From: a virus
Length of the DNA stretch: 58,647 nucleotides
IMG/VR virus record: IMGVR_UViG_3300046170_000213
Coordinates: 1-58,647 of that record
Reading direction: 5' to 3' (one strand)
The translations under genes and the position numbers were made by a program. The notes under the pieces were generated by a model. The model was not told where the DNA came from. It searched no databases and saw only the letters and a list, made by a program, of their open reading frames with translations. Of the stretch, positions 1-58,647 are shown one piece after another; position 1 is the stretch's first letter, and the number at the start of each line of letters is the position of its first letter.

Positions 1-705
1 CCTTTAGAAATGCTATCGCTAAAACCTTTAGCTTGATCGTAAAGACCTTTTTCAGTTACTGGGCCGACCTTACTTACTTCCCAACCAAACCAAGTGCCTT
101 TATCGTTCGACATTTGGGTAGTCTTTAGTTTGTAAATGTGGCTGAAAGATGCCGGTGTAAACATTCCGTTCGCACCCTTCATCTTGATTCCAGACATCAT
201 TGAGTTCCACTTTCTACTAATTTTTAATTGAGTAGATTTCATAGAGATCAATGCAGTCGATGGACTATCTCCCGCTACTATAACAAAGTGAGATGCAGTC
301 TTCTCGATATAATTACCGTTAGGTAATCTATCTTTGTAGTTTGCATCCGGTGTTGTTTTGGACATGATATCAGATGATGAATCATAGATTGCAACTGGTG
401 CACCTAAGCCCTTCTCCTCTATCTTTCCATTCAATGTACTCCAACTTATAAAAGCATGGAATTACATTTATACCTTTTACTCCGTCATAGAGTTCTCCAG
501 AAACAGAATTGAATATCATTCCTGGTTCTGCACCCTCAACATACTTACCATCACGTTTGTTAACTTCAGGTGAAAGTTGTCCTAGGATTTTTAGAAAAGG
601 TAAGGCTAGATCTTCTTGACCTATTGCACCTAAACCTTTTGCTGCATCGTCTTCAAACATATTTGCTGGAAGTGGTGCAGACTTTTTCTCTGTTACTTGG
701 TTCAT
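1..705 (-). CDS. Conserved phage protein of the replication region, C-terminus beyond window edge, frameshifted
   Basis: Starts at ATG 705 with MNQVTEKKSAPLPANMF. The first 102 codons read to about position 400, where one base too many in CTTAGG breaks the frame. The adjacent frame then continues without a stop to position 1 (VAIYDSSSDIMSKTTPD and onward), so this is one protein of at least 234 residues. I know the family only as a conserved, soluble protein of marine podoviruses, encoded beside replication genes. A single-stranded-DNA-binding role is conceivable but nothing visible proves it. It follows the gene at 708-1261 after 2 bases and belongs to the same minus-strand operon. Its likely C-terminus is at 58600-58647. 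Confidence 0.75.
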
Positions 706-707
706 GT

Positions 708-1261
708 TTATTTACTCCTTGTTACTTTGGTTCGGTTTCCTGCGAACACGTTAAATAGATCAGAGGGCATTTCTTGTCCAGACTCAAGACGCTCTCTGAC
801 CAATGCTTTTAGAGTCATTGGTTCAACCTTAAGTTTCTGGACAGGTTCAAACCCTTGACCCTTTGCAAGGGTCGCATAACTGCTAGCCTTGTTATCTTCG
901 TTACGACCAAAGGAAACTATGATCTCATTTTTAATAAGATCACCTAAGCCGTTTTCTCGAAGCCATGTGTAGGCTGCTTCTTTATTAGCTACTGTAATAG
1001 AAGCGCCATAAACTGGTTTTACTTCAACTGAAGAACCATCTGCTAGTTTCAATGTAGAGATATTCATCTCTTGCATCATGGTAGGTATAACCTCACCAGA
1101 AACTAAATCGATATGTCTTTTCAGTTCTTTTAATTCTTTTTCTTTTTTAATTAAATCATCTTCTAAATCTTTAAGTTTAACTACTTGATCTGATAATGAT
1201 TTTGCATCGTTTACTGAATCAGATCTTCTCTTTGATCTGCTTCAAAGTTTATATTACTCAT
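708..1261 (-). CDS. Conserved phage protein with N-terminal coiled coil, frameshifted
   Basis: ATG at 1261 overlaps the end of the upstream gene (GATGAGTAA), which suggests translational coupling. After MSNINFEADQ a single base is missing in an A run near 1231; the next frame then gives a Lys/Glu-rich coiled coil (about residues 15-50) followed by a compact C-terminal domain with WLRENGLGDLIKNEI and VEPMTLKALVRERLE. Total length is about 184 residues. The family recurs in marine phages next to the 1-705 gene, with no function known to me. An upstream helix plus small domain is compatible with a nucleic-acid-binding or accessory replication role, which is inference only. Confidence 0.7.
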
Positions 1262-1610
1262 CTATTTTTCCTTTCTCGTATAAATTAATTTTAATAGGAT
1301 AGTATTGTCTTTCTTGTCTATCCCATTTGAGTAAATTGTATTTGCCGTTTGTAATATCAGATACAATAGAACATGCAACACCAATAATAGCAGGATCACC
1401 AGTCAACAATAAATAATCATCAGCTTTAAAATCTTTTAAAAGTTTTCTAAGTTTAAAAATTAATGGACCTGGAGAAAAAATTATTTGTGAAAGTTCTGGT
1501 AACAAAGATCTTACTTCACCGTATTTTCTAGCACCTACAATATTTATTTTAGGTGTTCCAGCTTGTGTACCAGGTACATCTTGTACTAAATAAACTATTC
1601 TTTCTGACAT
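1254..1610 (-). CDS. Conserved hypothetical phage protein, about 118 aa
   Basis: I choose the ATG at 1610 (MSERIVYLVQDVPG) over the in-frame ATG at 1628 because the upstream residues look like promoter sequence. The protein is soluble, with a basic central stretch (LRKLLKDFKADDYLLLTGDP) and a Lys/Asp-rich C-terminus. No catalytic motif is visible. It begins the operon that continues through 708-1261 and 1-705. A TTGACT/TATATC promoter on the minus strand would start transcription only 2-5 bases before this ATG, so the message may be leaderless. Confidence 0.7.
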   Translation of the reverse strand: MSERIVYLVQDVPGTQAGTPKINIVGARKYGEVRSLLPELSQIIFSPGPLIFKLRKLLKDFKADDYLLLTGDPAIIGVACSIVSDITNGKYNLLKWDRQERQYYPIKINLYEKGKIDE

Positions 1611-1646
1611 TGACAAAAGATATAACATCGATTATATAGAAGTCAA
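1610..1646. promoter_or_regulatory. Overlapping, face-to-face sigma70-like promoters
   Basis: Plus strand: TTGACA at 1610-1615, 17-bp spacer, TATATA at 1633-1638, leading to the SNF2 helicase at 1668. Minus strand: TTGACT at 1646-1641, 16-bp spacer, TATATC at 1624-1619, leading to the gene at 1610. Both occupy the same 37 bp around an ATCGAT palindrome, so RNA polymerase should be able to bind only one at a time. Confidence 0.6.
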
Positions 1647-1667
1647 TACAGAAAGAAGAAAAATATT

Positions 1668-3103
1668 ATGAATTATAAATTTAAAACTAAGCCGTACGAG
1701 CATCAGCTCAAAGCTTTAGAAATGTCATGGGAGCGACCGTACTTTGCATACTTTATGGAGATGGGTACTGGTAAATCTAAAGTGTTAATAGATAATATAT
1801 CTATGCTTTATGACAATGGTAAAATTAATGGTGTCTTAATTATTGCACCAAAAGGTGTAGTAAAAAACTGGCACGAAGGTGAAATACCTACACACTTAGT
1901 AGACCACATAGAACATAAAAATATTTTATGGCAGTCATTAATTAATGTAACTCAACAAAGAAAACTAAATTCATTATTTGAAACAGGTGAAGACCTACAC
2001 ATATTAGTTATGAATGTAGAATCTTTATCTACTAAAAAAGGTGTAGCGTTTGCAGAAAAGTTTTTAAATTCTCACAGAGCATTAATGGCTATTGATGAGT
2101 CTACTACAATAAAAAATCCAGAAGCCAAACGTACAAAAAATATTGTAACCCTTGGTAAGCTTGCAACATACAGAAGAATACTTACAGGATCACCGGTAAC
2201 TAAATCACCACTAGACCTATACAAACAATGTGAGTTTTTGGAAGATGAACTACTTGGGTTTTAATTCTTACTATGCATTTAGAACTAGATACGCTGTTAT
2301 GAGAACAGCAAATTTTAGTGGTCGATCTGTACAGATAGTTGTAGGGTTATAGAAACCTAGATGAACTAGCCGACAAACTAAAAGAATTTTCTTACCGTGT
2401 ATTAAAAGATGAATGTCTAGATTTACCTAAGAAAACGTTTATGAAACGAGAAGTGTTGTTGACACCAGAACAGACTAAGGCATATCTACAGATGCAGAAA
2501 CTAGCTCATGCTCAAATGAATGGTAAGATGATGTCTACAGCTACTGTGTTAACTCAGTTAATGAGACTACAGCAGATAACTTGTGGTCACTTTACAGCTG
2601 ATGATGGCACCATACAAGAAATGCCAAACAACAGGGTAGGTGAACTACTTAATTTACTTGATGAGATAGAGGGTAAGGTTGTTATCTGGGCTCAGTTTCA
2701 AAGAGATGTACATAATATTATTAAAGTCTTATCTAAAGAATATGGAGAAGATTCTTTTGTAGATTATTATGGACTAACACCACAAGAAGAAAGACAGGAT
2801 AATATTAAGAAATTCCAGGACCCTGATTCTCCTGTCCGGTTTTTTATAGGAACTACACAAACTGGTGGGTATGGTATCACACTTACAGCTGCATCAACTA
2901 TGATCTATTATTCTAATGGTTATGATCTAGAGAAAAGACAGCAATCAGAGGCTAGAATAGATCGTATTGGTCAAGAAAAACCAATGACTTACATTGACAT
3001 TATATGTGAGAATACTGTAGATACGCGAATAGTAAAAGCGCTACGTAAGAAAGTAGATATAGCTACACAGATAATGGGAGAGGATTTAAAAGAATGGATT
3101 TAA
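1668..3103 (+). CDS. SNF2-family SF2 helicase/ATPase, two frameshifts
   Basis: An ATP-dependent DNA translocase of superfamily 2. Visible motifs: Q-like YEHQLKAL (residues 10-17), Walker A GTGKS (33-37), Walker B variant DEST (143-146), LTGSP (motif III). In the C-terminal RecA fold: IGTTQTGGYGITLTAA (motif V) and QSEARIDRIGQ (motif VI), as in SNF2/RapA-type enzymes. Total length is about 478 residues, typical of minimal phage versions. The frame slips twice, each time at an extra T (about 2262 and 2351), and the bridging frames read sensibly (NSYYAFRTRYAVMRTANFSG; YRNLDELADKLKEF). It is an isolated plus-strand gene among minus-strand neighbours and is driven by the promoter at 1610-1638. It probably assists replication or recombination; which one cannot be told from sequence. 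Confidence 0.9.
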
Positions 3104-3171
3104 GACCTGGAGTTGTTATAAGATTTGGACTATGGATTAGTCTTGTTATGTGTATGCTATGGTATTTTTAA
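3094..3171 (+). CDS. Tiny predicted membrane peptide, 25 aa
   Basis: The ATG lies inside the final codons of the helicase (GAATGGATTTAA), a typical coupled start. The product, MDLRPGVVIRFGLWISLVMC then MLWYF, is a basic head followed by one hydrophobic helix. Single-helix peptides of this kind are common in marine phages. It overlaps the end of the opposing endolysin gene by 4 bases. Expression is unproven. Confidence 0.4.
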   Translation: MDLRPGVVIRFGLWISLVMCMLWYF

Positions 3172-3644
3172 AGTATATCTTTTGCTTTACCTAAAATAGG
3201 TTTGTACTTAGTTTTATTTTCTTCTCTGTATGCATGTAGAAATTGTTTTCTTGGTGTGCCTTCTGTTACACTACAATGTATCCATCCCGAGTTAGGTTCT
3301 CCAGGAACGTAGTACTCAACGATCAGCTGATCCCAGTCAAGCTCTCTATGTATCCAATCTGCAAGTTCGGCATTGTCCACTCCTACACATTCGAAGTCTG
3401 CCGCTTCCGCACGTGAGTGCTGGCTGTTGATCGAACTACCGATGGCTTGGCAGAGCTGAGGAGAACGGAATCCTGATGTGACTTTGACTCTACCGAAATG
3501 ATCTCTTACGGGTTGTAATATTTTTTCACAAAGTGTTTTTAATTTTTCTATTTGTTCTGCGTTAGGGTTATTATTGATACCTTTACGTATCGCAGTGTCT
3601 GATTTAATTAACTCCTGAAGAGTGAAATTTCGTGTAAGTTCCAT
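3168..3644 (-). CDS. M15-type peptidoglycan peptidase, endolysin
   Basis: Zinc D-Ala-D-Ala carboxypeptidase-like lysin (Peptidase M15_3 type), 158 residues, expected to cut peptide cross-links in the murein at lysis. Metal-site signatures are SQHSRAEAADFE (His and Asp ligands) and GWIHCSV (third His), preceded by VTSGFRSPQL, the usual substrate-side motif. I choose ATG 3644 (MELTRNFTLQEL). The longer in-frame form starting at 3707 would run through the upstream small gene. The start sits 2 bases from the stop of the XhlA-like gene, giving a compact lysis cassette. There is no signal peptide, so export probably depends on a holin. Confidence 0.85.
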   Translation of the reverse strand: MELTRNFTLQELIKSDTAIRKGINNNPNAEQIEKLKTLCEKILQPVRDHFGRVKVTSGFRSPQLCQAIGSSINSQHSRAEAADFECVGVDNAELADWIHRELDWDQLIVEYYVPGEPNSGWIHCSVTEGTPRKQFLHAYREENKTKYKPILGKAKDIL

Positions 3645-3646
3645 TT

Positions 3647-3826
3647 TTATTTTGTGATGTCTGAAAGTAAAATTAATAGCACGGCTCCCATACCGCCAAC
3701 AATCCAATACTCTAATCTTTTGATTCGTTCTTGCATTTCTTTTATTTGCTCAAACGTTTGCTTCTGCATTATTCTGCAAAGCTTTTCATGAGATTCTATT
3801 TTTTGTAGTGCAGATTTTTTAGCCAT
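3647..3826 (-). CDS. XhlA-like small membrane protein, putative lysis accessory
   Basis: 59 residues: a soluble helical or coiled-coil N-terminus (KQTFEQIKEMQERIKRLEY) and a C-terminal membrane helix (WIVGGMGAVLLILL) with a short charged tail. This is the architecture of hemolysin XhlA/phage holin-associated proteins, which sit in the inner membrane beside endolysins. It lies between the giant virion gene and the M15 peptidase with 2-base gaps. Function is inferred from architecture and neighbourhood. Confidence 0.65.
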   Translation of the reverse strand: MAKKSALQKIESHEKLCRIMQKQTFEQIKEMQERIKRLEYWIVGGMGAVLLILLSDITK

Positions 3827-3828
3827 AA

Positions 3829-6800
3829 TTATCCTCGTCCAAACAGTATTTCTAATTTTTGTTGAGTTGTCAAGTTAGAAAAAGACCCGGCAGCTCCAGG
3901 GTTATTAACAATATTTGCATCAATACCTGGTAAATTTAGTGTCGTCGGTGTTGCAGGTGTGTCTTGCATAATAGGTACTAATGGATTTTCTATAAATGGA
4001 AACTCAGGTTCTAACAAAGATGTTCTAGCTAACTGTTGTTGTATATTTCCAAGTGCAGTTAATGCAGAAATTAATGGATTAGGTTCACCAATTTTTGCAG
4101 CGTTTTCTGCAAATGCTTGTTGTAATTCTGATGATATATTTATTGGTCTAAATATATTTTGTTCTATAGATCCAACTTCTACACCAGATAATCTATCTGT
4201 AGAAGTTTCTTAATCCTGATTGTGTAATCCCTAAAGTTCTTGCTGCATCTAAATCTAATTTAAAATTTTTTCTTACACCAAACAACGCTCTGTTTGCATT
4301 TAAATATGCATCTACAATTTCGCTTGGATCAATTGGTCCACCACGTAAAGCTTCTCTAGTAAACAACTGTCTAGATTCCCTTACACCTCTTTGATAGTTT
4401 GCAACTTTAAATTTTAAAGTTCTATCTGGATTAACTGCTACAGATCTAAAACCAAATAAACCTGCAAACTCATCACCAAATTCATACGTCTGTCCAAACT
4501 TATCTATCTTACCTTTTTGTAATACGTCAACAGACTCAATAGATTGATCTAATCTTTTTAATTGATTAAGTGAAAATGGCATTTGTGCCTCTACCAGGTG
4601 AGCCATAATTTTATATGCTTTGTCACCAGACGTATCTTGTGGGTTAAACACTTGGAAACCATCTCTAGTTCTACCACCTCTAGCTATAATATCTGTTACT
4701 GCTTCTGTCCAAATAGACTCTGATATAAATGGTTGTGCAAATTCTTTCATAGATCCAAACATACCTGCAATGAAATCATCCATCATACCATCTTCATCAT
4801 TTCTACCATCAGCTACTTGATTTAAAATAGTTTGAATAGGTCTAACTAATGTGTCGTATGCATTAGCATGACTAAAATCTACATATTTAAAATTACCTTC
4901 TTCGTCTTTTATTGGTAGTAATGTTGAGTTTTTTGACCAGTCGGCTACGTATCTTCTAAGAGCCTCTCGCTCTTCATCTGTTACGTCATAGATAGCTGCG
5001 AATGCTTCTGCTGTTGCAGCTGGCACAGCTACTGTAGTTGCACCCATACCAAATAATCTAGTGTACCCTATTGATTGAAAAGGTTTTACTTTTGTACCAT
5101 CAGGTAAAATTATTTCTTCGTTTATTTCTCTAAGACCACGTCTTATAATGTTAGTTCCTGTTCTAGCTATCTCTGCAGGAAACGATACGAAGTTACCAAT
5201 AGGTAGTTTTCTTAAACCTTTTACAAAAGTCTGATACATAATCATAGTTAGGTACATTATTTTTAATTATATCTGCTGCTTCTCTTTTTAAAGAAGTTAT
5301 CATCAAACACTTGTTCAATACCATTCCTTGTAAACGATTGTCCTTTTGTTAAACCTACATTTGTAAGATTTTTTTCTAATCTAGATTTTTCCATAGCCCA
5401 TGACGCTATCTTCCAAAAGTCATCTTCAGCTGTATATAAATCTTGTGATACTGATTTTAATTTTGATAATGGTTTTAACAACATTCTAAATCCCTTTGTC
5501 TGCTGTCATTGTTTCACCAAAGTTTACATCTTCTAATAGTCTTGTTAGGTCCCCTAATCTTACGTTAGAGTTTACCACACCAAGCTCTAGTAGTTCTTCA
5601 TACAAATCATTTTGTTGTCTTGTACCTTTAAGAGGTGTTTGTAGTGCCTGGTATGCTTGTTTAATAGCTTGACCATCAGGTATAATACCATTTGCTGTTG
5701 CAAAGAAACTAGCACTAACAAAGTTTCTCATGTGTGTGACCGGTGATAAAATTGTTTTAGCTACCTGTGATAAACCTTTTGGATATAAAACTAAGCTTTG
5801 ATATAGCTGTCCTATCATCCCTGGTTCCTGTTGAGTAATCCCTGTGTCTTTTAATGCTTTAGCAACACCAGGTCTTGCAAAAAATTGTGATTCTGAAAAA
5901 GGGTTTGTAGCACTTGCTGCTTGTCCTCTTCTTTCAAGAAGTTCTCTTCTTGTTTCTTTCGCACCTTTACCTGCATCAACAGTTAATCTTTTACCAGGAT
6001 CAATAACTTCTACTAGTTCATAGTCTGTACCAAATAATTCTCTAGCTTCGTCTTCACTTCTAGCTAAGAAAGGTTTTGTTTGACTTTGTCCTGATCTAAA
6101 TAGTTCTGATACCTCATCGTTTTTATTTAATAGATCTCTGTAAAACATATTACGTCTTGTAAGCATGGATAGTTTCGCAGTAGCACCTATAATTGTTTGC
6201 ATAGGATTTCTTTGTTTACCAAATAGTTCTTCAAATACTTCTCTGTCTGCTTTTGATTTTATCTCACCAATAGATACAAGAGGTTGTGCAACTCTTCTTT
6301 TTAATGTTTCATCTAATACAGTTTTATTAACAAAAAAATCTGGTACTTTAAATATAACATCAGATGGTTTATCTAATCTAAAACCTTTTGGGAGGTTAGG
6401 ATCTTTTATTGCATTGGCTACTATCTCTTCTGCTTGCAAATCTGTTATTGGTTTTCCTGCTTCATCGGCACTTTGTTTAAATACTGTTTTAGCTCTTTCA
6501 ATTGCTTCTCTTGTAGGTGTGTACCCCATAAAAGGTAGTATACTTTTGTTTTGAAATACATCATACGTTGCACCAATATAGTTTTTAAATTTGTTGCCAA
6601 ATAATTTTTTAAATTCTGCTATTTCATTCTTACCAAGTGTTCTTCCTAAATTAGAAAATAGATCAGCCCACTTGTCTCTGATAGTTGTTAGACTACCAAA
6701 TATAGTACCCATAGTTTCTTCGTCTACTTTTAGGTCTTGTAATTTTTTAAGAAGTGCTTCTTTTTTTGTTTGATCTAATGCACCAAACTTTGCATAACCA

Positions 6801-7750
6801 AGGTCATCTATTTGTGCATCTCCAGATAACAACAGATCATTGACATCTTTTAGTAGTGCATCTCTTTTCTTTTGATTAACTCTATTAGCTATGTTTCTAA
6901 ATGGAGGAAATATTTTATCGATAGCTATATCTAATTCTCTAGATATATTTTTTGCTTTTACAGCATCAGCAGACCTCTCTCCAATATTAGTTCTTTCAAT
7001 ATCAAAAAACTCCTGGGTTTTACCACTTCTAGCTCTAAACCCTTGTGCAATTTTATCAATAAATCTGTCTATCTTATCGTTTGAATCTGTAATGTTTTTA
7101 TTTCGATCAGTAAGTCTTTTAATAACTTTACCTGTGCCACTGATTACACCTGTAAACAACGCACCTTCAGTACCAAACTTAACTCTGTTTAATAAATCTG
7201 TTAATGGGTCATCAGATTCTCTATCTATTTCTGTGGGTCCACCAATTAAATCACCGAACGTACCTATCTGCTCTACGTCACCGACAAACGCTGCTTCACC
7301 AACACCGCCCCCTAACGCACCACCAATAAATCTATTTGTTTTACCTTTAGTATTTAATTCTAAAACATCGTCAGCTAATTTTTTTACTTCACCCGAAGGT
7401 TTAAAATACTTACCAGTTTTTGCAGCTTTCATTGCATCAACTGCTATTTTAGACCCTACTCTAAATCCTGCAGTAGCAGGTATACCAATATTAACTAATG
7501 CTTCTGTTATCTGACCAGCTACAGTTGCTTCTGCTTTCTCATCTAGTGTTGTAAGATCATCAAAGAATGCCTCAACTCTAGCCGCTCTGTTTTGATCAAC
7601 ACCTAGATCTAATAACGTTGCACCCAATGAAAAGAAACCTTTTGGTATTGCAAGAAGACCGGAACCTACACCTGCTAGTACAGATTCAATTGTACCTACT
7701 TTATTGTTATCTTCTGCTGAAGCTAAATTAATTTCTCGTAACGTAGCCAT
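3829..7750 (-). CDS. Giant internal virion protein, about 1,300 aa, four frameshifts
   Basis: Starts at ATG 7750 (MATLREINLASAED). The N-terminal third has Gly/Ala-rich amphipathic stretches (VGSGLLAIPKGFFSLGATLL; IGGALGGGVGEAAFVGDV), the middle is helical and charged, and the C-terminal part resembles the large polyvalent-protein-type domains (LPD38-like) found in podovirus ejection proteins. Three short pieces rejoin across single-base slips near 5493, 5285, 5225 and 4198, each bridging frame being continuous. The first in-frame part alone is 754 residues. The size, place at the end of the virion operon and membrane-active helices suggest a protein ejected with the DNA, like T7 gp16 in role but not in sequence. 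It has no visible transglycosylase motif. Confidence 0.75.
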
Positions 7751-7759
7751 AAGTTACCC

Positions 7760-9118
7760 TTAACCTAATATGCTATCTAAATCTACTGGGAACGCGTTTC
7801 CATCTTTATCAATTGAAATAGCTTTTTTATTTATAACGTATATACCTGGATCTAATGATTTACCTTGAGTCACTTCTTGTAAGTAATCTATTTCATCTTT
7901 GTTTTCGTTATTTTTAAACCATTTTTGATATTTGTCATCTTTTACTATGTCTATAACTCCAGTACCTTTAGATATAATTGATCTAGCTACATATTCACTT
8001 GTTACTGGTTTATCTGCCATAAGAGCTAAGTCATCAGCTACAGATCTCATACCTGATAATTTTTTAGCTAATGGGTCATTTGGATTATTTCTAATATATT
8101 GTACTTGTTCTGCAAATGCTGAAGGTTTTGTTTGATTAATATCTTTTTGAATCTCTGCTTTAAGAACTGCAGCATCAATTTGTTTTTTAAGATTAGAAGA
8201 TTTATCTAAGTTTTTAGATATCGCTGATATAAGTGAAGATTGTAAACTACCATCTTTAATAGAACCTTTTAAATCACCACCTTTTTCTTGTATAATTTTA
8301 CTAGCGTCAATTAAAGAATCGTAAGTTGCTTCTTTATTCATCTTATCTATACCCATTAATTTATAGTATTTATTTTTATTTTCTTGAATTCTGTCTTCGT
8401 TTATTATTTGTTTTTCTGCATCTGATTTACCACCAGTTCCGCCTGTTTCAGGTGTAGCTACAACTTTATTTTTATCACCACGTTTTATTCCTGTGCCATC
8501 AGTTGTTTTTAGTTCATCTTTTTTCTGACCTCTTTTAAAATCAGTTCCTAATAAATAGTTTGCAATGCCTAAACCTGTATCAGCTGCAAGTCCTACAGCA
8601 CCTGATGCAATATCAGGTATATTTTTAATCTGTCCTGCAGCTCCAATACCAATAGTTCCTGCAGTAAATGGATTTTCTCTTATAGCTTGTCCTAGTCTTG
8701 TTGGATCTTTAAGAGACTGTGTTATACTTAATGGTTTATTAGGATCTATTTTTATTCCTGAATATGATCCACTTGCATTAGGAACAGTTCTTTCTTTAGT
8801 TCGCGATATGTTAGGAGCAACGTTTCTAAATCTACCGGTTGGAAATAAATTTCTAAAAAAACCACCTGATTGTGATGGTGAAAATTTAGATGCTGTTCTC
8901 ATGCTTCTGTAAACAGTAGGAAGTGCTCTAATACCAGCTGCACCTGCAGCATATAAAGCAGGTAATAAAGGAAACGCATAACCACCTCTACCTGTTTCAT
9001 CTTTAGGTGCAAGTGGACTACCAACAGTATTGATAGCTTGTTTCTCTTTCATACCGTCCATGATACCCTCTTTGATAGGGCCGCCGTATCTAAACATTGG
9101 TCTATTTAATGTTTTCAT
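7760..9118 (-). CDS. Virion-associated protein with N-terminal Gly-Gly motif
   Basis: 452 residues. Begins MKTLNRPMFRYGGPIKEGIM, an N-terminal signature that I know from many proteins of uncultured marine phages. Alanine/glycine-rich segments around residues 50-70 and 150-190 could insert in membranes; the rest is Lys/Asp/Asn-rich and helical. It lies 9 bases from the giant internal virion protein and 3 bases from the next gene, so it is probably a co-expressed internal or ejected protein. No enzyme motif seen. Confidence 0.65.
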   Translation of the reverse strand: MKTLNRPMFRYGGPIKEGIMDGMKEKQAINTVGSPLAPKDETGRGGYAFPLLPALYAAGAAGIRALPTVYRSMRTASKFSPSQSGGFFRNLFPTGRFRNVAPNISRTKERTVPNASGSYSGIKIDPNKPLSITQSLKDPTRLGQAIRENPFTAGTIGIGAAGQIKNIPDIASGAVGLAADTGLGIANYLLGTDFKRGQKKDELKTTDGTGIKRGDKNKVVATPETGGTGGKSDAEKQIINEDRIQENKNKYYKLMGIDKMNKEATYDSLIDASKIIQEKGGDLKGSIKDGSLQSSLISAISKNLDKSSNLKKQIDAAVLKAEIQKDINQTKPSAFAEQVQYIRNNPNDPLAKKLSGMRSVADDLALMADKPVTSEYVARSIISKGTGVIDIVKDDKYQKWFKNNENKDEIDYLQEVTQGKSLDPGIYVINKKAISIDKDGNAFPVDLDSILG

Positions 9119-9121
9119 ATA

Positions 9122-9919
9122 CTATCCGTATAATTTACCAAACAATCCTGCGATACCTGTTGCTGTGCTTAAACCTGTAGCAAACGGACTAGCTCCACCC
9201 ATAGGTGCTGGTGCTGGAGATGCGAATCCAGCTAATTGACCTAGACCACCTCCGTATTGTTGAAGTCTTTGTTGAGGTTCATAAGCTGCTGTTCTTGCTG
9301 CATCAGCTTGCGCTTGTAATTGTTGTTGATTTAATCCTTGTCTGAATGCTCCTAGATTACCTAATGAAGCAACGTCTCCTGATAAACCTGATCTTTGAAA
9401 ATTAGATAATGCAAATTGATCTTGTAATGCTTGACCTCTTCTTGCTGTAGCATCTTGAAAAGCTTGTTGATTTAATTGAGCTGTTATACCTGCTCTACCT
9501 AGTGCAGTATCTGCCATGTATTGTCCTTCCAATGCACCTTGTCTGCCACCACCAAATGCACCAGATGTGTAGGCTTGTTGACCAATGTCTTGCATACCAC
9601 CTGCTCTTGATTGATCATATTGTCTTAATGTTTCATCAATAACAGCTCCCTGATATGGAGACATAAATGATGCAATAGAACCTGCGCTGCCTGCTCCCCC
9701 TGCTCCCGGTCCAGTTAACTGTTGTGCTTGTGTTAAATAAGGTTGATATCCACCAATACCTGCAGTCGCCATGTTAATAGCATCTGTCTGTAACTGATTT
9801 TCACCAGCAACAAATTGTTGTCCAGTAAATGTACCTGTGTTAATAGGTGTAGAAGTACTTGCCGTTAACTGTCTGGCAAAATCTTTTGCGGATGATTCTA
9901 AATAATCTGGTAATGACAT
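9122..9919 (-). CDS. Gln/Gly/Ala-rich virion protein
   Basis: 265 residues, strongly enriched in Gln, Ala and Gly (AYTSGAFGGGRQGALEGQYM; LNQQAFQDATARRGQALQDQ). The composition resembles internal core or ejection proteins and DNA-contacting needle proteins of short-tailed phages, but there is no decisive motif. Its start codon overlaps the stop of the upstream gene at 9919. Function unknown; virion location inferred from position. Confidence 0.65.
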   Translation of the reverse strand: MSLPDYLESSAKDFARQLTASTSTPINTGTFTGQQFVAGENQLQTDAINMATAGIGGYQPYLTQAQQLTGPGAGGAGSAGSIASFMSPYQGAVIDETLRQYDQSRAGGMQDIGQQAYTSGAFGGGRQGALEGQYMADTALGRAGITAQLNQQAFQDATARRGQALQDQFALSNFQRSGLSGDVASLGNLGAFRQGLNQQQLQAQADAARTAAYEPQQRLQQYGGGLGQLAGFASPAPAPMGGASPFATGLSTATGIAGLFGKLYG

Positions 9920-11277
9920 TATTCTATTCTACTCTCCAATTGTTGTGCTTGATCAAACATTGATTGTGCAGGATTTTCCATGCCCTGGGACTCTTCTGAT
10001 ATAGTACCACCTGCTTCCAGATTGTCCATCATATTCTGCATAACTTCAGCGCCTTGGTCTATGTCACCTTGTCCTGCAGCTCTTACAGCGTCTGCTGTAA
10101 ATACAAATTCATTCTTGCTAAGTCTAGCTGGCACATCGTCTGCTCTTTCCTCAGCTCCTAGTGGTACAAAACCACCTTCTCTATAGTCTTTTTCTAGACC
10201 TCCTAGGTCCATAATACCACCGTCTGCTTTTCTATTTCTTAAAGCATCATAAATCATTTTTGATTCTTCATCCATCAACGGAGTCACCCTGTAATAATAA
10301 TCTTGAGCGTCTATAAATTCATCAGCACCTTTACTACCTATTCTTAGTCTTTGAGTTATTAAATCTAAAGCACCTTCATCTAAAGCATTGATAGTATAAC
10401 TACCATCTTCTGCTTTTGCAATATCATAACCTTCATCAATTAAACCATCTATAACTTGTACTGCTTTGCTTGATTTAGGTGTTATAAAAACATCTTGACC
10501 AACAGCTTGTGCCTGTAATCCAGCGTCTGTCATAACATCGTCATCACGTATCTGAACACTTATATCTGCATCATCAAATAAAGATTTAACTTTACCTACA
10601 CCAGACTTTATCATCTGACCTGCTTTTTGTAATACACCACCACCTATTCTGTATCCTGGTCTTAAACTTGCTAGTCCACCATCAGCAGCGTAGAAAGAAC
10701 TTCTTACAGCTGACTTAGGAGGCATGAAATATAATGCAGAGTTTGTTGGATCTGAATAGTATGCTTTAGCTTGACCTCTAATATCTTCTATGTCTGGCTG
10801 TGCCATACCAAATGGTGTACCTTCGTCAACTTCTTCTTCATCACCACCCATAAAAAATGGAGCTGCAATTGAAGCTGCACCTAAACCTGAAAGCGCTGCT
10901 CTACCTAGACTAAAATTACCTTCTTTATCTCTAATTAAACTTCTTAAAAAACCACCTTTGTCATCAACACCTCTAGTGCCAGCTGCTCTAAACAAACTAC
11001 CTATGCCTTTACCAAAATTACTAAAATTAGAAAATCCACCCGCACTTGATTTTAAAAAAGGAAGTGATTTACCAAACATAGTACCACCACCTAAACCATA
11101 ACCGGCTGCTGCTAACATTGCCATCTTACCTAATGGTGATTTAACTATCTTTTTAATTGGTTTAGTTATTTTCTTAACTAATTTACCTAAAAAATATCCT
11201 TGTCTCTGGTCTTCGAGACCCATAATGCCACCCATATTACGCATTTGTCTTTCCATATTCATTCTTGAAATTGCCAT
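9919..11277 (-). CDS. Virion protein carrying the ADDVPARLSKNEFV domain
   Basis: 452 residues. Opens with a basic helical region (KKITKPIKKIVKSPLGKMAM) and a Gly/Phe-rich hydrophobic patch. Two Gly-Gly motifs follow (YAADGGLASLRPGY near residue 197; RKADGGIMDLGG near 349), and the C-terminus holds ADDVPARLSKNEFVFTADAV. That last block is highly conserved across unrelated marine phage virion genes, with no assigned function that I know of. Likely internal to the capsid or ejected, as judged from its place in the operon. Confidence 0.7.
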   Translation of the reverse strand: MAISRMNMERQMRNMGGIMGLEDQRQGYFLGKLVKKITKPIKKIVKSPLGKMAMLAAAGYGLGGGTMFGKSLPFLKSSAGGFSNFSNFGKGIGSLFRAAGTRGVDDKGGFLRSLIRDKEGNFSLGRAALSGLGAASIAAPFFMGGDEEEVDEGTPFGMAQPDIEDIRGQAKAYYSDPTNSALYFMPPKSAVRSSFYAADGGLASLRPGYRIGGGVLQKAGQMIKSGVGKVKSLFDDADISVQIRDDDVMTDAGLQAQAVGQDVFITPKSSKAVQVIDGLIDEGYDIAKAEDGSYTINALDEGALDLITQRLRIGSKGADEFIDAQDYYYRVTPLMDEESKMIYDALRNRKADGGIMDLGGLEKDYREGGFVPLGAEERADDVPARLSKNEFVFTADAVRAAGQGDIDQGAEVMQNMMDNLEAGGTISEESQGMENPAQSMFDQAQQLESRIE

Positions 11278-11311
11278 AGTTTTACTCTTTTATCGCCTTT
11301 TTGTTCTATAA

Positions 11312-12449
11312 TCAATCATATATCTCCAGCATGTCTGCTAGTCCGCCGTTCATATAATCAGTTCTTCCTCTACCAGTTCTATTACTTACAGGTCCACCAG
11401 TTGTTGCACCTACACCAAACCCTAAGTTTCCTGCCCCCTATGGCATCACCGCTATAAGATTGTTGACCATCACTGCCTTGCCCGTAATTAGTTGATCCAT
11501 GTATACCAGAGTCATAGTCCTGTTTTCCTAAATTTTTAATTCTTTCTATTTCTGCTAATCTAGCTGCTTCTTTTTGAGCAGCTATTTTTTCATCAAATGC
11601 TTGTTGTTTTATTTGTTTTTGTCTAAAAGCATATTTTTTTCTCATCATTGTGGTATTTTTATTTGCTAAAGCTGCTAATTCTTCATCATCACTTTCAAAC
11701 AAACCTGTTTCAGGATTAAATTGTGCACCATATTTTTCAGATAACCTACCTGTTAAACTATCTTCAAGACCACTAAAATCATCTCTGACTTTTTCTGCAT
11801 AGTTACCAAATGCAGATCTAACATTTACTCCAAAAGGATCTACGTAACCTCCTCCAGTGTTTTCACCAAATACTGTTGGACCCCTATAGCCCATACTTTG
11901 TTTTATAAATTGTTGATCTAATGCAGGTAGTGTATCAAATTTATCCATTGATCCTAAAATAGCACTAATAGGACCTATACTACCAAATTTATCTTTTAAA
12001 CTAGATAGACCTTGTCCAACATTTTCAAACCCTTGTTGTATCTTACCGGCTTTAGTCAGCTCTAAAGGAACGTCTGTACCAGATGCAATGTACTCACCCA
12101 TGTCTGGTCCAGTTAATTGTTGTTCTTTATAACTTGGAAAACCCATAAAAGTTTTATCGAGTTTACTTTGATACAGATCATTAACTAATGGTGTTGGTTG
12201 TCTTTTTGCATATGCATCAAAACCAGCTTTTGCAAAACTATCATAGTTTATACCACCAGCTTGTAAAGCTCCACCACCGCCACCACCTTGTGATTGATAT
12301 ATAGCAGGTATACCTGCAGGAACTTCATCAGGATTAGTTGGTTGATTTACAGTATAAGGCGCAGCTCTAAATCGTTCTTGCGGTATGAAAAAATCACCCG
12401 CAGCGTATATGTCTTTATCTACCTGGTTATAAAATCCTGGTGGTAACAC
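11312..12449 (-). CDS. Virion protein ending in a Gly-Gly tail motif, frameshifted
   Basis: The main frame (MLPPGFYNQVDKDIYAAGDF) is broken near 11440 by an extra G in a G run. The bridging frame continues as AIGAGNLGFGVGATTGGPVS and ends NGGLADMLEIYD at 11312, a C-terminal signature shared with other virion genes here (compare SGGLAGILEV at 39127). Total about 378 residues. It contains a Lys/Gln-rich helix (MRKKYAFRQKQIKQQAFDEK). It couples to the next gene by a 1-base overlap at 12449. Role unknown, probably internal. Confidence 0.65.
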
Positions 12450-12700
12450 TATTTATCCTCATCGGATGCTGCACCTAATGGTGGCATCGCTGCTACTTTA
12501 ATTTTTAATGATCTTGTTATATGTTCTTTTTGAGTAGCTGTTTCAGGATTAGCGATATCATCTTCTGCTTCTTTATCTGAATTGTACTCATGATTAGTTT
12601 GTGTATTTCTTAATACTACTTCTGTTTCACATTTTACAACCGGTACTTTTTTACCGTTTATCATTGTGTATGCTACTTCACTTTCTTCTATAAATGCCAT
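12449..12700 (-). CDS. Small acidic conserved phage protein, 83 aa
   Basis: MAFIEESEVAYTMINGKKVP then a short beta-rich core and a polar C-terminus (LGAASDEDK). It recurs at this position, between tail nozzle-side genes and internal proteins, in related marine phages. No domain recognised. Tightly packed, with 3 bases to the upstream gene. Confidence 0.6.
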   Translation of the reverse strand: MAFIEESEVAYTMINGKKVPVVKCETEVVLRNTQTNHEYNSDKEAEDDIANPETATQKEHITRSLKIKVAAMPPLGAASDEDK

Positions 12701-12703
12701 AAT

Positions 12704-13033
12704 TTAATCCCTGTTTATTTCTAATATTGCACAAGTGCCTTCAAATATATCTGCTGTAGCAGCTTGTAACTGTAGTTTATCATTCTCTTCTAACACAATT
12801 GAGCCGTCAGAGATAGACTTAGAATCTCCTGAGTTTACAGTATGTTCAGCAAATTGAAAAGCAGTTGTTGCTGAATTATCGTATAGAAAAGCTTTTATTT
12901 CCGTGTTTCCACTACCAATATTAGCCGCGTGTATGTTCTGTATTATGGCTCTAGAGTTAGATGGACAAGTATATACATCTATCACTGATGTTGAATTTAA
13001 GTCAAAGTTAGCGTTTTTATATATATTTGCCAT
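12704..13033 (-). CDS. Small beta-rich virion protein, 109 aa
   Basis: The sequence alternates short hydrophobic strands (IIQNIHAANIGSGNTEIKAFLY; KLQLQAATADIFEGTCAIL), as expected for a beta-sandwich head-fibre or tail decoration protein. No catalytic residues. It starts 1 base from the stop of the 56-aa gene at 13035. Confidence 0.6.
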   Translation of the reverse strand: MANIYKNANFDLNSTSVIDVYTCPSNSRAIIQNIHAANIGSGNTEIKAFLYDNSATTAFQFAEHTVNSGDSKSISDGSIVLEENDKLQLQAATADIFEGTCAILEINRD

Positions 13034-13034
13034 A

Positions 13035-13205
13035 TTAATTTCCTGATTTAAACCAAGTAAATCTTTCCGTCTCTTGTTTCAACTCATCTAAAAACGTAGA
13101 GTTTAACTGCTCTACTATAATAGCAATAGATCTATTGATTTGTTTTTGGTTAGACTCATCATATTCTTTTTTTGGTTCTGGTAATCTTACTACTACTTTA
13201 GCCAT
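13035..13205 (-). CDS. Conserved 56-aa tail-region protein
   Basis: MAKVVVRLPEPKKEYDESNQ followed by an amphipathic helix (INRSIAIIVEQLNSTFLDEL). A very similar short protein recurs in marine podoviruses directly after the tail nozzle gene. The start codon overlaps the nozzle stop (TAATG). The length and heptad-like pattern suggest an oligomerising adaptor for fibres, which is inference. Confidence 0.6.
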   Translation of the reverse strand: MAKVVVRLPEPKKEYDESNQKQINRSIAIIVEQLNSTFLDELKQETERFTWFKSGN

Positions 13206-15143
13206 TATCTTCTACCATCCGGTTGTATATCTAGTCTCATAGTTCCGAATCTCCAAGATTCTGATGCACTATCATTTTCTATTTTTATATTAACAAACCG
13301 ACCCCTTGCTCTTGTATCTTTTTTTTCTGTAGAAGTAGTAATTGTAAATGGACTCAAAGCTGTTGTTGTTTGTGAATCGGATGGATATCTTTTAACTGCA
13401 AGTGTTACTTTTGCATTACCTGCAAGATCTTTAAAGTCAGGTAAGAATCTTCTAACTGCTAAGAATACATCACCTGCTATAGAATAAGACTGACCTCTTT
13501 GTGCTTGTTGTAGATCGTAGTCATAAGATTGTATAAACGATGTAACTGTTGTTGTACTACCATCGGGGTTTACCTGATCTGTACCTACTTCATGTTCGAA
13601 TAAAGTAGTTTGCCCGAGCCCTGATTCTCCAACAATGATTGGAAATGTTCCAGTAGCGCTATCATTAAATTTAGTTGCAATAGGGTTGGGGTATACGGTT
13701 GCATCAATCCAAGATGTTCTAGCTTCAGTTCCAATATACCAAACCGGTCCCGATCTATTATTACTTTCACCATAGTTAAAAATAACGTATTGATCATTAT
13801 ACTCAGAGTTTGTTGATGGGTAATACCAAGTTACTTCTGTATACTGGTTATTTAAACCGGCATATACTTGTTGCCCTTTAGTAGTATCTGCTTGATCATA
13901 AACATAGTCTTCAACAGTACAAGGTAGAGATTTAACAGTACCATCAAATGCAAAAAAACCATTTGTAGACATCCAATAGGCTACACCATCTATTTCAACC
14001 GCTGCATTTTTACCAATCAATCCACAGTTAGTACCAACTTGTTCAAATCCAAAGGTAAAAGGTGCGCCAATAAATTTCATCGTGTACAATGCATTGTCAG
14101 TCCAAACTAGAATTGATTCTTTTGCTTTTAAGGCACCTATAATTTTTGTACCATCTTGTAATCTTTGTGTACCTGCAGAGTTAATTGCAGTTACTGTATA
14201 ATCATTTATGTCTTCTTGTTCTGAAAATCTTATAAACATATCATCTTGAGTTGACGGTGTGCCAATAGTTGTTTCAGTTCCTAAATGAATTAAGTGACGT
14301 GTTGTTGGCGATACTAATGTCACCCTTGTTGCAGTTGGATTATTTGTAGTTGCAAAACCTGAAGTAGATGTTGATGCTCTTACAGTTAAAGGATCTGTTG
14401 CTCCAGCATTCCATGTAAATGTTTTACCATTTGCAACTGTTGCAACTAACACTTGACCAAAATTACTTAATGACCATAAGCCAGGTTCTAGTGTTACATC
14501 GGTTGCAGAAGAAGCTTCACCCCATTTACCTGCTCCCCAAGTATCTGTACCCCAACCATAACCATATGACTGTGCTGCAGGACCTACTGTTTCATAAGGT
14601 TTAACTTCTAAACTACCACCTGTTGAAACTGTTGCTGTTGCATTAGAACTTTGTGTAATTGTAAACACACTTGAACTTGTAATACTTGTTACTTGAAATA
14701 ATTTATCTTCAAAATCTGAATTAGAATAACCAGTACCTACCGGTAAAGTTACATTATCTAATAATATAACATCACCTGCTACTAGGTCATGACTTGCTTT
14801 TGTAATAGAACAAACTGCTGAACCTGATGTTGTTGCAAGAGTGCAAGAACTTAATGTAGTTTTTCAAAGGCGTAACATCATAAAGCTGTCCTTCAAAATA
14901 AATAAGTAGAAATTTGTCTGTTCCAATAGCAACATATCTATTACCTGCTAAATCAACAAATGCAAATTCACGTCTTGCAACACCAACAATAGTATCTGTA
15001 ATTAATGAAGACCAACCACCAACTTTTTCTGGTAGCATATATCTAAATCTTACGTTATCGCAGTCAACCCAACGCTGTTCAGCGCCTACTGTTGTATTTT
15101 GTTTGTCAATTCCTGGTAAGAATTGGAAATCAAGAAGAGCCAT
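13205..15143 (-). CDS. Tail nozzle / stabilisation protein, P22 gp10-like, frameshifted
   Basis: Starts MALLDFQFLPGIDKQNTTVG and contains VDCDNVRFRYMLPEKVGGW, the characteristic N-terminus of short-tail nozzle proteins (P22 gp10 / T7 gp12 type). Repeating beta-strand units follow, as expected for a beta-propeller. The frame slips by one extra A near 14862; the other frame continues (LSSCTLATTSGSAVCSITK) into the 487-residue remainder. Total about 645 residues, usual for the family. The protein forms the tube below the adaptor through which DNA leaves. It lies between the small tail proteins and fibre genes. Confidence 0.8.
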
Positions 15144-15153
15144 TATTTAGCCC

Positions 15154-15873
15154 CTATATTTTATCTTTGTAAACCCAGCCTCTAGTTGCATTAACATATA
15201 CTAAAGTAAATGCAGAACCATTAGCTGAAACTACTAAATCTGAACCACTACCTAAAATATTAGAGCTGTTTCTACCGATTGTTAAGTTGTTAGATGCAAG
15301 GTTATTACCGCTGTCTATAAATGTAACTTCATTTCCTACTGCAGGTGATGCTGGTAGATTAATTGTAATTGCAGTACCAATACCGCTCCCTGAAGTATCT
15401 ATCAAAACTTGATCACCATTAACTGTAGTGTATGTAGTAGTTGGTGTGTAGTATCCTTTTGTTTGTAATTTTCCTGTAATATTTGTTCCATCAGAATATA
15501 GAACTGTTGTTGATCCGATAGGTAATGCAACACCTGTTCCTGATACAGTTTTAATTGTAAGTGTATAGTTGCTAGATGATCTAGCTGTAGCGTCTTCTAC
15601 AATAAAGACTCTTTCTGCAGAGTCAGGCATAGTAACTGCTCTATTTCCAGCTAGTGTGCCAGTTAATTTGTAGTATAAATTCTTACCATTTGCTGTAGCA
15701 TGGTTTGCTAAAGATAATGCTACGTCTCCTGAACCTACTGCAAGTGATAAGTATCCTGATGATGCTTGTTCTAATATCTGTAAATTCGTGTTTGTAATAG
15801 TGCCCCAGGTTCCTGATTTCTCACCTGTGGTAATTAATTCTAGTTTTAAGTCACTTGACGTACTTGATGCCAT
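15154..15873 (-). CDS. Tail fibre-like protein
   Basis: 239 residues of Ser/Thr/Gly-rich beta structure: N-terminal TTGEKSGTWGTITNTNLQIL (typical of marine phage fibre proteins), several short strands, and the C-terminal block TFIDSGNNLASNNLTIGRN and FTLVYVNATRGWVYKDKI. The same C-terminal block type occurs at the head of the three glycine-rich fibres. Probably a trimeric fibre or receptor-facing appendage. Confidence 0.65.
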   Translation of the reverse strand: MASSTSSDLKLELITTGEKSGTWGTITNTNLQILEQASSGYLSLAVGSGDVALSLANHATANGKNLYYKLTGTLAGNRAVTMPDSAERVFIVEDATARSSSNYTLTIKTVSGTGVALPIGSTTVLYSDGTNITGKLQTKGYYTPTTTYTTVNGDQVLIDTSGSGIGTAITINLPASPAVGNEVTFIDSGNNLASNNLTIGRNSSNILGSGSDLVVSANGSAFTLVYVNATRGWVYKDKI

Positions 15874-15882
15874 ATATTTCTC

Positions 15883-16200
15883 CTACGGATTATTCGGGTC
15901 AATAGGTACCCAAGTACCTGTTGCTCCTGGAACTATCGGATTCCATGATATCACAGAAACGGTACCAGTTGCAAGGTTTATTCTGTACCCTGATACAGGT
16001 ACTGTTTGATTAACTTTTGTAGTTACATTACCTACAGATATCTCTATCTCAGAGCCTCCTGGTAATATTCTAGCAGAAGCACTAATTCCAACAGTGCCTG
16101 TGCTTACATTAACTCTATTTCCTGATATTGCAACAAATATACTAACTCCACCTGGATCGGCAAATGGTGCTCCGGCAAATGTGCTTCCTCCAAAATACAT
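15883..16200 (-). CDS. Short paralogue of the 21-residue-repeat protein
   Basis: 105 residues. Shares the leader (MYFGGSTFAGAPFADPG) and the closing block (WNPIVPGATGTWVPI) with its larger neighbour at 16204-17034, but holds only about three of the NR(V/I)NL-STGTV repeats. Probably arose by duplication and repeat loss. Virion surface role inferred. Confidence 0.65.
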   Translation of the reverse strand: MYFGGSTFAGAPFADPGGVSIFVAISGNRVNVSTGTVGISASARILPGGSEIEISVGNVTTKVNQTVPVSGYRINLATGTVSVISWNPIVPGATGTWVPIDPNNP

Positions 16201-16203
16201 ATC

Positions 16204-17034
16204 TTATCCTAATGATGTTTGCACTGGAGTCCAAGTCATATCAGCTCCAGGTACAATACCATCCCATTTTTTAATTAAAACTGTTCCATCAGCAACATTT
16301 AATTGATTTCCTGTTACTAAAGTAGTTGCTTTTGCAACAACAGTCACTGTTCCTGTTGATAAATTTTGTCTATTGGTTGTAACAATTGCTGTAGCATTTG
16401 CTTTTGTAGTGACATCTCCTACAGATATTTCAACTGCGTTTCCTGTAATAGATACATTTGCTTTTGCAACAACAGATACATCACCTGTATCTAAATTAAT
16501 TCTGTTTCCAGTTGTCGAAACATTTGCATCAGCTGTTAAACTAACTGTCCCTGTAGATAAATTTACTCTACTTCCGGTAACACTATATTTAAATGCAAAT
16601 GTAACAGAACCTGTGTCTAAATTAACCCTATTTCCCGTAACAGCAGCAACTGCTTTTCCAATTGTTGTAACATCACTAGTATCTAAATTAAGCCTGTTTC
16701 CTGATACACCAACTACGTCTGCAACATTAACTGTTCCTGTAGTTAGATTAACCCTTTGTCCTGTAACACCAAAATTAGCTGCAGCTGAAACTGTAACAGA
16801 ACCTGTTGCTAATTGTGTTGCAATTCCTGATACACCTATAACATCTGCTACTTGAACATTACCAATTGCTAAATTTAACCTGTTTCCAGTAGGTAGAACT
16901 AAAGCGTCTCCTACAATACCGACGGTGCCTGTCGATTCATTAAGTCTAATTCCTGATACAATCGCTAATGCATTAGGATTAAATCCTGGGTCTGCAAAAG
17001 GTGCTGATGCAAATGAAGTTCCGCCAAAAAACAT
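16204..17034 (-). CDS. Tandem-repeat beta protein, about 12 repeats of 20-21 aa
   Basis: 276 residues. After the leader MFFGGTSFASAPFADPG, nearly the whole protein is a tandem repeat with consensus VTGNRVNLDTGSVTVxAKA, ending in a distinct cap (WDGIVPGADMTWTPV). A strict 20-21 residue period with alternating polar and hydrophobic residues points to a beta-solenoid or stacked fibre. It is the last gene before the terminator at 17050-17086 when read from upstream. A tail-associated fibre is my best guess; I do not recognise a named family. Confidence 0.7.
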   Translation of the reverse strand: MFFGGTSFASAPFADPGFNPNALAIVSGIRLNESTGTVGIVGDALVLPTGNRLNLAIGNVQVADVIGVSGIATQLATGSVTVSAAANFGVTGQRVNLTTGTVNVADVVGVSGNRLNLDTSDVTTIGKAVAAVTGNRVNLDTGSVTFAFKYSVTGSRVNLSTGTVSLTADANVSTTGNRINLDTGDVSVVAKANVSITGNAVEISVGDVTTKANATAIVTTNRQNLSTGTVTVVAKATTLVTGNQLNVADGTVLIKKWDGIVPGADMTWTPVQTSLG

Positions 17035-17049
17035 AAATATAAATCCTTA

Positions 17050-17086
17050 AAAGGAGACAGGGGGTATGTGGTGGTGCCCTGCCTCC
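17050..17086 (-). terminator. Rho-independent terminator after the oxygenase cluster
   Basis: On the minus strand GGAGGCAGGG pairs with CCCTGTCTCC (one G-U pair, otherwise perfect 10-bp stem, 14-nt loop), followed by TTTT. It sits just 3' of the gene ending at 17101 and 5' of the repeat-protein genes, so it can separate or attenuate the two sets. Confidence 0.7.
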
Positions 17087-17100
17087 ATCTAAAGATTATA

Positions 17101-17721
17101 TCATCGTTTAAACCAAGAAGGAAGACCTAAATGAGGACGTTTGTCAAACATATTATCTTTCGCTCCTGGTGTTTTACGGTTGTTATAATGAAGAAATACT
17201 TGAACACATTCTTTACCTTTAAATTTATTTCTCCAATGCTCTAATTCACAACCAGAATATACTAACATATCTCCTGGCTTTAGATCTACTTTAATTCCTT
17301 TTTTACCTACTTCCCCAGATGGCTCTAAATATATTGGCCAATCATCACCACCTAGATTCATAGTAGTTGATATCTCACAGCTAAATCTATCTTTGTGTCT
17401 TTTTAACTCGTCCCCCTTTTTATAAATTCTTGCATACGTGTATGCTGGATATAATTTAAGACCTGTTATTTCTTCCATTTTAGGTTGGCATTTAAGCATT
17501 AAAGTTTCCATAGCTATATTAGAATACTGACTATATGTTTCTGGTATCTGTTCATCCCTACCTTCATAATGACCTATAATATTTTCAAAGGGTGAAATGT
17601 AACGAGCGTTCCTACAAGTATCATAAACTTGTTTTTGCATACTAAAATAATTTGCAACAAAAGCTGCTAGGTCTTTTGATATTGCTTGACGAATGACTGT
17701 ATACTTTTTCTTCTTAAACAT
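17101..17721 (-). CDS. Putative Fe(II)/2-oxoglutarate oxygenase
   Basis: I choose ATG 17721 (MFKKKKYTVIRQAISK). The longer in-frame start at 17787 overlaps the preceding gene by 74 bases. About 206 residues. A jelly-roll (cupin-like) pattern is visible, with HKDRFSCEISTTMNLGG (HxD-type iron ligands) and MLVYSGCELEHWRNKF (distal His), then a basic segment ending FLHYNN. This fits the prolyl-4-hydroxylase-like superfamily common in marine phages. Substrate unknown. Coupled to the upstream oxygenase by an 8-base overlap. Confidence 0.7.
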   Translation of the reverse strand: MFKKKKYTVIRQAISKDLAAFVANYFSMQKQVYDTCRNARYISPFENIIGHYEGRDEQIPETYSQYSNIAMETLMLKCQPKMEEITGLKLYPAYTYARIYKKGDELKRHKDRFSCEISTTMNLGGDDWPIYLEPSGEVGKKGIKVDLKPGDMLVYSGCELEHWRNKFKGKECVQVFLHYNNRKTPGAKDNMFDKRPHLGLPSWFKR

Positions 17722-18346
17722 CTTTAGCCATTTCTTTCGGCACAGCTTGTATATTCCAATGTATAAATCTGAAAGGCTCTTTACCAAAATCTACTGCAAA
17801 TTCGTGTTCCAAGAACCCTGGAAATATAATTAATGTACCTGGTGTAGGTTTAAAATGTATAAGCTCACTACCACCCCATACACCTTTTGAGTCTGGTTTC
17901 ATTTTTAATTTTGTAGCACGAGCACCTGTTCTTGGCTCATGAAATACAGGATAAGAAGTTTTGTCACTACACTTTAAAAAATAAAAACCTGATACGTGTT
18001 GATTCCAATGTACGTGTGCTGAATGATGACCACCACCTTTTTTAGCAAACTCTTGTACCCACATCTCACTAAACATAGTTGTGTACTGTTGCATATCAAA
18101 ACCTTGATGATCTAAATACTCCCAAGACTTTTGACCAATGTAATTTCTAAAATCTAAAAAATCATTGTCAGCTGTTAATGGTGTTGAGTGATATGATCTT
18201 CCAAAATCACCATGCTCTTTAATAAAAGCTTTCTCTCTTGTTCTTGCATCTTTAATATATTTATTAGATGCTTTGTTTAATGATTTTACAAACTCTGGTT
18301 TTTGTTCTGACCAGATAGTTGTATTAAAGTAGTTATTTATAAACAT
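17714..18346 (-). CDS. Putative Fe(II)/2-oxoglutarate oxygenase, TIGR02466-like
   Basis: 210 residues. HHSAHVHWNQHVSGFYFL contains the proximal metal-binding residues, and PGTLIIFPGFLEHEF the distal His; EPFRFIHWNIQAVP closes the fold. These are typical of the conserved phage 2OG-Fe(II) oxygenase family often found beside tail-fibre genes. Substrate unknown. It starts at ATG 18346, overlapping the stop of the upstream oxygenase by one base. Confidence 0.75.
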   Translation of the reverse strand: MFINNYFNTTIWSEQKPEFVKSLNKASNKYIKDARTREKAFIKEHGDFGRSYHSTPLTADNDFLDFRNYIGQKSWEYLDHQGFDMQQYTTMFSEMWVQEFAKKGGGHHSAHVHWNQHVSGFYFLKCSDKTSYPVFHEPRTGARATKLKMKPDSKGVWGGSELIHFKPTPGTLIIFPGFLEHEFAVDFGKEPFRFIHWNIQAVPKEMAKDV

Positions 18347-18976
18347 TATTTAAAAGGCCTTCCTAAATGCCAGACAACAAGACTATATCTTGTGCCTGAT
18401 GTTACGGGTTTAACTCTATGCCAAACAAAAGAAGGAAACACAATAATAGATCCTTTTGGTAAAATCTCTTTTGCTCTTCTTAAATGTTGACTTTCATCTC
18501 TCATATGTGGATCGTAGTTTCTAAAATCAAATTCTAATTCACCACCTTTGTATTCTGAACCATCTGTTAATTGACAAGTCATAGATAGTTTTCGAATTTT
18601 ACCAGTGATCGGGTCCTTCTTTTTCATAAGGTTTATCCCAACCATCACAATGCCAATCATAGTATTGGTTGTGTTTATATTTTGTAAACTGACAAGATTC
18701 TGATCTGTCCCATTCAAAGTTCCAACCAGCTTGTCTATTAGCTTCGTGAACGTATGGGTGTAATTCTTTGTATATCCAAGTATCATTTAACCAAACTAAA
18801 TCAGAGTTTCTTTTTCTTTTTAAATCTTTAACTTCGTCTTTAGATAATTTTCTATCTCCGTAACCACCTGTTCTAGCCATTGTTTCTTCTTGTTGATTAG
18901 CATAAGCTATTACATCATCACAAAACTTTGGTGTTAAAGCTGCAGGAAAATGCCAATAGTAATTAGATATATTCAT
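18346..18976 (-). CDS. PKHD-type Fe(II)/2OG hydroxylase, PiuC-like, frameshifted
   Basis: Starts MNISNYYWHFPAALTPKFCD. The frame slips near 18620 in an A-rich run and continues as DPITGKIRKLSMTCQLTD. Signatures of PKHD hydroxylases are present: YYDWHCDGW (HxD), GGELEFDF, SIIVFPSFVWHRVKPV (distal His) and TSGTRYSLVVW (Arg for 2OG). About 209 residues, close to the family length. It overlaps its neighbours at both ends, so the oxygenases form one translational unit. Confidence 0.8.
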
Positions 18977-19466
18977 AAGTTATTGTTTGCACAAAGTTTA
19001 ATGAATCTTTTTGTGTATTGGTTAGGTAATACATATTAGTCGATGGAAATAATATGAACATATTGTTTTTAAGTTCTATATCCCAACTTCTTCCTTTACG
19101 TCTGTTATCTTCAAAGTGTATTCGAACAAAACAATCTTTAACTTTTACACCATATAATAATGTAAAGTCTGGAGAGTTACGTAGATCCACCGGATCAATA
19201 TTTAATAAAGGAATAGTTGTTTCCGCAGGTTTATAGATATTTCCCCACGTTGATTTGTTTACTAGATTAATTCCATATTCAAGACCAATGTGATCTCGCA
19301 TATATGTATTTAACATATCCCAAGTTCTTGAGAATGGAAAATCTTTGTTTGAATAAGTTGATTGTAAAATGTCGCCAGTTAATTTATTTCGGTCAATGTC
19401 CCAATACTTAGGCATCTCTACATCACCAAAATATAATGCTTGCTCTGTTAATACTTTCTTCTGCAT
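18963..19466 (-). CDS. Conserved marine phage protein in the oxygenase cluster
   Basis: 167 residues, starting MQKKVLTEQALYFGDVEMPK. Conserved blocks FPFSRTWDMLNTYMRDHIGL and WGNIYKPAETTIPLLNIDPV recur in related marine phages. I see no HxD metal motif, so if it has a jelly-roll fold like its neighbours it has lost or changed the metal site. It overlaps the hydroxylase by 14 bases. Confidence 0.6.
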   Translation of the reverse strand: MQKKVLTEQALYFGDVEMPKYWDIDRNKLTGDILQSTYSNKDFPFSRTWDMLNTYMRDHIGLEYGINLVNKSTWGNIYKPAETTIPLLNIDPVDLRNSPDFTLLYGVKVKDCFVRIHFEDNRRKGRSWDIELKNNMFILFPSTNMYYLTNTQKDSLNFVQTITYEYI

Positions 19467-19484
19467 ACCACCACCATTTTTAAT

Positions 19485-19934
19485 TTATGCTTTGCTATCT
19501 GTCAAGTCCCAAGATTGATTAGCTTCGTTCCAAACATAACCCCACATATGAGTATCAGCTGTATTTTGTGATTCTTGTTCAGCTGTCAATGCTGGAGCAT
19601 CACCGATTGGTGATTTCCAAGAAGCTGATTCAATATGTTTTACCCAAGATGCATATGGTTTTTTAGGCCAAAAGATTTGATCATCTTCATCCCAAGTATG
19701 ACCTATACCTGCATAATTACCTCTAAAAGGTGTACCACCATCTTTGTGTGTACCACCTGATGTATTGTAAGATGTTTGAATCCACATTTGTGCAGGCCAA
19801 TTATTGTGAGTTTCTAAATACTGTTGTCCTACTGTTTCATCTTCAACGCCATCAGCGTTATGCATATCAGAATTATTCAAAGTTAATACTTGAATAACTT
19901 TACTGTTTGATCCTAGTTTTGCAAAATGTGCCAT
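19485..19934 (-). CDS. Conserved virion protein, MAHFAKL type
   Basis: 149 residues. Begins MAHFAKLGSNSKVIQVLTLN and is rich in Trp and Asn (HNNWPAQMWIQTSYN; GHTWDEDDQIFWPKKPYASW), as in the short structural proteins placed after tail fibres in cyanophages and marine podoviruses. A fibre-tip or fibre-associated role is likely. Preceded by AGGAGAAACATTATG-type ribosome binding sequence. Confidence 0.65.
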   Translation of the reverse strand: MAHFAKLGSNSKVIQVLTLNNSDMHNADGVEDETVGQQYLETHNNWPAQMWIQTSYNTSGGTHKDGGTPFRGNYAGIGHTWDEDDQIFWPKKPYASWVKHIESASWKSPIGDAPALTAEQESQNTADTHMWGYVWNEANQSWDLTDSKA

Positions 19935-19973
19935 AATGTTTCTCCTTATATATTAATTTTAATTATTATTCAA

Positions 19974-21308
19974 CTATTGAAATTTGTACCTTATTATTAC
20001 TATACCTGATCCACCTGCTCCAGCAGAACTAGATACTGGTCCATTTCCACCACCTCCACCACCAGTGTTAGCTGTTCCTGCTGTTCCTGCGCCAGGATAT
20101 CCTCCAGCTCCACCGCCACCAGTTCCACCAGCTTTCGTTGGAAAAGATGCTCCACCTCCACCACCACCAGCAAAAGTTGTTGGAGTTCCGTTAATACTTG
20201 TTGTTGCTCCATTTCCACCGCTTGAATTACCGCATTGAGCAGTTCGACCAACTGCAGTTGCTCCACCACCACCACCTACTCCACATCCACCTGAATGTCT
20301 ATTTCCACCATCATTTCCTTGTGGTGGACTTACAGGTGGTGTATTTCCATCACCTTTGGTATTTCCAGAATTTCCTGATCCACCACCAGATCCACCATTA
20401 GTTCCCGATACGTCAGGCCACCCACCTCCAGCACCACCTCCTGCTGATGTAATTGTTGAAAAAGATGAATTAGATCCTGAATTACCTGGTTTTGAAGGAG
20501 ATCCAGTACTTGGTGCAGATCCTCCAGCACCTACTACTATTGGATAACCTTGTGCTGATACCGGTAAATTATATGTTGGACCTGATGTTGCATTTAATGG
20601 ACTAGCTGTGTAACTATCTGTTGCTGCTTTAGATTCTCTAAAACCTCCAGCTCCACCTCCAGCTCCTAAAGCATCTCCTAATCCACCCGATGCTCCTCCA
20701 GCTACTACCATATATGAAACTGTGTTTGATCCAAAAGGATTACCTGTTGAACATACAGTAAAAGTTCCTGGTCCTGTGAATGTATGAATTTTAAAATCTC
20801 CAGAAGTTGTTATTGTACCACCTGTTGCTGTAACATATTGTGCTGTAGGTACTTCGTCTTGTAAACCTGAATCTGTTACTAACCAACCTTGTGTTGAATC
20901 TATAAAAACTAATGTAACCGCTAGTCCTTCTGTACTTAAAGTTGCATTAACTGTTGAACCACCAATTTTGTCTGAACCATTTTGAACTAACGTTACTGCA
21001 TTTGAATCAAAAGTATTTGCATAATCTTTAAATCCAACAACTGCTCCTGCAGTTCCCGCTGGAAGATTAACTGACATTGCACCACCTGTTGTATTTACAA
21101 AATATCCTTCACCAGCAACTGCTGTAAAACCAGATGTTTTAACTGTTGTATTCCAAGACACAGCACCTGTTGCACCAAAACCTGATGCAGTACCACTGTT
21201 AGTTATGGATACACCAGCAGGAATTGTAATAGTGTCACCACTATCTCCTAACTGAACTGTACCACAATTTGTTCTTGGACTAATTTTATTTACTTTTACT
21301 TCACTCAT
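19974..21308 (-). CDS. Glycine-rich tail fibre, copy 1
   Basis: 444 residues. N-terminal fibre domain (MSEVKVNKISPRTNCGTVQL; FTAVAGEGYFVNTTGGAMSV), a junction block (TATGGTITTSGDFKIHTFTG), then a long Gly/Ser/Asn-rich domain of the type proposed to form polyglycine-II lattices in phage adhesins. Ends GGSGIVIIRYKFQ. The ends match the two following genes, and the glycine-rich interior differs. Probably a receptor-binding fibre. Confidence 0.75.
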   Translation of the reverse strand: MSEVKVNKISPRTNCGTVQLGDSGDTITIPAGVSITNSGTASGFGATGAVSWNTTVKTSGFTAVAGEGYFVNTTGGAMSVNLPAGTAGAVVGFKDYANTFDSNAVTLVQNGSDKIGGSTVNATLSTEGLAVTLVFIDSTQGWLVTDSGLQDEVPTAQYVTATGGTITTSGDFKIHTFTGPGTFTVCSTGNPFGSNTVSYMVVAGGASGGLGDALGAGGGAGGFRESKAATDSYTASPLNATSGPTYNLPVSAQGYPIVVGAGGSAPSTGSPSKPGNSGSNSSFSTITSAGGGAGGGWPDVSGTNGGSGGGSGNSGNTKGDGNTPPVSPPQGNDGGNRHSGGCGVGGGGGATAVGRTAQCGNSSGGNGATTSINGTPTTFAGGGGGGASFPTKAGGTGGGGAGGYPGAGTAGTANTGGGGGGNGPVSSSAGAGGSGIVIIRYKFQ

Positions 21309-21315
21309 AATTTAC

Positions 21316-22791
21316 CTATTGAAATTTGTACCTTATTATTACTATACCAGAGCCACCTGTACCATGAGGTGCATGTGATTCTCCATCACCTCCACCATTT
21401 CCACCACCACCGCCTCCACGGTTTGCTGTTCCATTTGTAACTGGTCTACCTTGTCCTCCTGTACCGCAAGGACTTGCTGCACCTCCATTACTATTAGCCC
21501 CTATTGGACCTCCTGAATAACCTCCACCACCGCCGCCACCAGCGTAAGCTACTGGACTAGCCGTAATAGAAGAATTTGCACCCGCACCGCCTCTACCACC
21601 TTGTCCATAGTTTGAAGTAGGGGTTCCTGCAGTAGGACCTTGTTGGCCTGCCTCACTAGCTCCACCTCCACCACCTGCTGCACCACCTTGACCTGCACCA
21701 CCATCATTACCTTGCGGTGGACTTACAGGTGGAGTGTTTCCACTATTTCTTCCTGCACCTGATCCTCCATCTTGACCATTATCTGGTCCTTGACCGCCAC
21801 CACCTCCGCCACCACCGGCTGATGTTATTGTTGAAAAAGTTGATACTGCGCCAGGTTGACCACAACCAGATCCTGGTCCACCACCAGCTCCGACTGCAAT
21901 TGGGTAACCTTGAGCTGTTACAGCTAGAGCTGCTACACCACTATTTGCAGGTAAACCAATAGAATAACAACCAGAAACAGCACCAGATGACTCTCTATAA
22001 CCACCTGCACCACCACCTGATCCTCCGCCATTAGCTGCTTTACCCTGACCACCTGCACCACCACCTGCTACTACTAAATAGTCTACTGTAGCTGAACCTA
22101 AGGGATTTCCTGCATTTGATACACAAAAAGTTCCTGGTCCAGTAAAAGTATGAATTTTAAAATTTCCTGATGTTGTTATTGTTCCACCTGTTGCAGTTAC
22201 AAATGCTGGATTAATAGTTGCACTATCGTTTGTATTAACAGCAACCCAACCTTGAGTTGCATCTACATATATAAGAGTTCTTGCTTCTCTATTAACATCT
22301 ATAACTGAATCTACAGCTAGTCCTTCAATGTTAGAACCACCTCTACCTATTGTAATATTATTTGTTGCTGCTGTTCCTGCATAATCTGCTATGGATACAA
22401 TGTTTCCTGCACTTGGTGATGAAGGTAAATTTACTGTAAAAGCACTTGATGTTGTGTTACAAAAATAACCTTCTCCATTTGCGGCTGTAAAAGTCGCTGT
22501 TTTAATTGAACCTGTCTGCCAGTCTACAGTTCCTGTTCTTCCAAATCCTGATTGTGATGCACCTGATGCAAGAGTAACGGTATCGCCACTTGCACCTAAA
22601 GTTATTGTTGTACCTGATTGACTTGCAATGTTTCCACCATCAGATGCTTGATACGCATTTGATTTTACGATGTTTCCTGCAACTGCAACTGTATCACCAG
22701 CTGCACCAACTGTAATTACATCACCACTTTCATTGATAATGTTATTATCGTTTTGGTCTGAAATATTATCTACTTTAATTTTACTTGTCAT
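21316..22791 (-). CDS. Glycine-rich tail fibre, copy 2
   Basis: 491 residues. Same plan as its neighbours, with an N-terminal extension (MTSKIKVDNISDQNDNNIIN). Shared blocks are TGSIKTATFTAANGEGYFCN, TATGGTITTSGNFKIHTFTG and the C-terminal GGSGIVIIRYKFQ; the interior is GGGGGGY-type polyglycine. Tandem paralogy suggests diversification of host-receptor binding. Confidence 0.75.
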   Translation of the reverse strand: MTSKIKVDNISDQNDNNIINESGDVITVGAAGDTVAVAGNIVKSNAYQASDGGNIASQSGTTITLGASGDTVTLASGASQSGFGRTGTVDWQTGSIKTATFTAANGEGYFCNTTSSAFTVNLPSSPSAGNIVSIADYAGTAATNNITIGRGGSNIEGLAVDSVIDVNREARTLIYVDATQGWVAVNTNDSATINPAFVTATGGTITTSGNFKIHTFTGPGTFCVSNAGNPLGSATVDYLVVAGGGAGGQGKAANGGGSGGGAGGYRESSGAVSGCYSIGLPANSGVAALAVTAQGYPIAVGAGGGPGSGCGQPGAVSTFSTITSAGGGGGGGGQGPDNGQDGGSGAGRNSGNTPPVSPPQGNDGGAGQGGAAGGGGGASEAGQQGPTAGTPTSNYGQGGRGGAGANSSITASPVAYAGGGGGGGYSGGPIGANSNGGAASPCGTGGQGRPVTNGTANRGGGGGGNGGGDGESHAPHGTGGSGIVIIRYKFQ

Positions 22792-22793
22792 AA

Positions 22794-24194
22794 TTATTGA
22801 AATTTATACCTTATTACTACTATACCAGATCCACCAGCGCCACCACTATGATTAGTTCCACCAAATCCACCACCGGCTCCACCACCGCCACCTGTATTAG
22901 CTGTTCCTGCTCCAGCAGCTGCTGTAGGAGATGCACTTCCACCAGTTCCGCCCCCACCAGTTCCACCAGTTCCACCAGTTCCTGTTGGATGTGCGCCACC
23001 ACCGCCGCCACCACCGGATCTTGCAACAGGGCTAGCTGTGATACTTGTTGTTACACCTGCTCCACCATTACCAGCATCATTACCAAAAGGAGGTGTCCAA
23101 GTGACTCCTACTGCTCCTGCTCCACCACCACCGGAACCTCCATTACCAGGACCTGTATTACCTGCTCCTCCACCATGGTTTCCTTGTGCTGGACTTACCG
23201 GAGGTGTGTTTCCATCTCCTTTTTGACCATTTGCGTTTATACCACCTGCTGATCCTCCACCACCTGAACCACCATTTCTTCCACCGCTAGGGGTAGATGC
23301 GTTGTATGCAGATTCACCACCTCCTCCTCCAGCTGATGTTATTGTTGAAAAAATTGAATTTGACCCATTTGAAGCATTATCTATTTCAGGAGAAAAAACT
23401 CCTGCTGAACCACCACCACCAACTGTAATTGGGAAAGCTGTTGCTGTTACTGTAATAGCACCTGCTCCTTCTAAAGGACTTGCTGTATATGGAGTAAGAG
23501 GAGCTTTGTCTTCTCTAAATCCACCTGCTCCACCGCCACCACCAGCCCTAGCTGCAACAGAGGGAGCAAAATCTCCAACACCACCACCACCGCCACCTGC
23601 TACTACCATATATGAAACTTGATTTCTTGTAGCTGCACAAACTGCTGCTACTTTACAAACTGTAAAAGTTCCTGGTCCTGTAAATGTATGAATCTTGCAA
23701 TCTCCAGAAGTTGTTATTGTTCCTCCTGTTGCTACCATAAATGGCTCAGCACCTGTAACTGAATTAGATGTTTCTTGAACATTAATCCAACCTTCTGTTC
23801 CATCAACATATACAAAAGTTGCTGATTGACCTTCAGTTGATAAAATTGCATCTTGTGCAATACCGCCAATTTTTTCTGATCCATTAGGATTTATTGTTAA
23901 ATTATTTGTTTGAAAAGTTCTTGTGTAATCAGATATGGCAACAATTGCTCCAGCACTTCCTGCTGGTAAGTTTACTGTAAATGCACCTCCCGATGTATTA
24001 CAAAAATAACCTTCTCCATTGACTGCTGTAAAAGTTGATGTCTTAATTGAACCTGTTTGCCAATTAACAGTCCCTGTTCTACCAAAACCTGTTTGAGTAG
24101 CGCCACTAGCTAAAGTTACAGCTGTACCAGAACCACCTAAGGTTAAGGTTGAACCACTTTGTTTATCAATAGTATCTACTTCTATTTTACTCAT
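22794..24194 (-). CDS. Glycine-rich tail fibre, copy 3
   Basis: 466 residues. Begins MSKIEVDTIDKQSGSTLTLG and ends GGSGIVVIRYKFQ. The glycine-rich domain has several GGGGGGxHPTG-like turns. It starts at 24194, overlapping the stop of the 24194-24649 gene by one base. Receptor-binding fibre inferred. Confidence 0.75.
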   Translation of the reverse strand: MSKIEVDTIDKQSGSTLTLGGSGTAVTLASGATQTGFGRTGTVNWQTGSIKTSTFTAVNGEGYFCNTSGGAFTVNLPAGSAGAIVAISDYTRTFQTNNLTINPNGSEKIGGIAQDAILSTEGQSATFVYVDGTEGWINVQETSNSVTGAEPFMVATGGTITTSGDCKIHTFTGPGTFTVCKVAAVCAATRNQVSYMVVAGGGGGGVGDFAPSVAARAGGGGGAGGFREDKAPLTPYTASPLEGAGAITVTATAFPITVGGGGSAGVFSPEIDNASNGSNSIFSTITSAGGGGGESAYNASTPSGGRNGGSGGGGSAGGINANGQKGDGNTPPVSPAQGNHGGGAGNTGPGNGGSGGGGAGAVGVTWTPPFGNDAGNGGAGVTTSITASPVARSGGGGGGGAHPTGTGGTGGTGGGGTGGSASPTAAAGAGTANTGGGGGAGGGFGGTNHSGGAGGSGIVVIRYKFQ

Positions 24195-24649
24195 TAAACT
24201 ACTACTACCGTTCCTGTTATTGTTTGTGTACCAGTTACTGTAACTGGTCCTGCTAATACTCCTGAAGCAACTGTTTGAGTTTCGTCAAGTGTTGTTGCAT
24301 GTGTTACAACATAACCTGTAGCTGTCATAGATGGTGACATAGCTCTCTTCGCTGGTAGTGTACAAAAAACATTTTTAGTACCTGCAGAAAAGTTTACTGC
24401 ACTATCAGAATTTGATGATGAGATAATTGTTGTTCTTGATAAAGTATCAGGTGAAGCATCGGTTACTGTACCAATACCTACCTCAAACTGACCAGCTGAA
24501 TTTAATTCAATTGCATAGTAAGTTGTATTACCAGTTCCAATTCCTGAAACAAAACTTTCATAACCAGTTTCTGCACCAGCTAAACTAAAAGTTCCTGTTC
24601 CAGTAGTTGTACTTGTTTCTTTAACTCTATCGTTAACTATTAAAGCCAT
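24194..24649 (-). CDS. Fibre-associated structural protein, MALIVNDRVKE type
   Basis: 151 residues. MALIVNDRVKETSTTTGTGT with ETGYESFVSGIGTGNTTYY is a module widespread in marine phage fibre loci. The centre (LSRTTIISSSNSDSAVNFSA) is beta-rich and the C-terminus is Val/Thr-rich. Probably connects glycine-rich fibres to the tail or caps them. Confidence 0.7.
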   Translation of the reverse strand: MALIVNDRVKETSTTTGTGTFSLAGAETGYESFVSGIGTGNTTYYAIELNSAGQFEVGIGTVTDASPDTLSRTTIISSSNSDSAVNFSAGTKNVFCTLPAKRAMSPSMTATGYVVTHATTLDETQTVASGVLAGPVTVTGTQTITGTVVVV

Positions 24650-24667
24650 TACTACTCCAAAATTTTA

Positions 24668-25099
24668 TTACGCGTCGCCAAGTCTAATGATTGCACTAGA
24701 TGAGTTAGCAGTTGGAAACTGAACAACGAAATCACCGTTAGTTGCAGTTTTTGTTCCGCCAAAGTCTAAAACTAGTACAGCTTCATTACTTGTACCCTTA
24801 TAAATCAGTGCTCCTACTGCTGATAACGTTACAGATGAAAAAGTTAAATCTGCAAAGTCAACATATCCAACATTACTTGCAACTGCTACACCATTATTAG
24901 TTAAAGTATTTCCACCTGCTGTATAACTTGTACCAGATGAAGAAACTTCATTACTAGTTGTATAAGCTGTAGTTGAAGTACTGAAACCAGAGATGTTGGT
25001 GTATAACGCAAGTTTGAAAGTTGATCCACCAGATGAATCAAAATCAAACGTACCACCAAGTAGGTCTGTTTTAAAAGAGTCAGGTACTATATTAGCCAT
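24668..25099 (-). CDS. Small structural protein, 143 aa
   Basis: MANIVPDSFKTDLLGGTFDF, then KLALYTNISGFSTSTTAYTT and a beta-rich remainder. A recognisable but functionally unassigned structural family of tailed marine phages. It lies between fibre genes and adaptor genes with its own ribosome site. Confidence 0.65.
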   Translation of the reverse strand: MANIVPDSFKTDLLGGTFDFDSSGGSTFKLALYTNISGFSTSTTAYTTSNEVSSSGTSYTAGGNTLTNNGVAVASNVGYVDFADLTFSSVTLSAVGALIYKGTSNEAVLVLDFGGTKTATNGDFVVQFPTANSSSAIIRLGDA

Positions 25100-25117
25100 A
25101 TTTTTTTCTCCTAATTG

Positions 25118-25789
25118 TTATGGTGATGGCGACTTAATCTGAGAACGAATAGCGCCATCTTGCCATTCGTCTCTACGTCTTCTACCTTCTTGTTCGATAG
25201 AGTACGATTTTGCAGCCCTTTGATATGACTGTTCATAGTATTGTAACAGATCCGCTGGACCTTTCAAGTATCCATATGCTTCTACCAGACATGCATACAA
25301 AAGTAAATCCTGATATTTATTAGATGTGTAAGTTCCTGAAGTACTCACAGATGAGTCTGTAATACTTGTAGGTTGTTTGATATATGCCAAAGTAATCTCA
25401 AAAGTAGCGTTTGGAGTAGGTGCCACCACCCAAAAACTAGCATCCCAATTAGCATAATATTTAGGTAATCCACTGGCTGTACTAGGTGTATTGTAGTATT
25501 CTGTCATAAAACTAGTATCTCTTTTTTCTAAAAAAATCTGATTACCAGATCCATCTTTTAATTGAACGTATCTTATGGCCCTAAGATCAGAGGGAATTGT
25601 AACATACCTATTTCCTGATTGTAGATTTGATGTAGCATAAAATCTATTATCATCAGCATCTACTTCTCTATAAATTCTGTTTTCAGCGTTTTTAATTATT
25701 GTATTTAAAACACCTGTCGACAATACAGCGCTATCTACTTCTGTATAGTTTCTAATATCGTCCTGTAAGTTTGTAAGTGTATATGCCAT
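25118..25789 (-). CDS. Head-to-tail adaptor protein, SU10/P22 gp4-like
   Basis: 223 residues. The helical N-terminus LTNLQDDIRNYTEVDSAVLS, the VTIPSDLRAIRYVQ beta region and the C-terminal Arg-rich helix (EQEGRRRRDEWQDG) match the phage adaptor family that sits under the portal ring. A ring of adaptors joins the portal to the tail nozzle. Coupled by TAATG to the upstream gene. Confidence 0.75.
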   Translation of the reverse strand: MAYTLTNLQDDIRNYTEVDSAVLSTGVLNTIIKNAENRIYREVDADDNRFYATSNLQSGNRYVTIPSDLRAIRYVQLKDGSGNQIFLEKRDTSFMTEYYNTPSTASGLPKYYANWDASFWVVAPTPNATFEITLAYIKQPTSITDSSVSTSGTYTSNKYQDLLLYACLVEAYGYLKGPADLLQYYEQSYQRAAKSYSIEQEGRRRRDEWQDGAIRSQIKSPSP

Positions 25790-26284
25790 TATGGTGATAG
25801 TGTAACCGGACCAGCCGATATACTTCCTCCTCCTATTTTTGCAGTTGCAGTTGCTGTGCCTGAAGCTGTAAATGTATAGTTATTAGCATTTGTGAACTGT
25901 AATTGTAAATCCCGAAGCGTTATTAATATCTGCAGAAGTTATACCTGCACCAGGTTCACTATCTCTAAATCTTACTGTATCACCTGTAGTTCTCCCATGA
26001 TTATCTTCAAACACTGTAATGGTTGTAGACCCGTCTGTAACAGACAATGGGTTTAAAGTTAAAATTCTTGCAACAGCAGGTTCTGTTCTTGCCGGTCTTG
26101 CATTTAATAAACCTTGTGGATCTGCTGCATGAGGTTTTGGTTCTAGTTGAGGGTGTTTAGGTTCAAACTCTGAAGTATGTACTCTTGCACCATTCCATTC
26201 TATTACCATTTCAGAATATGGAAAAGCTAATCCTGATCTATCTGATATAAATTGTGCATATTTACCTGAAGAAAGACTAGACAT
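25789..26284 (-). CDS. Conserved tail-region protein, frameshifted
   Basis: Begins MSSLSSGKYAQFISDRSGLA with a conserved FPYSEMVIEWNGARVHTSEF block common in marine podovirus adaptor loci. The frame slips near 25895 and continues as LQFTNANNYTFTASGTATAT, ending SAGPVTLSP at 25789. Total about 164 residues. The beta-rich C-terminal half suggests a small tail-knob or adaptor-decorating protein. Confidence 0.65.
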
Positions 26285-27009
26285 TAAGACTCCGGATAAT
26301 AAACTTTAGGACTGATAAAAGTACTTGATGATGAGCCGTCCTCTTGTAAAGCTCTTTGTAATTCATCTTCATACAACATTTTTAACATTTGAACTCTGTC
26401 TGGCGCATTTTTAATAGCAAGATAATAAGCTAAACCTGCAGTCATACATGGTACAAATCTGTAAGGTACATCTGCATCATTAGTATAATCACCTGCATCT
26501 TGAATTCTTTTTACATAATAATAATTTAAAAATTTACCTGCCTCACTAGACCCAGGTGTTAAATATAAAGTAACTGTAATTTTATCTATAAACCTTTGAA
26601 CAAAATATTGTGATGGTGTTCCGGTAGATGTTTTATTTGAAAACGCTTGATACTGTGATCGACTAACTTTTGTAAGAGGTGTATCTACATTAGAATTTCT
26701 GTATGAAGCTTCTAGTATATCATCAACACCATAAACAGCTGTAGCACTTGAAGTACCGTCTGCTGTTGATCTAAACATTGTGTATGTTGCTTGATCTGCA
26801 ACTAATGTAATATTATTGTTTGCAACTTCCCAATAATGTAAACCTCTATTGGCCCATTCTTGAAATAAAATATTAAGAGATCTTCTTGCAGATTTTAATT
26901 GATAGCCAGAAACACCTTGTATACCTAATCTTTCATAGGACTCTTCAACAATGTCTGAAATAGAAAAACCTTTTTCAAAGGTAGTTGTACCCGAAGTAGT
27001 GTTGGCCAT
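26284..27009 (-). CDS. Second adaptor / tail tubular-like protein
   Basis: 241 residues. The motif SISDIVEESYERLGIQGVSG followed by LKSARRSLNILFQEWANRGL is typical of the tail-tube/adaptor proteins that partner the 25118 gene. A helical bundle and a C-terminal helix (LYEDELQRALQEDGSSS) are predicted by eye. Probably builds the ring joining portal and nozzle. Confidence 0.7.
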   Translation of the reverse strand: MANTTSGTTTFEKGFSISDIVEESYERLGIQGVSGYQLKSARRSLNILFQEWANRGLHYWEVANNNITLVADQATYTMFRSTADGTSSATAVYGVDDILEASYRNSNVDTPLTKVSRSQYQAFSNKTSTGTPSQYFVQRFIDKITVTLYLTPGSSEAGKFLNYYYVKRIQDAGDYTNDADVPYRFVPCMTAGLAYYLAIKNAPDRVQMLKMLYEDELQRALQEDGSSSSTFISPKVYYPES

Positions 27010-27017
27010 TTACTCTC

Positions 27018-27287
27018 CTATTTATCTAAAATAATAGTTGCCGTTGCATTTGAAATTGCTGAAATAGTCATTCCGCCTTCAAATAAAATTCCGTCTTCTG
27101 CTAGATTATAAGAAAATACATCACCTGCTGGTACATCTACTTGAAACTGTGTTACTGAGTTTCCATCTTGTAATGTAACTGAACCTGCAGAACCTGTTGA
27201 TGCTAAAATAATTCCTCTTAATCTTGTTCTTCCTGCAAAGACTGATGTAGCGTCTGTTTTTCTAACTGCTTTTACGTCTGATTTCAT
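27018..27287 (-). CDS. Small beta-rich structural protein, 89 aa
   Basis: MKSDVKAVRKTDATSVFAGR followed by alternating strands (SVTLQDGNSVTQFQVDVPAG). Similar small proteins accompany capsid and adaptor genes in this phage group. Probable decoration or minor tail protein. Coupled at 27287 to the neighbour. Confidence 0.6.
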   Translation of the reverse strand: MKSDVKAVRKTDATSVFAGRTRLRGIILASTGSAGSVTLQDGNSVTQFQVDVPAGDVFSYNLAEDGILFEGGMTISAISNATATIILDK

Positions 27288-27601
27288 TATCCTGTGTATC
27301 CTATTGTTACAGAGTCTGTAGTAGTTAAATCTAAATAGACTCCATTTTTAAATCTTATACCAGAACCAGGTATCATTATATCTAATCCTTCATCACTAAA
27401 TTTAGCTTGAAACTCTAAAGAACCTGTTCCGTCTGTTCCGTCATGTAGTTTTACTAAACAATTAGTTCCACCATGAGCTTGAATATAAGTAACTCTACAT
27501 GGTCCTAAATTTACACTTCCACCAGTGATAGTTTTAAATCTACCATCTGCCGTTAGTGTTGTAAACTTTTGATCGCTTATAAATGATCCGCCGCCTGCCA
27601 T
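27287..27601 (-). CDS. Small beta-rich structural protein, 104 aa
   Basis: MAGGGSFISDQKFTTLTADG, with VTYIQAHGGTNCLVKLHDGT and a final beta hairpin (VYLDLTTTDSVTIGYTG). Probably shares a fold with the 89-aa neighbour and with 12704-13033. Follows a strong hairpin at 27623-27642. Confidence 0.6.
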   Translation of the reverse strand: MAGGGSFISDQKFTTLTADGRFKTITGGSVNLGPCRVTYIQAHGGTNCLVKLHDGTDGTGSLEFQAKFSDEGLDIMIPGSGIRFKNGVYLDLTTTDSVTIGYTG

Positions 27602-27622
27602 AATTATTCTCCGTTAAATTGA

Positions 27623-27642
27623 TGTGGGGCCGAAGCCCCACA
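27623..27642 (-). terminator. UUCG-capped hairpin between structural genes
   Basis: On the minus strand TGTGGGGC-TTCG-GCCCCACA is a perfect 8-bp stem closed by the very stable C(UUCG)G tetraloop. No T-run follows, so it may act as an attenuator or mRNA-stabilising element rather than a full terminator. Confidence 0.6.
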
Positions 27643-27653
27643 CTAATTATTTA

Positions 27654-28043
27654 TTATGCTTCTTTAGCAAAAGTTCCTCTGACTTGAGTAACTTGCCATG
27701 CAGTAGTTCCATCTAATGATGCAATTACAACATAGTCACCTTGTCTTGAAGTAGCTTTTGTATTGATCAAGTCTTTGTCATCTGTTGATGAACCAGCATA
27801 AGTGATTCCATCAGATGCATTAGGACTGATCGTCATTGTGTTTTGTCCATCAGGCGCATTGTTTGCGAACTTGAATGAGTATCCAACTGCAATTGCAGGT
27901 AAAGTGAATACCACACCATCTGTTTCAGAAACAAAAGTTTTTCCTGAATCAGCGTTAGTCACAGTGTAACTTGAAGCTTTAGTTTCAATGTTAACACCTT
28001 CTTTACCTTGAAGTACTGGACCTGAAAATGTAGTTTTTGCCAT
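27654..28043 (-). CDS. Probable head decoration protein, 129 aa
   Basis: MAKTTFSGPVLQGKEGVNIE, then a compact beta protein with GKTFVSETDGVVFTLPAIAV and TAWQVTQVRGTF. It has an excellent ribosome site (AGGAGG) and a separate 159-nt structured leader, and is flanked by hairpins. This suggests independent, high expression, as expected for a decoration or abundant structural protein. Confidence 0.65.
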   Translation of the reverse strand: MAKTTFSGPVLQGKEGVNIETKASSYTVTNADSGKTFVSETDGVVFTLPAIAVGYSFKFANNAPDGQNTMTISPNASDGITYAGSSTDDKDLINTKATSRQGDYVVIASLDGTTAWQVTQVRGTFAKEA

Positions 28044-28202
28044 AATTATATCCTCCTAGTTTACAGATCATAGTCTCTAGGCCGTCGACTATACGCGTCT
28101 ATGATCTTTTAATAATTGTATAGTAGGTTTTTTATATACTAGATTTGAGTAGAGCGCAAGAGAGCCTACGGTATTTGTGCATTTCAGCGATGTAGCTTTT
28201 GA
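28044..28202 (-). promoter_or_regulatory. Structured leader of the decoration gene
   Basis: 159 bases without a gene. On the minus strand AGATCATAG (28107-28099) can pair with CTATGATCT (28073-28065). A nested ATAGTC (28092-28087) can instead pair with GACTAT (28075-28070), so the two stems compete for the same 3' arm. The leader ends in AGGAGG 5-8 bases before the ATG. An A/T-rich stretch with TATATAA near 28135 could contain the promoter. Confidence 0.5.
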
Positions 28203-28412
28203 CTAAGTAGCTACAGAAACTTGTGGAGTAACACCTTCTACAGTGTTTTGCTTGTGAGCAATAGCTGCTTCTTCCAGCTTAATATCAGTGATGATCTGCT
28301 TAACTTTGTCATCAATTCTGACCATTTCAAGAGTATATCTACCGTTAGATAGATGCTCCTGTTCCCACTTCAACTCCAAGGACCTTTTTGCTTTGTATAG
28401 GTCTTGTATCAT
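28203..28412 (-). CDS. Small helical conserved protein, 69 aa
   Basis: I choose ATG 28412 (MIQDLYKAKRSLELKWEQEH) rather than the ATG at 28427. Mostly alpha-helical and charged (MVRIDDKVKQIITDIKLEEA), with a Val/Thr tail. No recognised domain. It overlaps the end of the 28345-28599 reading frame. Confidence 0.5.
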   Translation of the reverse strand: MIQDLYKAKRSLELKWEQEHLSNGRYTLEMVRIDDKVKQIITDIKLEEAAIAHKQNTVEGVTPQVSVAT

Positions 28413-28599
28413 TACTAACTTCCTCATAAGTTATTCGATAAGGTCTGTCCGAAAACATTCCCGATGATTCCCAACTTATACTCTTTTCTCCCAGTTTGTC
28501 AACTATTGATTGTTCTAGTGAAACAGGATCATCATTAGAATCTACTTCAAATTTAGCGTGATGATCGTATGCGTATATGTTTACAAGGAATTTTTTCAT
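28345..28599 (-). CDS. Small conserved phage protein, uncertain 3' end
   Basis: MKKFLVNIYAYDHHAKFEVD, then a short alpha/beta domain ending RPYRITYEEVSND. The last 27 codons lie over the start of the next gene and look non-native, so a missing or extra base near 28430 may be hiding an earlier stop. Function unknown. Confidence 0.5.
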   Translation of the reverse strand: MKKFLVNIYAYDHHAKFEVDSNDDPVSLEQSIVDKLGEKSISWESSGMFSDRPYRITYEEVSNDTRPIQSKKVLGVEVGTGASI

Positions 28600-28622
28600 G
28601 GTTTTGTCTTTCTATATAGTGA

Positions 28623-28649
28623 TTGTGGCGGAACTATGTCCCGCCACAA
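28623..28649 (-). terminator. Hairpin downstream of the capsid gene
   Basis: Perfect 9-bp stem TTGTGGCGG / CCGCCACAA with a 9-nt loop, 9 bases after the capsid stop codon. No U-run after it. It probably limits or stabilises the capsid message. Confidence 0.6.
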
Positions 28650-28658
28650 AATTATTGA

Positions 28659-29567
28659 TTAAGCACCTGGTGATGCAAAAATACCTCTAGGGTCTGATAC
28701 GCCAAATACGTATCTTTCTCTAGCTTTGTATCTTACGTTTCCAGTATCGAAATCGCCTTCCATTTTAGTAGTCAATGGAGCTCTTTCCATATGCTTCATT
28801 CCGTTAGGCACGTCTGTAGTGATATAGAACGCATCTGTGTCAGTTAAATAGTGGTTAACTGTGTATCCACCAGGAACCATTCCCATAGATACAAGTGCGT
28901 TAATATCATTATCAGCAGTTCCAACTCTTTGTGAAGACTTCATAAGTCTTTCAGCAGTGAATTGTAGTGCAGATGGAATGATCATCTTCACAGCTTTCGC
29001 AGCGATCTTTAAACCTCTTTCATCAGTAAGCGCAGCAATGTCAATCATTGATTGCTCTAATGAAGTTTCGTTTAAGTCCGCAGCTGTTGCCAATGTATTA
29101 CTGAAAGTTCCAGAAATAGTTGGGTGAGCTGTGTTGAAAAGAGATACACCATCACCTGAAGTGAATGTTAAACCTGGTAAACCATTGTTTAACGGTGCAG
29201 CTGCTTTAACTTGTTTAGTTTGAGCCATAGATCTTGCTAAAGCTTTTGTATATCTAGACGCAAGTCTGTCATACAAATTGTCCTCAATAGCTTCCTCAGT
29301 GATAGCAAACCCAAGAGCAATTGTCTCGTGTGTGTATCTAGCTGTGAAAGTTTCTTGAGCACTGTCGTAAGTTACACCAGAACCTTCTGGTTTAACTTGT
29401 GCTTGAGCGAAACCTGATAACATAACTTCTTCTTCAAAAGCTCTGTCAGATGACTCAGTTGTGTATATTTCAGCATGTTCTTGTTCATACTGTTTATACT
29501 CCAGGCCGAATAAGGCATTCAAACCTGGCTCTAGTTCTTTAACTAGTTGATTACGTGATATAGCCAT
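28659..29567 (-). CDS. Major capsid protein
   Basis: 302 residues. MAISRNQLVKELEPGLNALF; the acidic helix EHAEIYTTESSDRAFEEEVM; an extended-loop-like segment (ARYTHETIALGFAITEEAIE) and the C-terminal ARERYVFGVSDPRGIFASPG. It resembles the Mu gpT-like/HK97-fold capsid family of marine podoviruses. Position agrees: scaffold, two small proteins, capsid, then adaptors. Flanking hairpins suggest tuned expression. It should assemble the icosahedral shell. Confidence 0.85.
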   Translation of the reverse strand: MAISRNQLVKELEPGLNALFGLEYKQYEQEHAEIYTTESSDRAFEEEVMLSGFAQAQVKPEGSGVTYDSAQETFTARYTHETIALGFAITEEAIEDNLYDRLASRYTKALARSMAQTKQVKAAAPLNNGLPGLTFTSGDGVSLFNTAHPTISGTFSNTLATAADLNETSLEQSMIDIAALTDERGLKIAAKAVKMIIPSALQFTAERLMKSSQRVGTADNDINALVSMGMVPGGYTVNHYLTDTDAFYITTDVPNGMKHMERAPLTTKMEGDFDTGNVRYKARERYVFGVSDPRGIFASPGA

Positions 29568-29580
29568 AATTTAATACTCC

Positions 29581-30153
29581 TTATATACCCGCCACGTTGT
29601 TTCCAAGAATGTGCTCATTGATAATAATTCTAAGAGCAAAGCCCTCAGCAGTAGTATCTGAATGATCAGGATCTCTAGAAACACCTAGGATTTTAAGTTG
29701 AGCGATAGACGCACTTGTTGTAGCCGAAATTTTTGATTTCGAAATAAACAGTGGTGACGATCCAGCACTTACGACTTGGTCAGCACATCCACCAACTTCA
29801 TTTTGGTTGAATGCAGTGTCCGCAGACATGATTTCATAAACCTGTCTTGGGTCGTCATTTACGAAAGCAACGATATCAGTAGCAGTGTTACTTGCTGGTG
29901 AATAGTTGCTGAACGTTGGTTTACTAGTTGTAGCGTCAGTGTAGAAAACGCCGTTCAGTGAACCCAGATTGTTTGCATCTGTGTTACCTGAAGCGAGAAC
30001 AACTCCATCTGCAGTTAATTGCACCATTGCTGCGTGCGAAATTAAAGCAGAAGAAGCTGCAACGCTGTACTCTGTAAGAGCACCGACATTGTCAGACTGA
30101 CCAACTTTTTTAATGGGTCTAAAACCGAACCCAGTTGTTGACGCGTTAGCCAT
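29581..30153 (-). CDS. Capsid-associated structural protein
   Basis: 190 residues. MANASTTGFGFRPIKKVGQS, with a beta-rich centre and the conserved C-terminal segment LKILGVSRDPDHSDTTAEGF. Consistently found next to the major capsid gene in this phage group; probably a head decoration or stabilising protein. AAGGAG ribosome site. Confidence 0.7.
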   Translation of the reverse strand: MANASTTGFGFRPIKKVGQSDNVGALTEYSVAASSALISHAAMVQLTADGVVLASGNTDANNLGSLNGVFYTDATTSKPTFSNYSPASNTATDIVAFVNDDPRQVYEIMSADTAFNQNEVGGCADQVVSAGSSPLFISKSKISATTSASIAQLKILGVSRDPDHSDTTAEGFALRIIINEHILGNNVAGI

Positions 30154-30169
30154 ACGTTTCTCCTTAAAT

Positions 30170-30196
30170 GTACCTGCCCTTTCGGGCCTCCAGTAC
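30170..30196 (-). terminator. GNRA-type hairpin upstream of capsid genes
   Basis: GCCC-GAAA-GGGC stem-loop on the minus strand, extended by a flanking GTAC/GTAC pairing across an internal loop. It lies in the 76-base gap between the 30230 gene and the capsid-associated gene. It may be a leader or processing hairpin. Confidence 0.5.
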
Positions 30197-30229
30197 GGTT
30201 AATTCGCTGGTTTCGGAATTGTTAAAAAA

Positions 30230-30727
30230 TTAACTTTTCTTTGAACCACCGAAGGTTACACGAGTATCTCTATCAACATTGATAGGCATACTCTTATGCT
30301 GTTCCTTCGCAAGATCGGCATCTATTGCAGCCTGCTGATCCTGTGCCTGTCTGGCATAGTATTCAGTTCTTTGCTGCGCGATCTCCTCTGGTACCCTTGT
30401 CAGCACAAGGCCTCCGTGCCCGATCACCCCTGCGTATTTGCCATCTGCGATAGTTGGAAAGTCCTCTTCGGGATATTCATCTGATCTTACTAACTCATAC
30501 CCGGATCTTAAGCGTCCTTGTATGTTTTTCGTATCAACGAATCCTAGGATTTCTGTCCTGACCCATCTGTGTCTATATCCATTTGGCGCGTTGGGCGTAT
30601 CTAAGTACGATGGTGGAGTCCAAACTTTCGGTCTCTCTTGTGGAGCTACCGTTTTTGCCTGTGCTTCAACTTTTGTCGAATCACTTTTCTTTGCTTGGCT
30701 CGCACGAGTTGGTTGTTCTTTTTTCAT
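30230..30727 (-). CDS. Conserved head-region protein, 165 aa
   Basis: Lys/Ala/Gln-rich disordered N-terminus, then a conserved core (YRHRWVRTEILGFVDTKNIQ; RSGYELVRSDEYPEEDFPTI; YAGVIGHGGLVLTRVPEEIA) and a charged C-terminal helix. The core is characteristic of a family found between scaffold and capsid in marine podoviruses, with no assigned role. A head-completion or capsid-binding factor is plausible. Confidence 0.65.
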   Translation of the reverse strand: MKKEQPTRASQAKKSDSTKVEAQAKTVAPQERPKVWTPPSYLDTPNAPNGYRHRWVRTEILGFVDTKNIQGRLRSGYELVRSDEYPEEDFPTIADGKYAGVIGHGGLVLTRVPEEIAQQRTEYYARQAQDQQAAIDADLAKEQHKSMPINVDRDTRVTFGGSKKS

Positions 30728-30731
30728 ATGC

Positions 30732-31739
30732 CTATACCTCCTTCGTGTTCATAAGTTGTTTCGCATATTCTTCTAGTGGCACACCTAATTTTTTAGCAAT
30801 TGCTACTTGAGATGATGTGAGTCTCACTGATTTACGACTAGTCTTTGAACTACGCGTTGCAGAGGCAACGGTTTGTGTAGGTTTACTAACCGATTTGTCC
30901 ATAGGTTTATCAAATTTATGCGGAAATTCCAACCTAATTCTTTTGTCGATTTCCGTATAATATTCGTCAGACCTAGGGTCAATTCCTTCTTCTTCGGTAA
31001 GTTTTCTATGCAAATCAAACGCTGTATACGTCATTGCACTATCTTTACCGAACCATTCATTATCATTAGCCCAATCTTCTGCCCTTGGATCGGGAGGAGT
31101 TTGAGCCTGTTGTCTTGGTTGTTGATATAATGGAGGTTGTTGAACAGGTACTTCTTTAGCTGCAGTTTCCTGCATTTGATGTTGAGTTTTTAACTCAGCT
31201 AATTTACCTTGTTCATAACCCAGTTGAGAAATAGCAGCCAAAGCTTCTGTCTCAGCTTTAGAGTCTTCGTTCTGTCTAGCCGCTCTTAATTTTTCTTGAG
31301 CCGCTGCGATAGAAGAAGTAATTCTTCCTTCCATTTCTGCAACATAATTTTTATCTAAAGAATCTGCCGTAGTTTTAAATTGGTCTCTTTCCTTTTTAAC
31401 ACTATCAGCAAAACGTAAAGCTTCTTCTTTTTGTCTTTCAGCTTCACGCATTCTTTTCGTTAATTTAGCTATTCGCTTTTTAACGCCTTCAGAATACTCT
31501 TCAATTTGCTTACTGTTGTCTTCTTGTTGATCACTTGCTTGAACATCAGATTGCTCCACAGGTTTCTCAGATGAGTCACCGGCGCTACCACCGTCTTCAA
31601 GTTTTGTTTCACGTTCGTTTTCATATGTTTTGTCCTCTGTCGGCTGCTCTGCAACCTGTTCTGTTTTTTCTTCTGGCAATTGAATATCTACTTCGGGACC
31701 GGAAGTATCGATATCAACTGTTTTATTTTCTTCTTGCAT
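30732..31739 (-). CDS. Putative scaffolding protein
   Basis: 335 residues. Strongly acidic, disordered N-terminus (Glu/Asp/Gln-rich to about residue 80), long charged helices (VKKRIAKLTKRMREAERQKE), Pro/Gln linker, and a basic C-terminal domain (SSKTSRKSVRLTSSQVAIAK). This architecture with a positively charged end is that of internal scaffolds, which bind the capsid through the basic tail. Position just before the capsid supports this. Confidence 0.75.
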   Translation of the reverse strand: MQEENKTVDIDTSGPEVDIQLPEEKTEQVAEQPTEDKTYENERETKLEDGGSAGDSSEKPVEQSDVQASDQQEDNSKQIEEYSEGVKKRIAKLTKRMREAERQKEEALRFADSVKKERDQFKTTADSLDKNYVAEMEGRITSSIAAAQEKLRAARQNEDSKAETEALAAISQLGYEQGKLAELKTQHQMQETAAKEVPVQQPPLYQQPRQQAQTPPDPRAEDWANDNEWFGKDSAMTYTAFDLHRKLTEEEGIDPRSDEYYTEIDKRIRLEFPHKFDKPMDKSVSKPTQTVASATRSSKTSRKSVRLTSSQVAIAKKLGVPLEEYAKQLMNTKEV

Positions 31740-31756
31740 AGTTCCTCCTATGATTA

Positions 31757-32191
31757 TTAAAATTCGTGGAATATATCTTCAGGGTTTTCCACGGTTGCTA
31801 AAACTTCATCATCATTCAAAAGTCTTATCTCACCCCCATCTATTTTAATTCGTGATCCAGCATATCTTGCAAAGATAATCCAATCACCTTTTTTACACCA
31901 TGGTCCTTCTGGATATCTTTCTTTATCATAGCAGTGTGGACCCATTCTTAAAACTAATCCACAAGTTGATGCTACTTGCGAACGTTCTACTGTTTCATCT
32001 GCTAATAATAAACCACCTTTAGTTTTTTCTTTTTGTTTAAAAGGTAAAACTAATATTCTCCAACCTGTTGGTTCTGGTAGTTTTGATTCTTCGTTTATTT
32101 CTTTTTTCTCTTTTTTTTCAACACCAACTAGTTCTTTATTTGGTAGAACTATCTTTTGTTTTGATGCTGATAATTGTTCCTTCACTGTCAT
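31757..32191 (-). CDS. groES: Phage GroES-like co-chaperonin
   Basis: 144 residues: a basic 45-residue N-terminal extension, then a GroES fold. EPTGWRILVLPFKQKEKTKG corresponds to the start of the barrel and the mobile loop (KEKTKGGLLLADETVERSQV), and GDWIIFARYAGSRIKIDGGE to the C-terminal strands. The phage protein would dock on the host GroEL and may enlarge or alter the folding chamber for capsid proteins, like T4 gp31 in role. It sits directly beside the scaffold gene. Confidence 0.85.
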   Translation of the reverse strand: MTVKEQLSASKQKIVLPNKELVGVEKKEKKEINEESKLPEPTGWRILVLPFKQKEKTKGGLLLADETVERSQVASTCGLVLRMGPHCYDKERYPEGPWCKKGDWIIFARYAGSRIKIDGGEIRLLNDDEVLATVENPEDIFHEF

Positions 32192-32369
32192 TTTGCTCCT
32201 TTGTTTTTAGCAGGGTGGATATTTCCTGTAATAAATACTGATAAGTTCGTATTTGCCCTAACATATACTGGTATTTTTCCATACTGTCAACATTACCGTT
32301 AGTCATTGCAACTACAACGTCATCGTGTCTCATCTTAATTACTTTTCTTATTTTATCTATAAAGTCCAT
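32188..32369 (-). CDS. Small helical protein upstream of GroES, probable 3' slip
   Basis: MDFIDKIRKVIKMRHDDVVV, then YMLGQIRTYQYLLQEISTLL, a two-helix protein of about 60 residues. A literal reading runs to 32136 and over the GroES start. One missing A near 32200 would instead end it at a TGA overlapping the GroES ATG (ATGA), the usual coupling in this genome. Function unknown, though the family recurs at this location. Confidence 0.55.
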
Positions 32370-32606
32370 TATAGTGACTCTCCTCTTTCTGGTTCAAACT
32401 CATCTAATACATCTATCTTTTCTTTTGCCGCAGCTATTTTTTCGAATTTGCTTATTAACTTCTTCTATGTGTTGTGGGTGTTCTCCGATACCTACTGAGT
32501 TATCCAAAAAAATATTTGCAGTTGCATCTGCTTCTGCAATATCAGCTTCGTATCTAGCTCTTAGTGCGTCTAGTATTGCTCTTCTCATTTTTTCTAACAT
32601 TTCCAC
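32369..32606 (-). CDS. Small helical head-region protein, frameshifted
   Basis: MEMLEKMRRAILDALRARYE, then an Ala/Asp-rich helix. The frame slips near 32445 in an A run and continues as FEKIAAAKEKIDVLDEFEPE, ending GESL at 32369 (TAATG coupling). About 78 residues. No known function. Confidence 0.55.
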
Positions 32607-32881
32607 CTTCTCCGTGCTTGTCTTATTCGTGAATTAGGATCGTTTTGAGTTTTTGCTGATGACCGTTTTAATTGTCCTAGTGATCTAGCGCAGTATGATT
32701 TCCTACGATTAGCAGCTTTTGATCCTGGCTTCACTTTTCCAGTCACGGCTGTTTTTAGTTTACTTCCAGGATTTGCTCTTCTATAGGCAGCGACACCTGC
32801 TTTAGTCATGCCTGCTCCAGACTTTGTAGATCTGTAGTTTTTTTTACTTCTTGAAATAGGGTTTTCTTTTCTTTCAGCCAT
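32594..32881 (-). CDS. Basic Arg/Lys-rich conserved protein
   Basis: 95 residues with the conserved marine phage motif GAGMTKAGVAAYRRANPGSK and a C-rich Arg tail (SYCARSLGQLKRSSAK; RIRQARRRWKC), similar to small DUF6321-like proteins. Strong positive charge suggests DNA or capsid-interior binding. Overlaps the next gene by 13 bases. Confidence 0.65.
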   Translation of the reverse strand: MAERKENPISRSKKNYRSTKSGAGMTKAGVAAYRRANPGSKLKTAVTGKVKPGSKAANRRKSYCARSLGQLKRSSAKTQNDPNSRIRQARRRWKC

Positions 32882-33156
32882 TATACTCTACCTCCGAACG
32901 CCATTCGTTTTCGTTTTGCAAATGTTGCAACGTTGGTTGGCTTGCCTCCAGGATTACCCGCAGCTCTTTTTCGTTTGACAGCACTCGCCTTTTGCGAGCT
33001 TGACATCCGTGTGGCTTTTGCAAGTGGGACGCACTTTGGATATTTTCTTTTCGAGCCTTTGCTTCTCCCGCAAGGTTGATACTTCCCGTTCTTCTTCGGT
33101 GCTCCAATATCTACCCATTTGTCTTTGACCCATTTTCTTAGACCACCTTCAGCCAT
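32881..33156 (-). CDS. Basic zinc-ribbon-like protein, DUF5872-like
   Basis: 91 residues. RKWVKDKWVDIGAPKKNGKY, PCGRSKGSKRKYPKCVPLAK (two Cys) and the C-terminal KRMAFGGRV Gly-Gly end. The WV-IG-PCG-Cys-P pattern matches a small family common in marine phages. Starts TAATG-coupled to its neighbour. Probably a virion nucleic-acid-binding protein. Confidence 0.65.
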   Translation of the reverse strand: MAEGGLRKWVKDKWVDIGAPKKNGKYQPCGRSKGSKRKYPKCVPLAKATRMSSSQKASAVKRKRAAGNPGGKPTNVATFAKRKRMAFGGRV

Positions 33157-33305
33157 TATTTTCTCTTGGATTTCTTTTTCTTCTTGCCACCTGGTGTAAC
33201 TTTACCTGAACATACGGCTGAACCGTACATGTTGGCATATGCTGAAGGATATACTTTGAATTTTCTTTTAGCGGCTGCTTTGCCTTTTGCACAAAGTTTA
33301 GCCAT
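33156..33305 (-). CDS. 49-aa basic conserved protein, Cys pair
   Basis: MAKLCAKGKAAAKRKFKVYP, then SAYANMYGSAVCSGKVTPGG and a poly-Lys tail. The KVYPSAYAN core with two Cys residues recurs in marine phages. Coupled through TAATG at both sides. Virion-associated, function unknown. Confidence 0.6.
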   Translation of the reverse strand: MAKLCAKGKAAAKRKFKVYPSAYANMYGSAVCSGKVTPGGKKKKKSKRK

Positions 33306-33451
33306 TACTTAGCTCTTCCGCCATCTTTCATGTAACCCATTTTGTTTCTAACTTTTTTAGGTAACTTTTTTAGACCTTTTTGTTTTGGTGTAACCGGTTT
33401 TAAAACTTTTTTACCGTTTTTAAACATAGGTCTTTTCATCATTCCAGGCAT
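33305..33451 (-). CDS. 48-aa basic protein with Gly-Gly C-terminus
   Basis: MPGMMKRPMFKNGKKVLKPV, then a Lys-rich helix and the end GYMKDGGRAK, the same Gly-Gly tail motif seen in larger virion proteins. Lies between two very basic genes, with TAATG coupling. Function unknown. Confidence 0.55.
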   Translation of the reverse strand: MPGMMKRPMFKNGKKVLKPVTPKQKGLKKLPKKVRNKMGYMKDGGRAK

Positions 33452-33846
33452 TATTTTTTCTTGCTACGGCTTGCTTTTTTTACAGCTCTACCGCCCTTTT
33501 TAGTTTTTCTAACTCTACCACCTTTTTTGAAGTAACCCTCTAGACCCATGTCCATATTTCTATATTGAGACATGTCGGGTGCCATATAATCTAAATCTAC
33601 TTCAGATAAATCCATTTTATTTATTCTAGGGTCAGCAAGAATAGATTTTCTTTTTCTCTTACCCATGTTTTTTGTTAACATAGCAGGTAACGAACTGTCT
33701 GAATAAGCCGCATTTGATGTCATTGCTTTTATTGCATCAGCGTTTGTAGATGCCCTTCCTTTTCTTCCTAAAGCTGCTGCACCAAGACCAAGCGCTAGTA
33801 AGGGAGCCGCTTTTTTAAGAAATTTTTTTATTTTTTTCTTCGCCAT
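33451..33846 (-). CDS. Small virion protein with hydrophobic N-terminus and Gly-Gly tail
   Basis: 131 residues: a Lys-rich start with a short hydrophobic run (KFLKKAAPLLALGLGAAALG), a charged middle (RKRKSILADPRINKMDLSEV), and a basic end with FKKGGRVRKTKKGG. Could insert in membranes or bind DNA in the virion. No known family. Confidence 0.55.
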   Translation of the reverse strand: MAKKKIKKFLKKAAPLLALGLGAAALGRKGRASTNADAIKAMTSNAAYSDSSLPAMLTKNMGKRKRKSILADPRINKMDLSEVDLDYMAPDMSQYRNMDMGLEGYFKKGGRVRKTKKGGRAVKKASRSKKK

Positions 33847-34235
33847 TATTTTTTTCCTCCGTGATTTTTAAAAATCTGTGTACCCTTTATACCATAAATG
33901 CTCGCAACGACAAGGATCCAAAGATTTGTGAACCATGACGGGAGCGTAGAGAACATATCAAAGAATAATTTTACTTTATCCATTGCTGTTGGGTCCTCAC
34001 TTACAACTGCCCAAGCCAAAATTACGATGGGCGCCGATAGAATTAACAAAACCGCCTCGTCCTTCCAGTCCGATTGTCTAGCTTCTAAAAGTTTTCCTTG
34101 GTAAGCTTCCTGTCCTTCGGCCATTTTAGTAGCATGCATAAGTTGTGCATCTGACATTGCCATCTTAGTCTTCTGCTTATTAGCATAAATCTTACTTCCA
34201 GCAGAGACGGCTAATTTAATTGCCGATAACCACAT
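33846..34235 (-). CDS. Three-helix holin
   Basis: I choose ATG 34235 (MWLSAIKLAVSAGSKIYANK); upstream codons overlap the previous stop. About 129 residues with a hydrophobic N-terminal helix, a soluble helix rich in Ala/Gln, then two membrane helices (AVLLILSAPIVILAWAVV; FTNLWILVVASIYGIKGT) and a basic end. This is the layout of the 3TM holin family used by phages and gene transfer agents for release. It would permeabilise the inner membrane for the M15 lysin, although the two lie 30 kb apart. Confidence 0.7.
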   Translation of the reverse strand: MWLSAIKLAVSAGSKIYANKQKTKMAMSDAQLMHATKMAEGQEAYQGKLLEARQSDWKDEAVLLILSAPIVILAWAVVSEDPTAMDKVKLFFDMFSTLPSWFTNLWILVVASIYGIKGTQIFKNHGGKK

Positions 34236-34237
34236 GA

Positions 34238-34429
34238 TTAGTACCAATCTGCTTTGCTTTTCTTTTCTGCAAGCATTCTTCTTTGACCTTTTACTTGAAC
34301 AGACTGAGTTTCAGTAGGATTTGACACCTCAACTTCAACTCCACCGTTTAGTAAACCGTCTTTATTCAAGAACATGTCATGATCTACATGAGTCATGCCT
34401 GCGTGACTGTTTTTTTTATTTTTTTTCAT
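34238..34429 (-). CDS. 63-aa conserved phage protein
   Basis: MKKNKKNSHAGMTHVDHDMF, then LNKDGLLNGGVEVEVSNPTE and a basic tail ending SKADWY. It contains a short LLNGGVEVEV stretch like the Gly-Gly motif. Starts 3 bases after the portal stop. Function unknown. Confidence 0.5.
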   Translation of the reverse strand: MKKNKKNSHAGMTHVDHDMFLNKDGLLNGGVEVEVSNPTETQSVQVKGQRRMLAEKKSKADWY

Positions 34430-34431
34430 AT

Positions 34432-36940
34432 TTATTCTCCAGTTTTTCGAATGATTGCAACATTTCCAGGCATTTGATCCGAACTCGGAAGAGTTTTACC
34501 TAAAATAGTTTTTCAATCGATGTATTAGCTCTTAGTTTAGCCAATTCTTCGTTTTGTTCAAGCTTATCTTCTTGATTTCCTTGATTCATCATAGCTCTTG
34601 ACTTGTCTAAGTTCAATCTTTGATCAGCTTGGTCGTGTTTTTGTTGGTTATCCATGGCTCTAAGGTCTAATTCTCTTGCTTTTAGCTTCGCAATTGGATC
34701 ATTTCCAAAGTCACCCATGATTTTGTTTTCTTCTTCCTTAAATTCTTGAGTCATATCTGCAATTAACTTAGCTTTTCTTGCTTCAATACCCATACTTAAC
34801 TGCATAATCTGCTGTTGAATCTCAGGACTCTGTGCCATTTGTGGATTTTGTTGTGCCATTTGTTGTAGTTGCATTAATTGTTGTATCTCTTCTCTGAACT
34901 CTACTTCTAACTGCTCTTGTGCCATTAAAGAAATATGTTCAAAAATATTTTTTTGTAATGCACCCATAACTGGTGGACTATTTTTAGCCATATTAGTTGC
35001 CATAAAATTTAAATGAGAAGTTATATGTGCTCTGTGATCTTGACCTTTAAATGCTTGAAAAGGTTTACCACTCATTGCCATAATATTTTCTGCTGCTGGG
35101 TCCATTGGCATTGGTTGTTGAGGTGGTGGTAAGATTCTATTAATATCTTTTACACCGATTGCAGAATACATATCTTTATAAGCCTCATACAAATTGTGCA
35201 TTCCAGGATTAGGACATTGCAAGTTGTAATTCTGTTTGAGCCATAGACTTATTCTTTGTGATTGTGAAAATATATTTGGATCTGCTATAGGTAAGATATC
35301 TACTTTTTCATCAAAGTCTGCAACCTTAATATTTCTTTGTCCACCTACAACGTCATATGGATATTCTGGTGGAAGATAAGTTTTAAATACATCAGCTAAT
35401 AATACAAATTCTTTTTTAAGCGCCACATACAATCTTTTATGTATGGCTGACATGACTCTGGAACCACGTTCTAAAAGAGCAATGGTCGTTCCAACAGCGG
35501 CCTGCTGGTTGCCGTCACCGACCTGCATGTCAGCTATGGCGGCAAATCGTTGTCCTGCTTGAACCACTATTCCCATTAATTGTAATAATGTTGCTGATGG
35601 TTCTTTGAAAGGTAAAGGCATAAATGCATCTCTGATGTTTCCTCCAGGTGCATCTACATCTCTAAACTCTCCAGGTTGAATCGATTGCGCTTCATCTCTA
35701 ACACGAATACCTCTTTGTTTAAATCCAGCTGGCATATTTGAAAACGTACCAGCGTCTAATAATTGTCTAAGTGCATTCGTTGCAGTTCGTGATAATCCAC
35801 CGATCATGTGAATTAATCCAAAACCGTAAAAACCTAGTCCCGGTAAAAATTTAAAGTGTGTAAAATATTCTACTTTACTTTTTGTTGGATCTTCTGCTTT
35901 ATAGTTTCTTCTAATTGATAGAACTTCTCTTGACGATGTATCGACTGTTACAATGTAAGGAAGTTTAATTCCTGTTGGGTTTTGTTCCATGTCTTTATCT
36001 TCAAAACCTTCTAGGTCAATATTTGTATGTATTTCTAGAATAGTGAACATCTGTTCGTCTCTAGTTTTCTTAACTCCTTCAAGTTCTCTTTCTTTTTTCT
36101 CTACTTCTGTTTCTTGTGCATAGCCTGGTGTAATTTCTATGTCTCTATAAAAACCAGACACTTGTTTTTTTCTTAATTCATTTTCTGACATTTTTAAAAC
36201 ATGCACGATTGAATCTGCATCTTCTAAAGATGTTGCAGTGTATGGAACTATCAGGTCATCTGCCGGAACAAATTTAGACACGGCTCTGTCAAGAATTTCA
36301 TCGTAATAAATTTTCTTGAAAGCAGAGCCGCTAAGAGGGAGATAAAAAAGTAACTGATCGAACTCGGGTTCATACTCTTTCATCACGTTCATGAGTTGAT
36401 AGTTCATGAAATTTTTTACTCTCGTTGACTGCTCTTCTTTTTGTCTTGAAGGTATACCCATAATTTGAGTATGCACTGGACCAGTCGCTGGAAGTAATTC
36501 TTTGTAAGCTTGTGCTTGAAACTGTGTTACTGCTTCTGCTAATACAGGGTGAGTTGCACCACTTGCATTTGAGAATGGTTGAGATCTTGTCTCGTATTTA
36601 AATCCTAATAAATCTAAACCTTTTGTGTATGCATCTTCCCAATCTTTTCTAGATGCTTTGTACTGTGTGTAGTTTTCAAAAAGTTCAGAACCTAATCTAC
36701 CTAAAACATCTTCAGGTAGTAAGTCTGCTAAGTTATCAAAATGTTCGTTAGTTCCTGGCTGGTTTACAGCTTCAGGATCAAAAGTGATTGTAGCACCACC
36801 GTCTTCGTCTTGTTCAACTTGACATCTTCTGGTCCAACTTGTTCTTCAATATTATCTTGAGAAGCTTCTGCTATCTCCTCTTCGCTAGGTAACTTTATTT
36901 CCTGCTCTACGTTTGGTAAAGACTTGTCTATTGTTGACAT
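34432..36940 (-). CDS. Portal protein, P22-type, two frameshifts
   Basis: Starts at ATG 36940 (MSTIDKSLPNVEQEIKLPSE) with a GGAG ribosome site and a hairpin leader. A slip near 36830 rejoins as EQDEDGGATITFDPEAVN and a long continuous frame. Another near 34512 (one A lost in AAAAAA) adds a short tail ending NVAIIRKTGE. Total about 835 residues. The helical wing and stem (GFGLIHMIGGLSRTATNALR; QLLDAGTFSNMPAGFKQRGI) and the Gln/Met-rich C-terminus fit the P22-like portal family of podoviruses. It forms the dodecameric vertex ring for packaging and exit of DNA. Confidence 0.85.
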
Positions 36941-36959
36941 TATTTTTCTCCGAGTTCGA

Positions 36960-37022
36960 CACCACTATAATCTTTTTTTCAGGAACATTCAACCCCTGTG
37001 GGTTAGGGTCCTCTAAGTGGTG
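36960..37022 (-). promoter_or_regulatory. Structured leader of the portal gene
   Basis: Long-range pairing CACCACT (minus strand, 37022-37016) with AGTGGTG (36966-36960) encloses a hairpin AACCC-ACAG-GGGTT (37004-36991). The remaining bases are A/T-rich. It lies between the 37043 gene and the portal ribosome site and could modulate portal translation or protect the message. Confidence 0.5.
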
Positions 37023-37042
37023 GAATTGTAGTCGTTAGTTTT

Positions 37043-39127
37043 TTAATCATCTAATAATCCTAATCCTTGTATAACAGAAGAGGCTGCAAAGCCACCTATA
37101 CCTGCTCTAGATAGTCCTCTAAGTGCTATTTTTGGTAAACCTAGTTTAGCAACTTTTCTAATCGTTGGACTCAATCCTCTAGTTAATTTGTCTGTTTGAT
37201 CTGCAAATGCAGGATACAAATAGTTAAATGGATTAGTTGCAATATCTTCAGGTGTATCTCCTTCAGCTATCTGTGATGCAATATCACCAACTGCAAATGG
37301 TGCTAGTAATGCAGGTGATGCTGCAACTCCTAGTCCTCTACCTAAAACCCTTAAACCTGTTTTTACAAAACCTTTTGGTTTTCTCTCAATACCAAGGGCT
37401 CTTGATTTACTTGCTTTGATTGTTGATGGTGCAGCTAGTGCTGTTGAAGCAGCTAACGTTCCACCTAATGCTGGTAATTGATAATCTAATATTGCAGGTC
37501 TTTCTATGTCAAGAGATACAGGTTGTGTTGCCATATCAACTAACATACTTTTCTGTTGGTCTTCGTTTGATAAATAACTTGTTGGATCATCGTTTCTAAA
37601 TGCTTTGACTAATCCTATTGCAGCTCCAACACCAGCACCGATACCAAATGTTTTTGGACCAGGGCCTTTTAAGAATCCTAAGAAACCGGTAGCCGCTTGT
37701 TTAAATTTACCTATCTTACTTGCATCTTGTGCTAATTTTTTAGGGTTTTCCTGTATAGCTTCTTCGACAGCATTGACACAACTTATAGTTCCTCCATCTG
37801 CTTTTTTAGTTCTAACTAGTTTACATATAGGGCCGTCTGCTGCTGCATCCGCTCTTATATCATCAAGAAATTTTATATTTAATCTAGACGCCATGTCGTC
37901 GGGAATATTTGGATTTACCTTAACTGCATCTTTAAATAATTTTACAGCCTCTCTTTTTGCAACACCAAGTCCTTTACCAGGTGTTATTGTTTCTGATGCA
38001 ACACCTAATCCTTCTTGAGCTGCTCCTATTTTTTTTAATTCATAGTCTGCAAGTTGAGAAGATATTTCTCCTCTGTTTAATCTATTCATAATTGTTGCAG
38101 CTTGAGTATTTTTTATTTGTGTTAACAGCTGAAAACTTTTAGTAGGCTGTTTAGAAATTAATTCTTGGTGTTGTAAAGTTAATGAGTTATTTTTAAAAGT
38201 TTTTAAAGAGGCATTTCTATCAGTAGTAAAAAAATTATATATTTCATTATATGTCGGAACTCTTTCATATTTCGAGAAATAACTACCTAGTAGTTTATCC
38301 GGCGATTGATATTTAAATTTTTTTGCAACTTTAAAAAAACCTTGCATGTCTTCATAATCAGGATGTTGTGTAATTACTTTCCCTGCAATAGCACCTTCTT
38401 TTGCTAAGTTGTAATCAACATGAGTGTATACTTGGTTTTTTCTAATATCGTTTACACCAATAAATTTATTATTTTTATCAAACACAGTTGTGTAAGTCCG
38501 TTCCGCTGCAGGTAATCCTGCTTTTTCTTGCCGCTCTGCAGCAATCTTCATGTAGTTAACTAATCGGTTTGCATCTTTCTCAGGGTAGTAACCTTGTCTT
38601 GGTTTATACTTTACGTCTTTTCTTTTTATGCCTCGTAATCGTGCTGATAGTTTTGTTTTTTGTCCAGGTGTTAAATCTATAAATTCTTCTTGTGTATAAG
38701 GTAATCCGGTTCTTGGATTGATTGGTTGTTTTTTTTCTAACAAATCAATTGTTTTATTTTTAATTTTAGAAAGGCCTACCTTTTGATAACCTAATCCTTT
38801 AGCATATCTATAAGCCTGTTTAATTCTTTTTTTAGCTGCATCATCTGTTTCTTCCCACTTATCAAAACCCTCTGCTTTAATATATTTTGAATACTTTTTA
38901 TTTATTTCTTTTGAACTAAGACCTCTACCTGTCTCTAGTTTTCTTTCTTCAATAGCTTCTAACGCTTCTTCTTTTGTGTCAAAGATACCGTTTCTACCAT
39001 TGTTAGATGTCAACGTTCTAGAAAATAAATCATCGCCAGTAGATACATAATTTTTAGCAAATAAATCTCTTACAATGTATTTTCCTTTAAATTCTTTTTG
39101 AGTGCTTAAAAATGGAGCTTGAGCCAT
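37043..39127 (-). CDS. Large virion protein with Gly-Gly motif and membrane-like C-terminus
   Basis: 694 residues. A basic, Lys-rich N-terminal half (KGLGYQKVGLSKIKNKTIDL), a Cys-bearing motif CKLVRTKKADGGTISCVNAV near residue 440, then glycine/alanine-rich hydrophobic segments (KTFGIGAGVGAAIGLVKAF; GLGVAASPALLAPFAVGDI). It resembles ejected internal proteins of short-tailed phages in composition only. It ends just before the portal leader and follows TerL and the 39127 gene, so it is expressed with packaging genes. Confidence 0.65.
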   Translation of the reverse strand: MAQAPFLSTQKEFKGKYIVRDLFAKNYVSTGDDLFSRTLTSNNGRNGIFDTKEEALEAIEERKLETGRGLSSKEINKKYSKYIKAEGFDKWEETDDAAKKRIKQAYRYAKGLGYQKVGLSKIKNKTIDLLEKKQPINPRTGLPYTQEEFIDLTPGQKTKLSARLRGIKRKDVKYKPRQGYYPEKDANRLVNYMKIAAERQEKAGLPAAERTYTTVFDKNNKFIGVNDIRKNQVYTHVDYNLAKEGAIAGKVITQHPDYEDMQGFFKVAKKFKYQSPDKLLGSYFSKYERVPTYNEIYNFFTTDRNASLKTFKNNSLTLQHQELISKQPTKSFQLLTQIKNTQAATIMNRLNRGEISSQLADYELKKIGAAQEGLGVASETITPGKGLGVAKREAVKLFKDAVKVNPNIPDDMASRLNIKFLDDIRADAAADGPICKLVRTKKADGGTISCVNAVEEAIQENPKKLAQDASKIGKFKQAATGFLGFLKGPGPKTFGIGAGVGAAIGLVKAFRNDDPTSYLSNEDQQKSMLVDMATQPVSLDIERPAILDYQLPALGGTLAASTALAAPSTIKASKSRALGIERKPKGFVKTGLRVLGRGLGVAASPALLAPFAVGDIASQIAEGDTPEDIATNPFNYLYPAFADQTDKLTRGLSPTIRKVAKLGLPKIALRGLSRAGIGGFAASSVIQGLGLLDD

Positions 39128-40392
39128 TACACCTCCAGGATGCCGGCAAGACCGCCGCTTTTAAGTCCTGGAATGTCTATGCCTAATTGTATTTGTATTT
39201 CTCTAATGCCATCTGGGTAGTCATCAGGATTTTTTAATACCTTGTGCAGGTTTCTAAAATATTCTGTTTTCTCTTTTCCAACTAAACTTTTGTCAGATCC
39301 TAGATTTGCAAATAGTCTTGAAATATCTTTTGCTTCAATACCATACTTACGTAGAGCTTGATAACCGATTCTTGCGGCACCACCAGCGAACATAGGTACA
39401 CGTCCACCATCTGCAAATTCAAAGTCATCAGGGTTGATAGACTCAGGATCAAAGAATCTACTAGTTACTGAATTACCTCTTGCATCTTTTATCTTAACTA
39501 AATTTTCTGCAAACTCTTGTATATCATTTGGTGAATCTAATTTTGCAACTGCTGATGCAACCTTTGGTCCAAAGTATTTTTGAACTAGTAATAACGGATC
39601 ACCAAATCCACCACCGCCACCTTCGGTTGCAAATTTTAAATCGTCTGCTTCCATAACACTAGATAAAGTTGTACCACCTGGAAAATCTGGGTCTTCTAAA
39701 TCTTTAACTCTGTTTAAAAAATCTCTAGCGTTTGCTCTTGCTACTGGTTTTGCATTTTCTGCAACTCCTGACATTTGATAAATTTTATTTACTAAGTCAT
39801 CTACAATTAAACTATTATTCTTAACAGACTTGATCGCTTCAAGTCCTGCACCTGTTGGTGCTGATACATCATCTACAGTATCGAAATATCCTTTACCAAA
39901 TTTTCTATCGACAAGATCTTGAACTACGTCTTCTTTGCTTTTAGTAAACTCCTGGACTTCATCTATTGGTCTAGATGGTAAGATTGTATCTCTTGGGTCG
40001 ACACCTTCTGGTAAATCAATATCGTCTCTTAATGACATCAAACCTTCTGCATCTAAGTTTCTAGTTCTTGTTGCAAGATCTGTAATGTTCGCTGGCGCTG
40101 CAGCAGGGTTATAGAACTCATCCATCTTGGACATATTCTCTAATAACTTACCCGCTTGAAGATCATTTAATTTATCTCCAGCAGCAAAGCTAACTGAGTC
40201 TTTTAATTCCTCAAGTGCTTTAGACTGAGGTAATGCACCTAGTGCATTAGTGTTTAAATCCATTTTTAATATTTCAGGCTCACCCTTACCGATAAAGCTA
40301 ACATTGGTTTTAGTACCTAAAACGTCAGATACGTTCCCGCCAAGCTTTTGATAAAGTTTTACAATTTGATTTACTATCTCTTTTCTAGCCAT
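39127..40392 (-). CDS. Virion protein with two Gly-Gly motifs
   Basis: 421 residues. Acidic and helical in its N-terminal part, with GGGGGFGDPLLLVQKYFGPK near residue 265, then FADGGRVPMFAGGAARIGYQ near residue 330, and it ends SGGLAGILEV. The C-terminal signature is shared with 11312-12449. It overlaps TerL by 8 bases and couples to the 694-aa protein at 39127. Probably a packaged protein; function unknown. Confidence 0.65.
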   Translation of the reverse strand: MARKEIVNQIVKLYQKLGGNVSDVLGTKTNVSFIGKGEPEILKMDLNTNALGALPQSKALEELKDSVSFAAGDKLNDLQAGKLLENMSKMDEFYNPAAAPANITDLATRTRNLDAEGLMSLRDDIDLPEGVDPRDTILPSRPIDEVQEFTKSKEDVVQDLVDRKFGKGYFDTVDDVSAPTGAGLEAIKSVKNNSLIVDDLVNKIYQMSGVAENAKPVARANARDFLNRVKDLEDPDFPGGTTLSSVMEADDLKFATEGGGGGFGDPLLLVQKYFGPKVASAVAKLDSPNDIQEFAENLVKIKDARGNSVTSRFFDPESINPDDFEFADGGRVPMFAGGAARIGYQALRKYGIEAKDISRLFANLGSDKSLVGKEKTEYFRNLHKVLKNPDDYPDGIREIQIQLGIDIPGLKSGGLAGILEV

Positions 40393-41851
40393 AATATTCT
40401 AACCTGCTTCTGTCCGGCAAAGGTTCGTCTTCATATGCATCTTTATTACGAACTAAGCCACCTTGTTTAATACGCATAATCGCCTGTGTTGTGGAGTCGA
40501 CATAGTCATCGTGATCTCCAAACGGAAATGATGCGCACTCTTCCACAACCTCTTGAGCGTAGTGTTCATGCATAGGAGCATAAATCATACCCATCTCAAA
40601 AAGCGGTGCTACTGAGTTTACTCTAGCATGTTTATCATTTCCTCGGCTCGGCGTAAAGTTAATTACGGGGATTCCCATATCTCTTAATTCATGGGTTAGA
40701 GGGATACCAGAGGCTTTAGACTCTACGATTACCATGTCAGGCCGCCAATACAAATACTCCTCATGAGCAACTTTCCTAAGTTCTGGAAACTCATAACGAT
40801 CTTTGAAAGCATTGAGTAATATTATATTAGCCCTACCGTCATCATCTTTAAAGACTCCCCAGGTAGTAATAGCACTAAAGTCAGCAGATTCTTTTTTAAG
40901 AAAAGCGGTATCATAACTTTGAATTATAAAATCACATTGTGGTGGATCTTTACCTTCCCAGTTCTGCCACCAGTCTCTTTTAAGAATCGCACCTTCTTCA
41001 GCGGTTGGCTGTTGCATATATTGAGCGTTCCAGTTGTTAACTGGAATAGATGCTTTGGTTTTTTCTAATTCTTCCCTGGTCCAGTATTCCGGCCAAACAG
41101 GTTTACCGTCCGGTAACAGTGCAGGTAGTTCTACCACTTCCCATTGGTCAGAGTTTTCTTCTCCCTGAGCCCTGATTAATTGTCCAGTAATATCTTTTGT
41201 AGACCATCTAGTCATTACAACCACGATACGACCACCAGGTTGAAGACGTTGACGTGGACCTGATGTATACCAGTTCCATGCTTTATCAAACGACTTACTA
41301 TCTTTTTTAATATCTTGTTCTTTGTGCGGGTCATCAATAATTAAAAGATCAGCACCACGACCTGTAATTGCTCCACCAACACCGGCTGCGAAATATTCAC
41401 CACCTTGTTCGGTTTTCCATTTCCCTGCTGCCTGACTATCTTCCATCAGTCTAGTGTCAAATAATTGTTTGTAGTTTTCTTGGTCTACAAGATTCTTGGT
41501 CTTACGGCCAAAGTCTATTGCTAGATCTGCCGTGTGTGTTGCTTGAATGATCTTTAACCGGGGATCGAGGCCAACCATCCATGCCGGGAGTAAGTATGAG
41601 GCAAACTCCGACTTAGTGTGTCTTGGCGGCATGTTAATGATCAGTCTTTTAATTTTCCCGCTAGCGAGATCATTAAATTTTTTATTAATTTTTTTATGAT
41701 GAGAACCTTCGATAAACTCCGGCCAAACATACTTGACGAAACTCAAAAAGTCTTTTTTGATAACTGGTCTTGCTTTATCTAGTTCTACACTCTTTTCTAG
41801 ATCCAAAAGTCGTGCTTTCTCTTCTGGAGTCAATCCTGACAAATTTTCCAT
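40385..41851 (-). CDS. terL: Terminase large subunit
   Basis: 488 residues. ATPase: Walker A-like MPPRHTKSE (residues 74-82) and Walker B LLIIDDPHKE (169-178). The RNaseH-like nuclease carries acidic residues in QSYDTAFLKKESADFSAIT, VIVESKASGIPL and DHDDYVDSTTQAI. It packages concatemeric DNA into proheads and cuts it. It is transcribed on the minus strand after a 264-base intergenic stretch, with the small subunit on the other strand 5 kb away. Confidence 0.95.
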   Translation of the reverse strand: MENLSGLTPEEKARLLDLEKSVELDKARPVIKKDFLSFVKYVWPEFIEGSHHKKINKKFNDLASGKIKRLIINMPPRHTKSEFASYLLPAWMVGLDPRLKIIQATHTADLAIDFGRKTKNLVDQENYKQLFDTRLMEDSQAAGKWKTEQGGEYFAAGVGGAITGRGADLLIIDDPHKEQDIKKDSKSFDKAWNWYTSGPRQRLQPGGRIVVVMTRWSTKDITGQLIRAQGEENSDQWEVVELPALLPDGKPVWPEYWTREELEKTKASIPVNNWNAQYMQQPTAEEGAILKRDWWQNWEGKDPPQCDFIIQSYDTAFLKKESADFSAITTWGVFKDDDGRANIILLNAFKDRYEFPELRKVAHEEYLYWRPDMVIVESKASGIPLTHELRDMGIPVINFTPSRGNDKHARVNSVAPLFEMGMIYAPMHEHYAQEVVEECASFPFGDHDDYVDSTTQAIMRIKQGGLVRNKDAYEDEPLPDRSRLEYYG

Positions 41852-42115
41852 AAAATTTTTTATTATATTTTTTATATAACCTATTTTTGAAATCTTGGCT
41901 ATAAGAGTCTAAATCTTACATATATGTACATACTTGGGACCCCTACTACAGATTAGGGTGGGCCCCCCCAAAGTTTTCAAGCAAAAAATCAATATGTAGT
42001 GGTACCTCTATCGAGACACACTATGCATAAATGACATATGTTGTTTTTGCATACCCTATAAGAGTTTGTAGGATTTGTAGATCATACCTAACCTACAAAC
42101 CCTACTGCGAGATTA
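41852..42115. other. Intergenic region upstream of TerL
   Basis: 264 bases without a gene. Contains a GGGTGGGCCCCCCC palindrome (41956-41969) with a CAAGC 8 bases later, a perfect inverted repeat GTTTGTAGG/CCTACAAAC (42064-42072 and 42092-42100), and the 10-mer CTATAAGAGT twice (near 41899 and 42055). On the minus strand this should hold both the terminator of the 42116 operon and the TerL promoter. I see no strong TTGACA. Confidence 0.55.
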
Positions 42116-42376
42116 TCAGAAAGGCATTTCCGATTGTTCTTCTTTCACTTCCATTTCTTTAGTGAGTACCAATGGCTCTTGGACTACACTAAATGAAACT
42201 TCTTGTAAGTGATAAGAAATTCTTTTCCTGTCCTCGTTCAATGTATCAAGTGCCAACATAATTCTTACTGCAGTTGTCAAATCATACATCTTATCTTTAT
42301 GGATACTGTAAGTATCGTTGATGTGTTCATACTTAGCTTTTTCAATTATAAAAAACTTTTTATTTTCGTCTATCAT
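42116..42376 (-). CDS. Hypothetical protein, 86 aa
   Basis: MIDENKKFFIIEKAKYEHIN, an alpha/beta protein with LTTAVRIMLALDTLNEDRKR and an acidic C-terminus. The ATG overlaps the end of the next gene (ATGA-type). No family recognised. Encoded downstream of the 334-aa gene, apparently in the same minus-strand unit. Confidence 0.5.
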   Translation of the reverse strand: MIDENKKFFIIEKAKYEHINDTYSIHKDKMYDLTTAVRIMLALDTLNEDRKRISYHLQEVSFSVVQEPLVLTKEMEVKEEQSEMPF

Positions 42377-42564
42377 AATTTAATACTCCAAGTATCTGAC
42401 GCAGTTCTATATCCATCTGCGTCTATGTCAAAATAGGTCATTAACATACGACCAGATTTTGATAACCAATATCTGCATTTATCTGTCCATAATGCATTTC
42501 TTGTTATTGTTTTCTTATCACTCGCTGAATAGTAAGTAATAACAAAAGGTTTATTATTTATCAT
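42373..42564 (-). CDS. Hypothetical protein, 63 aa
   Basis: MINNKPFVITYYSASDKKTI, rich in aromatic residues (WTDKCRYWLSKSGRMLMTYF), possibly a small beta domain. No known family. The stop overlaps the start of the 86-aa gene. Confidence 0.45.
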   Translation of the reverse strand: MINNKPFVITYYSASDKKTITRNALWTDKCRYWLSKSGRMLMTYFDIDADGYRTASDTWSIKL

Positions 42565-42596
42565 TTATTTATTCTCGCTTTCTATAACTTAATTGT

Positions 42597-42624
42597 TATG
42601 GGATTAGATTATACTAATCCCATA
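42597..42624. terminator. 11-bp perfect hairpin after the 334-aa gene
   Basis: TATGGGATTAG pairs with CTAATCCCATA around a 6-nt loop. It follows the minus-strand gene ending at 42638. No clear U-run, so it may be a weak or attenuating terminator. Confidence 0.5.
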
Positions 42625-42637
42625 GTTAATCAACACC

Positions 42638-43642
42638 TTAATTCAAGTTATCAGAATTAGTTTGTTGTTGTTGCATATATGCAACTCTTTCTGCAATCTT
42701 TTGTTCTCTAGTTTTTTCAGTATTTTTCATACCTTTTATTCTTTCAGCTAGATTTTTCGGATTGTAAATAACAAGTCCTGTACTATTAGTTCTTATTATT
42801 TCTGCCTCTTGGATATTTATTCCAAGTTCGGTTGCTAATTCAACTGCCTCGTCTAGCCATTTATAACCTTTTAATCCTAACTTGATCTCTTTCATTTGTT
42901 TCAAGACACTTTCAATCCATTTACTATGTGCCATAACAAAAGCTGACTTTTGTTGTTTCCAAGAAATTAAAAAATTAAATTCCTCTTTTTCACACGCAAT
43001 AGAACGATCTCTACAATAATCTCTACCAATCAAATCAAGCTGATATTTTTCGTTCCAATCCTTGCCATACTTGGTTTCATTATTTCTTCCACCAGATAAG
43101 CCAAGATATTTTTCATTATTCTCAACAAACTTTCTTTTGTGTGGATTGTCGTCTTTGTCGGCTTGTTCAATTAAGATATCTGCGTTGCAATCTTCTTGTG
43201 CATTAATCTCATCTCTAAACAAAGCAAACCCATAACTTTGATCTCTATTAGAAGAATAATTGTTGTCGGTATCAATATCGCCATTTAATCTAAAATCAAA
43301 ATGTTTTTCTATTGGTACATTTTCTTCAATAGTAGTTTCGCCATTGTAGTTTGTTTTTTCTTTGTTGCCTAAATAATGAAAATGGAAACAACTATCTTTT
43401 GCAATCGTTGAAACATTTTCAAACTTGTTTTGAAGATAGTAAGCTTTTTCAACATCATCTTCTGTATAATGTCGTCTTACTATTTTTTCTGCAACACTCC
43501 AAGCTTGATCGTTGATATCAATTTGATCTGCTTTTAAAGTATCATACTTTCTTTTTTCTTGGGTGTCCTCTTGTTGCAAATGTACTTTTATTCTATTTGC
43601 AATCTTGTTTCGGTACTCTTGGTTTAATCGTATTCTAGCCAT
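42638..43642 (-). CDS. Phage protein, possibly nucleotide-modification (Nmad5-like)
   Basis: 334 residues. MARIRLNQEYRNKIANRIKV with a helical region (RRHYTEDDVEKAYYLQNKFE), an acidic central insert (Asp/Asn-rich), and a Lys-rich C-terminal helix with the segment EAVELATELGIN. The opening motif resembles the Nmad5 family that associates with phage DNA modification, but I cannot confirm it. A GAGGACA ribosome site precedes the start, next to an operator-like palindrome. Confidence 0.5.
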   Translation of the reverse strand: MARIRLNQEYRNKIANRIKVHLQQEDTQEKRKYDTLKADQIDINDQAWSVAEKIVRRHYTEDDVEKAYYLQNKFENVSTIAKDSCFHFHYLGNKEKTNYNGETTIEENVPIEKHFDFRLNGDIDTDNNYSSNRDQSYGFALFRDEINAQEDCNADILIEQADKDDNPHKRKFVENNEKYLGLSGGRNNETKYGKDWNEKYQLDLIGRDYCRDRSIACEKEEFNFLISWKQQKSAFVMAHSKWIESVLKQMKEIKLGLKGYKWLDEAVELATELGINIQEAEIIRTNSTGLVIYNPKNLAERIKGMKNTEKTREQKIAERVAYMQQQQTNSDNLN

Positions 43643-43692
43643 TTGTCCTCTTTCTTTTTTATTGGTTAATGTAAAAAAAGTTTTAAACTAAT

Positions 43693-43721
43693 ATTGACAA
43701 TAGTCAATAGGATATTATATT
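43693..43721 (+). promoter_or_regulatory. Sigma70-like promoter with overlapping palindromic operator
   Basis: TTGACA (43694-43699), 16-bp spacer, TATATT (43716-43721) reading toward the zinc protein. The -35 is embedded in the perfect inverted repeat ATTGAC-AATA-GTCAAT (43693-43708), a likely repressor site. A divergent minus-strand gene starts at 43642. Confidence 0.65.
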
Positions 43722-43763
43722 AAAAACTGTTATTTATAAAAACTTAACACAATTAACAGTATT

Positions 43764-43800
43764 GGGTTGAGAGGTAGTTCCAGAGTGGAATACTCAACCC
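43764..43800 (+). promoter_or_regulatory. Stable hairpin in the 5' leader of the zinc protein
   Basis: GGGTTGA (43764-43770) pairs with TCAACCC (43794-43800), and within it GTA-TTCCA with TGGAATAC across a 1-base bulge, around a GAG loop. It lies between the promoter and the AAAGGAC ribosome site. Could be an RNase III or translational control element. Confidence 0.55.
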
Positions 43801-43817
43801 AAACAGAAAGGACAGAA

Positions 43818-44192
43818 ATGACATTAAAATATTGTCAATCTCATAAGTGCCATACTTATGACACAAAAGACAGGAAACGAGGCTCTAAAGGAAATAAGAC
43901 AAATCAAACTAGAAGAAGAAGTGAGTTCTATTATGGAAATGGAAATTTCTGCTCATTAAATTGCTATGATAGTTGGGCAAGGGATTTCATGGATAGAGCA
44001 ATAGATAATATTAGTGGTCGGATTACTGAGCCATATATCTTAACAGAAGAAAATGCGTGGCGAAAAAGAAGAAGTTATAGTTTTGATAATGGAGGTTATC
44101 AACCAACTTATTTTTGGCATAATGCGTGTACAGGCGAGGACAGACAGATTACTGAAGAAGAATTCAGAAATCAATCTCAACCTAATTTATAG
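43818..44192 (+). CDS. Small zinc-finger-like protein
   Basis: I choose ATG 43818 (MTLKYCQSHKCHTYDTKDRK), preceded by AAAGGACAG; earlier in-frame codons lie in the hairpin leader. 124 residues. CxxxxC early and FCSLNCYDSW at about residue 45 form a probable Cys-ligand zinc site; the C-terminus is Asn/Gln/Tyr-rich. Function unknown. It belongs to the plus-strand island and is followed by a strong terminator. Confidence 0.6.
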   Translation: MTLKYCQSHKCHTYDTKDRKRGSKGNKTNQTRRRSEFYYGNGNFCSLNCYDSWARDFMDRAIDNISGRITEPYILTEENAWRKRRSYSFDNGGYQPTYFWHNACTGEDRQITEEEFRNQSQPNL

Positions 44193-44211
44193 TTTCATCT
44201 GTCCTTGATGA

Positions 44212-44259
44212 AAAATCCTAGTTTAGATTAATTCTAAACTAGGATTTTGTTTTTTTTTT
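44212..44259 (+). terminator. Strong rho-independent terminator
   Basis: A perfect 16-bp stem (AAAATCCTAGTTTAGA, 44212-44227, with its complement 44233-44248) around a 5-nt loop, then G followed by ten T. Ends the transcript of the zinc protein. Confidence 0.85.
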
Positions 44260-44273
44260 GGGTGGGCCCTCCC
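44260..44273. repeat. GGGCCC palindrome, copy 2
   Basis: GGGTGGGCCCTCCC flanked by an 8-10 base T run on the left and an A run on the right, so the whole 30-base region is nearly self-complementary. It directly abuts the terminator T-run. One of five close copies of this element (41956, 44260, 44932, 44967, 45387). Confidence 0.7.
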
Positions 44274-44362
44274 AAAAAAAATAAGCGTTCGAGCCTAATT
44301 ATTTTCTTGTAAGATGTTCTAGGATTTGATAACTCTTATGAAACAATAAAGGAGAAATAAAT

Positions 44363-44758
44363 ATGGGACTAGATCAATACGCAGGACTTCGAGATAGTAA
44401 AGGCGAAGTTCATGAAAAGTTTTATTGGAGAAAGCATGCACGCCTACAGGTGTTCATGTCTAAACAATTCAATAAACAAAAAAAAGATCAAGATCACAAT
44501 ACACATGACGACCTGCAACATCTAGGTTTTAATGGTAGTCAAGGTGGTGTTACAATTACTGAAGATGTAATCAAGGATCTGGAAGAGGCAATCAAAAATG
44601 ATTATTATAATCACTTTGCCTCTGATGGTTTCTTTTGGGGTCAGCAATTCCAAGAGGAACAAGTTAAAGAATACAAAGCCCAAGATGAAGAATTTTTAAA
44701 ATGGGCTAAAGAACAAGTTAAAGCAGGAAGACAAATCGGCTACGATTGTTCTTGGTAA
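44363..44758 (+). CDS. Conserved phage protein, MGLDQYAG type
   Basis: 131 residues with the opening MGLDQYAGLRDSKGEVHEKF, then YWRKHARLQVFMSKQF and a Glu/Lys-rich C-terminus with GFFWGQQFQEEQVKEYK. The MGLD..., YWRKH and FFWG blocks mark a widely distributed phage family of unknown function. Perfect ribosome site (AAAGGAG). The gene is isolated between terminator and hairpin. Confidence 0.7.
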   Translation: MGLDQYAGLRDSKGEVHEKFYWRKHARLQVFMSKQFNKQKKDQDHNTHDDLQHLGFNGSQGGVTITEDVIKDLEEAIKNDYYNHFASDGFFWGQQFQEEQVKEYKAQDEEFLKWAKEQVKAGRQIGYDCSW

Positions 44759-44760
44759 AG

Positions 44761-44784
44761 TTTTAAGGGCGAAAGCCCTTAAAA
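44761..44784. terminator. GAAA-loop hairpin terminator
   Basis: TTTTAAGGGC-GAAA-GCCCTTAAAA, a perfect 10-bp stem with GNRA-like loop, 2 bases past the stop of the preceding gene. Its A/T-rich ends let it terminate on either strand. Confidence 0.8.
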
Positions 44785-44931
44785 AATTTGGGCTAGTATA
44801 GGGCGCCTGGACATTTCTGGGCTATACTCTAGGTCGTGACGTGACTGGACTGCAGTGTCTCCTCGTTGATCGATTGGGAAGGAGATCGCCTATTGGCCAC
44901 TGGCCCAAATTAAATTTTTTTATTTTTTTTT
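44785..44931. other. Structured GC-richer intergenic DNA
   Basis: No convincing gene. Contains CTAGTATAG pairing with CTATACTCTAG (2-base bulge), a second short hairpin CGAT/ATCG, and a TTGGCCACTGGCCCAA near-palindrome, then a T-rich run into the next palindrome. The composition is distinctly less A/T-rich than the neighbouring genes. It could be a small RNA or part of the origin structure. Confidence 0.35.
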
Positions 44932-45001
44932 GGGTGGGCCCGCCCATAGTTCACAAGCTTCAAGCAGGGTGGGCCCGCCCAGTATCCTCAAGCCTGCAAG
45001 C
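44932..45001. repeat. Two GGGCCC palindromes with phased CAAGC repeats
   Basis: GGGTGGGCCCGCCC at 44932-44945 and again at 44967-44980. Each is followed at 8-9 bases by a pair of CAAGC boxes (44954, 44961; 44989, 44997) spaced 7-8 bases. A composite unit repeated in tandem, just upstream of a DnaA box. Confidence 0.7.
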
Positions 45002-45017
45002 TGTCAAGAAAATTATC

Positions 45018-45026
45018 TGTGGATAA
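45018..45026 (+). promoter_or_regulatory. Perfect DnaA box
   Basis: TGTGGATAA is the complement of the consensus TTATCCACA. It is followed by A/T-rich DNA and a near-match (TGTGGGATAA) at about 45042. In a phage this suggests recruitment of host DnaA or a borrowed binding site. Confidence 0.5.
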
Positions 45027-45053
45027 CTTAAATATTTTACTTGTGGGATAAAC

Positions 45054-45155
45054 TGGGACCTGCTATAGTAGCAGCAGGTTCATTGCTGGTTAACATGACT
45101 GCCACTTGTACTGACTACGGTTAGTAGCAATGGACCCTAACAACAGAAAGGACAT
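45054..45155 (+). promoter_or_regulatory. Hairpin-rich leader of the 45156 gene
   Basis: CTGCTA-TAG-TAGCAG hairpin, then CATTGCT (45081-45087) pairing with AGCAATG (45126-45132), extended by TTAAC/GTTAG. An AAAGGAC ribosome site precedes the ATG. No clear promoter seen. Confidence 0.45.
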
Positions 45156-45368
45156 ATGAGAACAGATAGAAAAAAAGACCTGGACATGTATTACAACGAC
45201 CACCTGAAGCTGCACATCATGCGTAGACTCATGCTGGTGAAAACTTGGTCCGAGATCAAGGGCATCCAGTCGGCTGTCTTTGAGGCCCTGGACCGGGAAG
45301 ACAAACTCGAGCAGGCTGAGCGCGAAGCGTTCGAAGCCTGGAAGAAAACTGGAGGAGAAAAGGCCTGA
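45156..45368 (+). CDS. Small charged helical protein, 70 aa
   Basis: MRTDRKKDLDMYYNDHLKLH, then RLMLVKTWSEIKGIQSAVFE and an acidic helix (ALDREDKLEQAEREAFEAWK). Entirely alpha-helical by eye. Base composition is clearly GC-richer than most of the genome, suggesting recent acquisition. Function unknown; it has its own terminator. Confidence 0.6.
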   Translation: MRTDRKKDLDMYYNDHLKLHIMRRLMLVKTWSEIKGIQSAVFEALDREDKLEQAEREAFEAWKKTGGEKA

Positions 45369-45385
45369 GGGCCTTTTCCCTTTTT
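45358..45385 (+). terminator. Rho-independent terminator overlapping the gene end
   Basis: AAAAGGCC-TGAG-GGCCTTTT stem followed by CCCTTTTT. The loop contains the TGA stop codon of the preceding gene. Confidence 0.75.
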
Positions 45386-45386
45386 G

Positions 45387-45453
45387 GGGTGGGCCCTCCC
45401 GTAAGGGGTCAAGCTTCAAGCTCGCAAGCGTTCAAGCTTGACAGGTTACAAGC
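45387..45453. repeat. GGGCCC palindrome followed by five CAAGC boxes
   Basis: GGGTGGGCCCTCCC (45387-45400), then CAAGC at 45410, 45417, 45425, 45433 and 45449, spaced 7, 8, 8 and 16 bases. It sits between the terminator and the ribosome site of the GP88-like gene. Confidence 0.7.
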
Positions 45454-45484
45454 TTTATATTATAAGATTTTATAGGAGATAATT

Positions 45485-46087
45485 ATGTTAAAAAAAGAAG
45501 CTAGAGAAATAACCGGCGGCCTAAGTAAGCCGTCAAAAATGCCAGGACCAGCGCATAACCTGCCGGCTCAGGCCTGCAAGACTGGCGCCAAGCTGGTGAA
45601 TGTGCCGGGGTCCGTATGTGCGGGCTGCTATGCCCTGAAGGGTCGATATAGATTTAACAATGTGCAGCAAGCATTGCAACGACGCCTGAAGGCGCTCGAG
45701 TCACCGCTGTGGGTTGAAGCTATGACAACTTTAATCAAGGGCCAGGACTGGTTCAGGTGGCATGATAGCGGCGACATCCAATCGATGGAGCACCTTAATA
45801 ATATTTTTAAAGTGTGCAAGCTCACGCCTGAAACCAAGCACTGGATGCCGACACGTGAGGCGCAATTTTTAAAAGATCTAAACCCTGAAGAGGTCCCGGA
45901 GAATTTAATAATTAGAATGAGTTCACACATGATTGACCAGGGACCAGTGAAGCAATGGCCCTGGACGAGTACAGTCACCAGCGGAAGCGGCAGGACCTGC
46001 CCGGCCCCTGAGCAGGGCAATGAGTGCGGCAGCTGCAGAGCTTGCTGGGATAGGTCGACACCAAACGTGTGCTATGGTAAACACTAA
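45485..46087 (+). CDS. GP88-like cysteine-rich phage protein
   Basis: 200 residues, with ribosome site AGGAGA. ITGGLSKPSKMPGPAHNLPA, then VCAGCYALKGRYRF and a C-terminal CPAPEQGNECGSCRACW motif. The Cys pattern and WFRWHDSGDIQSMEHLNNIF region agree with the gene product 88 family (mycobacteriophage and marine phages). At least seven Cys suggest metal or iron-sulphur binding. GC-rich compared with surrounding genes. Function is unknown to me; family assignment moderate. Confidence 0.7.
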   Translation: MLKKEAREITGGLSKPSKMPGPAHNLPAQACKTGAKLVNVPGSVCAGCYALKGRYRFNNVQQALQRRLKALESPLWVEAMTTLIKGQDWFRWHDSGDIQSMEHLNNIFKVCKLTPETKHWMPTREAQFLKDLNPEEVPENLIIRMSSHMIDQGPVKQWPWTSTVTSGSGRTCPAPEQGNECGSCRACWDRSTPNVCYGKH

Positions 46088-46089
46088 CC

Positions 46090-46296
46090 ATGGCCCACGA
46101 ATTCCGACATCCGAATTATTATAAAAAATTAAATGAAAAAATGCGCAAGCTCACAAGCTCTCAAGCTGGAGGCGACAAGCCTCCCAGCCCTGAGCCAAGG
46201 GTTCAAGCTTCAAGCCAGAGTTCACAAGCTCTAGGATCTGATGACCAGGGTACAAGCGCACAAGCCCTCTGTCCGGGTCACAAGCAACGAGGATAA
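46090..46296 (+). CDS. Short ORF running into the CAAGC array
   Basis: Starts 3 bases after the GP88 stop with MAHEFRHPNYYKKLNEKMRK, which looks like a real N-terminus in A/T-rich DNA. From residue 21 it reads through the repeats and becomes Ser/Gln/Pro-rich (LTSSQAGGDKPPSP). It overlaps the opposite-strand nuclease end by 146 bases. It may be a gene whose tail was replaced by the repeat array, or no gene at all. Confidence 0.35.
   Translation: MAHEFRHPNYYKKLNEKMRKLTSSQAGGDKPPSPEPRVQASSQSSQALGSDDQGTSAQALCPGHKQRG
46146..46285. repeat. Densest CAAGC array
   Basis: Ten CAAGC boxes on the plus strand at 46146, 46154, 46162, 46176, 46204, 46211, 46225, 46253, 46261 and 46281. Neighbour distances cluster at 7-8 bases or about twice that (14). 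Surrounding bases vary (TCA, TCT, TT, GCA), so this is not a simple microsatellite. Confidence 0.8.
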
Positions 46297-46516
46297 AAGT
46301 ATTTTTAGAATGTTTCACGTGGAAGGCTACCTGGTGAGGTGAAAAGCGTATTTTGTTACCCGATGTTACCTTCAGCTCCAATGTAAAAAAGTGCTCGTTA
46401 GGAGAATAAGCCAATAGATCGGGAGTCCCCAATAAGCTACGGTTTTCCAACCTATTCCATGAAATGTTTCTAACTTTCTTCTTAAGTTCACTGTATAATT
46501 TAGCCTCTGGTTTCAG
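46151..46516 (-). CDS. PD-(D/E)XK nuclease-like protein with unusual start and repeat-derived tail
   Basis: Core: LGTPDLLAYS (Asp), FFTLELKVTS (ExK) and NKIRFSPHQVAFHVKH, as in VRR-NUC/Holliday-resolvase-like nucleases. The frame is open from just after a TAA at 46535 with no ATG or GTG near the start of the domain. Candidates are CTG 46516 or TTG 46450. Because the conserved part EAKLYSELKKKVRNISWNRL lies before the TTG, I prefer the upstream start. The C-terminus (LKLEPLAQGWEACRLQLESL) is encoded by the CAAGC array. It likely cuts branched or repair-intermediate DNA. Confidence 0.55.
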   Translation of the reverse strand: MKPEAKLYSELKKKVRNISWNRLENRSLLGTPDLLAYSPNEHFFTLELKVTSGNKIRFSPHQVAFHVKHSKNTFILVACDPDRGLVRLYPGHQILELVNSGLKLEPLAQGWEACRLQLESL

Positions 46517-46534
46517 GTGGGTAACCTCAGCTGA

Positions 46535-46762
46535 TTATAGTTTGCCAATTATCTTTGGCATCTTCCATGTACCACCAAGTTTAACACCTTTTAAATTTAA
46601 AATGTGGGTGTCTCTATCACCAATCATTCGAGATTCCAACAACTGAATTACTTCAAGGTCAAGTTTTTCTCCGTTAGGCATTTCAAGTTGGACTCTGGCA
46701 TTTTGTGCAGCCGGTGACACTAGGAATTTGTCTAAGTATACTCGTAATTCTTTCGCTTTCAT
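46535..46762 (-). CDS. Small conserved protein, 75 aa
   Basis: I choose ATG 46762 (MKAKELRVYLDKFLVSPAAQ), giving a small beta-rich protein with GEKLDLEVIQLLESRMIGDR and GVKLGGTWKMPKII. It is divergent from the terminase small subunit at 46802, and only a TAA separates it, in frame, from the downstream nuclease. Function unknown. Confidence 0.55.
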   Translation of the reverse strand: MKAKELRVYLDKFLVSPAAQNARVQLEMPNGEKLDLEVIQLLESRMIGDRDTHILNLKGVKLGGTWKMPKIIGKL

Positions 46763-46801
46763 AAGTCTTGTATATATCCCATAAACATATATATTGCAAC
46801 T

Positions 46802-47281
46802 ATGAGTCAAGATATTGTCGAAAAGAAGGCACAGCCACTTACAGATTTAACTGAGATGCAAAGAAGATTTTGCGAGTATCTTATCTTTAATGAAGGCAGG
46901 ACCACTCACCAAGATGCTGCCCTGCATGCTGGATACAGCCCGCAAAGAGCAAGAATAGAAGCGTCTGAGTTATTAAAGAATCCAAAAATACAAAGCTATT
47001 TAGCTAGAAGATCTGCAGAAATAAATAGATCATATGCTGTGACTAAACACAATTATGTTAGAAGACAGCAAGAATTATCTAGAAGATTAGTTGATGATGG
47101 TAAGATAAAAGATGCTTTAGGTTTTGAAACATTGATAGGTAAAGCTACAGGACAATTTAGTGAAACTAATTACAATGTAAATATTAATGCAACAGATATC
47201 AAAGAACGAGAAGAAGAAATTAGAAGACTCAAAGAGTTAAACGAAAAAAGAATTACAGATACAAAACTTCTTAAAGAGTAA
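46802..47281 (+). CDS. terS: Terminase small subunit
   Basis: 159 residues. LTEMQRRFCEYLIFNEGRTT, HQDAALHAGYSPQRARIEAS and LLKNPKIQSYLARRSAEINR form the HTH-type DNA-binding and oligomerisation core of Terminase_2-like small subunits; a Glu/Lys-rich C-terminal helix follows. It recognises phage DNA for packaging with TerL. It reads on the plus strand, opposite to and 5 kb from terL, which is unusual. No Shine-Dalgarno, so the message may be leaderless. Confidence 0.8.
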   Translation: MSQDIVEKKAQPLTDLTEMQRRFCEYLIFNEGRTTHQDAALHAGYSPQRARIEASELLKNPKIQSYLARRSAEINRSYAVTKHNYVRRQQELSRRLVDDGKIKDALGFETLIGKATGQFSETNYNVNINATDIKEREEEIRRLKELNEKRITDTKLLKE

Positions 47282-47558
47282 CCTTCTCCATTTTAGTTAT
47301 ACACCCAATTGGAAATACATTACGATCTGAAAATAATTCGTCACCATCTTCGTAAGATGCAAACGTTCTAATATTCTTTTTATCTTTGTTAAACAAGTAT
47401 GCATGAGTTACCATAACTGATGGCATGAAACCTAGAAAGTCATGTTCCGTAGCATGCCCGGAATCCCCAGTGATATCAACCCATGTAATTTTATAAAAGT
47501 AATATCTTTTCTTTTTAATTACAACTGATTTATATTTAGATTTTTTTGCTCGTCTCAT
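47271..47558 (-). CDS. Conserved hypothetical protein, 95 aa
   Basis: MRRAKKSKYKSVVIKKKRYY, a basic start, then a beta-rich domain (YKITWVDITGDSGHATEHDF). It converges with terS, the last 11 bases overlapping. The family recurs in marine phages, function unknown. Confidence 0.6.
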   Translation of the reverse strand: MRRAKKSKYKSVVIKKKRYYFYKITWVDITGDSGHATEHDFLGFMPSVMVTHAYLFNKDKKNIRTFASYEDGDELFSDRNVFPIGCITKMEKVTL

Positions 47559-47834
47559 TGTGTACCCCTTTTAACATATGAAAAAATAAAAAACAAAATT
47601 CATGTGCGCGACCCCCTATATCGTTGCAATTCCTAGCTTTTTGATACTTTTGTACCAATTGTACCTCATTGTACCAAGGGGTCTTGGTACAAATTTGAGC
47701 AATTAACCATTGGTATGTAACACTTTTTTAAATTGTACCTATTGTACCTAGGTTTTAAAAAAAATAAAAAAAATTTTTTTATTTTATAGAGAAAAATCGT
47801 ATACAATTGTAAAATTGCTCTATTATCCCTGTAT
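47559..47834. other. Iteron-like TTGTACC repeats beside an AT-rich tract
   Basis: 276 bases without a gene. TTGTACC occurs at 47650, 47659, 47669, 47733 and 47742 (spacing 9-10), and inverted as GGTACAA at 47686, and further copies lie in the adjoining exonuclease end (47858, 47884, 47893). After 47749 comes a run of nearly pure A/T to about 47790. Iterons next to an unwinding-type AT tract is the classical design of a replication origin. Confidence 0.5.
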
Positions 47835-48567
47835 TTACTCATCTTTTTGACCTAAAATTGTACCTGGAGGCCCTTTTTTCTCTGGTACAATTGGTACAAT
47901 TTTATAATATTCGTCTACTCTACGTAAAAATTCATGCATATACCCCTGAAATTCCTCATCATGCACCTCAAACTTCTGAAAAAAACAATCCTTGCTACAC
48001 ATTAGAATGATTCCAGATTGTATCTTGGTGTCATATACTTGATTGTGGGCCATTGCATACGCCGCCAGCTGAGTAAAGTAGTCATCAATCCATTCTCTTT
48101 GTTTTGGTTTATTAGTTTGCTTGAAGTCAATAATTGCCTCTCTACCGCCATACATTCCTACAACATCTGTTGCACCTGCATACAGTCCAGGATAGTATAA
48201 TGTAACTTCACTACCCCACACTTCTCCCAGGTCCCCGAGTCCTTTTTCTATAACCACATTAGCCATTCGTTCTGCTTCACGACCAATAGACGTTAAGTCC
48301 AAATGATTCTCTCCAAGAATGTACCCTTCCAAATACGTGTGCATTGCTGTGCCTCTCATGGCACTCACATCACGAATCCGGTCAGCTTGCTGGGTACCTA
48401 CCCGCTTCTTCCACTCTTCCAATTTAGCCTTCTTCTCTGGACTCTGAGTCGCTGATAATATAGTCGTCACACGATGGCAACTTCTGTCCTGTAATCTCGT
48501 AATGTCTTTTACCTTCTATCGATGATCTAATCGATGCAGGGTATTCAAATTTTTTATTCCACTTCAT
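47835..48567 (-). CDS. RecB-like PD-(D/E)XK exonuclease, frameshifted
   Basis: Starts at ATG 48567 (MKWNKKFEYPASIRSSIEGK). A single extra T near 48475 breaks the frame, and the other frame continues LPSVTTILSATQSPEKKAK, a recognised phage exonuclease motif. Catalytic residues: HTYLEGYILG, YAGATDVVGM (Asp) and REAIIDFKQT (D-x-K). About 243 residues. Likely processes DNA ends in recombination or host DNA turnover. The gene end carries the last TTGTACC repeats, encoding IVPIVPEKKGPPGTIL. Confidence 0.8.
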
Positions 48568-49148
48568 CTTAGTCCTTTCTCCTTTGCTACTTTTAATACA
48601 TTTTCCATCAACTCTAATGTTGCATGATGTTTTTTATCATTACAACCACTACAACAGAAAGCCAAATTATTAACTTGATAAGTTTTATTATTATCAATTC
48701 GATCAATAGAAAAATTAGTTTGATGCTTTACACGTTTCCCGGTCCCAATTGTACGTTTATAGGTCCATAAATTTTCGCAATAAATACAAAGGTTTCCGTC
48801 ACTTTCTGGATATTTATTTTTCATAGCCAACCTATGCTTTTCTAATTCATTCCAAATCTCAGCCTTAGTTATAGCAGGCCATAGTCCTCGTTTTTTACAC
48901 GATGATGGTTTGAACGCAGCAGCTATACAATTAGTAATATAACCATGCTCTGAATTACCGTAAGACATATTATGTGCTAACTTAACTGCCCTACCATGAT
49001 CAGAGTCATTGTATTTTTTCTGTCTTAGTCGTTCTTTCTTTTTAAACTCTAGGTCGTTTTGATACTTATCTTTATAGTTCCAAACCATTTTTTCGATACC
49101 CTGTTCCCCGTTTCCGGTCGCCCCAACGTTTCTGCCAGGACCACACAT
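48564..49148 (-). CDS. HNH endonuclease
   Basis: 194 residues. Basic N-terminal segments (LRQKKYNDSDHGRAVKLAHN) and a zinc-bearing HNH fold: LCIYCENLW, FSIDRIDNNKTYQVNNLAFC and CSGCNDKKHH. The architecture fits free-standing homing or recombination endonucleases in phages. It starts 9 bases past the LAGLIDADG gene and overlaps the exonuclease start by 4. Confidence 0.8.
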   Translation of the reverse strand: MCGPGRNVGATGNGEQGIEKMVWNYKDKYQNDLEFKKKERLRQKKYNDSDHGRAVKLAHNMSYGNSEHGYITNCIAAAFKPSSCKKRGLWPAITKAEIWNELEKHRLAMKNKYPESDGNLCIYCENLWTYKRTIGTGKRVKHQTNFSIDRIDNNKTYQVNNLAFCCSGCNDKKHHATLELMENVLKVAKEKGLR

Positions 49149-49156
49149 TTAGTTTA

Positions 49157-49609
49157 CTACTGTATTTTTCCAGGAGACTTATTCCATAATCGGTACCAAT
49201 CAAGGTCCACAATTTCAGCATCTCCTTCCAATTTCTGTGTCGCATAATGTTCTATTACTTGTTGAATTTTAGGTAACTTCGTGTGCGCGTAGGGCCACAA
49301 TAACCTGCAGACATAGTACGCATCTCTGAATGTACAACGCCATCGGTATTGTTTCAAGTATTTAGTACCATCAACTCTTAAACCTTTTCTAGGTTTATCA
49401 TTTAAAGTACCAACACCTAACACCTCGTGGACCCACATCAAAACAGATTGATCGGTCATCGTTATCTCCATTGATAGTCTTAAACTATTAGAGATTCGAT
49501 AACCATTACCCTTGTGTTTCTTTTTCTTCTCCGGTCCACGTTTAAAGTGTATTGAACCTTCGCCATCAAATAGCCCTGCGATATACGCAATATCTTCAGA
49601 GCTAATCAT
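49157..49609 (-). CDS. LAGLIDADG homing endonuclease
   Basis: 150 residues with one LAGLIDADG motif, IAYIAGLFDGEGSIHFKRG (about residues 6-25); it should act as a dimer. The rest, RLSMEITMTDQSVLMWVHEV, matches the family. No intron or intein splice sites recognised next to it, so it is a free-standing gene. Overlaps the coiled-coil gene by 8 bases. Confidence 0.85.
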   Translation of the reverse strand: MISSEDIAYIAGLFDGEGSIHFKRGPEKKKKHKGNGYRISNSLRLSMEITMTDQSVLMWVHEVLGVGTLNDKPRKGLRVDGTKYLKQYRWRCTFRDAYYVCRLLWPYAHTKLPKIQQVIEHYATQKLEGDAEIVDLDWYRLWNKSPGKIQ

Positions 49610-49829
49610 TCGCTAGTCTTTTCTCATATGGAGCACTGTCTCTTAGTCTATTTCTAAACTTTTCAACTTCGTCCTCTTTCCATGCAGTTGCTTCTTTTAA
49701 TTCAGACTCTAACTTTTTAATCTGAGCACCTGCACGTTTACATGTGTCTTGTAAGAATTTAATTTTACCCTCAAGAAGTTCTTGATTCTCTTTTAAATTC
49801 TTAATTTGACTTTCCTTGTTTATCAGCAT
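49602..49829 (-). CDS. Coiled-coil protein, 75 aa
   Basis: MLINKESQIKNLKENQELLE and KKLESELKEATAWKEDEVEK: long heptads throughout. Overlaps its neighbours at both ends. Structural role only inferred. Confidence 0.55.
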   Translation of the reverse strand: MLINKESQIKNLKENQELLEGKIKFLQDTCKRAGAQIKKLESELKEATAWKEDEVEKFRNRLRDSAPYEKRLAND

Positions 49830-49986
49830 CTTCGTTATCCTCCTCTATTTCACCTTGAGAGTTGCACATACTACATTGCACAACAATTTGCTGTTCTTTA
49901 CTTGGCCACGCTACTTCCTTAACTACTTTTATATATCCGTTACCTTTGCAACGTGGGCAAATTTTAGTTTTTTTCGAGTTTTCCAT
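49801..49986 (-). CDS. DnaJ-type zinc-finger protein
   Basis: 61 residues. CPRCKGNGYIKV and CSMCNSQGEI are two CxxCxGxG-like zinc knuckles as in the DnaJ central domain. No J-domain. The end is acidic. Overlaps the RHH gene at its start by 23 bases. May act as a small nucleic-acid or protein-binding module. Confidence 0.65.
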   Translation of the reverse strand: MENSKKTKICPRCKGNGYIKVVKEVAWPSKEQQIVVQCSMCNSQGEIEEDNEDADKQGKSN

Positions 49987-50137
49987 TTAGTCTCTTAGCT
50001 TTCTCATTTACTAACAATGTTATTGTCTGAGAACGACTTATAGTCATCTCAGGAATCATAACTTTTCTTATCTTATCTATTTTATTATATGTATCTTTTG
50101 GTAGTGATACATTTTTATATTTGCTTATGTCTGTCAT
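49964..50137 (-). CDS. Ribbon-helix-helix DNA-binding protein
   Basis: 57 residues. YKNVSLPKDTYNKIDKIRKV is the ribbon strand and first helix, and TISRSQTITLLVNEKAKRL the second helix: the Arc/CopG pattern. It would act as a dimeric transcription regulator. Perfect AAGGAG ribosome site; TTGACA 5' of the gene. Located beside a divergent promoter region, which may be its own target. Confidence 0.6.
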   Translation of the reverse strand: MTDISKYKNVSLPKDTYNKIDKIRKVMIPEMTISRSQTITLLVNEKAKRLNGKLEKN

Positions 50138-50204
50138 AAATCTTATACTCCTTTCTTAGATTTAACTAATATAGGATATATCTCATAATATACAATAGGT
50201 GTCA
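50138..50204. promoter_or_regulatory. Divergent promoter region with GATATATC palindrome
   Basis: On the minus strand TTGACA begins at about 50205 with a candidate -10 GATATA 17 bases on. On the plus strand a weaker TTAACT / CATAAT pair (16-bp spacer) faces the 50205 gene. The palindrome GATATATC (near 50174) could bind the adjacent RHH regulator. Confidence 0.45.
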
Positions 50205-50441
50205 ATGAAATTTTTATTAACAGTTTACATTTGTTCTGCAATGAGCGGAGAATGTTATACCAACGAACAATATCCAAAAATATTTCCAGACCATCACGAC
50301 TGCATAAGAGCAGGTCTAACTGAGTCTTATGAGATTATATATGCTGAAGGTAATTTCACTAAAGAACAAATAAATAAATTACAATTGTATGCTAAGTACA
50401 CATGTATGCCCGTCGAAGACAAAGGTAAATTAGTTACATAA
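50205..50441 (+). CDS. Small conserved phage protein, 78 aa, putative signal
   Basis: I choose ATG 50205 (MKFLLTVYICSAMSGECYTN) over the GTG two codons upstream. A short hydrophobic N-terminus, paired Cys residues (GECYTN; HDCIRA; YTCMPV) and an acidic body suggest a secreted or periplasmic protein with disulphides. This type recurs in marine phages, function unknown. Confidence 0.6.
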   Translation: MKFLLTVYICSAMSGECYTNEQYPKIFPDHHDCIRAGLTESYEIIYAEGNFTKEQINKLQLYAKYTCMPVEDKGKLVT

Positions 50442-50444
50442 TTC

Positions 50445-50675
50445 ATATCAACCCCCCTGGTTTCCGTGCACGTACTCCCAGGAGAGCAAAGGCTCCACAC
50501 CTAACCTCATTTTATTGCGAGGATCAACGGTTGTCGTACAGAGGCTAGCGCGAGGCGTTACATGGACGCAGGTCCTTTTCATCATCGTTGTGGCTCCCGG
50601 TAGGTCTCACCCGAGATTATTCCTAACGCATCCTACTGCGCCTATTCCCTAAGGACTACAAAGACCAATGGGCCA
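50445..50675. ncRNA. Candidate structured RNA, GC-rich
   Basis: About 230 bases, markedly GC-richer than the surroundings, without a start-initiated reading frame. Visible pairings include CCTGG/CCAGG (about 50456 and 50478), GAGC/GCTC near 50484, CCTC/GAGG around 50505, GCGT/ACGC near 50556, CTC-GGT / ACC-GAG near 50595-50615 and CGCA/TGCG near 50630. It is not a tRNA, and I did not recognise tmRNA, RNase P or 6S signatures. Strand unresolved. Confidence 0.35.
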
Positions 50676-50882
50676 CTAATTTTGTATACAGCCATAAAAG
50701 ATTCCACTTCCATCTCTCATAACATGTTTGTTCATGTGGTCGAGATAAGTTGTTAACTTATTTCTCAACGCATCACATAGACTAAAGAGATCAACCTCAC
50801 CCACTACATCTATATTTGATACCATTTGTTTTGTAACTGGTATCAGTTGATAAAAACCATCACTTAGAATTATCAGTTCCAT
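50676..50882 (-). CDS. Hypothetical protein, 68 aa
   Basis: MELIILSDGFYQLIPVTKQM, then LFSLCDALRNKLTTYLDHMN. Helix-rich, with no known motif. Its ATG overlaps the end of the 63-aa gene. It borders the structured GC-rich region. Confidence 0.5.
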   Translation of the reverse strand: MELIILSDGFYQLIPVTKQMVSNIDVVGEVDLFSLCDALRNKLTTYLDHMNKHVMRDGSGIFYGCIQN

Positions 50883-51051
50883 ATCGTCTTGTTCCCCAAT
50901 CTATTATTTTTTTTAGACCTGGTGCAGATACTTCTACATCTACTCCATAAGGTTTCCATGCTCTTTTCATTAAATTTAATTCTAATAAAAAGATAGACCA
51001 TTGTTTCTGGTTTATATTCTTTGGTGTTATTGTTATTATTTTTTCTTTCAT
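50860..51051 (-). CDS. Hypothetical protein, 63 aa
   Basis: MKEKIITITPKNINQKQWSI, a small alpha/beta protein with LMKRAWKPYGVDVEVSAPGL. Transcribed directly from the strong promoter at 51058-51085, whose predicted start site coincides with the ATG, implying a leaderless message. The family occurs in marine phages; role unknown. Confidence 0.55.
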   Translation of the reverse strand: MKEKIITITPKNINQKQWSIFLLELNLMKRAWKPYGVDVEVSAPGLKKIIDWGTRRYGTDNSK

Positions 51052-51057
51052 GAAACC

Positions 51058-51085
51058 AATATAGGATTTTATATTAGTTTGTCAA
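51058..51085 (-). promoter_or_regulatory. Sigma70-like promoter, leaderless output
   Basis: Minus strand: TTGACA (51085-51080), 16-bp spacer, TATATT (51063-51058). The -10 ends only 7 bases before the ATG at 51051. The -35 also overlaps the TGA stop of the 45-aa gene upstream. Confidence 0.65.
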
Positions 51086-51219
51086 CCCTTTCCTTGGCCC
51101 TTATATCTCGTCTGTTTTTGCTGCCTCTTCTCGTTTTTATTTTTATTTTTTTTGTGCTGACGAGGTCCACGTTTTCTAGGTTTGTCACGTGTCTCGAACG
51201 ATTTAAACTTTTTCGCCAT
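51082..51219 (-). CDS. Very basic 45-aa protein
   Basis: MAKKFKSFETRDKPRKRGPR, then a Lys/Asn/Gln-rich stretch (KKNKNKNEKRQQKQ) and GQGKG. Likely to bind nucleic acid. A recurrent marine phage protein, without assigned function. Overlaps the zinc ribbon gene. Confidence 0.55.
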   Translation of the reverse strand: MAKKFKSFETRDKPRKRGPRQHKKNKNKNEKRQQKQTRYKGQGKG

Positions 51220-51418
51220 CTTTCCATTCCTTTACATAAGGATCTGCATTTTTTGGTTTTACGATATGAGGTAGGTAAGTTATCTTACCATTGACATGTT
51301 GTTCTAGATCAGAACCACAATTTAAACATCTGTAAACTTCACTACTTAATCCAACTAACATAGTAATCTCATCACATGTTGGACATTTACCATTTACAAT
51401 CTCTGCTGATACTTTCAT
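51203..51418 (-). CDS. Zinc-ribbon protein, 71 aa
   Basis: Two Cys pairs, CPTCDEITML and CLNCGSDLEQHVNGKITYLP, form a probable four-Cys zinc ribbon. The family occurs in many marine phages. Possible transcription- or nucleic-acid-binding role; not assigned. Couples to its neighbours by 1-base overlap. Confidence 0.65.
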   Translation of the reverse strand: MKVSAEIVNGKCPTCDEITMLVGLSSEVYRCLNCGSDLEQHVNGKITYLPHIVKPKNADPYVKEWKDGEKV

Positions 51419-51633
51419 TACTCCAATATTAACTTCTTTATCGATAAAGATCCATCAATATTTTTTTCAAGCTCGGCCATCGACTTGATGCAAGTGTAAT
51501 TTATGTTATTATTTTTATTAGTTCTCATTGCGACACGTTTGCCTTTTAAACAATCGGACATCGACTCTTGTATTCTGTGTTCCTTAATCTCTCCGTTGAC
51601 AATCATAAGTAGAGCTATTATTATTTCTGTCAT
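51418..51633 (-). CDS. Small secreted-type protein, 71 aa
   Basis: MTEIIIALLMIVNGEIKEHR has a short hydrophobic N-terminus; MSDCLKGKRVAMR and YTCIKSMAELEKN supply paired Cys. Resembles the 78-aa protein at 50205 in plan. Probably exported; role unknown. Confidence 0.5.
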   Translation of the reverse strand: MTEIIIALLMIVNGEIKEHRIQESMSDCLKGKRVAMRTNKNNNINYTCIKSMAELEKNIDGSLSIKKLILE

Positions 51634-51752
51634 AAAATCTTACCTTTGTTTTCACCTTGCTTTACAACATACTTTTGTGTACCGTTCTTGCCGGTTTCTA
51701 CTTCTTTTCTTAAATCTTTTTGTAAACGTTTGTCGATGAAAGTTCTTTTCAT
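51630..51752 (-). CDS. Small basic protein, 40 aa or longer
   Basis: MKRTFIDKRLQKDLRKEVET, then GKNGTQKYVVKQGENKGKIL. In-frame residues upstream (SRKILDYIYE from ATT 51785) look coding, so the true start may be a damaged or unusual codon and the protein 51 residues. ATGA-coupled to the 71-aa gene. Confidence 0.5.
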   Translation of the reverse strand: MKRTFIDKRLQKDLRKEVETGKNGTQKYVVKQGENKGKIL

Positions 51753-51780
51753 CTCATAGATATAATCTAAAATTTTTCTA

Positions 51781-52161
51781 CTAATGCGTCCCGTTACCAT
51801 TTGCTCTGACCTTATCTTTTAAATCTTCTATATCAACTAATGCTTTGTCTAACTGTTCCCTTAAAAATTCTATGTTAACTTTGTTAGTCATGTTCATCTC
51901 CTGAGTCTCTTCCATTTTCTCGACGGACTTGTACAAATCCTCAATTAAAAAATGTTGCTCTTGATCTGTAGGAACTTGTTCAGATTTTTTTAATAAATCA
52001 TTTTCAAACAACTCACGTGATGTCTCTAACGATACCAACCTCGCAGTCAGCTCCGTATAAGCGAACACGCCCATTGCGACGAGCACGATCAGGCTAGCTA
52101 CCGTCTTCATCGGCATCTGCACGCGTGCCTCTTCTCCGATATTGAGTGGTTTATTGGACAC
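51781..52161 (-). CDS. Membrane-anchored coiled-coil protein
   Basis: GTG start at 52161 (MSNKPLNIGEEARVQMPMKT) chosen over the upstream in-frame ATG, since this N-terminus is the conserved one. One membrane helix (VASLIVLVAMGVFAYTELTA), then about 80 residues of coiled coil (IEFLREQLDKALVDIEDLKD). Common in marine phages. It could work as a spanin-like or membrane-associated factor, not proven. Confidence 0.65.
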   Translation of the reverse strand: MSNKPLNIGEEARVQMPMKTVASLIVLVAMGVFAYTELTARLVSLETSRELFENDLLKKSEQVPTDQEQHFLIEDLYKSVEKMEETQEMNMTNKVNIEFLREQLDKALVDIEDLKDKVRANGNGTH

Positions 52162-52243
52162 CAGGACCTCCACATACGGCCAATACAACTAGCATTACTA
52201 TTAACAAACCTGTAGCGTAATAGTTCATCCCGGCTATCTCCAT
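52151..52243 (-). CDS. 30-aa single-helix membrane peptide
   Basis: MEIAGMNYYATGLLIVMLVV then LAVCGGPGVQ: a hydrophobic helix with a short tail. The stop overlaps the GTG start of the next gene. An alternative start is ATG 52228. Confidence 0.4.
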   Translation of the reverse strand: MEIAGMNYYATGLLIVMLVVLAVCGGPGVQ

Positions 52244-52247
52244 AATT

Positions 52248-52370
52248 CTATTTTATTACGTAAGCAACAATAAGAACTGCAATAATTATAGTACAGACTT
52301 TATGGTTTTTCCATACTTCTCTATACTTAGATCTTTTACTTTGCCATATATTTTTAATTTTATTTATCAT
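52248..52370 (-). CDS. 40-aa basic membrane peptide
   Basis: A basic start (MINKIKNIWQSKRSKYREVW), then VCTIIIAVLIVAYVIK. Overlaps the following gene start. Likely a type II membrane peptide; function unknown. Confidence 0.45.
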   Translation of the reverse strand: MINKIKNIWQSKRSKYREVWKNHKVCTIIIAVLIVAYVIK

Positions 52371-53014
52371 TTTTTCTTCTCCTCTATTTCATAAAAGAAC
52401 TTGTCGGTATCTTCTGTCCGCCATGCTCTACTATCTTCTACATTCCACTCAGAAGTTTGCACTTTCCAGTCAGGGATATTATCTTTTACAGTAAAAGAAG
52501 GTATGTCCCATATACATCTATTGTTAGGTTGTGCTGCAAAATTACCATCATCTAAGGCAATTATGTGAGCGCACTTATGTTCGTGCGGTATTTCTGAATG
52601 ATCAGTGTCAAGTATATTAGACTCTGGGTGTGCAAAGTCAACAGTAAATAAGTATTTACCTGGGTGCCATTTCTTGTCTTTTCCTATATACTTACCGGCT
52701 TGTCCGTCTAAAATATCCCAACGATTAACAGCAGGATAATAACTAAAACAATTCCAGAGCTGTAGTTCATCAAGTCGTCTTGCGGGCACTCCATGTGCCT
52801 CAAATCCCTTTTGAATAAACGCGCTAATTGGTAAGCGATAAAATATTGCACCGTTTTCCATAATAGCATGGAAGAGTATACTACGACCTGTAAGAGCGCT
52901 AAGACCAAAGATAATGCAGTCTTCAACTTCTCCATGATGTTTTTTAAGATCATATAAATATTCTCTTCTTATTTGTGCATAAGTTGCTGGTATGTTTGCG
53001 TTTAAATATGCCAT
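52367..53014 (-). CDS. Conserved phage protein beside PolA, 215 aa
   Basis: MAYLNANIPATYAQIRREYL; blocks GEVEDCIIFGLSALTGRSIL, FHAIMENGAIFYRLPISAFI and AAQPNNRCIWDIPSFTVKDN. Conserved in marine podoviruses immediately after the polymerase gene. Strongly alpha/beta; no known active site. It may be a replication or metabolism accessory, unknown. Confidence 0.65.
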   Translation of the reverse strand: MAYLNANIPATYAQIRREYLYDLKKHHGEVEDCIIFGLSALTGRSILFHAIMENGAIFYRLPISAFIQKGFEAHGVPARRLDELQLWNCFSYYPAVNRWDILDGQAGKYIGKDKKWHPGKYLFTVDFAHPESNILDTDHSEIPHEHKCAHIIALDDGNFAAQPNNRCIWDIPSFTVKDNIPDWKVQTSEWNVEDSRAWRTEDTDKFFYEIEEKKK

Positions 53015-53016
53015 AA

Positions 53017-54873
53017 TTAACCATGTATTTCACCCCAGTTATCACCATACTCATAGTCAACTTTGTTAGGGACCTCTAGTGTAACAGCGTGTTCCATAAT
53101 TTCAACAATCTTTTTAGCATGTGCTTCATCTTGAACAGATATATCTAGCTCATCATGTACTTGTATGTGAGGTATAATTCCTTCTTTGTATAATTCCAAC
53201 ATTGCTTTCTTGGTCATGTCAGCAGCCTGAACCCTGATTAATTTGTTAAGAGCCTTGTATGTATAAGCTCTTTTTATCCCCGGTCCATGTTCCGCCAACG
53301 CATCTTCATGAGTCATAGCTTTGTGCATACCGAAACTGTTAGGTTCCCATAAGTGAAACCTGCATAGTCGTCCCAGCAATGTACGGATTTGTCCACGATC
53401 TTGTGCTCTATTTGATGCCTTGTCCATAAGTTGTTTTACGAATGGTACACGTGAATGGTATGTATTAAATAGGTCAGCAGCTTTGTCCTTTGTTACCCCT
53501 AATTCTGCCTGTAATTTACCTTTACCCATACCATAGAAAAGACCCAAATTGATCGTTTTAGCCTGTGTTCTAGGTATGTCAGCCATATCTGCTACGGTCT
53601 GGTGAAAGTCTGCGCTAGAGTCGTTTGTATAAGCATCTATTACATCATATACAGATGGTAATTTGTATAAAGAAGCATAATGCACTACCAACCTAGGCTC
53701 TTGCTGAGAATAGTCAAAACAACCCCATGTATGGCCCTCCTCGGGTATAAATAATGACCTTATCTTAGGTCCAAGGTCTTTGTTTCGTGCAGGAATCTGC
53801 TGAAGGTTAGGGTTCTGATAAGAGAACCTACCAGTAACCGTACCACCTCCAGCATTCCTTAACTGATTTATCTCTGCATGTATTCTACCATTATGCTCGT
53901 AGCTTATAATAGAATCTAAAAAAGTTGTGTGTGCTTTGTTTATCTCTCTTGCTTGTGCAATCATATTAACAACAGGGTGCTCGTGTTCTTGTAAAAAATT
54001 TTTTGTAAAAGAAGGTGCCTCTGTTTTATCTGTTCTTGGATACTCTAATCTCAACATATCAAAAACTTCTGCAACAGATCTTGCTGCCCATATTTGAGTA
54101 TCAATATTTGTCTCGCCTTTTATCTTATGTAATAGGTCCTGTTCTGCTTTCTTAAATTCTTTTTTCATTTTGTGTGCACGTTCTACATCTACTCGTACAC
54201 CTTTGAATCTCATGTCAACAAGACATGGAAACAAATCAGACTCCAGGTCAAATATATCTTCTAAGTCCTGGTTAATAATTTCTTTTTTCATCTCTTGCCA
54301 AAGACCAAGGGTTACTTCAGCATCACGTTCAGCGTACGCACCAACATGCATTGATGGTAGTTTGTACATTTCTGATTTAGGATTGATTCCCCATTCTGCT
54401 GCAGCTTCTGCAAGTGCAGATTCGTTTTTACCATAACCAAGATAGTGCCATGATAAACTATTTAAATCGTATCTAAATCTATTTTCATTAGTCACAGCTG
54501 CCGCTATCATTGTGCAGGCTATGTTACCATTTATTTTGAAACCTAATGCTCTTAACCAACAAACATCATAGATAGCATTGTGAAAAACTTTTGTTGATGG
54601 TGCCTCTAATACATCTTTAAGCCAAGACAAAACTTTAGCTCTGTCCATATTACCACCACCTTCGTGAGCAATTGGAAAGTAGCCTTTGTAATGACTGGTT
54701 GCAACTGCAATACCTATAACATCACCATTACCAATAACAGAACCAGATCCTTTTTTAATTAGGTCAGGGTCTTTTGTCTCTAAGTCAATTGCTATTTCAT
54801 CTACATGACGTAGGTCAGGAAATTCTGTAGGCTTTAACCATTCGGTAGGCGCTTCAAATCTAGGTATCTTCAT
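53017..54873 (-). CDS. polA: Family A DNA polymerase with 3'-5' exonuclease, Leu762 type
   Basis: 618 residues, intact. Exonuclease: D30-x-E32 (AIDLETKD), FHNAIYDVCW and YAERDAEVTLG. Polymerase: GRFSYQNPNLQQIP, motif A DYSQQEPRL (D387), O-helix R435, K439, L443, Y447 in RTQAKTINLGLFYG, and motif C HDE (573-575). By alignment L443 stands at the place of E. coli Phe762. It should synthesise phage DNA with proofreading; no 5'-nuclease domain. Coupled by ATGA to the small upstream gene. Confidence 0.95.
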   Translation of the reverse strand: MKIPRFEAPTEWLKPTEFPDLRHVDEIAIDLETKDPDLIKKGSGSVIGNGDVIGIAVATSHYKGYFPIAHEGGGNMDRAKVLSWLKDVLEAPSTKVFHNAIYDVCWLRALGFKINGNIACTMIAAAVTNENRFRYDLNSLSWHYLGYGKNESALAEAAAEWGINPKSEMYKLPSMHVGAYAERDAEVTLGLWQEMKKEIINQDLEDIFDLESDLFPCLVDMRFKGVRVDVERAHKMKKEFKKAEQDLLHKIKGETNIDTQIWAARSVAEVFDMLRLEYPRTDKTEAPSFTKNFLQEHEHPVVNMIAQAREINKAHTTFLDSIISYEHNGRIHAEINQLRNAGGGTVTGRFSYQNPNLQQIPARNKDLGPKIRSLFIPEEGHTWGCFDYSQQEPRLVVHYASLYKLPSVYDVIDAYTNDSSADFHQTVADMADIPRTQAKTINLGLFYGMGKGKLQAELGVTKDKAADLFNTYHSRVPFVKQLMDKASNRAQDRGQIRTLLGRLCRFHLWEPNSFGMHKAMTHEDALAEHGPGIKRAYTYKALNKLIRVQAADMTKKAMLELYKEGIIPHIQVHDELDISVQDEAHAKKIVEIMEHAVTLEVPNKVDYEYGDNWGEIHG

Positions 54874-55025
54874 TCGTCCTCTTCCTCTCTTTGTTTCTTT
54901 TCTTCTTCAAAACCTTCCATTAGTTCTTCATGTAAAGTTTTTTCTTTTTTAAATATTTCATCAAAACGTTTACGATAAGTATCGTTAGAAGGTCTTGATC
55001 TACCGTCAAACTTTTCTTTTTTCAT
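54870..55025 (-). CDS. Small charged protein, 51 aa
   Basis: MKKEKFDGRSRPSNDTYRKR, then a Glu/Lys-rich helix ending EEEKKQREEEDE. The DGRSRPSNxxYRKRFDxIF block is a small conserved family next to PolA in marine phages. Overlaps the polymerase start (ATGA). Confidence 0.6.
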   Translation of the reverse strand: MKKEKFDGRSRPSNDTYRKRFDEIFKKEKTLHEELMEGFEEEKKQREEEDE

Positions 55026-55203
55026 AAATATATTTATCTTCTATTAATTTATTTAATTCTTCTTTATTTGAAAAAGCATACAAAGCAGCATGGTGATCTT
55101 TTGGAAATATTTCCCAACTAACTAGCCTTGGATAAATTTCTAAATCAAATTTATATTTCTTATCTACTACAATACTTTTATTTATTTTTGATTTTTTTGG
55201 CAT
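55006..55203 (-). CDS. Hypothetical protein, 65 aa
   Basis: MPKKSKINKSIVVDKKYKFD, then LVSWEIFPKDHHAALYAFSN, a small alpha/beta protein. Overlaps both neighbours. No family recognised. Confidence 0.5.
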   Translation of the reverse strand: MPKKSKINKSIVVDKKYKFDLEIYPRLVSWEIFPKDHHAALYAFSNKEELNKLIEDKYIYEKRKV

Positions 55204-55432
55204 CTTTCATCTTTTTAATTTCTAGTTCACAATAGTGTTTGATCTTCTCTAAATCTTCTATACCATTCTTGTGTAAATATCTACAAACATATTTCACAAC
55301 ACAACCCTGAAAGAATGATAAATTATTTTTTGAAATAAATTCATAGGGTTGAATATAAAAATTTTTATAATGAGATCCTCCAATTTGTTTGTCTTGTGGA
55401 AACGCTTCATTAAATAAGTCCTTCGATGTCAT
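55178..55432 (-). CDS. DUF3310-family protein
   Basis: 84 residues. DKQIGGSHYKNFYIQPYEFI, then FFQGCVVKYVCRYLHKNGIE and EDLEKIKHYCELEI, the hallmark of DUF3310, a phage family sometimes linked to nucleotide metabolism. Cys-rich (three). It sits between PolA and the SF1 helicase. Overlaps both neighbours. Confidence 0.8.
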   Translation of the reverse strand: MTSKDLFNEAFPQDKQIGGSHYKNFYIQPYEFISKNNLSFFQGCVVKYVCRYLHKNGIEDLEKIKHYCELEIKKMKDAKKIKNK

Positions 55433-56903
55433 AACCTTGATCCTCCTTTTTTGCTGACATTACATAAAGATTTTGTTTTGTACGTGTTACTCCAACGTAC
55501 CAAACTCTATGTTCTTCGTCTTGTTTGTCCGGACTCTTTTCTACAGAGTCTCGAATTGTTTTAGTATTATCTAACATTAACAATACATTGTCAGCTTCTC
55601 CACCTTTTGCTGAATGTATTGTAGATAATTTTACTCTAGGGGGTTTATTTAATTCTTCCCCATTACTTAACATTTCTCTTATGTATAAACATTCTTCATA
55701 GTCTGATTGAAATACATCGTACCATGGTGTATCTTTACTGAATCCAAATTCAGTTAAATCATACATTCTCTCTTCTTTAATTTCTGTATCTGTTCCAGTG
55801 TATTCAAATATATCTTTTACTTCTGCTAGAGATAAGTCATCTCCTTTGGTCCAACGTGTATAGTTTAGAATTGTTTTAAACAAAGTTATCTTGTAACTTT
55901 TACGATCTTGAAACTCAAAATAAATACCACGTTCTTTTAGTGTAGGTTTGAGTCTATTTAATTTATCATTGTATCTTGCTAACACTAACCATGTTCCCTG
56001 ATCAAGTGGTGCATCTTCTGTGCTATAGATATAATTTACAGTGCCCTCTTCTTCTCTAGCACTCCAACTCTTTTGTATTCTTCTATCGTCTGGTATCTGT
56101 TTTAAAATATTACCTGCAAGATTTTGTACAAGTTGTGGAACCCTGTAAGATTGTGGCAAAATTATGTCCTTTTTTGAAACTTCTTGTTGAAATTTTTTTA
56201 CATCTGCGCCTGCCCAACCATAAATTGCTTGATCATCATCACCGGCTAGTATAACATATTTGCTATTTTCCTTGATAATATCAAACATTTTCCACTGTAT
56301 AGGTGATAAATCCTGTGCTTCATCTATAAATGCTACATCATATTTTGGACACAATCCGGACACAATAAATTTCTCAATCATATCTGTAAAATCTATCAGA
56401 CCATATGATTGTTTGTAGTTATCTACTTCATCAGAGATTATTTTTAATAATCTTTTATCCATATCCTGTGAGTACATATCTGTATTGTACTCTTCTTCTG
56501 CAGTTATATTTTTTATCCTAGCTGCATTATTAAATTAAAGTATTCGCTATCAGAATTTATAAAACCTGTGTTCTCTTCACCACGAGAATAAACCGTAACC
56601 TCGATACCAAGAGTCCTGCCAATATCTTCATAGTGTTCGTCCTTGCATAACCTGAGCTTTCTTCATACCCAACTGAGTAAATGCTAAAGAATGTAGTGTC
56701 CTAAAATGTTTTAGATCTTTTTTCTGAAACGCTGTGTGGTAGTCTAACATTCTATCGACAGCTTCGTTTGCAGCTTTCTTTGTAAATGCAAAGTATCCTA
56801 TCTTGTCTACAGGTGTACCTAGTTTTAAAAATGTTTTAACATATTTTAATAGTTTAGTTGTCTTCCCCGTTCCCGGAGGCCCGAATAATTTTCTACTGAT
56901 CAT
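55410..56903 (-). CDS. UvrD-like SF1 DNA helicase, frameshifted
   Basis: About 498 residues. Walker A GPPGTGKTTK (residues 8-17), motif Ia FAFTKKAANEAV, motif II FIDEAQDL, motif III AGDDDQAIYGWAGAD, motif IV SYRVP, motif V TIHSAKGGEADNV and motif VI VWYVGVTRTKQ. Slips near 56638 and 56535 break the frame; between them it reads GRTLGIEVTVYSRGEENTG, and after them KNITAEEEYNTDMY. Unwinds DNA at phage forks or during repair. It lies directly next to the primase (overlap at 56900-56903). Confidence 0.9.
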
Positions 56904-58532
56904 AGTATGTCCGTCTTATGTTTTGTTTTAGTGTGATGTATAGGTACTTCCTCAAAAGTTTTTATATTAATCTGTATTATATTTTTTGTTGATGAGTTGT
57001 ACTCACCCGTTTTCTTTGATGGATATCTTTTCTGTTCTAAAAATTCTATCTCACAATCCTGGTATGTAATCTGCATCATACGTCCTGTTTTATCTTCACT
57101 GTACTTCCAGTTCTTTGCTTTTAGTTTGTCATAAAATTTTTCAAACTTGAAGTATGCATAGTCACCTTCAATTAATACTGATCCAGTTTTAAATGCAGCA
57201 TCACTGGTAGCCTTGGGTCCATTTATTTTTGCATGTATAACATCGTGTAGTTTTTCTTTTGGTGATGTACCTACCGGTGGTAGTACAACTTTCTGTGTTG
57301 TGTATAGTGCATCCATAACAACTTGTTCTTCTTCACCTTTAATTAATGGTGGAAAGAATCCTGCAGCTTTTGATATTGCATTTCTTCTTTTACGTTGATC
57401 GTTTAAATGTTCTACAGTTCTACAGTGTACGGTAGCTGTGCTGATACCATCTGGTTTTGTTACATCAAATTCGTATTCTGGTTCTGGATCTAAATCTATC
57501 TTCTTAAGATTAGTTAATACAGGATAAGAACCTTTTGCTCCACGCAAGACTCCAAACTTTTTCTTAACACAAATACCTTTTTTACAATGCTCACTTAGTG
57601 GACTTTCAGTACAGGTATAACCTTTGCTACTTCTGTTCCATGATTTTACTTTCTGTCCTAAAAACTTTTTATCCCATGCATTAGCATGTACACCTGAGAA
57701 ATATTTTACCGGTGCGTTCATAACTTTCTGTTCCCAACTGTCAGGATATTTCATCTTAACCATGACGTGATAGTTATACATAAACCTATCTTTACCATCA
57801 AACTTATCTTGATTTGCTATCTTAGATATTGCTGCTAGACATGGTGGACCTTCTATAAATTCTTCGTCGACACCTTCCATACTTTTGTTTTCTATTCCTT
57901 CGGTAATTTCTTTCAGTCTTTCTTTGGTAACCAGGTTTGCACTGATTCACTTCTATGAATTGGTCCAAAGTAAATTTTGTACCATCAACGTTTAAAGCCT
58001 TACGCTCCTCGCCGAAGTAAGGTAGATTTATAAATTGTCCTGGTCTTAACTGACCGGTCTCACTATCTTTTGTCAACTGTGTTTGCTTTGGAAATATTTC
58101 TGTATCTTGTTTAAGTCCAAACAAAGATAATAAGTTTGTTAGAAATGATTTGATCAGTGATGCATCTGTAAATTTATTCATAAATAAAAATAAATGCAGA
58201 CCACCACTTTTAGATTCAACTGGTAGTAAAGGTAGATCGTATTGTTGTATTATATCTATGTAATCTTTTTTATTAAAACTAGAGTAGTCTTTTGGATCTA
58301 TATCTATAACACCAAATTTTACTTCTGAGTCTTCTGTACAGGGTTGTATACCAATAGATAGTTCACCTTTGATATGCTGCTGATAAATATCGTTAGTAAG
58401 TTCCTCAAAGTTCCATCTGTATACAGGTTTCTTTTTACCTGTTTCAGAATCTACTTTGGAATCTTGGTGATTGAAGTCAGCTACACCATAAGCATTCCTG
58501 TATCCGTTAAAATATTCTATGTATCTTTCCAT
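56900..58532 (-). CDS. Archaeo-eukaryotic primase-like protein, frameshifted
   Basis: About 543 residues. N-terminal AEP fold: FGVIDIDP (D77-x-D79), SKSGGLHLFLF (His113) and QFINLPYFG, as in the TOTE-type primase family. The C-terminal half contains a Cys-rich motif (TCTESPLSEHCKKGICVKK) and EGPPCLAAIS. One extra A near 57942 breaks the frame; the bridging frame is LVTKERLKEITEGIENKSME. It would lay down primers, or act as primase-polymerase. It starts the operon after the 58533-58599 region. Confidence 0.8.
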
Positions 58533-58599
58533 AATAACTGTTTCTGTGGGCCCTCCACTCTCGCTTTAGGCCCACACTGTGCACATATTCCAAAAGGAA
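58533..58599. promoter_or_regulatory. Intergenic hairpin with GGGCCC core
   Basis: TGTGGGCC (58545-58552) pairs with GGCCCACA (58569-58576), a perfect 8-bp stem. It shares GTGGGCCCTCC with the palindromes of the plus-strand island. Next to it ATTCCAAAAGGAAT is another palindrome. It lies between the primase start and the preceding gene end. Confidence 0.5.
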
Positions 58600-58647
58600 T
58601 TATATAATGCTAGCTTGGTCCTTAGGTTTATCTTCACCATGTTTAGC
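58600..58647 (-). CDS. C-terminal end of a gene continuing past the window edge
   Basis: From position 58647 the minus strand reads AKHGEDKPKDQASII to TAA at 58600. Lys/Asp-rich composition and position fit the C-terminus of the 1-705 protein if the ends of the window join. A simple join would be one base out of frame, consistent with the frequent single-base errors or a trimmed overlap. Confidence 0.45.
   Translation of the reverse strand, partial: AKHGEDKPKDQASII

Follow-up and report, generated by a model that had tools for sequence, protein, structure and literature searches.

Why should a short box, CAAGC, recur in phase and in one orientation between the terL and terS genes of a phage, and what might read it? 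The question is raised by IMG/VR virus record IMGVR_UViG_3300046170_000213, which was analyzed here as one stretch of 58,647 nucleotides (hereafter ‘the window’). Phages of the HTVC023P/HTVC027P type are widespread SAR11 viruses, and the early genes of HTVC027P are without assigned functions (PMC12753301). With a defined cis element, a candidate reader, and a pair of target promoters at hand in a phage that can be cultured, transcriptional control would be open to direct test. The arrays would also be an example, in phages, of a single operator motif conserved at steps of either 7 or 8 bp.

Three clusters of phased boxes

The boxes form three clusters, all on the + strand. Cluster A (44954–45001) has four boxes, starting at 44954, 44961, 44989, and 44997 (spacing 7, 28, and 8 bp), with the palindrome GGGTGGGCCCGCCC sitting between boxes. 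Cluster B (45410–45453) has five, starting at 45410, 45417, 45425, 45433, and 45449 (spacing 7, 8, 8, and 16 bp). Cluster C (46146–46285), which is without a promoter, has ten, the first starting at 46146 and the last at 46281 (spacing 8, 8, 14, 28, 7, 14, 28, 8, and 20 bp). Together with four isolated boxes inside the gene for a GP88 family protein, these 19 boxes bring the count at 44.8–46.3 kb to 23, versus 0.3 at the frequency seen elsewhere in the window. The G+C content of the array segment is about 0.50, versus 0.367 for the window.

A first-pass annotation, made from the letters alone, had placed each of its CAAGC copies exactly, and its description of more than 20 copies phased at 7–8 bp, on one strand, with a short box kept and the bases between boxes variable, agrees with our reading; one GCTTG, at 45436, overlaps a CAAGC box via the palindrome CAAGCTTG. 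Its distances of 7–8 bp hold as well, but the longer ones, given as about 14–16 bp, are mainly 14 and 28 bp, plus 16 and 20 bp. Gaps of 14 and 28 bp are what would be seen if units in between had a degenerate box.

Both the counts and the phasing go beyond shuffled sequence. In dinucleotide shuffles (2000 per cluster), the maxima were 3, 2, and 5 boxes for A, B, and C, respectively, and never reached the observed 4, 5, and 10; neighbor pairs at 7 or 8 bp numbered 9, versus 2.0 under random placement (0/20000). Across the whole window, CAAGC is counted 101 times versus 105 expected. Because there is no enrichment overall, the signal is local, and the count per kilobase that had been suggested as a check gives an excess at 44.8–46.3 kb, but not window-wide.

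Conservation of box and step in relatives

With the GP88 protein as the sole query, 80 IMG/VR loci were fetched, and 78 loci were examined, namely 76 from IMG/VR with a complete GP88 and two GenBank phages. At least seven CAAGC boxes, in the same orientation, are found downstream of GP88 in all 78 of these GP88-chosen loci, with boxes upstream too; the boxes are thus kept in relatives. A blind scan of IMG/VR DNA for four CAAGC units at 7 bp gave at least 120 loci, and 114 among the matches listed encode GP88 or TerS of HTVC027P-type phages; in most of the matches listed, TerL, GP88, the nuclease, and TerS surround the array. The reversed-motif control, CGAAC, gave 99 loci, which are scattered. 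Among 123 dereplicated loci with full flanks—which, like the blind-scan set and unlike the GP88-query set, include loci chosen by pattern—phased clusters are present at C in 119, at A in 90, and at B in 81, versus 0 or 1 for seven control pentamers (GCTTG included).

The search for the array near GP88 and nuclease genes in other phages, as the first-pass annotation had proposed, therefore finds it across HTVC027P-type phages, in which the array neighborhood comprises TerL, a small ORF, GP88, the nuclease, and TerS. The GP88 genes of HTVC033P, Seuss, CRP-125, and CRP-603 are without the array, as is the related nuclease gene of DSL-LC04. The HTVC023P clade has terS and terL and no array in 21/21 loci. 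In the literature outside subscription journals, no description of CAAGC arrays was found.

Neighbor spacing in 185 dereplicated loci is 7 bp (1419 cases), 8 bp (430), 6 bp (11), or 9 bp (8), with lag peaks at 14, 21, 28, 35, 42, and 49 bp. Runs of five units at exactly 7 bp occur in HTVC027P; the longest run in the window is of four units, with 7- and 8-bp steps.

Promoters and a candidate reader

Many of the upstream clusters have a sigma70 promoter at their end, and in the window the cluster that does so is B, for GP88. This sigma70-type promoter (45438–45466, +) is fused to a box and has TTGACA at 45438–45443 and TATAAG at 45461–45466, separated by 17 bp; a strict promoter scanner demands a final T in the −10 element, so that the B promoter goes unlisted. 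The GP88 family protein itself (45485–46087, +; 200 aa; PF17338, Pfam E 5.7e-30) corresponds to HTVC027P gp33. No clear promoter is joined to cluster A of the window; behind this cluster is a small ORF of 70 aa (45156–45368, +), in the position of HTVC027P gp34 and without a family match in searches of Pfam and PHROGs.

The fusion of box and promoter recurs in relatives. TTGACA, counted with at most one mismatch, follows the first base of a box by exactly 5 bp in 159/1421 boxes upstream of GP88, versus 2/1995 downstream of GP88 and 3/514 distant boxes, and distant sequence totaling 680 kb holds two copies of CAAGCTTGACA (at most one mismatch). The consensus of 161 aligned sites in relatives is CAAGC-TTGACA-N17-TATAAT, with further boxes at −7, −14, and −21, and clusters A and B of HTVC027P both terminate in CAAGCTTGACA. 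The reading of A and B as a tandem operator or upstream element is well supported. A GP88 transcript started from the B promoter would not include array B, a point in favor of DNA binding. During HTVC027P infection, gp33 (GP88) and gp34 form a temporal expression cluster of their own, high at 6–9 h (PMC12753301); the genes of that expression cluster are, in our analysis, exactly those behind B and A. The window-type promoter carries an additional box within the −35/−10 spacer, which would suit repression, and the types with upstream boxes only would also allow activation.

Several other features were seen beside the clusters. The leader of the 70-aa ORF (45077–45137) may form a long hairpin (GGUUCAUUGCU/AGCAAUGGACC; −23.4 kcal/mol, z −1.7), and HTVC027P and 023Pt_psg01 have other stems at a similar place; a search of relatives for such leaders, for covariation, returned none. 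Rfam gave nothing convincing in the window, from which RF02976 (Flavobacterium-1 RNA) is absent; that family matches HTVC027P directly upstream of cluster A (L004:4549–4669, E 6e-16) and two pelagiphage-type genomes (L193:3473–3594, E 2.5e-17; L163:2151–2276, E 5e-9). The quasi-palindrome GGGTGGGCCC(G/T)CCC stands beside the clusters at 44258–44275, 44931–44946, 44967–44982, and 45383–45398, is also present in relatives, and has a similar form in 023Pt_psg01; its first copy (44258–44275) has T and A runs on either side and resembles a bidirectional terminator.

As for the reader, we put at about even the chances that A and B are operator or upstream elements of sigma70 promoters read cooperatively by a small RHH-like protein. 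This candidate binder (49967–50137, −; 57 aa; stop codon 49964–49966) is the ortholog of HTVC027P gp21 and has the sequence MTDISKYKNVSLPKDTYNKIDKIRKVMIPEMTISRSQTITLLVNEKAKRLNGKLEKN. Its layout and that of gp21, a short basic strand followed by two helices, is the sequence pattern by which both become RHH candidates; an RHH protein had been among the binders suggested in the first-pass annotation, and the genome thus has a predicted gene for one. An AlphaFold model of the 57-aa monomer (mean pLDDT 78) has helices at 14–27 and 35–49, and no identifying match was obtained in Pfam, PHROGs, PDB sequences, or Foldseek. The putative DNA-contact strand (K6–L12) is 78–98% conserved; for helix positions, the figure is often 30–60%. 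No CAAGC cluster lies at the RHH-like gene in a scan of the window, which argues against autoregulation through the boxes.

The RHH-like gene occurs in many array loci that extend far enough. Array-bearing long records of the family give matches of at least 77 bits, and the HTVC023P clade and DSL-LC04, both without arrays, give weak matches or none, a co-occurrence that mostly contrasts two clades and is confounded by ancestry. One locus (G020) has an array, close to the contig end, and no RHH-like match; 023Pt_psg01 has a diverged RHH-like protein (77 bits) together with diverged GAGC/CGAGC repeats. Spacing class (only 7-bp steps, both 7- and 8-bp steps, or mostly 8-bp steps) tracks RHH subtype with few exceptions, such as L162, in which the spacing is 7 bp despite an RHH subtype of the 8-bp group. 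On trees, spacing class takes four changes each for RHH, TerS, and the nuclease, versus ten for GP88, which is thereby ruled out as the determinant of spacing. The distance correlation with spacing class is strongest for TerS; nearest neighbors give 65 (RHH) versus 62 (TerS) of 67, and partial Mantel tests did not separate the two. Our preference for RHH over TerS comes from precedent, from the fusion of boxes to promoters, and from the HTVC023P clade, and not from covariation.

The precedent is the omega/ParB protein of pSM19035, an RHH protein that binds, in a left-handed spiral, 7–10 consecutive repeats of 7 bp, which are non-palindromic and overlap promoters (PMC9499535). Like these, the phage units are consecutive, non-palindromic, and 7 bp long, with at least four in a row; the arrays reach into or adjoin promoters of genes that they would regulate, at several sites per replicon; and a putative small RHH-like protein is encoded in the same genome. 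Unlike the omega unit, WATCACW, the phage core is CAAGC, its orientation is always the same, its mixed 7/8 steps are looser than omega heptads, and it belongs to a phage, not a plasmid. Given the position of the upstream arrays at sigma70 promoters of GP88 and the small ORF, and with no ParA (PF13614) found in the window, the initiator or partition role that the first-pass annotation had proposed is not sustained. We therefore liken the arrays to omega heptads at the level of DNA anatomy and do not claim membership. Judged by co-occurrence, strand conservation, and this analogy, the binder is most likely the candidate RHH protein.

The cooperative RHH repressor MetJ, of host metabolism, reads met boxes, which are tandem 8-bp near-palindromic operator units. 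Tandem operator units with cooperative RHH reading are what we propose here too, whereas CAAGC units are asymmetric and mostly 7 bp. Intergenic heptamer direct repeats are likewise known as the TAACTGA heptamers of Beggiatoaceae (PMC4679880) and the heterogeneous heptamers of Xanthomonas/Nostoc (PMC4692102), for which a regulatory role has been proposed or tested; those are genome-wide and largely of like units, whereas the phage boxes have differing spacers and three fixed places.

Under RHH reading, each cluster would be an array of binding units, 7 bp or sometimes 8 bp long, that share an invariant CAAGC core, each unit taking one RHH dimer on what we infer to be double-stranded DNA. The protein would fill A and B cooperatively up to the −35 box, and this filling would modulate sigma70 transcription of the small ORF and GP88, in whichever direction regulation runs, giving both genes their own timing. 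Cluster C, a promoterless coding sequence between convergent genes, would probably be loaded with the same protein and serve as a reservoir or as a looping partner for B.

Cluster C and alternative readings

Cluster C forms the last codons of a gene for a small PD-(D/E)XK-like nuclease on the opposite strand (46151–46528, −; start codon uncertain). The first-pass annotation had recognized this double use of the array and its overlap with coding DNA, both of which stand; its view of the array as having invaded or been captured by that DNA is not supported, the overlap being common to relatives and no donor or empty site being visible. Its VRR-NUC label was not confirmed either, the profile matches being Hjc in Pfam (sub-threshold only) and phrog_2165 and phrog_93 in PHROGs. 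Nuclease identity is about 45–60% in most relatives. A small ORF of 68 aa on the + strand (46090–46296), which matches HTVC027P gp32 (phmmer E 2e-4) and starts like it with MxHxFxHPxxY, also runs through the cluster.

In 50 close relatives, conservation in cluster C is 0.94 for box columns versus 0.79 for non-box columns (P 7e-8). Within C, the third positions of nuclease codons give 0.97 in boxes versus 0.73 outside them (P 6e-6), with 0.70 in the rest of the nuclease gene. The 68-aa ORF does not explain this contrast because it overlaps box and non-box columns alike. Selection on cluster C acts at the nucleic-acid level.

Two further observations concern this neighborhood. A parS-like TGTTTCACGTG(A/G)AA inside the nuclease gene (46311–46326 in the window; about 5996 in HTVC027P) probably represents codons for a conserved FHVKH motif and not a ParB site. 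HTVC027P gp30, named ArfA (PMC12753301), is located between the array and terS (L004:6478–6654); a weak gp30 match in the window, at 54873–55040, is about 8 kb off and on the other strand.

The arrays, C above all, might instead be a pac region, with a ring-shaped TerS wrapping the phased boxes and starting packaging, a reading that we consider possible, if unlikely. The terminase small subunit gene (Terminase_2; 46802–47281, +; PF03592, E 3.3e-13) is well placed for it: terL and terS flank the clusters, C has the nuclease and terS beside it in almost every relative, spacing class tracks the trees of TerS and RHH equally well, and the pac of SPP1/SF6 has direct repeats near terS as well (PMC4737164). 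Unlike those repeats, however, the CAAGC arrays are promoter-linked, strictly 7/8 phased, and absent from the TerS-bearing HTVC023P sister clade, which has terL too; the promoter fusion of A and B would be unexpected for a pac site, and the second helix of the TerS HTH is variable, whereas the box is constant. Quite unlikely, in our estimate, is a scheme that joins packaging to RHH reading, in which one RHH protein would form a cooperative filament on A, B, and C and loop them, an early-to-middle switch in GP88 expression would be coupled to a later role of C in packaging beside terS, and the whole would be a centromere-like operator for transcription and packaging.

It is improbable that the boxes act in RNA, as CAAGC in GP88 transcript leaders or 3′ ends bound by an oligomeric RNA-binding protein. 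Such binding is familiar from TRAP, which binds spaced triplets in RNA, and would agree with the presence of every box on the GP88 sense strand, with the tolerance of 2- or 3-nt spacers, and with the position of C at the 3′ end of the GP88 mRNA; the promoters, however, start at the end of A and B, outside whose own transcripts the arrays then fall. Decidedly improbable is an origin of replication whose iterons an initiator would bind: phased direct repeats do occur here, within the longest + strand block and with gene blocks of opposite orientation to either side, but no initiator gene was recognized in this sequence, and the repeats are split into promoter-linked clusters.

Hardly credible is a functionless heptameric simple repeat from polymerase slippage. 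In its favor, CAAGCNN is very abundant in some gammaproteobacteria (431 versus 0 for the control in G013), and bacterial genomes have an excess of heptameric repeats (PMC4692102). Against it, phage spacers are identical to their neighbor in 36/828 cases, fewer than expected by chance (57 in within-run shuffles, 0/2000), versus 620/691 for bacterial CAAGC heptads (a set picked with a five-unit pattern); steps of 8 bp, common in phages, are rare among the bacterial heptads (4 vs 863); and places, strand, and third codon positions are all kept. Since neighboring spacers are seldom identical, the phage arrays are not slippage satellites, an origin that the spacer statistics reject; core and step are maintained while the spacer drifts or stays diverse.

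The bacterial CAAGCNN heptads (L631–L636 and G001–G014) are themselves very abundant in Pseudomonas, Halomonas, Alcanivorax, and one Vibrio, with tens to 431 matches per genome and a control near 0. No relatives of the RHH-like protein were found in these CAAGC-heptad-rich gammaproteobacteria at E 0.01. In Alcanivorax, CAAGCNN heptads often stand, inverted, at the ends of a MITE-like element some 150 bp long.

Follow-up and report, generated by a model that had tools for sequence, protein, structure and literature searches.

Flavobacterium-1 RNA (RF02976) is a named but unexplained family that Rfam types as an sRNA of 121 positions, and the family was reportedly defined by Weinberg 2017. A search of a limited literature collection found no relevant paper on Flavobacterium-1 RNA, on RF02976, or on pelagiphage noncoding RNA. 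Pelagiphages are among the most abundant marine viruses, and their hosts are abundant ocean bacteria. Hairpins at the start codon that hide the ribosome site have been described for the T4 genes e, soc, 49, and I-TevI and for Aeh1 mobE, according to the available part of that source (PMC3014915). In the cryo-EM account of the RNAs OLE, ROOL, and GOLLD, switching between palindromes (GGCC to GAUC or AGCU; GC to CG) serves as evidence of symmetric intermolecular kissing loops (PMC12286853, in the part available).

Here, we describe two structured RNAs, modules A and B, carried in tandem on the minus strand of a viral sequence of 58,647 nucleotides (IMG/VR record IMGVR_UViG_3300046170_000213; the whole stretch analyzed, hereafter the window). 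Module B shares the P1-to-P4 order and the conserved strands of Flavobacterium-1 RNA, but the copy in the window differs in its P2 hairpin and in having a P4 rich in purines. The Rfam model ends before an AUG that B keeps after P4, and B is carried by pelagiphages. Like the hairpins of T4 and Aeh1, B would lay a helix over a Shine-Dalgarno (SD) sequence before an AUG, homing endonuclease genes included (PMC3014915, as far as available). Unlike them, B is a conserved junction-plus-hairpin RNA that is common to unrelated genes and that persists without a gene.

Two tandem structured RNAs on the minus strand

The initial annotation described positions 50445 to 50675 as one GC-rich structured unit of 230 nucleotides and a possible new RNA. 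The GC content is indeed high, 0.528 compared to 0.367 for the window, and 1.4% of 231-nucleotide stretches equal or exceed it. The region lies, as had been said, between a small gene of the plus strand and a minus-strand operon that ends at 50676. It is rightly not called a tRNA, as ARAGORN found neither tRNA nor tmRNA, and neither ARAGORN nor Rfam covariance models matched a tmRNA, RNase P RNA, 6S RNA, or group I intron in the window. Rfam models at gathering cutoffs matched nothing in the window, and two hits of a permissive scan, STnc220 and ZFAT-AS1_1, were set aside as weak and at chance level. The region had been said to lack any ATG frame, which is incorrect, as a 45-codon ATG frame runs along the minus strand (50448 to 50585). 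The ATGs of that frame lie in the spacer between A and B, and the element is found without the spacer and with indels in relatives. Thus, the frame is not a conserved protein. A protein-coding reading was rejected both for this frame and for the 39-codon frame that follows the AUG, as neither is conserved.

The stems are apparent from comparison. For the region taken alone, no fold was more stable than dinucleotide shuffles (z of +0.71 for the plus strand and +1.09 for the minus strand), and because neither strand beats the shuffles, the "six or more stems" initially counted are no more than chance in a single sequence. Homologues, however, reveal real stems on the minus strand, and covariation among them is strong for both modules, in support of a structured RNA. 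Similarity searches divide the stretch into a right half (A) and a left half (B), each read on the minus strand, such that the single unit becomes two, A at 50676 to 50590 and B at 50580 to 50444 (Table 1). The left half is present without the right half in other viral contigs, and the order of the modules is A-B in the window and in L035, L044, L049, and L058 and B-A in L041 and L042. We conclude that the region holds two structured RNAs of pelagiphages, arranged in tandem and each conserved in its own right. Judged by sequence comparison, the first reading had caught something real: a tandem of two phage RNAs, the function of which we infer below.

Table 1. Positions of RNA features and neighboring genes in the window
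Feature	Position	Strand	Support or remark
Module A, structured RNA	50590..50676	-	Alignment A5, 30 copies
A, helix P1	50676-50672 with 50594-50590	-	
A, P3 hairpin	50615-50611 with 50600-50596	-	
A, pseudoknot	Strand 50666-50662 with loop 50607-50603	-	
Module B, divergent Flavobacterium-1-type RNA	50444..50580	-	R1, 144.1 bits; RF02976, 31.7 bits; covariation
B, helix P1	50578-50574 with 50492-50488	-	
B, helix P2	50569-50534	-	
B, helix P3	50530-50500	-	
B, P4 hairpin	50452..50486	-	Palindromic tip UGCA at 50470-50467
SD-like 3' strand of P4, purine rich	50452..50459	-	Sequence and predicted anti-SD pairing in this copy type
Conserved AUG after P4	50444..50446	-	Kept in 185 of 191 distinct copies
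Upstream small gene, 68 aa	50676..50882	-	Open reading frame list
Upstream small gene, 63 aa	50860..51051	-	No Pfam or PHROG match
Promoter-like site of short operon	51058..51085	-	11 of 12 consensus positions
Convergent gene	50199..50441	+	PHROG 19893 family, E 7e-14

Module A begins, in the window, on the final base of the upstream stop codon. In 30 aligned copies, 93.5% of cells are paired, compared to 31.1 to 48.4% when the pairing is slid, and double changes are found at 11 of 19 pairs, located in P1, P2, and P3. The pairs of the pseudoknot (GGUCU with AGACC) are almost invariant, and thus covariation cannot test them. Rfam gave no credible match, only chance-level ones, to the copies scanned. 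Module A appears to be an uncatalogued pseudoknot-type RNA, such that the claim of a new RNA held for this half, which adds a second RNA motif without an Rfam match, and failed for B, which belongs with RF02976. A 38-base piece of A is found at 94.7% identity in intergenic DNA of the Pelagibacter phages Kolga and Aegir. We note that in Aegir (L033) and Kolga (L034), module A lies a few genes from a phage ribosomal protein S21 gene and a terminase gene. In phage 023Pt_psg01, a 408-base gap (L321 1195-1602) beside a PHROG 19893 homologue holds, on its reverse strand, A-like pieces (CTTGGACGC..GGTGACCTACC) that are perhaps a divergent module A.

The structure of module B was first set by hand from 29 sequences in a plain MAFFT alignment, and in those same sequences, from which it was read, 94.6% of cells pair, compared to 50.9% at most when slid, with double changes in 16 of 34 pairs. 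A covariance model (R1) built from this structure found a single copy in the window. When both subtypes were aligned together (78 distinct rows), pairing held in 93.7% of cells (27.6 to 41.9% when slid), double changes rose to 24 of 34 pairs, and the covariation score was 0.470 compared to 0.136 when shuffled, although this alignment leans towards the model because it was fitted to it. In P4, 98.6% of cells are paired and all 8 pairs show double changes, and a 17-base piece of it occurs in at least 119 IMG/VR stretches. In a permissive scan of 901 bases, RF02976 matched the window on the minus strand from 50578 to 50451 (E 6e-4), but the score of 31.7 bits is below the gathering cutoff of 58.9 bits. 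That cutoff was reached by 4 of 16 loci scanned whole (75.7 to 95.6 bits) and exceeded in 6 of 18 phage records (up to 115.5 bits); L052 scored 63.9 bits. L160, L125, and L126 scored 90.3 to 95.6 bits with RF02976 and 98.9 to 104.7 bits with R1. Because relatives above the cutoff and the copy in the window align in R1, B is a divergent relative rather than a plain member, and by sequence it is a divergent branch of the Flavobacterium-1 family. P3 presumably resembles a k-turn and P4 a bulged-G module, both by pattern only. Pairing of the AUG tail with a strand of P2 was considered and dropped, as no consistent covariation was seen by eye. We note that L064, L076, and L127 carry a 91-nucleotide variant of B (60 to 61 bits with R1) in which P1, P4, and the AUG are kept and the middle is much reduced.

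Carriers and genomic context

Every named phage record with a piece of A or B belongs to a Pelagibacter phage (two in one search and five in another), and no feature is annotated at the match in any of the five matched records. B was present as a single copy in 21 of 27 records searched; the six without it were Kolga, Aegir, two prokaryote genomes, and two IMG/VR records. For the last 25 kb of the window, megablast gave a single relative, phage 023Pt_psg01 (9% covered, 76.5%). A bacterial origin was rejected: the 16 genome contigs that contain the 17-base P4 piece are no more than chance in 257 Gb, and R1 scored them at 15.9 to 20.3 bits, mostly for that piece alone. RF02976 had no match in 395 Bacteroidota genomes, in a search run without a positive control, and R1 had none among 385 genomes from the class to which a Rhodobacteraceae MAG belongs. 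Both searches matched nowhere and are thus no proof of absence.

The genes on either side of B recur. The family of the 68-amino-acid gene lies upstream in 70 of the 110 loci with an upstream frame called, and an upstream frame ends within 90 nucleotides of B, mostly within 15, in 92 of 123 main-type loci among the matches listed. Downstream, among the 117 loci with a frame called, 54 have a member of the PHROG 19893 family facing B, and of the 37 phage records with the convergent gene, 35 are Pelagibacter phages. Promoter-like sites in the region are not more numerous than in shuffles. Separately, a third conserved hairpin-like intergenic element (CCTAYCC..AAAGAGGGAAA..GGRTAGG..GGTGAG..), the arms of which appear to covary, lies between B and the convergent gene in L052, L156, L124, L059, L092, and others.

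In HTVC027P, B sits in an array within a gap that holds no annotated genes, between the genes for the terminase subunits. This placement, together with varied neighbors and a module order that resemble recombination, would fit a unit conserved at the DNA level, as a site of recombination or packaging, or a packaging RNA of the phi29 type. The phi29 packaging RNA assembles by loop-loop pairing, in which loops pair with each other and not with themselves. That RNA is a known phage multimer (PMC12286853, in the part available), and loop-loop assembly of a phage RNA is also what we predict for B. G-U pairs, however, are common among the changes in P4 (GU in 34 of 78 rows at one pair and UG in 24 at the next), which RNA pairing predicts and DNA does not. 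Moreover, B has no match to an Rfam packaging RNA and no fixed link to a terminase gene in the window, where it lies about 8.6 kb from the large terminase gene. We consider a DNA site or packaging RNA very unlikely.

HTVC027P (MN698241.1) is a cultured carrier of B with public infection RNA-seq (BioProject PRJNA1253180), in which gp33 and gp34 form their own early-to-middle cluster, and B is thereby directly testable; in the main text of that study, a word search for noncoding, intergenic, and small RNA came back empty (PMC12753301). We note that in HTVC027P, at L317 2700-3120, and in many type II loci, B ends an RNA-like array of about 420 nucleotides. A ..CCTGCTAATAAT element recurs before B in such arrays, a TTTAGAATGATTCTAAAAATCATTCTAAAG hairpin follows B in some contigs, and promoter-like TTGACA..TATAGGAT sites lie downstream. 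The window has a GC-rich, gene-free stretch with strong inverted repeats at 44755-45095, between the small and large terminase genes and thus at a position equivalent to that of the HTVC027P array; this stretch does not contain B.

The palindromic tip of P4

The tip of P4 is drawn from a small set of palindromes. In the 66 type I copies whose recovery was not biased at P4, the tip is always one of two, UGCA (42) or UCGA (24), and among distinct P4s, it is UGCA in 18, UCGA in 11, GAUC in 12, and GGCC in 4, while a further 2 are truncated. GAUC and GGCC were the tips sought in the type II count, which left no other tip over. All four tips are palindromic, compared to 1 in 16 random tetranucleotides. 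Each switch of tip takes two substitutions, and no intermediate was seen among the 66 type I copies or the 45 distinct P4s. At least nine changes between UGCA and UCGA were placed on a quick tree of 45 rows built with the tip left out, a count from a short alignment that recombination could inflate. Main-type copies were excluded from this evidence because the search pattern contained UGCA.

The switch is of the same kind as that in OLE, ROOL, and GOLLD, and a dimer of B is therefore a specific prediction, and a cheap one. By analogy, B likely forms a homodimer through its P4 tips. Loops switch between palindromes in all of these RNAs, and GOLLD, like B, is phage borne. The three RNAs are much larger than B, at about 137 nucleotides, and share no common sequence or Rfam match with it, and the dimer of B is predicted only.

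The start codon after P4 and the genes behind it

Why B keeps an AUG is the central puzzle. Among the matches listed for the P4 piece, an ATG follows 12 to 14 nucleotides later in 122 of 123 main-type copies, and the remaining copy lost the region to a contig end. When copies found by the P4 piece were pooled with those found by an independent P2 pattern, the ATG was present in 105 of 106 distinct main-type, 52 of 52 canonical type I, and 28 of 33 type II copies. At least seven unrelated families of phage genes begin exactly at this AUG. Ten frames of at least 75 codons that start there were scanned with Pfam or PHROGs, which named a peptide deformylase, a LAGLIDADG endonuclease, an exonuclease, a methyltransferase, a PDDEXK nuclease, two 2OG-Fe(II) oxygenases, and a PHROG 274 protein. 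A further frame encodes a glycosyltransferase-like protein (PHROG 1574; Pfam below cutoff), and the frame of L128 had no Pfam or PHROG match. In the window, all that follows the AUG is a frame of 39 codons that runs antisense to the convergent gene; this frame is broken at codon 10 or 11 in L081, L103, and L120. Frames of at least 60 codons follow the ATG in 31 of 105 main-type copies, in 4 of 52 canonical type I copies, and in none of the 28 type II copies, and frames of 5 codons or fewer follow it in 16 of 105, 17 of 52, and 17 of 28, respectively. The AUG is kept with and without a gene, and hence two readings of B lie close together.

Predicted pairing to a generic anti-SD, which may differ from the 3' end of host 16S rRNA, was strong in the main type, with a median of -9.3 kcal/mol before frames of at least 26 codons (n = 68) and -9.1 kcal/mol before shorter ones (n = 54). 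In canonical type I, the median was -2.9 kcal/mol (n = 12 and 54). The SD-like stretch of the main type is the 3' strand of P4 and thus is hidden by the fold. It lies inside a helix before a gene start in main-type copies with genes; in the window, no gene lies behind the AUG.

B may, together with A and other modules, act as a stand-alone noncoding RNA, possibly as a dimeric scaffold or in the regulation of host or phage functions. The AUAUGA would then belong to its conserved 3' terminus, and any gene arriving downstream would simply borrow the AUG. Copies without genes outnumber those with genes, each genome has one B copy, Rfam types RF02976 as an sRNA, and the palindromic tip is also in keeping with such an RNA, as is the gene-free array of HTVC027P with promoter-like sites on either side. 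A purely trans-acting RNA, however, would not be expected to have unrelated genes start exactly at its AUG or to keep a strong SD-like stretch in the main type. We regard a stand-alone RNA as a serious possibility, nearly as likely as control in cis. Retention of the AUG before minimal frames might also suggest a decoy, in which hairpin, AUG, and a few codons trap initiating 30S subunits during infection. Pelagiphage-infected cells, those with HTVC027P included, lack detectable rRNA in the available part of one account (PMC11066056), a coincidence only. The SD-like stretch, however, is weak in canonical type I and, where strong, is hidden in P4, and an element present once in the DNA would need expression to become abundant. 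A decoy is very unlikely.

We tentatively favor, at somewhat less than an even chance, a phage RNA that controls translation from its own AUG, probably as a dimer. Control in cis is favored by the covariation of A and B, by an AUG at near-fixed distance with unrelated genes starting exactly there, by the strong SD-like stretch inside main-type P4, and by an upstream frame that ends near B. It is disfavored by the fact that most copies, the one in the window included, have no real gene behind the AUG, by the weak SD pairing of canonical type I, and by HTVC027P, where B in its gene-free array ends AUG-AUU-UAG, such that the AUG meets a stop after one codon, and where a promoter-like site that would serve gp34 can be read by eye after B. 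Neither an alternative fold nor a ligand came to light for B, and one copy per genome with unrelated genes is unlike a classical riboswitch regulon.

How cis control might work can be outlined. An mRNA would start near 51050 and carry the two small genes, then A, and then B, such that in the window this short operon transcript would end with A and B, and the site behind the AUG is empty. P4 would block 30S binding until opened by a ribosome terminating at the upstream stop, by a protein, by a ligand, or through dimer formation. The palindromic tips would let two copies kiss, and a dimer would probably be either an active or a repressed form of B. Any gene that comes to sit behind the AUG, such as those for peptide deformylase, homing endonucleases, or oxygenases, would fall under the control of B, and we guess that the pseudoknot of A may protect or modulate the shared transcript. 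The fullest form of this reading, a portable pelagiphage cassette with its own start codon in which homodimeric kissing of P4 controls whatever gene follows, is unlikely on present evidence. If true, it would be a phage-borne, gene-independent, dimer-controlled module for translation starts, often flanked by uncatalogued RNA modules such as A.

Either way, the unexplained Rfam family gains a phage home, a strand, a 3' boundary at the AUG, and gene contexts, and the AUG and the palindromic loop give B two sharp, testable features. We note, finally, that two endonuclease genes lie about 1 kb from B in the window, LAGLIDADG (49157-49609) and HNH (48564-49148). The LAGLIDADG gene has no B in front of it here, though its family starts at the AUG of B in other phages.
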